From IMG/VR virus record IMGVR_UViG_3300035698_008831, positions 1-28,350 of that record: a stretch of DNA of 28,350 bases; one strand, 5' to 3'. This document shows, in pieces, positions 1-28,350 of this stretch (position 1 is the stretch's first letter; each line of letters begins with the position of its first letter). The position numbers were made by a program, and so were the translations under genes. The notes below the pieces were generated by a model. That model searched no databases, was not told where the DNA came from, and was given only the letters and a program-made list of their open reading frames with translations. The DNA comes from a virus.

Positions 1-75
1 GGTCGTCGTCGTGACCTCGGGCTCGGTCGTCGTCGTCGTGACCTCGGGCTCGGTCGTCGTGGTCGTGGTGGTCGT
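1..75 (-). repeat. 27-bp tandem coding repeat (TTTTTEPEV units)
   Basis: GTGACCTCGGGCTCG occurs at 11-25 and again at 38-52, a 27-bp period, with GTC/GTG triplet runs between. On the minus strand this encodes nine-residue Thr-rich units ending in EPEV. The array continues past the left edge, so the copy number is unknown. Confidence 0.75.
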
Positions 76-438
76 GGTCGTTGTGGTCGGTGTGCAGTTG
101 CCGCCGCGGCGGACGGTGCCGGTGCGGGTGCCGGTGGCCTGGTTTGACCAGCGGGCCGAAACGGTGAGCGACGCGGTCGAGGCGTCGCCGGTGGTGGCGG
201 TTGACGTCGTGAACGGGGTGTCGTTGGACTGAGGGCCGGCGGTGAACGGGGCCGTGATTGACCAGTCGAGGCCGTTGCCGGCCTGCCATGAGGTGATTGT
301 CCAGGCGACGGCGTAGGTGCCGTCGGTGGCGCATTCGGCGACGCCGGTGACGACGGGGTGATGCGCCGCGGCCGGCGCCGCTGGGAGGATGACGGCGGCG
401 GCGATGCCGCCGGCGAGGAGGATGGGCTTGAGCTTCAT
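1..438 (-). CDS. Secreted Thr-rich surface protein, partial (runs off left edge)
   Basis: The frame is open for 146 codons from an ATG at 438 to the window edge, so the C-terminus is missing. The start overlaps the upstream stop as ATGA. Residues 1-25 form a signal peptide: a MKLKP basic start, a hydrophobic core (ILLAGGIAAAVILPAAP) and an AAA-HH cleavage region. Residues about 27-115 look like a small beta-sandwich with one cysteine near each end (C36 in VAECAT, C114 in GGNCT), a pattern I associate with Ig-like domains of actinobacterial surface proteins. After that the chain becomes almost pure threonine with EPEV units repeating every nine residues (TTTTTEPEV), like a cell-wall-spanning or mucin-like linker. 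It is probably exported by the infected cell or displayed on the particle; the function is unknown. I infer the domain from pattern only. Confidence 0.7.
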   Translation of the reverse strand, partial: MKLKPILLAGGIAAAVILPAAPAAAHHPVVTGVAECATDGTYAVAWTITSWQAGNGLDWSITAPFTAGPQSNDTPFTTSTATTGDASTASLTVSARWSNQATGTRTGTVRRGGNCTPTTTTTTTTTTTTEPEVTTTTTEPEVTTTT

Positions 439-590
439 GGGGTGTTGTCTTTCTTGTTGTGGGCGATGAGGGCGCGGATGCGCTGGATGTTGCGGCGGTT
501 GCGTTCGATGGTGTCCTCGTCGAGGTAGCGGGACGAGGGGAGGCGGGCGTCGCGAGCCTTGCGGTAGGCGGCGCGGTCGGCGTCGTTCAT
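435..590 (-). CDS. Small hypothetical protein (51 aa)
   Basis: A short charged protein beginning MNDADRAAYRKARDARLP and ending in KKDNTP. It is rich in Arg, Lys, Asp and Glu, looks mostly helical, and has no membrane segment or cysteine. Its ATG at 590 overlaps the stop of the upstream small membrane protein (ATGA), and its own stop overlaps the start of the secreted Thr-rich gene in the same way, so it is embedded in a translationally coupled run. I do not recognise the family. The dense overlaps on both sides are the main evidence that it is real. Confidence 0.6.
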   Translation of the reverse strand: MNDADRAAYRKARDARLPSSRYLDEDTIERNRRNIQRIRALIAHNKKDNTP

Positions 591-760
591 CGGTCGGCCT
601 CGTCGAGGATGCGGGCGATGGCGTCGTCGATGTCGTCGTCGAGGTCGGCCTGCCAGTCGTCGCGTCGGACGTAGTCGCGGAGCTCGAGGACGACGGCGGA
701 GGCGAGGACGAGCGCGGACGGGGCCAGCCAGCACGCGAGGACGATGACGAGGAGGCGCAT
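587..760 (-). CDS. Small membrane-anchored protein (57 aa)
   Basis: An ATG at 760 opens a 57-residue protein. Residues 3-26 are strongly hydrophobic (MRLLVIVLACWLAPSALVL...), either one membrane helix or an uncleaved signal, followed by a short acidic tail with a DDDIDDAI stretch and helical character. Only one base separates it from the stop of the DUF6884-like gene, and it overlaps the next gene by ATGA. It could be a small phage membrane protein exposing a cytoplasmic acidic tail; no specific function can be assigned. Confidence 0.6.
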   Translation of the reverse strand: MRLLVIVLACWLAPSALVLASAVVLELRDYVRRDDWQADLDDDIDDAIARILDEADR

Positions 761-761
761 G

Positions 762-1268
762 TCAGGCGAGGGCGGTGAGGCGGTTGAGGCGGCCGCGTTG
801 GTCGCCGATGCCGCGGGCGCCGGCGAGTGGTGTGACGAGGTCGGGGATGGCGGCGGCGAGGACGGCGGTGTAGGCGTTCGGGCAGAACGAAACGACGACG
901 GCGTCGGCGAGGCCGAGGGCGGCGGCCTGGCGGGCGACGATGCCGGGGACGGCGCGGCCGGCGGGGTCGCCGATGGTCATGTCGTAGGGGCCGCTGAGGT
1001 GGTCGAGGTCGACGAGGCCGTGCCATGCGCTGAGGATGAGGACGCGGTCGGCGCCGAGGCGGTCGGCGTGCTGGCGGGCGTAGCGGTGGAACGCGCCGGT
1101 GTAGAGCTCGCCGGCGGGGACCTGCTGGCCGAGCTCGAGGGCGACCTTGCCGGCGGAGCAAGGGACGACGACGACGACCTCGGGGCCGGCGGCGGTGGCG
1201 AACGGGAGCTCGGGCTCGAGCCAGAACGTGCGGCCGTCGGCGGCGACGTTGAACAGTGTGTCGGTCAT
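762..1268 (-). CDS. DUF6884-like protein (168 aa)
   Basis: The protein starts at an ATG overlapping the upstream stop (ATGA). The core VVVVPCSAGK at about residues 31-40, AGELYTGAFHRYA, then VLILSAWHGLVDLD and PYDMTIGD match the pattern I know for the DUF6884 family of phage, plasmid and actinobacterial proteins: a Rossmann-like alpha/beta fold with a conserved CS.xK near the first strand. The end (PLAGARGIGDQRGRLNRL) also fits. The biochemical role of the family is not settled; a nucleotide- or base-processing activity is sometimes suggested by fold. Here it lies in a run of small accessory genes downstream of a likely promoter rather than among virion genes. Confidence 0.7.
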   Translation of the reverse strand: MTDTLFNVAADGRTFWLEPELPFATAAGPEVVVVVPCSAGKVALELGQQVPAGELYTGAFHRYARQHADRLGADRVLILSAWHGLVDLDHLSGPYDMTIGDPAGRAVPGIVARQAAALGLADAVVVSFCPNAYTAVLAAAIPDLVTPLAGARGIGDQRGRLNRLTALA

Positions 1269-1489
1269 GCTTCGGCGCCGAACGTGAGCGGGCCGTCGGC
1301 GCCGAACGTGAGCGGCCGGGTGGCGCCATCGCGCTCGCCGCGGCCGTCGGTGAGGCGGCCGCCGGTGCGGTCGAGGATGTCGCGCATGGCGGCGCGCCAT
1401 GCCGGGCCGGTGCAGGTGCAACGGTCCTCGGGGACGCGGCAGACGACGCAATCGAACACGACGGGGCCGAGGTCGGCGTCGGCGGTCAC
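1265..1489 (-). CDS. Small CxxC/CxC protein (74 aa)
   Basis: A GTG start at 1489 overlaps the preceding stop (TGTGA), implying coupled translation. The N-terminal half carries FDCVVCRVPEDRCTCTG, four cysteines as CxxC and CxC that could bind one zinc or form disulfides. Then comes a helical stretch (WRAAMRDILDRTGG). The C-terminus ends in two copies of PLTFGA, made by a 20-bp tandem DNA repeat. I do not recognise the family; a small zinc-binding accessory protein is the most that can be said. Confidence 0.6.
   Translation of the reverse strand: MTADADLGPVVFDCVVCRVPEDRCTCTGPAWRAAMRDILDRTGGRLTDGRGERDGATRPLTFGADGPLTFGAEA
1272..1315 (-). repeat. Tandem repeat at the 3' end of the CxxC gene
   Basis: TCGGCGCCGAACGTGAGCGG occurs at 1272-1291 and again exactly at 1296-1315, a 24-bp period. 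It encodes the repeated PLTFGA at the protein's C-terminus. Confidence 0.85.
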
Positions 1490-1572
1490 AGCGCGACCGC
1501 GATGCCGACGGCGGCGGCGAGGGTGGGGATGACGCCGACGGCGACGCCGATGACGATGCGGTAGACCTTCAT
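1486..1572 (-). CDS. Tiny one-helix membrane protein (28 aa)
   Basis: An ATG at 1572 overlaps the preceding stop (ATGA) and opens 28 codons: MKVYRIVIGVAVGV then IPTLAAAVGIAVAL, ending in TGA, which overlaps the next GTG. Nearly the whole chain is hydrophobic after a short basic start, so a single transmembrane helix is likely. It is below usual gene-calling limits; the evidence is the precise stop/start overlap on both sides. Function unknown. Confidence 0.5.
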   Translation of the reverse strand: MKVYRIVIGVAVGVIPTLAAAVGIAVAL

Positions 1573-1700
1573 CGCTGGCCGGCCTCGTGTGCTGCGACCT
1601 TGGCGGCCTCGGGGCCCCATGCGGAGGCGGGGAGCGGACGGCGGCGCTCGGGGAGCGTCGGGGTCGGGGTGGCGGTGCGGTGCTTGCGGTTCGTGGTCAT
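1569..1700 (-). CDS. Small basic N-terminal / Pro-rich protein (43 aa)
   Basis: The first gene after the promoter-like element. The ATG at 1700 opens 43 codons (MTTNRKHRTATPTPTLPERR... ending AAHEAGQR) and the stop overlaps the next ATG. There is no Shine-Dalgarno sequence upstream; the predicted transcription start falls on or beside the ATG, so the message may be leaderless, which is common in Actinobacteria. Composition is Thr/Pro/Arg-rich and the chain is probably disordered. No family is recognised. Its existence rests on promoter position and coupling to the next gene. Confidence 0.5.
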   Translation of the reverse strand: MTTNRKHRTATPTPTLPERRRPLPASAWGPEAAKVAAHEAGQR

Positions 1701-1706
1701 GGGGTG

Positions 1707-1736
1707 ATACTCGTCTAGGCGCCTTGACCTTGTCAA
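1707..1736 (-). promoter_or_regulatory. Putative promoter, possibly leaderless
   Basis: On the minus strand a perfect TTGACA (-35, plus positions 1731-1736) is followed after 18 bases by GAGTAT (plus 1707-1712), which keeps the A2, A5 and T6 positions of TATAAT. The ATG at 1700 lies about seven bases past the -10, so transcription would start at or next to the start codon. The element sits just after the lysis cassette and would drive the small accessory genes. Confidence 0.5.
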
Positions 1737-1738
1737 GG
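1722..1738. promoter_or_regulatory. Dyad covering the -35 box, candidate operator
   Basis: CCTTGAC-CTT-GTCAAGG is a perfect 7-bp inverted repeat with a three-base centre, and it contains the -35 TTGACA. A repressor bound here would block RNA polymerase. The TGTCAAG half is the same as the core of mycobacteriophage L5-type repressor sites as I remember them, but no repressor gene is in the window and the resemblance may simply reflect the -35 box. Confidence 0.45.
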
Positions 1739-1743
1739 GGTTA

Positions 1744-1856
1744 GTCGGACATCTTGCCGAACTCTTGACGCGCCGACGCCGGCCTCCCGACGGCGGCGGA
1801 GCTCGTCGAGCCGAGGAGCGGGACGAGCGAAACCGAGGGGAGGCCGGCGTCGGACA
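1744..1856. repeat. Long inverted-repeat element in an intergenic gap
   Basis: The arms CCGACGCCGGCCTCCC (1773-1788) and GGGAGGCCGGCGTCGG (1838-1853) are perfect 16-bp complements. The 49-base loop contains a nested stem, GCTCGTC (1801-1807) with GACGAGC (1822-1828). GTCGGACA occurs at both ends (1744-1751 and 1849-1856). The remaining bases of the 1701-1879 gap hold no convincing gene. It may be a large terminator after the lysis genes, a structured RNA, or a palindromic repeat unit acquired from a host. Confidence 0.6.
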
Positions 1857-1879
1857 ACGGGGCCGGGGTGGGCGGCGAT

Positions 1880-2221
1880 CTAGGGGAACTCGCTGCGCCA
1901 GTCGGGGGCGACGGTCGGCGGGGGGAGCTGTTCGATGCGCTCGAGGAGCTGGCGCTCGGCGGCGGTGTCGGGGCCGTCGGCGGGGAGGAGGCCGCGGGCG
2001 TCCTCGAGGACGGGGGTGACGCCGCGGACGATGGCGACGGCGACGCCGAGGGTGGCGACGGCGCCGAGGAGGACGCGGCCGACGGTGTCGGGGATGTCGA
2101 ACGGGAGGTCGCCGAGGTTGGCGATGACGACGCCGAGGATGAGGGCGGCGGCGGTGAGGTAGGTGGGCGCGGCCTTGAGGAGGACGAGCGTGCGGTCGAG
2201 GAGGTTGCGCATGACGGGCAT
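1880..2221 (-). CDS. Two-helix membrane protein, candidate holin (113 aa)
   Basis: The ATG at 2221 lies one base after the previous stop; a second in-frame ATG at 2212 (MRNLLDRT) is an alternative. Two hydrophobic segments follow: residues about 20-37 (YLTAAALILGVVIANLG) and about 47-70 (VGRVLLGAVATLGVAVAIV). The C-terminus is charged and probably cytoplasmic. Two helices, a short length and position as last gene of a block opened by an endolysin are typical of phage holins, which form holes that release or activate the endolysin. Neighbouring membrane proteins could share or take this role, so the specific assignment is inference. Confidence 0.6.
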   Translation of the reverse strand: MPVMRNLLDRTLVLLKAAPTYLTAAALILGVVIANLGDLPFDIPDTVGRVLLGAVATLGVAVAIVRGVTPVLEDARGLLPADGPDTAAERQLLERIEQLPPPTVAPDWRSEFP

Positions 2222-2222
2222 G

Positions 2223-2492
2223 TTATTCGGCGGGGCGGGGCGGTTGGGGCATCCATGCACGCGCGAGGTCGCGCCAGTGGTCGCGGTCGACCTCGAGCTC
2301 GATGATGCGGCGGTCGGCGGCGGCGAGCTGGGCGGTGAGGGTGACGAGCTGCTCGTCGACGACGGTGCGGACGGGGGTGCGCTGCGTGCGGACGCTGACG
2401 ACGACGCCGGCGAACGCGAGGCCGGCGGTGAGGAGCGCGACGACGACGCCGCCGGCGACGGTGAGCGCGACGTCGCCGGTGATGGCGAACAC
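2223..2492 (-). CDS. One-helix membrane protein with coiled coil, lysis-associated (89 aa)
   Basis: It starts at a GTG at 2492, a few bases after the previous stop. Residues about 8-32 form one transmembrane helix (LTVAGGVVVALLTAGLAFAGVVVSV), followed by a basic turn (RTQRTPVR) and a heptad-like helix (VVDEQLVTLTAQLAAADRRIIELEVDRDHWRDL). This is the layout of the small second lysis protein seen next to endolysins in actinophages (DUF2746-like proteins come to mind) and also of some spanin or antiholin proteins. Sequence recognition is weak; the lysis role rests on context. Confidence 0.55.
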   Translation of the reverse strand: MFAITGDVALTVAGGVVVALLTAGLAFAGVVVSVRTQRTPVRTVVDEQLVTLTAQLAAADRRIIELEVDRDHWRDLARAWMPQPPRPAE

Positions 2493-2501
2493 GACGCCGG
2501 C

Positions 2502-3020
2502 CTAGCCGACGCGGCGGAGCGGGACGGGAGCGGTTTCGTCGGCGAGCTCGACGACGATGGGGCGCTCGGCGTCGAGCTGGCGGGGGCTGAGGGCGATGCC
2601 GATGAGGCCGACGAACGTGCCGAGGTAGAGGCCGAGGGCGCCGGACGTGATGACGGCGTCGGGGTTGCGGGCGGCCTCGAGGAGGACCATGGCCGCCCAT
2701 GCGCCGAGGGTAAACGCGCTGACGGTGACGCCGGCGATGTAGACGATGGCGCGGCCGCTGAGAGCGGCGACGCCGAGGAGCGCGGCCGAAATGGTGAAAC
2801 CGATACCCCACGCGGTCGGCGACGCGAACGCGAACACGGTGTCGAACACTGGCCGTTGATAGGCGACCGAGCGGCCGCCGACGAGCGGGCCGTAGCCGAG
2901 GGCGAACATGCTGAGCGCGAGGACGCCGGACGTGACGCGTATGAACGTGGTGAGCTGATCGCGGAGGACGTGGTCGAGGACGGCGATGATGGCCGGGCGG
3001 TCGGGGTTCGGGGTACTCAT
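2502..3020 (-). CDS. Four-helix membrane protein, possible holin (172 aa)
   Basis: The start overlaps the endolysin stop as ATGA. After about 35 soluble residues there are four hydrophobic segments: near residues 32-53 (FIRVTSGVLALSMFALGYGPLV), 74-94 (AWGIGFTISAALLGVAAL), 97-120 (AIVYIAGVTVSAFTLGAWAAMVLL) and 128-150 (VITSGALGLYLGTFVGLIGIAL). The tail is acidic then basic. Immediate position behind the amidase suggests lysis, as a four-TM holin of the kind found in actinophages, but the 172-residue length and long N-terminus leave open another membrane role. Confidence 0.6.
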   Translation of the reverse strand: MSTPNPDRPAIIAVLDHVLRDQLTTFIRVTSGVLALSMFALGYGPLVGGRSVAYQRPVFDTVFAFASPTAWGIGFTISAALLGVAALSGRAIVYIAGVTVSAFTLGAWAAMVLLEAARNPDAVITSGALGLYLGTFVGLIGIALSPRQLDAERPIVVELADETAPVPLRRVG

Positions 3021-3994
3021 GGCGTGATGACTCCGACGAGGTCGACGATGACGTGCGCCGGAGCGAGGAGCTCGAGGTCGAAACGGCCGGCGGCGGCGCC
3101 GACGAGGATGGTGTTGGCGACGGTGTCGTTGGCGGCGTAGTTGATGCACGACGCCGGCGAGGGCTTGGGGGTGCCGGTGGGCCAGGCGGTTCCGTAGCCG
3201 GCGGCGTCGGCGCCGAGGACGACGAGGGTGACGATGGCCGCCGTCGCGGCCGAGTCGCCGACGTCGACGGTGACCTTGCGGACCATCTTGCCGGCGCCGA
3301 GGCGGGTGTCGAGGATGCGGGGCTTGGTCGAGGTGTTCATGCGTAGCGCGGTCATCGGTGGGCTCCATGTCGGCGGGGTCGGGGGCGGTAGCGGTGGCGG
3401 GCCGGCGGCGAGCTCGAGGAGCTCGAGGGCGCGGCGGCCGATGGCGGGGACGTGAGGGTAGAGGTAGTCGCCGGGGCAACCTGTCGCGCCAGGGTGGGCG
3501 GGGTTGTCGCTGTGGCCGAGGACGCGGGTGTCGGCGGCTGACCAACCGTGAGCGATTGACCAGGCGACCGCGAACGCGAGGGCCTCGACCTCGCGGTCGG
3601 TCGGTTGCTCGCTGAGCTTGCTGCCGGGGTGGAAATAGCCGAACAGACAAACGGCCTCGCCGAGGTCGTTGCGGTCGGCTGTGGCGGCGCTGAGGGCTCC
3701 CTCGCGGGCGCCGAGGATGGCGACGGTGCCGTCGCCGGTCGAGCGGTGGACCATGACGTCGTAGGCGATGGTGCTGTAGTTCTTGCTGTTGTGATACCAG
3801 TCTTGCAACGTCCGCATGGCCTGGCGGTGGTCGGTGCCGTACCGGCCGCCGGCGGCGTGGTGTATGTATGTTTCGGGGTCGGCGAGGCGCTCGGCGACCG
3901 GGGGCCGTTTCCACTTGACTCCCCACTCGGCGGCGCGGACGAACTCGAGCCACGCGGGGGCGATGGCCTCGAGCTGGGCGGCGGTGGCTGTCAT
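3017..3994 (-). CDS. Endolysin: N-acetylmuramoyl-L-alanine amidase with C-terminal surface domain (325 aa)
   Basis: Residues about 15-195 are an Amidase_2/PGRP-type domain that cuts the bond between N-acetylmuramic acid and the stem peptide. Visible features are YIHHAAG with H45/H46, VLGHSD with H161, and TGCPG with C173, which fit the zinc-binding His, His and Cys of the family. A Pro-rich linker (PPPLPPPTPPTW) follows. Residues about 225-325 carry RILDTRLGAGK, WPTGTPKPSPASCINYAAND, TVANTILV and HVIVDLVGVITP, the signature of a beta-rich module I know from many secreted actinobacterial proteins. It probably acts as wall- or surface-binding domain instead of the usual LysM or SH3 modules. Start is the ATG after an AGGA box. 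The next gene overlaps by ATGA. Confidence 0.85.
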   Translation of the reverse strand: MTATAAQLEAIAPAWLEFVRAAEWGVKWKRPPVAERLADPETYIHHAAGGRYGTDHRQAMRTLQDWYHNSKNYSTIAYDVMVHRSTGDGTVAILGAREGALSAATADRNDLGEAVCLFGYFHPGSKLSEQPTDREVEALAFAVAWSIAHGWSAADTRVLGHSDNPAHPGATGCPGDYLYPHVPAIGRRALELLELAAGPPPLPPPTPPTWSPPMTALRMNTSTKPRILDTRLGAGKMVRKVTVDVGDSAATAAIVTLVVLGADAAGYGTAWPTGTPKPSPASCINYAANDTVANTILVGAAAGRFDLELLAPAHVIVDLVGVITP

Positions 3995-4005
3995 GTCGGT
4001 CAATC

Positions 4006-6210
4006 CTACCTGTCGGGCGCTTCCCACTCGAGCAGGACGTAGCCGGCGGCGTCGTTTGCGCCGTCGGTGAGGACGATGGGGACGACGCCGTCGGCCGAGC
4101 TCCACCATGACGAGCCGCCGCCGGCGCCGCCGGCCGAGAAATCGGTGCCGGGGCCGCTGTAGGGGCCGGATGCGCCGCCGCCGTACCATCCGCCGCCGCC
4201 GCCGGCGCCGTGACTGTGGAATGCGCCGGTCTGGTCGGGTGAATCGCCGCCCTGGCCGAACGTGCCTGCGCCGGCGCCGTCGCCGGGGATGCCGCCGGCG
4301 TATTGCGTCGCGCCGAGCCCTTGCTTGTTGTTCGAGCTGATGCCGTTGCCCTCGCCGTCGGCGCCCTCGAACGCGCCGCCGCCGCCGCCTTTCCAATTGT
4401 TGTTTGTCGGTGCGCCGCCGCCGCCGGCGGCGACGATGAGACTGTCGGCGAACGTTGTGCCGGTGCGGCGGATGGCGGAGGAGCCGCCGCCGCCGTGTCC
4501 TTCGTTGTTGGGGAATGCGCCGCCGGAACCGAGGCCGCCGTTGGGCCATCCGCCACGTAGCGCGCCGCTGCTGCCGGTCTGGCCCGACGCGGCGGCGTCG
4601 ATGTCCAGAATTTCGCCGGGGGTGACGGGGAACGTAGCGGTGATGAGCGCGCCGCCGCCGCCGATTGTCGGGTCGGAGGAGTAGCCGCCTACGCCGCCGG
4701 CGACGGTGGCGGTGAGCTCGGTGACGCCGTCGGGGACCTGGAACGTTTGCGTGCTGCCGGTGTCGACGTTGCTGGCGCCGTTCCAGTCGAACCGTTGCGA
4801 CGTGCCGATTGTCGGCGTTTGCCGGATTGCTCCCTGGGCGAGGATGTAGAACTTGACGCCGCCGGCGGCGATGTTGATGCCGTTGCCGATTGACGGGCCG
4901 CCGTCGGCGGTGGTTTGAACGCGGATGCGGTAGTCGTATTCGCCGGCGAGGTCCTCGAGGGCGAGGGTGTGCGCTTCGTGCGAGCGGACGCCGTCGGCGT
5001 AGGTGACGGTGAGCTCGTGGAGGACGACGTCGTTGGCGGCGTCGTAGAGCTCGAACGAAACGGTGCCGGCGCCGACGCCGACGAAATCGGCGTCGAGGTG
5101 ATAGTTGGCGCGGCCGCCGGTGCGGAACGCCAGCGGGAGCCGGTTGACGAAATAGAGCTGATCGTTGCGGACGCGTTGCTCGGCGACGTTGTTTTGAATG
5201 AACTGCACCCATTGCTCGGATGTTGACGGCCTCGAGGTTGAGCCGCCGACGTCGATGACGGGGAGGAGGTAACTGAGCTCGACCTGATCGCGGTGCGGTT
5301 CGTAGGGGTATCTGACGAGGCGGACGATGTTGGCGCGGCGGTCGTCGCCGAGGTCGGGGTCGAACACGCGGACACGGTCGGCGAGCTTGAGGTCCTCGCC
5401 GGTGCCGGTGAGCTCGGTGAGGTCGATGACGTCGAGCTCGTAACTGACGACGGGTTGCGCGAGGTCGGCGAGGGTGTCCTGAGCAAACGCGAGGAGCGCG
5501 GCCTCCTCGAGGAACGAGGCGTCGCTGACGAGGCGTTGCCGGGTGTGCAGGGTTCGGGCCTCGGCGAGGGTGAGGCCGGCGGCGGTGTAATAGCTGAAAT
5601 CTTCGACGAACTGGGCGCCGGCGTTGACGCCGGCGATGGTGAGGTCGTCGGCGCCGTAGGCGTAGAGCACGGTGGCGGCCGGCGCCGCGGTGCGCCGGCG
5701 GACGCCGGTGACGTTGCGGCCGTACCGGAACGACGTGCCGAGGTCGCGGCCGCGTGTGTCGACGAGGTCGACGGTGTTGTTGTAGGTGTTGAATGTGACG
5801 AACTTGCCGGTGATGCGGGCGATGACGCGGACGAGGTCGAGGACGGTGCGGTCCTGCTCCTCGACGTCGAACGTGGTGGTGTCGTCGGTGACCGAGCCGG
5901 GCGACCATCCTGAGCCGGCGAGGGCGTCGGTGATGAGGGCGGCGGGTGTCTGCGCGATCTTGGAGAACGAACCGGCGGCGAGGCGGCCGGCGAGGTCGAG
6001 CCAGGTGGCCGACGCGCGTATCTTGCGGACGAGCTCGGTGCCTTGCCGGACGTCCTCGATCTCGGTGATGCGATAGGTGCGGTCGTCGACGTCGAGGAGG
6101 CCGTCGACCTCGAGGAGGTCGGCCTTGACGCTGTCGCGTGGCAGGACACCGATGAGCTCCTCGGATTGGTCGAGGCGGGCGTCGGTGTAGAGCTCGCGCC
6201 ATTCGGTCAT
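4006..6210 (-). CDS. Tail hub / Tal-like protein with glycine-rich adhesin-like C-terminus (734 aa)
   Basis: Start ATG at 6210 follows GAGGAG by seven bases and overlaps the upstream stop. Residues about 1-340 resemble baseplate hub proteins of siphophages (prophage tail endopeptidase or Gp37-like): VARITGKFVTFNTYNN..VDLVDTRGRDLGTSFRYGRN, then YAYGADDLTIAGVN and SYELDVIDL. A middle beta-sandwich-like part spans about 345-465. From about residue 490 (TQTFQVPDGVTELTATVAG) to the end lies a glycine-rich domain with many GGGG/GGGA loops, N-rich turns and WYGGGASGP, the style of glycine-rich tail adhesins that vary between related phages. The hub closes the tail tube; the C-terminal domain probably contacts the host surface. 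Whether the N-terminal part is cleaved or enzymatic is not visible. Confidence 0.75.
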   Translation of the reverse strand: MTEWRELYTDARLDQSEELIGVLPRDSVKADLLEVDGLLDVDDRTYRITEIEDVRQGTELVRKIRASATWLDLAGRLAAGSFSKIAQTPAALITDALAGSGWSPGSVTDDTTTFDVEEQDRTVLDLVRVIARITGKFVTFNTYNNTVDLVDTRGRDLGTSFRYGRNVTGVRRRTAAPAATVLYAYGADDLTIAGVNAGAQFVEDFSYYTAAGLTLAEARTLHTRQRLVSDASFLEEAALLAFAQDTLADLAQPVVSYELDVIDLTELTGTGEDLKLADRVRVFDPDLGDDRRANIVRLVRYPYEPHRDQVELSYLLPVIDVGGSTSRPSTSEQWVQFIQNNVAEQRVRNDQLYFVNRLPLAFRTGGRANYHLDADFVGVGAGTVSFELYDAANDVVLHELTVTYADGVRSHEAHTLALEDLAGEYDYRIRVQTTADGGPSIGNGINIAAGGVKFYILAQGAIRQTPTIGTSQRFDWNGASNVDTGSTQTFQVPDGVTELTATVAGGVGGYSSDPTIGGGGALITATFPVTPGEILDIDAAASGQTGSSGALRGGWPNGGLGSGGAFPNNEGHGGGGSSAIRRTGTTFADSLIVAAGGGGAPTNNNWKGGGGGAFEGADGEGNGISSNNKQGLGATQYAGGIPGDGAGAGTFGQGGDSPDQTGAFHSHGAGGGGGWYGGGASGPYSGPGTDFSAGGAGGGSSWWSSADGVVPIVLTDGANDAAGYVLLEWEAPDR

Positions 6211-7700
6211 GTGATAACTCCTCGGCGGGTGCCCTCGAGGTCGGCGACCCAAACGTGCACGCGGCGCGGTTTGCGTTTGCGTGATGCCCTGGCGGTCAGG
6301 ACGGTCGACGCCGCGACGGGGAGGACGCCGACGGTTTCGACGAACTGGCCGGCGGTTTCGGCGACGACGACGGTGCTGACGGTGATGGGGAGGTCGGCGG
6401 CGGTGGCGAGGGCCTGGTTGGGGGCGGCGGCCTCGAACGACCATACGGCCGGGCGGCGACTTGTGAACGAGCCGGATGTAAATGCGACGGTGTTGGCGCC
6501 GGCGGTCGTTTTCGGGATGAGGGCGATGGTGGTGTCGGTGTCGCTGATGAGGGCGTTGTTCGGGTCGTCGCTGTCGGGGGTGGCAAGTCTCCAACCCCTG
6601 GCGTCGGGGAGGAGAACGAGGAGGACGTCGTCGTCGTTTGATGTGACGGGGCCGGTGCTGAGGCCGCCGCTGGAGCCGTTTATCTGCGCGCTGGATTCGT
6701 TCTCGGGGGTGCCGTCGACGAGGCCGCGGACGATCATCCAACCGCGGACGGCGTTGTTGAGGGCGCCGGCGGTCGTTGGCGGGGCCGAGGTGTTCCATGT
6801 GGGGTCGAAATCGGCGGCGCCGTTCGCGAAACGGCGGACGCCGATGGCGTTGTAGGTGGGGCCGGGTTGGTAGTCGAGCCATGCGGCATCGTTGATGGTG
6901 GCGGCGCTTTCGACGGCGGCGAACAGGATGATGCAGTCGCCGCCGGCGATGAGGGCGACCTCGTCGTCGTCTGGCATTGGGTAGGCGGTGCCGGCGGAGT
7001 AGTTGGCGGGGCCTTCCCATCCTGCGGCGACGATGAGGGGCCGTTCGACGGGGAGGGGGCCGGCGACGATGCTGGCGGCGACGGCCGGCGACTCGACGCC
7101 GACGTAAAGGGCGGAGTCGATTGTTGGAGCAAACGCGACGCCGGCGGGCGGGTCGTACCAAACGACGAGGTGCGTGCCGGTGTCGGTGCCTATCGAACTA
7201 TTGAACCTGTAGACGTAGTCGGCCGGCGGCGTGAACGCGTCGACGCCGACGGTGACGGTGGTGTTGTCGCCGGCGCCGACGATGCCGATGACGGTGCTGT
7301 TTTCGGTGGCCGGGGTGACCGATGGGAACGCGGTGAGGCCGGTGGTGTCGGCGAACGTTTCGACGGCGCTGTCGATGACGCCGGCCGACGCGGTGAGGTT
7401 GACGCCGATTATCGACCCCGCGGTTACCCCGCCGGTGGCGGCGGCTGTCATGTTTTCGTTTGTGTCGTAGTCGTCGAGAATGCCCCATATGACGCTGTTG
7501 CTATCGCCGGTGGCGGCGAGGCTGCCGGTGCTGACGCTGATGGCGCCGGCGGTGCCGCCGACGAAATAGGCGAAACCGATGACGGTTTGACCATCCCCCG
7601 GCCGGACGTTGTTGCCGGTAACGATGCTCGACGAGGTGCCGAAACCTGCCCGGGCGAGGACCTGCGGCGCGAACGATGGGGCGAGAGCTGGAACGCTCAC
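6207..7700 (-). CDS. Large beta-rich tail/virion protein (497 aa)
   Basis: I choose the GTG at 7700 because it lies seven bases past the previous stop and gives MSVPALAPSFAPQVL; longer versions run through the upstream gene. The chain is Ala/Thr/Ser/Val/Gly-rich with few charges and few Lys, typical of beta-structured virion proteins. It seems to contain two similar halves, about residues 20-190 and 225-440, each built as a beta-sandwich with an AAP..V or GG..VI..A pattern. The C-terminus turns basic (RASRKRKPRRVHVWV). Sitting between two tail-tip genes, it is probably a minor tail protein or fibre component. No family is recognised with confidence. Confidence 0.65.
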   Translation of the reverse strand: MSVPALAPSFAPQVLARAGFGTSSSIVTGNNVRPGDGQTVIGFAYFVGGTAGAISVSTGSLAATGDSNSVIWGILDDYDTNENMTAAATGGVTAGSIIGVNLTASAGVIDSAVETFADTTGLTAFPSVTPATENSTVIGIVGAGDNTTVTVGVDAFTPPADYVYRFNSSIGTDTGTHLVVWYDPPAGVAFAPTIDSALYVGVESPAVAASIVAGPLPVERPLIVAAGWEGPANYSAGTAYPMPDDDEVALIAGGDCIILFAAVESAATINDAAWLDYQPGPTYNAIGVRRFANGAADFDPTWNTSAPPTTAGALNNAVRGWMIVRGLVDGTPENESSAQINGSSGGLSTGPVTSNDDDVLLVLLPDARGWRLATPDSDDPNNALISDTDTTIALIPKTTAGANTVAFTSGSFTSRRPAVWSFEAAAPNQALATAADLPITVSTVVVAETAGQFVETVGVLPVAASTVLTARASRKRKPRRVHVWVADLEGTRRGVIT

Positions 7701-7707
7701 AGCGACG

Positions 7708-8079
7708 TCATGCTCCCCATAGCGGGAGCGTGGCGACGGCCTGGCCGATGGCGACGCTGACGGTTTGCCCGCTTTCAATCTCGAGGGTGACGGCGAGCGC
7801 GTCGATGACGTAGCAGACGCCGCCCGACGATGCCCCCCACCACGAAACATGTGTGATGTCCTCGGTGGTCGTCGCGTTCAAGATTTCGCCGTAGGTGCTG
7901 TTCGCGACGACGCCGTCGGCCGGGGTGCCGAGGTCGACCTCGATGCGGCGGGTGTCGGTCGCCGCGTTCGCGAGGCCGTCGTCGCCGGGGTCGCCGGTGT
8001 GGCGGGCGATGTAGATGGTGGTGGGGAATGCGCCGCCGGCGAGGAGGGCGTCGGCGCCAGGCTGTGCCCATTGGGTCAT
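7708..8079 (-). CDS. Small tail-fibre-like protein (123 aa)
   Basis: AGGAG nine bases before the ATG at 8079 supports the start. The protein has the pattern of a short phage tail-fibre or minor-tail module: a DALLAGGAFPTTIYIARHTGDPGDDGLANA opening, then R-I-E-V-D-L, THVSWWGASSGG and alternating hydrophobic strands to the end (GQTVSVAIGQAV). The HTGDPG..G.AN motif near residues 27-38 is frequent in such proteins in phages of soil and marine bacteria. Probably part of the distal tail; the receptor role is inference. Confidence 0.65.
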   Translation of the reverse strand: MTQWAQPGADALLAGGAFPTTIYIARHTGDPGDDGLANAATDTRRIEVDLGTPADGVVANSTYGEILNATTTEDITHVSWWGASSGGVCYVIDALAVTLEIESGQTVSVAIGQAVATLPLWGA

Positions 8080-8091
8080 TGTCGGGTGCTC

Positions 8092-8802
8092 CTATTCGTA
8101 GAGGACGTCGAGCCAGAGGTCGGCGGAGCCGATTGTCTTGGTCGGGCCGGTCGAGCTGTTGCAGACGGTGATACCGGTGGCGAACGCGACGCCGGCCGGG
8201 CCGAGGTCGAGGTCGAGGGTGGCGGTGCCGGGGACGTAGACAACCATGTCGGGGACCTCGGCGTCGGCGGGGAGGCTGGCGGTGTCGTGCACCTGGACGT
8301 ATTGGGCGGCGCCGGTGTTCGTGATGATGGCCTTGTAGAGCGTGCCGGCGGACGCTTTGACGACGAGCGACGCCGCGAGCGCGGTGGTGGACGCCTTGAC
8401 CGGGCGGGGGGTGACGGTGCGGAGCCGGCCGATGGCGTCGACGCTGAGGGTGCTGTAGTCGCCGTCGGTGCCGGCCGACGCGGCGGCGGTGTCGCGGCGG
8501 ACGGCGAGCGGTGCGATGCCGGTGTCGCCGGTGACGTGCGCGGCGTCCTCGGCCTTGCCGAGGCCGGCGGCGGACACGCGGAGGAACGTGAGGATGCCCT
8601 TGAGGAGGGCGATGACGCTGGCGGCGGCGGTGGGGTCGGTGACGGCCGCCGCGGTCGTGGCACCTTGGGCGGCGTCGCCGCCGTTGTCGACGCGGTGCCA
8701 TTGGAACCATCGGGAGGTGCCGGCGCCGGCGTCGGCGAACGATGCCGAGGTTGGGACGGCGGCGGTGTCGTCGTTCAGGGTGGTCGATTGTGTGGTGCCC
8801 AT
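8092..8802 (-). CDS. Hypothetical structural (tail) protein (236 aa)
   Basis: The ATG at 8802 overlaps the upstream TAA (TAATG) and an AAAGG box lies before it; a much longer frame upstream is Arg/Pro-rich shadow sequence. The protein is Thr/Ala/Val/Asp-rich. After an N-terminal stretch with a helix (ASVIALLKGILTFLRV) it is predicted largely beta: TVTPRPVKASTTALAASLVVKASAGTLYKAIITNTG looks like a beta-sandwich of the type found in phage structural proteins. Placed between the Dit-like protein and a fibre-like protein, it is probably virion-associated. Family not recognised. Confidence 0.6.
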   Translation of the reverse strand: MGTTQSTTLNDDTAAVPTSASFADAGAGTSRWFQWHRVDNGGDAAQGATTAAAVTDPTAAASVIALLKGILTFLRVSAAGLGKAEDAAHVTGDTGIAPLAVRRDTAAASAGTDGDYSTLSVDAIGRLRTVTPRPVKASTTALAASLVVKASAGTLYKAIITNTGAAQYVQVHDTASLPADAEVPDMVVYVPGTATLDLDLGPAGVAFATGITVCNSSTGPTKTIGSADLWLDVLYE

Positions 8803-9596
8803 TATCGGAACCTTTCGCGGTAGCGGATGCTGACGGTGAGCGACGTGGCCGTGCCGGTCCACCCTATTTCGTAGGTGTTGGAGCCGGGGACGATGAACGG
8901 GAACGCGCCCGAAACGTCGGCCATGTCGACGGCGGTGGCGTCGTAGGCGCCGGTGAGCTCGGTGTCGGCGGTGGCGCCGAGGGTGACGGTGTCGCTGACG
9001 GTGCTGATGGTGAGGGTGTTGCCGGCGGCGACGTTGCCGGCCCATGCGACGGTGTCGTCGTTGAGGGTGACCTCGAGGGCGCTGATGCCGCCGCCGACGG
9101 TGGTGACCTCGATGATGGGGAGCGCGGTGACCTCGGACGACGACGAGAACGAGCTCGAGGTCGGGTTCGCCGAGGCGGTGATGCTTTCGGTGGTGAGGAC
9201 GTTGGCGAGGGCGTAGGGGCCGGTGCGGAACGGGAGGGTGATGATGCCGCTGACGAGCCATTCGGCGAGGTTGGGGTCCTCGAGGATGGCCTCGTGATGC
9301 CGGTCGGGCTCGTCTGAGAGGACGAGCTTGGCGGCGACGCCAACGTCGGCCCAATCGGCGAGGTCGACGACGGCGGCGCGGCGGGCGGTGAATGAGGCGG
9401 CCTGGATGTCGATGTCGAGCTCGAGGAGGCGGTCGCCGGGCTCCTCGGGGTAAATCCATGAACCGGCGCGGCCGGGGACGGCGACGGCGACGTGCCGGCG
9501 GGCGCCGACGAGCTGCCGGCGGACGGCCAGGATGGTCGAGGCGGGGACGGCCGAGGCGAGGGCGGTGCCGTTGAGGGTGGCGGTGGTCGTCGTCAT
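8802..9596 (-). CDS. Distal tail (Dit-like) protein (264 aa)
   Basis: The first gene after the tape measure, overlapping it by ATGA, where siphophages place the distal tail protein that joins tube and hub. The N-terminal part has VAVPGRAGSWIYPEEPGDRLLELDIDIQA at about residues 38-67 and later an FRTGPYA turn (SGIITLPFRTGPYAL), as in SPP1 Dit / phage tail family proteins. A Ser-rich stretch (PTSSSFSSSSEVT) separates it from a second beta domain ending in EIGWTGTATSLTVSIRYRERF. Dit proteins form hexameric rings at the tail tip; the C-terminal galectin-like domain is the usual second part. Position and pattern support the call, the exact family does not. Confidence 0.7.
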   Translation of the reverse strand: MTTTTATLNGTALASAVPASTILAVRRQLVGARRHVAVAVPGRAGSWIYPEEPGDRLLELDIDIQAASFTARRAAVVDLADWADVGVAAKLVLSDEPDRHHEAILEDPNLAEWLVSGIITLPFRTGPYALANVLTTESITASANPTSSSFSSSSEVTALPIIEVTTVGGGISALEVTLNDDTVAWAGNVAAGNTLTISTVSDTVTLGATADTELTGAYDATAVDMADVSGAFPFIVPGSNTYEIGWTGTATSLTVSIRYRERFR

Positions 9597-11179
9597 CGGT
9601 TGCCTCCTGGCCGGCCGGCGGCGGCGAGCTGGCGGTCGAGCTCGCGCTGCATGACGCGGCCGAGCTCGACGGCGCGCTCCTCAAAGAATGCGCGGTCCGT
9701 GACGCCGGCGTCGACCTGCATGTTGATCGTGACCGAGGCCGACGGTGCGCTCGAGGACGGGCCGAGGGCGGCCTTGCCGAGGAGGGCGGCGGTGGCGTCG
9801 GCGGTCGTGACGTGCGACGAGCGGCCGGGGGTGACGAGCTCGGGGCCGTCCTCGCCGGTGATGTACGGGCGGCCGGCCGACATCGGGCCGCCGACGGCGC
9901 GGCCGGTGACGGTGTTGTAGGCGCCGCCGAGGAAACGGGCGCCGGCGCCGAGGACCTCGTCGAGCGGGCCGAGGGCGCGGTCGGCGGCGGCGGCGAGCTC
10001 GCCGAGCTTGGTCTTGGCGAACTCGACGGCCTCGCCGATCTTGGTCTTGATCGTGTCGAACACGTTGACGGCGGTGTCCTTGAGCTCGACGGCGCGGTCC
10101 TTGACCTCGATGATGCGGTTGACCCATGGGTTGAACGTCGACGCGACCCAACCGGCGAATATCTGGAACGCGGCGGGGAGGGTGACGGCGAAGAACTCGC
10201 GGATGGTGTCCCAGTTTTTCCAAATGACGATCGCGATGGCGGCGATGGCGAGGAGGATGAGCATGACGGGGTTAGCGCTGAGGAGCGTGAGCGCGCCGCT
10301 GAACGCTCGAGCGACCTGGGCGAGCTTGACGAACGCGAACGTGAGCGCGAGGCCGACGACGACCATCCGCATTCCCTCGGGGCCGAGCTCCTTGAGGAGG
10401 CCGAGGCCCATGCTGAGGACGGGGAGGAGGCCCTGACCTAGCTGGGCCTGCATGTCCTCCCACATCGCGGTTACTTGCTTGGAACTGTTCGCGACGCCGT
10501 CCTGAGTGTTGAGGAAATCGCCGGCGACGTTTTCCGACTGCTCCATGATGAGGCTGTTGAGCGCGACGGCCTTGGTCTGGTTGTCCATCTCGCCGCCGGC
10601 GTCCATGAGGCCGAGCTCGAGGGCGCGCTGCTTGATCGCGGCCTGGTCGATGATGACGCCGAACTTGCGGAGCGGTTCGGTCGAGCCGACGAGCGCGGAC
10701 TGAATCGCGGCGCTGACCTCGTCGGTGCCGGCGTTCCACGCGCTGCCGATGTCGCCGGCGCGGACGATCATGTTGCGACTGAGCTCCTCGGCGTCCTTGT
10801 CGGCGAGGCCGTAGCCGCCGAGAATGTTGCCGATCTGAGCTTGAGCGGCGCGGGCCGCTGATTCGGACATGCCAATCGACGACGCGGCGCTCTTGGCGAA
10901 CTCGTCGGCCTCACCGCGGGCGTCGCCGAACGCGAGGCCGGTGACGTTGACGGACTCGGCGAGGTCGCTGGCCTGGCTGATGGTGCCCTTGACGAAATTG
11001 GCGCCGAGGTAGGCGGCGCCGGCCGCCGCGATCTTGCTGCCCATCGACGAGCCGAACGAGCTGCCGAACTTGTTGCCGGCCGCCGAGCCCTTGCCCTTGA
11101 GGTCGCGCTCGAACTTGTTGAAATCGCCCTCGACGTCGACCTCGACGGTGCCGGCGTTGGCGTTGCTACCGAATGCCAT
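9593..11179 (-). CDS. Tape measure protein (528 aa)
   Basis: A long helical protein immediately after the tail chaperones. It begins with a short beta part (AGTVEVDVEGDFNKFERDLKGKG), then Ala-rich helices, with central hydrophobic segments near residues 275-320 (MVVVGLALTFAFVKLAQVA and VMLILLAIAAIAIVIW) that may insert into the host membrane during DNA entry. The C-terminal GGPMSAGRPYITGEDGPELVTPG motif (about residues 438-460) is very common in tape measure proteins. It sets tail length: at about 1.5 angstroms per residue, 528 residues suggest a short tail near 80 nm (estimate from established proportionality). No lytic domain is visible. Confidence 0.9.
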   Translation of the reverse strand: MAFGSNANAGTVEVDVEGDFNKFERDLKGKGSAAGNKFGSSFGSSMGSKIAAAGAAYLGANFVKGTISQASDLAESVNVTGLAFGDARGEADEFAKSAASSIGMSESAARAAQAQIGNILGGYGLADKDAEELSRNMIVRAGDIGSAWNAGTDEVSAAIQSALVGSTEPLRKFGVIIDQAAIKQRALELGLMDAGGEMDNQTKAVALNSLIMEQSENVAGDFLNTQDGVANSSKQVTAMWEDMQAQLGQGLLPVLSMGLGLLKELGPEGMRMVVVGLALTFAFVKLAQVARAFSGALTLLSANPVMLILLAIAAIAIVIWKNWDTIREFFAVTLPAAFQIFAGWVASTFNPWVNRIIEVKDRAVELKDTAVNVFDTIKTKIGEAVEFAKTKLGELAAAADRALGPLDEVLGAGARFLGGAYNTVTGRAVGGPMSAGRPYITGEDGPELVTPGRSSHVTTADATAALLGKAALGPSSSAPSASVTINMQVDAGVTDRAFFEERAVELGRVMQRELDRQLAAAGRPGGNR

Positions 11180-11182
11180 TAG

Positions 11183-11605
11183 CTACGACCTCCTCGGGAT
11201 GCGGGCCGCAATCTCGGCGCGAGTAGCGGCGGCGGGCTTGTCCTTTTTCGGTTCCCACGGTCGACGGTAGTGCAACTGCTTCGGGACGTCGCGGCCCTTG
11301 GCGCCGCCGGCCCGTAGCTGGGCGCGGTAGCTGGCGTGGCTGACCTCGAGGAGCTGGGCGAGGAGCTCCTCGACGTGGCGCCAGCGGTCGAGGTGTGCGT
11401 TGGTGGCGTCGACGACCGCGGTGAGCTCGTCGGCGTCGAGGTTGAGGAGCTCGTCATAGCCGAGGCCTGACGCTACGGCGAGGTCGGCGACGGCGCGGAC
11501 GCCGCCGCCGGCGTAGGGTCCGCAACGACCTCGTCGACGCCCTCGATGCGCTCGAGCCACGCGCCGAACGGTTCCTCGATGCGTAGCTGATAGTGGACGG
11601 CCCAA
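11183..11605 (-). CDS. Tail assembly chaperone, frameshift extension (gpGT-like T part)
   Basis: This open frame lies in the -1 frame relative to the preceding chaperone and overlaps its last 130 bases. I find no ATG and only a TTG and one GTG before the end of the overlap, so it is probably not started independently. After the upstream stop it encodes ADLAVASGLGYDELLNLDADELTAVVDATNAHLDRW..., a helical acidic part, then a basic C-terminus (PKQLHYRRPWEPKKDK). This is the layout of the T domain added to a minority of chaperone molecules by programmed -1 frameshifting; together they prevent early aggregation of tape measure and tail protein. No canonical heptamer is visible; the slip site must lie between 11475 and 11605. 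Confidence 0.65.
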   Translation of the reverse strand: MGRPLSATHRGTVRRVARAHRGRRRGRCGPYAGGGVRAVADLAVASGLGYDELLNLDADELTAVVDATNAHLDRWRHVEELLAQLLEVSHASYRAQLRAGGAKGRDVPKQLHYRRPWEPKKDKPAAATRAEIAARIPRRS

Positions 11606-11733
11606 AGGGTGCCCTCCATCGCCGGGACTGAGCCCTTGAAATGGCGCTCGGCGGCGACGAGGGCGACCGGGCGGAGGACGACCTCGAGGAGCTCGCCGTC
11701 GTCGAGCTCGACGCTGACCTTGACGCGTTGCAT
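11473..11733 (-). CDS. Tail assembly chaperone (gpG-like, 86 aa)
   Basis: The start overlaps the major tail protein's stop (TAATG). The protein opens MQRVKVSVELDDGELLEVVLRPVALVAAERHF and then carries helices (WAVHYQLRIEEPFGAWLERIEGV), ending in a short Pro/Ala/Ser tail (PTPAAASAPSPTSP). Size, location between major tail protein and tape measure, and the overlapping -1 frame downstream all match the first of the paired siphophage tail chaperones. These are assembly factors, not part of the finished particle. Confidence 0.75.
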   Translation of the reverse strand: MQRVKVSVELDDGELLEVVLRPVALVAAERHFKGSVPAMEGTLWAVHYQLRIEEPFGAWLERIEGVDEVVADPTPAAASAPSPTSP

Positions 11734-12287
11734 TACGCGAACGAGCTGGTGTCAGAGGTGAACATGAACCATGGGTCGACGCCGTCCTCGCCGATGGCCT
11801 CGAGCTCGACGGGGAGGAGCGCGAGGTCGCTGCGGTTGAGGTTCGTTTCGAGGGCCGACGTGACGATGCACTTGGGGATGACGTAGCGGTCGGTGATGCT
11901 GCCGTCGGTGATGTCGATGACGAGGCTGTATTCGCTGATCTGGCCGGCGGTGTGCGGGGTGAACTTGCTACCGCTGCCGGCCGCCGTGACGGTGCCGCCG
12001 CCGGCGGCGAGGGCGAGGGTGTCGGTGTTCCACTGCTCGAGCTGGAACGACGCCATCGCCATTCGGGCCGTTTCGATGATGCGGACGGGGTAGAACGACT
12101 GCCATGCCTGCTTTTTCTCGATGGTCGGCTCGTCGTTGAACGTGACGCCGTCCTCGTCGGTGTAGCCGATGTCGACGAAATCGCCGGCGAGGGGGCCGTC
12201 GTAGGCGGAGGGGAGGGTTGCGCCGAAATTGGCGATGTAGACGCTGCCGGTGCCGGCGACGCGTGTCTGTGCTGTGTCCTTTGCCAT
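11733..12287 (-). CDS. Major tail protein (184 aa)
   Basis: A beta-rich protein of the size usual for siphophage tail-tube subunits, ahead of the chaperone/tape-measure block. It reads AGTGSVYIANFGATLPS, then GDFVDIGYTDEDGVTFNDEPTIEKKQAWQSFYPVRIIET, the typical tail-tube beta-hairpin region where a short loop follows a description of level or offset, and ends with WFMFTSDTSSFA. Many copies form the hollow tail tube. An AAGGA box precedes the ATG at 12287 by about eleven bases. The gene is preceded by a 90-base gap, one of the few in the tail module. Confidence 0.8.
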   Translation of the reverse strand: MAKDTAQTRVAGTGSVYIANFGATLPSAYDGPLAGDFVDIGYTDEDGVTFNDEPTIEKKQAWQSFYPVRIIETARMAMASFQLEQWNTDTLALAAGGGTVTAAGSGSKFTPHTAGQISEYSLVIDITDGSITDRYVIPKCIVTSALETNLNRSDLALLPVELEAIGEDGVDPWFMFTSDTSSFA

Positions 12288-12314
12288 GGTGGGGTGTCCT
12301 TCCTGGCGGTGAGG

Positions 12315-12333
12315 CCGGCGAGGTGGTCGCCGG
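12315..12333. repeat. Small hairpin in front of the major tail gene
   Basis: CCGGCGA (12315-12321) and TCGCCGG (12327-12333) can pair around a five-base loop in the 90-base gap between the tail completion and major tail protein genes. It could slow polymerase or protect the start of the abundant tail message. There is no U-run, so a true terminator is uncertain. Confidence 0.4.
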
Positions 12334-12377
12334 TGTTGTTGAGAGTATCGCGCCGGCGGGCGGCCGGCGTCGGGATG

Positions 12378-12818
12378 CTACGGGCGCGCCGAGCGGACGA
12401 CGAGCTCGACGTCGGTGACGTATCGCTCGCGGGCGGGCTGGAAATCGGGGTCGGGGAGGTGACGCTGCGCGCCGAACGCCGGGGTGCTGACGCTGGCGTC
12501 GGCGTGCGAGCTGTAGGCGATGTCGGCCAGCTCGGCGACGACGGTGGCGAGGAGGCGGCGGGCGGTCGACTTGCTGCCGCCGTAGGCCTCGAGCTGGATG
12601 ACGGGGGCGTCGAGGTGGGCGGTGCCGCCGGGGCGGGGTGCGCCGCCGATGCGGAACATGCGAACGAACGCGACGGTGGGCGCTGGCTTGGGGATGACGG
12701 TGTAAACGCGGACCTGGCCGTTGTCGTCGGTGCCGACGATGTCGCTGATAGCGGTGCGGCCGACGAGGTAGGTGCGGACGACGAGCTCGGCGTCGGCGGC
12801 GACGGGTGTGGTGGGCAT
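12378..12818 (-). CDS. Tail terminator / tail-completion protein (146 aa)
   Basis: A compact alpha/beta protein (VAADAELVVRTYLVGRTAISDIVG..., then PVIQLEAYGGSKSTARRLLATVVAELADIAYS, ending in RYVTDVELVVRSAR). Its size, its place directly before the major tail protein, and the Y-G-x-x-x-x-A-x-x-L helix after a strand match the tail terminator/minor tail U or gp10-next-door proteins that cap the tail tube and join it to the head. Two ATGs lie six bases apart; the AAGGAG box sits eight bases from 12818 and only two from 12824, so I prefer 12818 although 12824 would give an ATGA overlap. Confidence 0.7.
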   Translation of the reverse strand: MPTTPVAADAELVVRTYLVGRTAISDIVGTDDNGQVRVYTVIPKPAPTVAFVRMFRIGGAPRPGGTAHLDAPVIQLEAYGGSKSTARRLLATVVAELADIAYSSHADASVSTPAFGAQRHLPDPDFQPARERYVTDVELVVRSARP

Positions 12819-12820
12819 GG

Positions 12821-13138
12821 TCATCGCTCCTTGAATCTGCCGAAACGGCGGGCGGCGGTTCGCATAGGCGCGTCGGCCTCGCGGTGAACGGTTCCCCACT
12901 CGACGAAATGGGCGCGGCTGGCGGTCGTGAGGACGCGGACGCCGCGGTCGGTCGGTGCCGTCGTGAGCTCGTCGCGGTACTCGCGCGCCGGCGGGTCGTC
13001 GGTGAGGCCGGTGCGCTTGAGCTCGTTGCGGACGGCGTCGATGAGGTTGTCGCCGATGACGCCGAACGCTCGCCGGCCGCTGGGCGACCGCGGGAACTCG
13101 CGCTCGACGGCCTTGCGATATCGGAAACGGGACGCCAT
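12821..13138 (-). CDS. HK97 gp10-like tail-completion protein (105 aa)
   Basis: A small very basic protein (MASRFRYRKAVEREFPRSPSGRRAFGVIGDNLIDAVRNELKRTG...) ending in HFVEWGTVHREADAPMRTAARRFGRFKER. The end pattern, (V/F)EWGT.......P.R.A, is the hallmark of the HK97 gp10-like family of head-tail joining / tail-completion factors that sit between head and tube. Four bases separate the start from the previous stop. It lies in the standard order: connector, closure, gp10-like, terminator, tail tube. Confidence 0.8.
   Translation of the reverse strand: MASRFRYRKAVEREFPRSPSGRRAFGVIGDNLIDAVRNELKRTGLTDDPPAREYRDELTTAPTDRGVRVLTTASRAHFVEWGTVHREADAPMRTAARRFGRFKER
12827..12832 (-). promoter_or_regulatory. 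Ribosome binding site that decides the tail-terminator start
   Basis: AAGGAG on the minus strand lies eight bases from the ATG at 12818 and two from the ATG at 12824. Normal spacing favours 12818. Confidence 0.5.
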
Positions 13139-13142
13139 GGCG

Positions 13143-13466
13143 CTACTCGGTGCGCCGAGCTCGGACGCGGACGTAGTCGAGGGGGCTGCCGGGGTTGCGG
13201 TTCGTGTCGGGGCCGACGACCTCGTAGGTGTCGCCGTCGACGGTGAGGCGGTCGGCGGAGGTGACGGCGGTGCCTGTCGGGAAAAAGAAACGGACTTCGT
13301 CGGTGTCGATGTCGTCGACGCCGGTGCGCGTTTCGTTCGTTGTGACGGGCTGGACGTCGCCGCGGGCGGTGACCGAGGTGAACGCGGACGGCGTCGGGTT
13401 GCCGTACTCGTCGACGCCGACGCCGGCGGTGGCGATGGTGACGGTGTAGGGCCAGCGGGTGAACAC
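13143..13466 (-). CDS. Head-closure / head-tail adaptor protein (107 aa)
   Basis: I use the GTG at 13466, two bases after the previous TAA; the longer frame needs a TTG at 13511 inside the connector gene. The product starts (M)FTRWPYTVTIATAGVGVDEYGNPTP and continues with GDVQPVTTNETR, FFFPTGTAVTSADRLTVDGDTYEVVGPD. The pattern of small head-closure proteins (a beta-barrel with P...V...G..YEV.G.... near the end) fits the SPP1 gp16-like or head-tail adaptor class. It likely seals the connector after packaging; DNA exits through it into the tail. Confidence 0.65.
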   Translation of the reverse strand: MFTRWPYTVTIATAGVGVDEYGNPTPSAFTSVTARGDVQPVTTNETRTGVDDIDTDEVRFFFPTGTAVTSADRLTVDGDTYEVVGPDTNRNPGSPLDYVRVRARRTE

Positions 13467-13468
13467 GG

Positions 13469-14086
13469 TTACGACCTGACGCGGGCCGACGCGAAACGGT
13501 GCCGGCGCCAATGGCGGAGGCGGTGGCGTTGGTCCTTGCTGAGGCCGTCGGCGTTGGCGCCGCCGCTGCCGTAGCTGATCGACCTATCGCCGAGCGACTC
13601 CTGCGCGGCCTGCGATGGGTTGACGATGCGGCCGGCGGCGAGCTCGGCGACGACGGCGCGGACCTCGGCGGGCGACGAGGCCGACGCGACGCCGTAGCTG
13701 TAGGTGACGACGACGTCGACGCCGCGGTCGGGCCAGCGGTAGGTGCCGCCGCCGCGGTCGAAATTGTCGACGGCGACGCTGAGGCTGTCGCGCCGGCGGA
13801 CGTAGCCGAGGGTGTCGAACGTGAACGCGTCGGCGGCGAGCGCGACGCCGTCGATGGTGATGCTGTCGATGGCGGTGACGGGGTAGTAGGGGAGCTCGAG
13901 GAGGTCATCGCCGTCGGGGTCGAGGGTGACGACGGCGTCGACGACGGGGCCGAACGTGAAACCTGGCATGTCGCCGGCGACGATGGCCTCGGCGCGCTCG
14001 AGGAGGCGGTCGACGCGGTCGGCGGACGCGGCAAGGTCCTCGCCGGTGATGTCCTCGACGTCGATGAGCTGGGCGGCGGTGGGCAT
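13469..14086 (-). CDS. Head-tail connector protein (gp6/gp15-like, 205 aa)
   Basis: GAGGAGG lies six bases before the ATG at 14086. The N-terminus is helical (AAQLIDVEDITGEDLAASADRVDRLLERAEAIVAGDMPGF), then come beta hairpins (LELPYYPVTAIDSITIDGVALAADAFTFDTLGYVRR), WPDRGVDVVVTYSYG, and a helical C-terminus with AEVRAVVAELAAGRI. The LPYYPVTAI..I..DG pattern followed by V.V.Y.YG..P..V......LAA.. is typical of phage gp6-like head-tail connectors, which dock under the portal. It is the first gene after the major capsid protein. Confidence 0.75.
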   Translation of the reverse strand: MPTAAQLIDVEDITGEDLAASADRVDRLLERAEAIVAGDMPGFTFGPVVDAVVTLDPDGDDLLELPYYPVTAIDSITIDGVALAADAFTFDTLGYVRRRDSLSVAVDNFDRGGGTYRWPDRGVDVVVTYSYGVASASSPAEVRAVVAELAAGRIVNPSQAAQESLGDRSISYGSGGANADGLSKDQRHRLRHWRRHRFASARVRS

Positions 14087-14113
14087 GGTGGTCCTCCTCG
14101 AGGTGTGGCGGTG

Positions 14114-14162
14114 CCGCCGGCCGCCGTGCCCGCAAGGAAGCGAACGGGACGGTGGCCGGCGG
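14114..14162 (-). terminator. Long hairpin after the major capsid gene
   Basis: CCGCCGGCC (minus 5' arm) pairs with GGCCGGCGG and the stem continues, with one mismatch and one bulge, to a loop of about twelve bases between the capsid and connector genes. There is no U-run, so it may be an attenuator or a 3' stabiliser for the abundant capsid transcript rather than a full stop. Confidence 0.5.
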
Positions 14163-14181
14163 CGAGGGTGACGCTATTGGC

Positions 14182-15102
14182 TCACGTCTTGGCGTGGTGG
14201 AATGCGACGCCACAAGCGTCGCGCATCTCGGCGTAGCCGTAGAGCACGTCGAGCGTGATCTGCACGCCGAGGTAGTCCGCGCTGTAGCTCGCGGTCTGCC
14301 GGATGGCGAGCTGGCTGATGGGGTCCACCATGACCATCTGAGACACGCCGGGGGCCTCGGCGGTCGGGAGGGCTCGCATGGCGAGCACGCCAAACTCGGG
14401 GGTGCCTGCGATGCCGGTGGCGCCGGCGCCGCCGGACGGGACGAGCTGCGACATGTAGATATCGGCGCCGTAGGCGGACCCGATCATGCCGTTGCTGATG
14501 CCGTCGGGCTTGCTGTTCGCGAAGTACGTTTGCAGGTTGGAATCGCCGAGGAGGTCGACCTCGCCGGCCGGGCCGACGATGATAAACCGGCCGTCGAGCG
14601 GCGCCTTATTCGTGTTCAACTGCTGACGCGCTGCGAGGAGCGTGGCGTTGGTCGGGGCCGTCGCGGGGTTGCCCACGTTGGTCGAGAAACCGGCGGCGAG
14701 CGTGAGCACGTCGAGCTCGATCTTCTCGGCCAGCGCGACCGCTGCCTGCCGGGTGTGGCTGGCGACGGTGTCCTGATTGGCCTGAGCTCGTGCGGGGTCC
14801 TCGACGAGGAAACTGACCTCGTGATGCTGGTCGAGGGTGACCTGCACGGTGCCGGCGCTCGGGTTCTGCAACGTGACCGCGGTGCCCTTGGCCTTGGCGT
14901 TCGTCGAGAACGTGCCGGGGACGGGGATGTTGAGGACGTCGCCGACGGTGAACGAGCCAGTGACGTCGGTGTCCTTCGTGATGAGGCGGGCCGCGACGAT
15001 CTGGTTGCGGAGCACCTCGAGGGCGCTGTTTGCCCAAATCTCGGGGATGAAATTGCCGAGGGCGCCGGCGCCGCCGGTTGCGTTGGTGAATGTGTTTGCC
15101 AT
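14182..15102 (-). CDS. Major capsid protein (306 aa)
   Basis: The most abundant virion protein by position, immediately after the scaffold. It reads NFIPEIWANSALEVLRNQIVAARLITKDTDVTGSFTVGDVLNIPVPG near residues 18-65, then AEKIELDVLTLAAGF and a DGRFIIVGPAGEVDLL strand, with C-terminal beta elements. This N-terminal pattern (IPE.W....L..L.....A..L......) fits the HK97-fold coat proteins of the P22/N4-like branch that use a separate scaffold and need no prohead protease. An AAAGG box lies upstream. The codon use appears somewhat more mixed than in neighbouring genes, as expected for highly expressed coat genes; I did not count it. Confidence 0.85.
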   Translation of the reverse strand: MANTFTNATGGAGALGNFIPEIWANSALEVLRNQIVAARLITKDTDVTGSFTVGDVLNIPVPGTFSTNAKAKGTAVTLQNPSAGTVQVTLDQHHEVSFLVEDPARAQANQDTVASHTRQAAVALAEKIELDVLTLAAGFSTNVGNPATAPTNATLLAARQQLNTNKAPLDGRFIIVGPAGEVDLLGDSNLQTYFANSKPDGISNGMIGSAYGADIYMSQLVPSGGAGATGIAGTPEFGVLAMRALPTAEAPGVSQMVMVDPISQLAIRQTASYSADYLGVQITLDVLYGYAEMRDACGVAFHHAKT

Positions 15103-15127
15103 GGTGGCTGTCTACCTTTCGGGGAGG

Positions 15128-15148
15128 GCGCCGCCGGGGTGCCGGCGC
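15128..15148 (-). other. Short hairpin between scaffold stop and capsid start
   Basis: GCGCCG (15128-15133) pairs with CGGCGC (15143-15148) across a nine-base loop. It overlaps the scaffold stop codon and lies ahead of the capsid ribosome binding site. Possible processing site or stability element between scaffold and capsid. Confidence 0.35.
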
Positions 15149-15828
15149 TAGTCGTTTTCGATGCGGCCCTCGCTCGCGGCCTTGAGGATGGCGTCCTTGT
15201 TGGCCGTGTAGAAAGCGGGGTCGCGGAGCTGGGAACGCTTGAACGTCGCGGGCTTGCCGGACTGGGCGCCAGGGGTGACGGTTCCGGCCGGCGGCGGGGG
15301 TGCGCTGCCGGTGTCGTCGGATGTCTTGACGCCGAGGTAAGGCTCGGCCGTGACGAGCTCGTCGATGGCGGCGGCGATCGCGTCGCCGTCGATGTCGCTA
15401 CCGTCCGACGGGACGAACTGGTCGAGGTCGAGGAGGCGGGCGGCGAGGGCGGGGTTGGCGAGCTTGCCGGCGGCCGCGGCTCTTGCCTCGGCCTCGACGA
15501 GCTTGCGGTTGAACGAGGCCGAGGCCTCGGTCCGTCCTGCGTCGTGCGCTTCTTTGACTGCTCGGTCCTGTTCGCTGAGCTGTGACGTGCGGAGCTTCTC
15601 GAGCTCGGCCTCCTGCCGCTTGGCGAGGGCCTCGGCGTCGCGCCGGGCCTTTCGTTCTGCTGCGAGGGCCTTGGTGCCTGCATCGCCGAGGTCGTCCTCG
15701 CCGCCGGCGTTGGGTGCCGGTGGCTCGGGCGGTGCGGCGGGCGGCGGTGGCGTGGTGCCATCGCCGGCGGGCGGTGCGCTCGAGGTGTTCGTTGCGTCGG
15801 TGCTGTCGGTGTTGGTTGCGTCGGGCAT
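15148..15828 (-). CDS. Capsid scaffolding protein (226 aa)
   Basis: The AGGAGG box sits directly against an ATG at 15837 and nine bases before the ATG at 15828; spacing favours the second, giving MPDATNTDS. The N-terminus is low-complexity (Thr/Asn, then a Pro-rich stretch), followed by a long coiled coil (residues about 55-125: TKALAAERKARRDAEALAKRQEAELEKLR...), as in phage scaffolds. The C-terminal quarter is basic to mixed and would contact the coat protein. Placement directly before the major capsid gene supports the role: internal core that directs prohead assembly and then leaves. Confidence 0.85.
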   Translation of the reverse strand: MPDATNTDSTDATNTSSAPPAGDGTTPPPPAAPPEPPAPNAGGEDDLGDAGTKALAAERKARRDAEALAKRQEAELEKLRTSQLSEQDRAVKEAHDAGRTEASASFNRKLVEAEARAAAAGKLANPALAARLLDLDQFVPSDGSDIDGDAIAAAIDELVTAEPYLGVKTSDDTGSAPPPPAGTVTPGAQSGKPATFKRSQLRDPAFYTANKDAILKAASEGRIEND

Positions 15829-15837
15829 CGCGCCCAT

Positions 15838-15843
15838 CCTCCT
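15838..15843 (-). promoter_or_regulatory. Ribosome binding site that decides the scaffold start
   Basis: AGGAGG on the minus strand abuts the ATG at 15837 (no spacing) but lies nine bases from the in-frame ATG at 15828. The latter is therefore the likely start. Confidence 0.65.
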
Positions 15844-16020
15844 CGGTAGCCGGCGGCGTCGCGCCGCCGGTGTTGGTAGTTGCCGTCGGGGCCGCCGACA
15901 TCGCGCCGGTGACTCCTGACGGGGACGTTAGCGGGTCCCTGACGCGGTGCGTGGCATCCTCGCCGCCGGCGGAGCGGTTGCGGCCGGGAGGCGGCGACGT
16001 AGGCGGTGCTGCGGGGCCGT
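15838..16020 (-). other. 183-base gap before the scaffold gene
   Basis: Besides the scaffold ribosome binding site it holds a perfect hairpin, CCGGCGGCG/CGCCGCCGG with a three-base loop at 15850-15870, and CCTGACG twice at 15915-15921 and 15938-15944 (23-base spacing). A short frame from 15901 (MSAAPTATTNTGG...) resembles a scaffold N-terminus in composition but runs out of frame into the scaffold gene. I see no consensus promoter. It may carry regulation for the abundant scaffold/capsid transcript. Confidence 0.45.
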
Positions 16021-16239
16021 TTACCGGATGAGGCCGTCGCGGCGGAGCGCGGCGATGTGGGCGCGGGTGCCCTCGATGTCGGCGGCCGGGTCGAGGGCGA
16101 CCTCGTCGTCGAGGCTGAGCTCGCCGGGCGGCGGCGCGGCGAGGGCGGCCTCGCTGGCGAAACTGCGGGCGTGCCAGTCCGCGAGGTCGTCGCTGTTCTG
16201 CCGTCGGGTGGGGCGGGCGCCGAGCTGCTCGTCGGTCAT
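16021..16239 (-). CDS. Small hypothetical head-region protein (72 aa)
   Basis: The start overlaps the previous stop (ATGA). The protein reads MTDEQLGARPTRRQNSDDLADWHARSFASEAAL, then an acidic/Ala-rich middle (GELSLDDEVALDPAADIEGTRA) and a basic end (LRRDGLIR). It is mostly helical and charged, without cysteines or membrane segments. It sits between the MuF-like protein and the scaffold. Function unknown; a small head-assembly or regulatory protein is possible. Confidence 0.6.
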   Translation of the reverse strand: MTDEQLGARPTRRQNSDDLADWHARSFASEAALAAPPPGELSLDDEVALDPAADIEGTRAHIAALRRDGLIR

Positions 16240-16466
16240 CGGATGGCGTCCTCGGCCTCGGCGATGGTGACGCCGTCGTCGAGCTCGAATAGGACCTCGT
16301 CGGGGTCGTCGGTGAACGGCCGGCGGTGGTCGTAGCCGCCGGCGAATATCTCGATGGGGATGCCGTCGGGGAACGCGTCGCACGCGCCGACGAGGCCGGC
16401 GGCGGTCTGCACGGTTTCGTAGCGGTTGTGCTTGCAATATGGGCAGAGTGCGAGGCCGGTGGTCAT
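16236..16466 (-). CDS. Small cysteine protein of the MuF neighbourhood (76 aa)
   Basis: The start overlaps the MuF stop (ATGA). It opens ALCPYCKHNRYETV, has a third cysteine in GACDAFPDGIPIEIFAGGYDHRRPF, and ends acidic. The combination C..C.H.......C.AFP.GIP.EI..G..DHR.P is one I recognise from small proteins frequently encoded beside phage MuF-type head proteins. The cysteines and a nearby histidine may form a small metal site. Its role is not known; it is likely made together with the head proteins because of the coupled starts. Confidence 0.7.
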   Translation of the reverse strand: MTTGLALCPYCKHNRYETVQTAAGLVGACDAFPDGIPIEIFAGGYDHRRPFTDDPDEVLFELDDGVTIAEAEDAIR

Positions 16467-19400
16467 GGGTTGATTCTCCTGTCGAGGTCGGCGCCGAGCT
16501 CGAGGGCGCGGTCGGTGATGGCTCGGGCCAGCGGGCGGGCGCGGTCGCGGCCCTCCTCGGCGACCTCGGCGAACGCTTCGGCGATGAGCTCGCGCGAGTT
16601 GGTGGCGCCATAGTTCGATAGCTCGGCGCGGATGGCGGGGACGTAGTTGCCGAAACTGGCGCGGTCGCTGAGACCGCTGACGAGGATGTCGCGGCCGCCG
16701 CGGCCTCGGGCCGGTGCGTCGGGGATGGTGTCGCGGATGATCTGCTGCACCTCCTGGTTCCATAGGCGCTCGCGGAGGGCGTCGCCGGTCGTGGTCATGC
16801 CAGGTTTCGGGCCGAGGAGGCGGATGTCGCCGGCGAGGTATCGGTCATAGAGCTCGACTTCGGCGGCGTAGCCGACGTGATGGCCGTATTCGTGCGTGAC
16901 GGTGCGGGTGGGCGACGGCGTCGAATAGTGGCCGGACGCGTGTTTTTCGATGGCTCGGTCGGCGTTGTCGACGAACGACGGGCGGACGCCGAGGCGGGCG
17001 CCGCCGGCGGGGACCTGGCGGCCGTCGATGGCGCGGATGTCGGGCGACTTGGCGAGGCCGGCGACGTTGAGGCCGCCGCCGGGGACGTCGCGAGCGCGGA
17101 ACACTCCGTCGATGTCGCCGACGGTGTCGAGGCGGTAGGGGAGCGGATAGCGGACGCTGAGGTCGTCGATGGTGCGCGCCATCGCGGCGGCGTCGGCGGT
17201 TGCCATCTTGCCGGGGATGAACTCGGTGCCGGTGCTGTCGGCGAAACGTAGGGCGACCTCGTCGACGTCGACGGCGTCGTCGTAGCGGGCGGCGGCGCGG
17301 GCGGCGTTGGCGCCGGCGAGCTCCTCGGCCTCGGCGGCGAGGCGGCGGGCGGCGGCGGCGGCCTCGTCGGCCTCGGCCTGGCGGACGATGTCGTCGATGA
17401 CGTCGTCGAGCTGATCGTCCCATTGCATACGGGCGTAGTCGGGGATGTCCTGGCCGGCGCGGCGGGCGGTGCTGACGATGCGGGTGTAGAGCTCCTCGTA
17501 GCTTGTGCCGGGGTCGTCGAGGAGGTCTGGCACGAGCTCGCCGAGGCGGTCGTAGGTGGTTGCGGGCATGTCGCCGGGGTAGTTGCGGAGGCCGTACTCG
17601 ATATCTCGGAGCTCCTCCTCGAACGACTGGAACGACATGCGCCAGGGGGCCGGGCCGTGGACGGGGTCGATGCTGCGGTCGAGGTAGGCGAGGGCGTCGT
17701 CGACGTCGGCCTCGCGGCTGAGCTGCGCCAGGCGGCCGGCGACGTCGGCGTCGCTTGCGCCGATGACGTCCGACGGGCGGATGCGGAGGTCGGCGGGCAT
17801 GTAGCCCTCGAGGAGGTTGTCGATGTCGATGTCGCCGCTGCCGCTGTAGGCGCGCGAGCTCGGGACCTTGCCGCGGCGGGCGGCGCCGAGGGCCTCATAG
17901 CGGCGATTTTCGCGGAGCCACTCGCGGAGCGCGGTGTCGGTCGACGCGTCGCCGGCCTCGGCGGCGCGGTAGGCCTCGGTGAAATCGTCGAGCTTGGTGT
18001 TGAGGTCGTCGTCGAACCATGAGCGGCGGAGGCGCTTGCGCTCGTCGGGGTCGAGAGTCTCGAGGAAATCCCACTCGCCGCCGCGGAGGAGGACGCCGAA
18101 CTCGTTGCGGGCGCCGACCTCGGCCGGCGTCGGGAGGCGGACGGCGTCCCAACGGTCGAGGCGCGAGAACGTGGCGAGCTGGGCCTCGGTGGCGGCGTCG
18201 GCCATGACGCGGCGCGTTTGCTTGACCTGGGCGCGAGCGGCGACGAACTCGTCGGGGGACACTCCCCAACCTGCGGCGGCCTCGGCGACGACGTCGCTGG
18301 CCGGGTCGTCGAGGGCCTTGAGGGCCTGGCGGTCGAGGCGTTGGACCTCGAGGCGGTCGAGGCGCTTGAGCTCGAGCTCGTCGATGATGTCCTCGGGGCT
18401 GACGTTGCGGCGGATGGCGGCGCGCTGCACGCTCGGCGTCGTCGCGCTGAACTGGCCGGAACGGCCGACGCGGGGACGGTTGACGAGGACGTCGTCGACG
18501 GGCGGGCGCGGGACGGTGGCGTCGGCGAGCTCCTCGGCGACGGCGTCGGTGAGCTCGGGGCCTTGCCGGCGGAGGTCGCTGGCGTCGAGGACCTCGTCGA
18601 CGCTGGCGCGGGCGGCGGTGAAACTGTGGCGCTCGTTGACGAGGACCGGGCCGAGCTCGCCGTGCATCCTGACGGTCGGCGTGGCCGGCGGACGGGCGAC
18701 CTCGAGGGCGGTGGACGGTGTGCGGCCGGCGGGGAGGTCGAGGGTGCCCTGCTCGACGCCGTCGATGCGGCGGGCGGAGCGGGCGGCGCGGGCGTCGCGG
18801 CGGGCTTGGGCCTGAGCTCCTCGGACGCGGCCGCTGCGGCCGGCGTTGGAACGGTTGACGCGGTCGAGGGTGCCGTCGGCCTTGAGCTCGCGGTAGAGCT
18901 CGCGGTTCACGATGCGGCCGCCGTCGTAGCCGTCGACGACGGGGACGATGCGACAATCACAATGTGAATGGATGGGCATGAGCTCGCCGGTGTTGTAGAG
19001 CTGCGTCGAGGCGACGCGGCAGAGGTCGCACGAGGCGCCGGTGAGGACGCGCCGGTAGCCCTCGACGTTGTTGCGTTGCATCGCGGTCGAGCCGGCCTGG
19101 CGGTGGGCGAGGGCGACGTCGGCCTCGGCCTGAGCTCGAGCTCGGTGGCCGCCGATACGCATGGCGTCGTCGTATCCCTTGCCGTCGGCGAGGGCCTTGC
19201 GGGCGGTGATGCCGGGCCGGCGGTAGACGTCGCGGCCGCTGACGCCGTCGCGGAGCTTGTCGATGGTGAACTCGGCGAGCTGGCCGGCGTCGGCCGACGC
19301 CGTTTTCGGTGGCGGTGTTGTGCTGACGGTGCTGACGTAGGCGTCGACGTACTCGTCGACCAGCGCGGCCGTTTGTGCGTTGGCGTCCTCGACGACGCCG

Positions 19401-19543
19401 GCGGCGGCCTCGGCGAACTCGTCGAGGCGGAGGTCGTCGGGGCCGCCGAGCTCGAGCCAGAGCTGCTCGACGAACTCGCCGGTGCCGAGGCGGAGCTCGT
19501 CGTAACTGTCGCCGTAGCTGCGGATGAGGTCCTCGGCGGACAT
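16463..19543 (-). CDS. MuF-like minor head protein with C-terminal metallopeptidase-like domain (1026 aa)
   Basis: The ATG at 19543 is seven bases after the portal stop. Residues about 1-210 are the MuF-type part: helical N-terminus, then the cysteine/histidine cluster GASCDLC (C172, C175) with HSHCDC (C195, C197), probably a zinc site. Residues about 250-830 are long, charged and mostly helical, with repeated LDR-type segments. Residues about 840-1026 carry THEYGHH (H884, E885, H888) and NSRELIAEAFAEV about 100 residues later (E985, E989), the pattern of zinc-metallopeptidase domains found as C-terminal cargo in some phage MuF and toxin proteins. Typical MuF proteins are far shorter. It should sit inside the head near the portal, so the extra domain may be ejected with DNA. 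Catalysis is inferred from motif only. Confidence 0.8.
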   Translation of the reverse strand: MSAEDLIRSYGDSYDELRLGTGEFVEQLWLELGGPDDLRLDEFAEAAAGVVEDANAQTAALVDEYVDAYVSTVSTTPPPKTASADAGQLAEFTIDKLRDGVSGRDVYRRPGITARKALADGKGYDDAMRIGGHRARAQAEADVALAHRQAGSTAMQRNNVEGYRRVLTGASCDLCRVASTQLYNTGELMPIHSHCDCRIVPVVDGYDGGRIVNRELYRELKADGTLDRVNRSNAGRSGRVRGAQAQARRDARAARSARRIDGVEQGTLDLPAGRTPSTALEVARPPATPTVRMHGELGPVLVNERHSFTAARASVDEVLDASDLRRQGPELTDAVAEELADATVPRPPVDDVLVNRPRVGRSGQFSATTPSVQRAAIRRNVSPEDIIDELELKRLDRLEVQRLDRQALKALDDPASDVVAEAAAGWGVSPDEFVAARAQVKQTRRVMADAATEAQLATFSRLDRWDAVRLPTPAEVGARNEFGVLLRGGEWDFLETLDPDERKRLRRSWFDDDLNTKLDDFTEAYRAAEAGDASTDTALREWLRENRRYEALGAARRGKVPSSRAYSGSGDIDIDNLLEGYMPADLRIRPSDVIGASDADVAGRLAQLSREADVDDALAYLDRSIDPVHGPAPWRMSFQSFEEELRDIEYGLRNYPGDMPATTYDRLGELVPDLLDDPGTSYEELYTRIVSTARRAGQDIPDYARMQWDDQLDDVIDDIVRQAEADEAAAAARRLAAEAEELAGANAARAAARYDDAVDVDEVALRFADSTGTEFIPGKMATADAAAMARTIDDLSVRYPLPYRLDTVGDIDGVFRARDVPGGGLNVAGLAKSPDIRAIDGRQVPAGGARLGVRPSFVDNADRAIEKHASGHYSTPSPTRTVTHEYGHHVGYAAEVELYDRYLAGDIRLLGPKPGMTTTGDALRERLWNQEVQQIIRDTIPDAPARGRGGRDILVSGLSDRASFGNYVPAIRAELSNYGATNSRELIAEAFAEVAEEGRDRARPLARAITDRALELGADLDRRINP

Positions 19544-19550
19544 CGCCGGC

Positions 19551-20996
19551 CTACTGCGCCGGGGCGAGCTCGTTGTCGAGCTCCTCGGCCGCCGGCGCCG
19601 GTGCGGTCGGCGCCGACGGGCGAGGTGCCTGCGGCGGCGTGCGCGGTGCGGACGCTGCGGCGGCGAGGTCGGCGCGTGCGGCCTGGGCGCGCCAGCGGGC
19701 GACCTCGGCCGGCGTGGCGCCGTACTGCTGCCAGAGGGCCTCATTGGGGACGCCGAGGCTGCCGAGCTTGACGAGGGCGTCGACGAGCTCGCCGACGTTC
19801 TTCTTTTCGGGGTCGCGCCAGACGACCTCGAGCGAATCGTCGGCGGCGCGGGCGTCCTGCATCGCGGCGAGCGCGAGGCGTATGACGTCCTCCCATGACT
19901 CGCCGAACGCGAGGGCGCGCGACTCGACTTTCGCGACGAGGCCGGTTTCGGTGGCCTTGAGCGACTCGCCGGACGGAAACGCGCCGGACTGACCGAGGAG
20001 GTAGTGCGGCGGCGTGCGCGAAATGGCGGCGAGGTGCTGGATGTCTGACTCGACGCTGTCGATGAATGGCTTGAGGTCGGTGGCGCCGAACTCGCCGAAC
20101 TTGACGTCGGCGTCCTCGGCGAGCCAAAGGCGGTCGATGGCGGCGCGGAACGGTTCGATGGGCTTGCCGGTGTCGGGGTCGATGGGGACGTCGAGGCCGG
20201 TGGCCCATCGCTGCCGGAATGCCGAATAGCGGGCGGCGGTGATGCGGTTGAAAAGTGTCTCGTTGATGCGGTCCTGAATGTCGGTGATGCCGCCGTCGAG
20301 CTCGCTGACGCCGGCGCCTACCATGCGCCGTTTGTTGTGGAACGGGACGAACGAAACGACGCCGAGCGGGTTGACGAACGCGGGGCCGGGGTCGTCGGTG
20401 TCGGCGTGCGGTTGCCACTCCTTGCCGTTGAGCTCGCGGAGCCACTTGTAGACCATGGCGGCGCCGTCCTCGGTTTCGTCGGCGGCGAGCTGCACGGTTA
20501 CGACCTCGTGGCCGTCGACCTCGTACCGTTTGACGGCGGCGCGGCGGACGCTGCGACGGCCGGGGGCCTGCTCGACGTAGACCTCGGTGGGGTGCTCGGT
20601 GCTGACGATGGGGGCCTCGCCGGCGGCCGGCGAGGGCCAGACGAGGACCGAGGCGGTGCCGCCGATGAGGGCCTCGGTGTGAACCTGGCCGTGCTCGGCG
20701 TCGAGGCCGTTGGGCTGCCAGATAGTGCGCCAGATGTCGAGGTCGGCGTCGGCGCCGTTGCCGAAACGGACGCCGTCGACGATGAGGCGCTCGGCGGTGG
20801 CGTCGACGATGAGCTCGCACCAATTCGACCGGGCGAGGCGCATGAGGCGGAGGAACTCGCCGCGGGCGCCGGCGGGCGCGTCGGGGAGCGGGTGGTTGCC
20901 GGTGTAGTAGGCGTCGCCGGTGGCGTGATATTGGGCTTGGCTGTCGAGCTGCTCGAGGAGGTGGTCGCGCCAGTCGGACGGGGTGCGGAGCTTCAT
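19551..20996 (-). CDS. Portal protein (SPP1 gp6-like, 481 aa)
   Basis: The dodecameric ring through which DNA is packaged. The N-terminus (DHLLEQLDSQAQYHATGDAYYTGNHPLPD) and the following WCELIVDATAERLIVDGVRF fit the SPP1-type portal family. The clip/stem region is helical (VSELDGGITDIQDRINETLFNRITAARYSAFRQRW), followed by FKFGEFG-like strands and a crown helix that begins ISRTPPHYLLG. The C-terminal 60 residues are Ala/Pro-rich and disordered. GAAAGG lies nine bases upstream of the ATG. The terminase genes are separated from it by an inserted glycan cassette. Confidence 0.9.
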   Translation of the reverse strand: MKLRTPSDWRDHLLEQLDSQAQYHATGDAYYTGNHPLPDAPAGARGEFLRLMRLARSNWCELIVDATAERLIVDGVRFGNGADADLDIWRTIWQPNGLDAEHGQVHTEALIGGTASVLVWPSPAAGEAPIVSTEHPTEVYVEQAPGRRSVRRAAVKRYEVDGHEVVTVQLAADETEDGAAMVYKWLRELNGKEWQPHADTDDPGPAFVNPLGVVSFVPFHNKRRMVGAGVSELDGGITDIQDRINETLFNRITAARYSAFRQRWATGLDVPIDPDTGKPIEPFRAAIDRLWLAEDADVKFGEFGATDLKPFIDSVESDIQHLAAISRTPPHYLLGQSGAFPSGESLKATETGLVAKVESRALAFGESWEDVIRLALAAMQDARAADDSLEVVWRDPEKKNVGELVDALVKLGSLGVPNEALWQQYGATPAEVARWRAQAARADLAAAASAPRTPPQAPRPSAPTAPAPAAEELDNELAPAQ

Positions 20997-21021
20997 GCGG
21001 GCGGGCCTTTCGTGTCGCCGA

Positions 21022-21618
21022 TCACGGTACTACTCGCGAGGGGAGGCCGGACGTGTTACGGGCGTGGTGATGCCAGAGCCAGGTGACGCTGTCGGTGACC
21101 GCGGTGCCACCAATCTCGGCCATAGCAACGAAAACGGGCTCGTCTTGGACCTCCCACGCGCCGGTTCCCGCGGGGTCGGCCTGGAATCCTCCGGTGGACG
21201 CCATGGCCTCGAATAGGACCTCGGTGCGGGCGAGGTAGGTGATGGGGACGATGTGCGGGGCGGCCGGGTCGAACGGGCGGCCGCGGTGCTGCGGGAACGG
21301 GTCGGTGCCGCCGATGACGTCGAACCAGCCCCACGCGAGGCCGGCGCCGGCGGCGGTGGCGAGGTCGAGGAGCGTGGCGAGGTGATGCGGGAGGAGCTCG
21401 TCGTCGTCGTCGAGGAACGCGACCCATGGCGTGCGGACGTGGAGGAGGCCGCGGTTGCGGTTCTCCCATGCGCCGACGCCGTCGAGGTCGTTGCTGATGA
21501 CGACGGCCGCCGGCGGGTGTGTCTGGCGTGACGTCGAGCCGACGGCGCGCTGCAATAGGCGGGCGCGGGCGGGAATGGTCGGGATGACGACGGTGACGTC
21601 GCGGGCGTGGTCAATCAT
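21022..21618 (-). CDS. GT-A glycosyltransferase, GT2-like (198 aa)
   Basis: The start overlaps the membrane-protein stop by eight bases. VTVVIPTIPARARLLQRAVGS near residues 8-28 is the first strand and nucleotide-binding turn of GT2 enzymes. FLDDDDELLPHHL (68-80) carries the metal-binding Asp cluster. A later LAWGWFDVIGG and the EVQDEPVFVAMAE stretch near residue 160 could hold the acceptor side. Length is short for the family, with only a catalytic core. Sugar donor and acceptor cannot be seen from sequence. It is the last gene of the cassette before the portal. Confidence 0.8.
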   Translation of the reverse strand: MIDHARDVTVVIPTIPARARLLQRAVGSTSRQTHPPAAVVISNDLDGVGAWENRNRGLLHVRTPWVAFLDDDDELLPHHLATLLDLATAAGAGLAWGWFDVIGGTDPFPQHRGRPFDPAAPHIVPITYLARTEVLFEAMASTGGFQADPAGTGAWEVQDEPVFVAMAEIGGTAVTDSVTWLWHHHARNTSGLPSRVVP

Positions 21619-21877
21619 CGGTGAGGTCCTCGGGGTAGGTGGCGGACAACGTGGCGCGGCGCTCGACGACGGGCTCGTCGTCGGGGATGGGGACGCCGGG
21701 CGGTGGGCCTTGCCGGGCCTCGAGGGCGCGGAACGCGATGATGGCGGCGGTGAGCCAGCCGACGCCGGCGACCAGGATGGCGAGCGGTTGCGGCCGGCCG
21801 ACGACGGCGACGGCGAGCGCGCCGAGCGCGAAACCGGCGGACCATGCGAGCTCGCGGCAGAACTGGCGGCGCGTCAT
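21611..21877 (-). CDS. Small membrane protein of the glycan cassette (88 aa)
   Basis: The ATG at 21877 overlaps the epimerase stop. A short basic start (MTRRQFCREL) precedes two hydrophobic segments, about residues 11-30 (AWSAGFALGALAVAVVG) and 34-53 (LAILVAGVGWLTAAIIAF), then a charged, acidic C-terminus. It could anchor or recruit the glycosyltransferases to the membrane, or handle a lipid-linked sugar; this is inference from neighbours. No family recognised. Confidence 0.6.
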   Translation of the reverse strand: MTRRQFCRELAWSAGFALGALAVAVVGRPQPLAILVAGVGWLTAAIIAFRALEARQGPPPGVPIPDDEPVVERRATLSATYPEDLTDD

Positions 21878-22791
21878 CGGGCGGCCTCGGCGAGGGCGCG
21901 GGCGATGCCCTCCTCGAGGGTGACCTCGGGGCGGTAGTAGCGGGCGAGGCGGTCGATGCTGCCGACGCGGTACTCGACGCCGACGGGACGGTCGGCGAGG
22001 GTGCGAATGGTCGGGCGGTAGCCGGCGGCGTCGGTGACGAGCTCGGCGAGCTCGAGGAACGAGGTGGGGCGGCCGGTGGCGAGGTTGACGGCCTCGTCGA
22101 CCTCGAGCTCGGCGAGGCGGACGATGGCCTTGACGACGTCGTCGATGTGGATGAAATCGCGGACCTGTGTGCCGGTGCCCCAAACGTCGAACGGGTCGGC
22201 GCGCCGGCGGGCGCGGTCGATGAACGAGGGGAATGGATAGTCGAGGGCCTGGTCGCCGCCGTAGCCGCTGAACGGGCGGACGACGGTGACGGGGACGCCG
22301 TCGGCGCGGGCGGCGAGGGCCATGCGCTCGCCGACGAGCTTGACGAAACCGTAGGTGTTGTCGGGCGCCATCGTTGCGCCGGCGGGGTCGAGCCAGTCCT
22401 CGACGAGGTGCGTGCGGCCGCCGTGGCGCTGCATGATGACGGGGTAGGCGGCCGAGCTCGAGAGGTAGACGATGCGCGCCGGGCGGGTGCGTTGCGCCCA
22501 TCGCCAGAGGGCGGCGTCGAGCTCGAGGTCGATGGCGGCGAGCTGGAACGGTTCGGCGTCGATGAACGTGCGGCCGCCGACGACGGCGGCGGCGTGGACG
22601 ACGAGGTCGTAGCACTCGACGCCGGTGCGGAAATAGTCGAGGGCGTCGCCGCCGGTGACGAGGTCGACGGTGTCGACGTGCCAGCCTTGCCGGACGAGCT
22701 CGTCGACGAGGTGGCGGCCGACGAAACCGGCCGAGCCGGGGACGAGCGCGATGGGTTGGTCGGCGGGGAGGCGGTGCCGGCGGTGAATCAT
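21874..22791 (-). CDS. NAD-dependent sugar epimerase/dehydratase (extended SDR, 305 aa)
   Basis: The ATG at 22791 overlaps the preceding stop (ATGA); a longer frame is shadow sequence. GSAGFVG (residues 19-25) is the dinucleotide-binding loop, D43 fits the cofactor-ribose Asp, SSSAAYP (111-117) is the catalytic Ser region, and Y147..K151 (NTYGFVK) the catalytic pair. RPFSGYGG and RDFIHIDD later are typical of UDP-/GDP-sugar epimerases and dehydratases. It would convert a nucleotide sugar into the donor used by the neighbouring transferases. Exact substrate and reaction cannot be told; epimerase, dehydratase and reductase remain possible. Confidence 0.9.
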   Translation of the reverse strand: MIHRRHRLPADQPIALVPGSAGFVGRHLVDELVRQGWHVDTVDLVTGGDALDYFRTGVECYDLVVHAAAVVGGRTFIDAEPFQLAAIDLELDAALWRWAQRTRPARIVYLSSSAAYPVIMQRHGGRTHLVEDWLDPAGATMAPDNTYGFVKLVGERMALAARADGVPVTVVRPFSGYGGDQALDYPFPSFIDRARRRADPFDVWGTGTQVRDFIHIDDVVKAIVRLAELEVDEAVNLATGRPTSFLELAELVTDAAGYRPTIRTLADRPVGVEYRVGSIDRLARYYRPEVTLEEGIARALAEAAR

Positions 22792-23348
22792 CGGACGCGC
22801 TCGGCGGTGTGAATCTGGCAACGGAAACCGGCGGGCCAGTGCATGACGTGGTAGTCGAGCTCGAGGTAGTCGAGGGGGCGCCAGCCGGCGGCCTTGAGGA
22901 GCTCGATGATGCCGGCCTTATCCCATCGCCAGAGGTGCTCGACGTTGGCGCCGGCGGGCTCGTCGAGCGGCGTGGAAAGGATGAGGCCGCGGCCGGCGTA
23001 CCATGCCGCGCGGAGGAGCTGGGCGGGGTCGTCGACGTGCTCGAGAATCTCGCCGAGGACGACGAGGTCGGCCATGCTAACCGAGGCGCCGAGGTAGTCG
23101 GCGGCGTCGATGCCGCTGACGGCGTAGTCGTTGACGAGGGCGAGGTCGCCGGCGAGGTCGGCGGCGGCGCGGCCGGTGCCGGCGGCCGGGTCGATGACGG
23201 TGCTGCGCTCGGCGAAACGGGAGCGGGCGAGGGCGACGGTGATGTCGACGCGGGCGGTGTGCTCGCGCCAGCGGTCGGCGTCGTTCGGTTCGGCGTAGAG
23301 CTCGGCGAGCTCGGCGGCGGTAGGTGTCGGGCGTAGGCGCTCGATCAT
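22788..23348 (-). CDS. SAM-dependent methyltransferase (186 aa)
   Basis: GAGGAGG lies eight bases before the ATG. The Rossmann-like core shows motif I TVIDPAAGTGRAAADLA (about residues 50-66), a DYAVSGIDAADYLG acidic loop, and LGEILEHVDDPAQLL (98-112), the LEH.....D motif of class I methyltransferases. A short C-terminus ends in HWPAGFRCQIHTAERV. The protein is compact and may methylate a sugar, a small molecule or a nucleic acid; its cassette context favours sugar or glycan O- or N-methylation. Target unknown. Confidence 0.8.
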   Translation of the reverse strand: MIERLRPTPTAAELAELYAEPNDADRWREHTARVDITVALARSRFAERSTVIDPAAGTGRAAADLAGDLALVNDYAVSGIDAADYLGASVSMADLVVLGEILEHVDDPAQLLRAAWYAGRGLILSTPLDEPAGANVEHLWRWDKAGIIELLKAAGWRPLDYLELDYHVMHWPAGFRCQIHTAERVR

Positions 23349-23376
23349 GGTGGGGACCTCCTCGGTGGTCGGTTGC

Positions 23377-23958
23377 TTATTGGATGGGGGCGAGGTCGAC
23401 GACGAACATGCGCGAGGCGCGGCCGGCCGAGGCCTCGCCGGTGAGCGGCGGGACGATGTTGCGCTCGACGACGAACGCGCGGTCGAGGTGATGCTCCTCG
23501 TCGAGCTCGGCGGCGATGGTGGCGGGCCAGGATGCGCCGAGGACGTCCTCGATGATGAACGTGCCGCCGGCGGCGAGGAGCGGGATGTAGTGGCGGGCGG
23601 CGTAGACCATGCTTTCGAGGGTGTGCGGGCCGTCGTCGATGATGACGTCGAACGGGCCGAGCTCGGCGATGCGGTCGACGGTGCCGGGCTTGTAGGCGTC
23701 GCCGATGATGACGTCGACGCCGGCGGGCCAGTCGATGACGCCGGGGTCGTTGAGGTCGACGCCGACGATGTTGGCCTCGAGGAACGCGTCGGCCCAAACG
23801 CGGAGCGACTCGCCGGACTGGACGCCGAGCTCGAGGACGTGGCGCGCCGTCGGCCGGTGCCGGCCGAGGAGGATGTCGTAGACCTCGCCGTAACGGTGAA
23901 AGTAGCCCTTGTCGGTGTTGTGGGCGAGGCAGAGCTCGGCGATGGTCGAGGCGGTCAT
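23377..23958 (-). CDS. SAM-dependent methyltransferase, MycE-like (193 aa)
   Basis: The ATG at 23958 overlaps the previous stop (ATGA). The opening CLAHNTDKGYFHRYGEVYDILLG and VLELGVQSGESLRVWAD (41-57), then GVDLND (66-71) and DVIIDDGPH (104-112), form a class I methyltransferase pattern I associate with the MycE-type/glycan-cluster methyltransferases, where an NTDKG..H.Y...Y start is common. The ASWPATIAAEL region may close the pocket. It most likely methylates a sugar hydroxyl. Two consecutive but dissimilar methyltransferases suggest two different positions or acceptors. Confidence 0.8.
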   Translation of the reverse strand: MTASTIAELCLAHNTDKGYFHRYGEVYDILLGRHRPTARHVLELGVQSGESLRVWADAFLEANIVGVDLNDPGVIDWPAGVDVIIGDAYKPGTVDRIAELGPFDVIIDDGPHTLESMVYAARHYIPLLAAGGTFIIEDVLGASWPATIAAELDEEHHLDRAFVVERNIVPPLTGEASAGRASRMFVVDLAPIQ

Positions 23959-24716
23959 CGGACGGCGTTGAGGGCGTTGAGGGCGTCGGCGTGCTCGAGG
24001 TCGAGGTAGCGGCGGAAACGGGCCTCGTCGGCGGTGTAGAGCTCGGGGGCGTTGACCTCGCGGTAGCCGTCGTCGAGCTCGGCGGTGCCGGCGAGCGGGT
24101 GGCAATGCTCGATGACGACGTCGCTGAGGTAGGTGAGCGTGCCGAGGTCGCGGCCGAGGCGGTGCCAGTAGTCGTCGAGGTAGAGGTGCACGGCGCCAGG
24201 AGGGACGAAGTAGCCGAGCTCGAGGACGATGGCGGCGCCGAGGACGACGGCGGTGGGGAGGCGCTCGCCTTGGATGAGGTCGTTGCCGTAGACGACGGCG
24301 AACGGGTCGCGGTCGAGCTCGTCGGCGAGGCGGGCGTCCCATCCTGGCGTTCGGGGCCGGTGGTCATCGCCGAGGAAACCGACGCCGAGGCGGTTGGCGG
24401 CGAACACTGGCGCGAGGGCGTTGAGGGTGCCGCCGAGGCGGAGGCGCTCGCCGATGACGACGCGGACGCCGTCGGGGAGCTCGAGGCCTGACGCGTCGTC
24501 GATGCCGAGGGCGTAGAGGTAGCGGTCGAGGGCCGGGTCGTCGTCGTCGAGCGCGATGACGAGCTCGGCGTAGCCGCCGGTGGCGGTGTCCTGCCATGCG
24601 GCGATGAGGTCGATGACGTTGCCGGGCCGGCCTCGTGACGGGACGATGATGACGACGGGCTCGACGATGTCGTCGGCGAGCTCGGCGACTGAGGAGGGCG
24701 GTGAGGTGCGGGTCAT
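23955..24716 (-). CDS. GT-A glycosyltransferase-like protein (253 aa)
   Basis: The ATG at 24716 overlaps the upstream stop. VVIIVPSRGRPGNVIDLIAA (residues 21-40) is a GT-A first strand and loop; LDDDDP (56-61) and GDDHRPRTPGWD (116-127) are likely nucleotide- and metal-binding acidic motifs. A hydrophobic region near residues 145-170 may be an acceptor-side loop. The C-terminus is helical, ending DALNALNAVR. It is likely to transfer one sugar of the cassette product. Family is broad GT2-like; donor unknown. Confidence 0.75.
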   Translation of the reverse strand: MTRTSPPSSVAELADDIVEPVVIIVPSRGRPGNVIDLIAAWQDTATGGYAELVIALDDDDPALDRYLYALGIDDASGLELPDGVRVVIGERLRLGGTLNALAPVFAANRLGVGFLGDDHRPRTPGWDARLADELDRDPFAVVYGNDLIQGERLPTAVVLGAAIVLELGYFVPPGAVHLYLDDYWHRLGRDLGTLTYLSDVVIEHCHPLAGTAELDDGYREVNAPELYTADEARFRRYLDLEHADALNALNAVR

Positions 24717-25843
24717 GCTGAAACCCTAGACCGGGCGGCGTTGTCGAGGGCGGCCTGCCAGGCGTCGACGTAGCCGTCGATGTGCTCCTCGATGGTGAGG
24801 CGGGCGGCGACGCGCTTGCCGGCCTGGGCGAGCTCGGCGCTGTAGTCGTCGTCGACGAGGAGGCGCTTGAGGACGCGATGCCAGTCTCGGGGGCGCTCGA
24901 CGATGACGCCGGCGCCGAGCTCGGCGAGGCGGCGATATTCGGCCGTCGGGGACGCTGCGAACGGGACGCCGACGGCGGCGAACTCGAGGCCCTTGAGGTG
25001 TGACTTGGCCTCGTTGAACGGGGTGAGGGCGAGCGGGACGATGCCGACGTCGAGGAGCGACATGCCGACGGGGTACTTGGCGAGGGGGAGCCAGCCGCCG
25101 GTGCTCGCGACCTTGGTGCCGGCGGCGAGGCCGAGGTGCCTGACGAGGCGGGCGTCGTTGTCGCCGATGATGTGGAACGGGAGCTCGAGCTCGCGGAGGA
25201 CGCGGCCGACGGCGCCGCGGGTCTGCGGGAGGTCGTCGGGGTGCGTGTCGATGTTGCCGGACCAGCCGAGGCGGAGGTCGACGTCGCCGGGCTCGCGTGC
25301 CGGCGGTTCGATGTGGAGGTAGCCGGTGGGGACGTAGTTGGGGATGACGCGAACGCGGCCGTGGCGGCCGTAGCGGGCGGCGAGGGCCGGCGTGCTGACG
25401 GTGACGAGGTCGGCGAGCTCGGTGGCCTCGCGGAGGACGGCGGAGCTGCGGCCGCCGTTGTGGGCGGCGAGGTGGGGCTGCACGGTGTGCCATGCGGTAT
25501 TGCGCGGGTCGATGGTGTCGAAATCGTCGTCGACCTCGATGACGACGGCGACGCCTTGGGCCTTGAGGCCTCGGATGACGTTGAGGAGCTGCGGGATGAG
25601 CGGGCGCTGCAGTATGACGACGTCGGCGTCGACCTGGACGTCGAGCTCGTCGCTGAGGACGGGCCGGCCGGCGATCATGGTGGCGGCGCGGTTGACGCGG
25701 ACGGGGAACGCTGCGGCGCCGTCGTCGTCGGGCGTGCGGATGTCGACGTCGGCGGCGTCGTTGTAGTGGACGGCCTGCGCGGGCCAGATCACGCGGTAAT
25801 GGCCGCACCCTCCCATATCGGCGGCGTGTGCTTGCACTTTCAT
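24713..25843 (-). CDS. GT-B glycosyltransferase, GT4-like (376 aa)
   Basis: I use the ATG at 25843, which has GAGGAGG six bases upstream; the much longer upstream frame is shadow of the terminase gene. The protein opens MKVQAHAADMGGCGHYRV, has VVIEVDDDFDTIDP (100-113), TVSTPALAARY (148-158), VIPNYV (166-171), LGWSGNIDTHPDD (192-204) and, in the second domain, PLALTPFNEAKSHLKGLEFAAVGVPFAAS (270-298). This order is the GT-B fold of GT4-like transferases. It overlaps the next GT gene by ATGA. It probably adds a sugar from the epimerase product; acceptor unknown (virion protein, DNA or host surface). Confidence 0.8.
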   Translation of the reverse strand: MKVQAHAADMGGCGHYRVIWPAQAVHYNDAADVDIRTPDDDGAAAFPVRVNRAATMIAGRPVLSDELDVQVDADVVILQRPLIPQLLNVIRGLKAQGVAVVIEVDDDFDTIDPRNTAWHTVQPHLAAHNGGRSSAVLREATELADLVTVSTPALAARYGRHGRVRVIPNYVPTGYLHIEPPAREPGDVDLRLGWSGNIDTHPDDLPQTRGAVGRVLRELELPFHIIGDNDARLVRHLGLAAGTKVASTGGWLPLAKYPVGMSLLDVGIVPLALTPFNEAKSHLKGLEFAAVGVPFAASPTAEYRRLAELGAGVIVERPRDWHRVLKRLLVDDDYSAELAQAGKRVAARLTIEEHIDGYVDAWQAALDNAARSRVSA

Positions 25844-25871
25844 CGGTGTCCTCCTCGGTGGACGGTGTGGC

Positions 25872-27746
25872 CTAGCTGAAACCGTAGGCGCGTTTGATCT
25901 TCTTGGGTGGCGGGCGGAGCATGGCGCGGGCGAGCGCGTTGACGATGGCGGCGATGCCGTCGATGCGCTTGGCGGACTTGTGGCGGTCGGGCTTGGAGGG
26001 CTTGAGGTTGCCGCCGGGGTCCTGCATGACGGCGACGTTGTCGGCCTCCCATCGGAGGAGCGGGTTGCCGCCGTGAACGAGGAGCGGGAGCTCGACGGTC
26101 GAGCCCATGACGAGGCGCTCGAGCTCTTTGCATGGGGCGGTGAGCGCGGGGTAGGTCTGGCGGAGCGGGACCATGGTGCGGCCGGCGTTCTGCATTTCTT
26201 GGACTGTTTCGGACGCGTTCCATGGGTCGAACGCGACCTCGTGGAGCTGGGCGCCGAGGAGCTCGAGGCGGGCGTCGATGTCGTTGCGGACCTTGGCGTA
26301 GTCGACGACGTTGCCCTCGGTGGCGATGAGCCAGCCGTCGGCGACCCATTGCGCCAGGGGGACCGCGAGCTTGCGCTCGAGCTCCTCGATGCGCTCCTCG
26401 GGGAGCCAGTGCATGACGTCGGCGTAGTAGCCGGCGGCGCGGGCGACGCGCTCGAGCTGCTCGGTGACGTCGTCGTCGCTGAGGCCGTCGAGCTCGAGGT
26501 CGCCGTCCTCGTCGAGGATGGGCGCGTCGGCGTCGACGAGGTCGGGGCGGTCCTCGGGCGGTATCGGGCAGAGGAGCGCGAACGCGGTGAAATCGGACGA
26601 GCTCGAAAGGTCGAGGCCGCCGAACGCTTGCCGGCCGCGGAACGCGTGCTCGAGGTCGAGCTCGCCGGCGGCGGCGTCCCATCGCTCGAGGGGGAGCCAG
26701 CGGTCGAGCTGCTTTGTCCTGACGTTGAGGTGCAGGCGGAGGTAGCGGTTGAGCTGCGCCGGCGACTGGCGGGCCTCCTCGGCCTTGGCGGTGAGGTAGT
26801 CCTCGTGGACGGTGTAGCCCATGCCGGGGTTCGCTGCGGCGATGGTGGCGGGGGCGAACGGGTCGAAACCGTCGGCGGCCTTGTCGGCGCCGAACACGAC
26901 GCCGCGGAACGTCGGGTCGACGATGCTGCCGGCGACAATTCCCTCGAGGTACTCGCGTTTCGTGGCGTACACGGACCCATCGGCGCCGTCGTCGGCCGTC
27001 GTGATGAACAGCGTGAGCGGTTGCTCGCGTGAGCCGGTGCCAGTCTCGAGGGCGTCGATGAGGTCGGGCGACTTGTGGACGTGGACCTCGTCGATGACGT
27101 TGCCGTGCAGGTTGAGGCCTTGCTGCCGGGCGCCGTCGGCGCTGACGGCCTTGAACCAGCCGGCGCCGCCGTTGCACTCGATGACGTGCGTGCGGAGGTC
27201 GTCGCCGAACTTCTTGCGCCAGTACGGCGACGCCATCGCCATCGCCCTCGAGGGCTTGAACACGAGGCCGGCCTGCGAGCGGTCTGCGGCCGCTGCGGCG
27301 ACCTGCGGGGTGTTCTCGCCGTCGTCGCCGAACAGATAGAGCGCGAGGCCGCTGCATAGGGTCGATTTGCCGTTCTTGCGGGGAATCTCGAACCAGAGGA
27401 CGCGGACGATGCGCCGGCCGTCGGGCGCGACCCAACCGAAAACGGGGGCGATGGCGTAGCGGACCTGAAAATCGAGGAGGACGAACGGCTTGCCGGCCCA
27501 CTTTCCCATGAGCTGCCGCGACCTGGCGACCGAGGCGAGCACGCGGTCGACGCGATGCCAGCGAAACTCGAGCGGGAGCGTCGGCGGTGTCTCGAGGAGC
27601 GGGGCGTAGTCCCAATCGGTGCCGATGATCTTGCCGAGCTTGACGCGACTGTCGACGTATCGCTCGAGCTCGGCGATGGCGGTGCGCTCGGTGCGGAGCT
27701 TGGCGGTGTATTGCTCTCCCCATGCGGGCGTTCGGCGTGCTCCCAT
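25872..27746 (-). CDS. terL: Terminase large subunit (624 aa)
   Basis: The ATG at 27746 overlaps the small-subunit stop (ATGA), giving MGARRTPAWGEQ; the longer frame is shadow. The ATPase half carries a deviant Walker A, IPRKNGKST (121-129), Walker B NVIDE (about 216-220) with EVHVHK after it, and a coupling motif LFITTADD (246-253). The nuclease half has GGLDLSSSSDFTAF with D379 as a likely metal ligand, as in Terminase_1/HK97-like families. It cuts concatemeric DNA and drives it into the prohead. A basic C-terminus (PPKKIKRAYGFS) ends the protein, 28 bases before the next gene. Confidence 0.93.
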   Translation of the reverse strand: MGARRTPAWGEQYTAKLRTERTAIAELERYVDSRVKLGKIIGTDWDYAPLLETPPTLPLEFRWHRVDRVLASVARSRQLMGKWAGKPFVLLDFQVRYAIAPVFGWVAPDGRRIVRVLWFEIPRKNGKSTLCSGLALYLFGDDGENTPQVAAAAADRSQAGLVFKPSRAMAMASPYWRKKFGDDLRTHVIECNGGAGWFKAVSADGARQQGLNLHGNVIDEVHVHKSPDLIDALETGTGSREQPLTLFITTADDGADGSVYATKREYLEGIVAGSIVDPTFRGVVFGADKAADGFDPFAPATIAAANPGMGYTVHEDYLTAKAEEARQSPAQLNRYLRLHLNVRTKQLDRWLPLERWDAAAGELDLEHAFRGRQAFGGLDLSSSSDFTAFALLCPIPPEDRPDLVDADAPILDEDGDLELDGLSDDDVTEQLERVARAAGYYADVMHWLPEERIEELERKLAVPLAQWVADGWLIATEGNVVDYAKVRNDIDARLELLGAQLHEVAFDPWNASETVQEMQNAGRTMVPLRQTYPALTAPCKELERLVMGSTVELPLLVHGGNPLLRWEADNVAVMQDPGGNLKPSKPDRHKSAKRIDGIAAIVNALARAMLRPPPKKIKRAYGFS

Positions 27747-28174
27747 CAGGCGAACGGGTCGATGTCGTCGTCGAGGTCCTCGGCGGCCTCGATGAGGCGG
27801 AGCTTGGCGCGGTCGGCCGGCGTGAGGCCGAACTTGGCGGCGAACGCGCCGATGGTGGCGCCGGCGTCGCGGGCGACCTGTAGCGCGGGGTTCTTGACGT
27901 AGCTGGCGCGCTGCTTGACCATGACGCCGCGCTCGTTGACGTGCTTGGTGGCGCGGGAATGAACGACGACGGCGGTGACGAACACGGCGAACGTGTCGAC
28001 ATCCCACGCGGTCAGGACGCCGCGCTCGGCGAGCGACGGCGCGAGGCGGTGCCAGACGGCGACGGCGTCGAGGTCGAGGTAGCTGGGCGGGTCGAGCTGC
28101 TCGAGCTCGGGCGCGATGTCGCGGCCGTGCTTGTCGACGCCGGTGACGTCGGGCTTGGGGCCTCGCTTACCCAT
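27746..28174 (-). CDS. terS: Terminase small subunit (P27 family, 142 aa)
   Basis: GAGGAGG lies six bases before the ATG at 28174. MGKRGPKPDVTG opens the P27-type pattern, then PPSYLDLDAVAVWHRLAPSLAERGVLTAWDVDTFAVF, and KNPALQVARDAGATIGAFAAKFGLTPADRAKL near the end, all familiar from P27-like terminase small subunits. It binds DNA at the packaging start site and recruits the large subunit, which it overlaps by ATGA. Size and order are standard. Confidence 0.93.
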   Translation of the reverse strand: MGKRGPKPDVTGVDKHGRDIAPELEQLDPPSYLDLDAVAVWHRLAPSLAERGVLTAWDVDTFAVFVTAVVVHSRATKHVNERGVMVKQRASYVKNPALQVARDAGATIGAFAAKFGLTPADRAKLRLIEAAEDLDDDIDPFA

Positions 28175-28350
28175 CGCGGGCCTCCTCGAGGCCGGCCGAA
28201 ACGGCGCGAAACGGGGCGGATGCGTGCGCGGGCGCGCCGCGCCGGCCTGGATCGCGGGCCGCTGACGGGGCCGTGCGTAGGTGTGCCGGCGAGGCCGGAA
28301 TAGACCCCATGCACATAAATCTGGAGGCCTTGCGGTTTCGTGCGCGTGCA
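28175..28350. other. Region upstream of terS, no gene supported
   Basis: Apart from the terS ribosome binding site, this stretch holds CGAAACGG twice (28197-28204 and 28207-28214) with a ten-base period, about one helix turn, and a short AT-richer stretch near 28300-28320. These could be part of a packaging start or terS-binding region, or simply an intergenic segment. A frame reading in from 28314 overlaps terS and looks like shadow. A gene could lie beyond the right edge. Confidence 0.4.

Follow-up and report, generated by a model that had tools for sequence, protein, structure and literature searches.

Genes of the terL-portal interval

The window analysed here was the entire 28,350-bp IMG/VR virus record, which is linear and probably a fragment of a phage genome. 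Its minus strand was found to contain terS and terL, followed by a cassette of seven genes, portal, a MuF-like head/protease gene, scaffold, capsid, connectors, major tail, tape measure and Dit (Table 1). The original prediction had placed a seven-gene cassette between terL and portal, and all seven open reading frames were recovered in this interval, over 4.8 kb at positions 21022-25843 and all on the minus strand, in the order GTB, GTA1, MT2, MT1, SDR, TM and GTA2 from terL. The prediction of one GT-B and two GT-A glycosyltransferases (GTs), two class I methyltransferases and an extended SDR was borne out by Pfam and PHROG matches and by fold models of GTA1 and MT1. The run is mostly overlapping, as had been described, with ATGA overlaps at GTB/GTA1, GTA1/MT2, MT1/SDR and SDR/TM, an 8-bp overlap at TM/GTA2 and a single internal gap of 28 bp from MT2 to MT1. 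The start of GTB was found 28 bp after the terL stop, and 25 bp separated GTA2 from portal. The GC3 and codon usage of the cassette matched those of the flanking head genes.

Two further features were observed in the window. Positions 1-330 (minus strand) encode a protein that looks secreted: its start resembles a signal peptide, it contains a Thr run (TTTTEPEV repeats) and it continues past the contig end. A 98-nt tRNA-Gly was called by ARAGORN at 4382-4479 (plus strand); it lies in a region rich in GCC repeats, antisense to a long open reading frame of the tail/lysin region, and looks spurious.

Table 1. Cassette genes, flanking genes and candidate acceptors in the window
Feature	Position	Strand	Basis
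terS (flank)	27746..28174	-	PF05119, phrog_83
terL (left cassette boundary)	25872..27743	-	PF20441/PF03354, phrog_9
GTB, GT-B type glycosyltransferase, 376 aa	24713..25843	-	PF13524 1.1e-6, phrog_7162 2e-33
GTA1, GT-A glycosyltransferase, 253 aa, anchor of widespread module	23955..24716	-	phrog_14945 2.9e-51; predicted GT-A fold
MT2, metal-dependent sugar O-methyltransferase-like, 193 aa, accessory	23377..23958	-	PF13578; MycE/TylE matches
MT1, class I methyltransferase, 186 aa, core	22788..23348	-	weak PF13489; family alignment; predicted fold
SDR, extended, nucleotide-sugar epimerase/reductase type, 305 aa, core	21874..22791	-	PF01370 5e-32
TM, small hydrophobic membrane protein, 88 aa, accessory	21611..21877	-	hydropathy peak 2.16
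GTA2, GT-A (GT2-like) glycosyltransferase, 198 aa	21022..21618	-	PF00535 2.7e-12, phrog_14775
portal (right cassette boundary)	19551..20996	-	PF05133, phrog_104 4e-117
Major capsid protein, putative acceptor	14182..15102	-	homologous to the same gene downstream of cassette in L009, L012, L093
Major tail protein, putative acceptor	11733..12287	-	phrog_117 3.9e-32

Conservation in close relatives

The genes terL and portal had been expected to be adjacent as a rule, and in the 61 homologous terL loci without the cassette their distance was found to be 12-97 bp (median 34), as compared with 4.3-6.9 kb in close relatives containing it. Close relatives were defined by terL or portal of 58-86% identity (terL 58-83% in those with both flanks). 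Seven of these were distinct; terL was present in six (L009, L010, L012, L095, L100 and L173) and L099 ends before terL, while L093 and L094 are other portions of an L095-like stretch and L011 and L013 are duplicates of L012. All seven contained GTB-GTA1-MT-SDR-GTA2 in the terL-portal gap, in the same order and on the same strand. As this core set was kept in every distinct close relative and the gap is only 12-97 bp elsewhere, the cassette is more than a chance assembly. The major capsid protein of the window was 91% identical to its L093 homologue.

MT2 was not found at the terL-portal site of any close relative, L095 containing 85 bp in that slot, and TM was found only in the nearest of them, L093-L095 (57-61% identical). 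This patchiness points to a core of five genes plus swappable extras. In L009, a relative with 71% terL identity, a metallopeptidase-like gene was present at 6460-7002 between GTA1 and MT1; it occupies the slot of MT2 in the window, so the position appears swappable. In comparison with L095, MT1 and SDR (window 21874-23348) showed faster protein divergence than terL, portal, GTB and GTA1. Selection was not inferred from dN/dS between the window and L095, since dS is unreliable at GC3 >0.9 (terL and portal already at ~0.48).

Glycosyltransferases

GTB was kept in all close relatives and matched gp165 of Arthrobacter phage Atuin at 39%. GTA2 matched Zukovirus gp106/107 at 41-44% and Atuin-group phages at 38-40%. 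Single relatives of the cassette glycosyltransferases were found in some isolated phages: the Atuin-group Arthrobacter phages, Zukovirus and Stanwilliamsviridae.

GTA1 gave no Pfam match. Its model, based on a 71-sequence alignment, showed a GT-A glycosyltransferase fold (pLDDT 94.3), and the motifs GDD and HxH were invariant across the 71 relatives. In structure comparison (VIA), the scores for ppGalNAc-T2 (Z 17.2) and for WrtF, a bacterial GT-A fucosyltransferase (Z 17.0), were tied, and no sequence match of GTA1 to polypeptide GalNAc-transferases (GT27) was found. The fold match is common to polypeptide GalNAc-transferases and to ordinary GT2 sugar-to-sugar transferases and thus leaves the acceptor type undecided.

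Methyltransferases, SDR and TM

The best PDB matches of MT2 were the macrolide sugar O-methyltransferases MycE (2.6e-13) and TylE (8.4e-12). The metal-binding and base residues described for the MycE active site (PMC9275233), Asp275, His278, Glu303 and Asp304, correspond to D109, H112, E137 and D138 of MT2, so that the catalytic domain and the Asp/His/Asp site (Asp275, His278, Asp304) are common to MycE/TylE and MT2. The N-terminal part of MycE of ~180 residues is lacking, residue 7 of MT2 being aligned to MycE chain residue 185. MT2 is therefore closest to characterised sugar O-methyltransferases, an activity predicted here from homology and retained residues. The model of MT1 showed a class I methyltransferase fold (pLDDT 87); reading its substrate off the fold was ruled out, as many class I methyltransferases tie at Z 14-16.

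The best profile matches of SDR were GDP-mannose 3,5-epimerase, GDP-fucose synthase, MoeE5 and UDP-GlcA 4-epimerase. The motifs GxxGxxG and YxxxK were conserved in 46 relatives, the Ser/Tyr/Lys site was kept and a C-terminal region of the sugar-nucleotide type was present, as in extended SDRs acting on sugar nucleotides. Assignment as GDP-mannose 3,5-epimerase or GDP-fucose synthase, in which 3,5-epimerisation depends on an acid-base pair of Cys and Lys/His, was rejected, as the Cys position was Ala in 46/46 aligned relatives and the Lys position was not Lys. With the Ser/Tyr/Lys site kept and the 3,5-epimerase Cys replaced by Ala, SDR is likelier to be a C4 epimerase or a reductase, judged by the mechanism of the family. 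These properties of MT2 and SDR give good support to the core of the earlier proposal, in which a modified, methylated sugar is predicted to be made by the phage and attached to some acceptor.

Distribution of the GTA1-MT1-SDR unit

Viral contigs were scanned with GTA2, GTA1 and GTB and bacterial genomes with GTA1; gene calls outside the window were made by a homology-weighted script and not by curated annotation. A same-strand SDR was found within 6 kb of GTA1 in 68/80 viral loci and 25/27 genomic loci, as against 0/75 control loci (840 kb), the loci having been picked by similarity and some lineages being counted through several contigs. The gene order GTA1-MT1-SDR was kept in 41/45, and the pairwise distance matrices of the three genes were correlated (r 0.46-0.60, 0/999 permutations). 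The three genes are a real unit that travels together and turns up in dozens of soil-actinobacterial phages that are unrelated to each other. Absence counts are lower bounds, as viral records can be incomplete.

Of the 27 genomic matches, 25 belonged to Streptomyces, Nonomuraea, Actinomadura, Spongiactinospora or Micromonospora; prophages with the unit include those of cultured Streptomyces parvus, S. olivaceus and Nonomuraea basaltis. In most of the actinobacterial prophages the unit was 3-8 kb upstream of terL-portal. Several arrangements, at different positions in unrelated lineages, were seen in the set of 61 non-redundant loci, with the unit embedded in or adjacent to virion genes and the neighbours identified being portal, major head, protease, tape measure, major tail, minor tail, tail fibre and holin. 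The head and packaging placements were terL|portal, portal-protease-MCP-module and module-MCP; those of the head-to-tail and tail region were MCP-GTs-module-major tail-TMP and TMP-tail-module, and others were beside minor-tail/holin genes and beside tail-fibre arrays. Prophages of Spongiactinospora genomes (L319 and L327) contained portal-MCP-extra GT (phrog_34859-like)-GTA1-MT1-SDR, as did the viral contigs L177, L196 and L200. The original prediction had named, as a finding that would contradict it, related phages with these genes in an unrelated island away from the head module. This was borne out only to a limited extent, by single relatives that lie by DNA-metabolism genes in some large Streptomyces and Arthrobacter phages; the core was mostly in or beside virion genes.

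Comparison with known systems

In the Corndog group (cluster O), an O-methyltransferase and three GT genes lie between portal and protease, and expected capsid peptides were missing (PMC4351075). Corndog (AY129335, NC_004685) was represented by Firecracker and Catdawg in the comparisons. Both cassettes insert several GTs and an O-methyltransferase, tightly overlapping, into the head operon by portal. However, that of the Corndog group lies on the other side of portal (portal-capsid protease), an SDR and a second methyltransferase were found only in the window cassette, and the GT families differ, the only score against Firecracker being a marginal one for GTA2-gp35 (0.013).

According to PMC12363180, glycosylated virions have been reported for Che8, Corndog and Myrna, and the results of Freeman 2023 are given as quoted in PMC12363180 and PMC12619734. 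For the phage GTs Che8 gp108-gp110, glycosylation of virion proteins has likewise been reported, but they lie near the right genome end without a methyltransferase or SDR and gave weak matches only (GTA2-gp108 3.6e-5, GTA1-gp108 0.21). Homology of the cassette GTs to Che8 gp108-110 or Firecracker gp33-36 was rejected, as the profile search gave nothing significant for GTA1 and GTB and weak GT2-type scores for GTA2.

In the isolated Actinoplanes phage phiAsp2, a GTA1 homologue was present by a GT2 gene, near head and tail genes (pas33-pas35). It is fused to a PF13578 methyltransferase, the Pfam family of MT2, and lies three genes past the putative major head gene, forming one protein, unlike the separate GTA1 and MT2 of the window. 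A match to phiAsp2 Pas34 was also given by the viral-structure search, and no SDR or GTB was found in this phage by profile search. The GTA1-PF13578 fusion (pas34, L338 13937-15727) may explain the label "DNA methyltransferase" of PHROG 2675. In Zukovirus (KimJongPhill and Zuko) the set was split over two loci, with UDP-glucose dehydrogenase-methyltransferase-GTB homologue directly before terS-terL-portal and GT-MT-GTA2 homologue at the second; SDR was not found there and no GTA1 homologue was detected.

The window cassette would work like the Corndog-group and Che8 cassettes but with different GT families.

Probable function of the cassette

The cassette is probably (about 0.68) a late-expressed virion-glycosylation module, whose expression timing, sugar, transferase order, MT1 substrate and acceptor we infer. 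SDR would convert a host nucleotide sugar into a C4-type epimerised or reduced form, and a short glycan would be assembled by the cytosolic GTA1, GTB and GTA2 on at least one virion protein, the likeliest acceptors being the major capsid, tail-tube and distal-tail proteins. O-methyl groups would be added by MT1 and, in this phage, by MT2, and the product would be an epimerised or reduced, O-methylated glycan on the particle. GT genes and an O-methyltransferase were found inside the virion gene operon, as in cassettes of the Corndog/Che8 kind. The virion is favoured as the acceptor because, in unrelated phages as well as prophages, the unit repeatedly lies among genes for head, tail and packaging, and because DNA-acceptor enzymes are mostly absent. 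Of the three acceptors allowed by the original prediction (a virion protein, DNA or the host surface), this context narrows the choice to the virion. The prediction had also named Ser/Thr-rich stretches as possible acceptors; that of Dit is real, with 14/30 S/T at residues 125-154, and is the only one that stands out, but nothing ties such stretches to glycosylation. The relatives of single GTs by DNA-metabolism genes (Stanwilliamsviridae and Atuin-like phages) are a point against virion glycosylation, and TM has no place in this explanation and is left unexplained by it.

Modification of the host surface, with the enzymes altering a glycan of the cell wall in the course of infection or lysogeny (to exclude superinfection, in a manner resembling serotype conversion), is an unlikely alternative account of the same genes. 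Phage GT genes are capable of such modification, the module is carried by prophages, the window cassette contains a small membrane protein and a late-region position is equally compatible with modification late in infection. This account is weakened because membrane machinery is lacking: neither a flippase-like protein nor a polytopic GT was present within the cassette, no clear membrane segment was found in GTB or GTA2, and the hydrophobic stretch of GTA1 sits within the folded GT-A domain of the model. Serotype conversion of the Gtr type, with a flippase, a membrane-anchored bactoprenol glucosyltransferase and a polytopic GT, was rejected on these grounds, the 88-aa TM being the one hydrophobic protein. 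TM is not conserved among the relatives, and the prophage copies lie by terS-terL-portal in the late direction and not by lysogeny genes.

Phage DNA glycosyltransferases are well known, and GTA1 relatives are present by replication genes in Stanwilliamsviridae; glycosylation by the cassette of a hydroxymethylated or otherwise activated base of phage DNA is nevertheless very unlikely, as the enzymes that make a DNA acceptor are scarce. When 49 carrier records (possibly incomplete) were compared with PF12851, PF00145 and PF00303, a C5-MTase-like match in 12/49 and a thymidylate-synthase-fold gene in one lineage of four spoke for this account. Against it, that fold was limited to 4/49 and Tet_JBP to 2/49 (1 above cut-off), many carriers being >70 kb. 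No gene for an acceptor-base enzyme was among the annotations of the 28 kb fragment, and the genes with which the module is linked are those of the virion. Action on a secreted product or small molecule that has nothing to do with the particle, with an incidental late-region position, is hardly plausible, for although MT2 and SDR resemble actinomycete natural-product tailoring enzymes, no aglycone-making gene was present, the positions among virion genes are repeated and independent, and the precedents in isolated phages use such genes for the virion.

A broader form of the virion-glycosylation proposal is offered tentatively and may well not hold: GTA1-MT1-SDR could be a widespread, undescribed virion-decoration system of actinobacterial phages and prophages that builds an unusual methylated sugar, with GTA1 founding a GT-A family specific to phages that attaches the first sugar to virion polypeptides and evolved independently of the Che8 and Corndog enzymes. 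No description of the module was found in a literature search.

To our knowledge, reports of virion glycosylation are confined to a few mycobacteriophages. The recurrence of the core module among virion genes would suggest that sugar-coated particles are common in actinobacterial phages, by means of enzyme families other than those studied. Shielding from antibodies has been reported for mycobacteriophages, and in soil viruses a sugar coat would need another reason. The module supplies concrete genes and cultured strains, with prophages in Streptomyces, Nonomuraea and Actinomadura, in which the purpose of such a coat may be asked.
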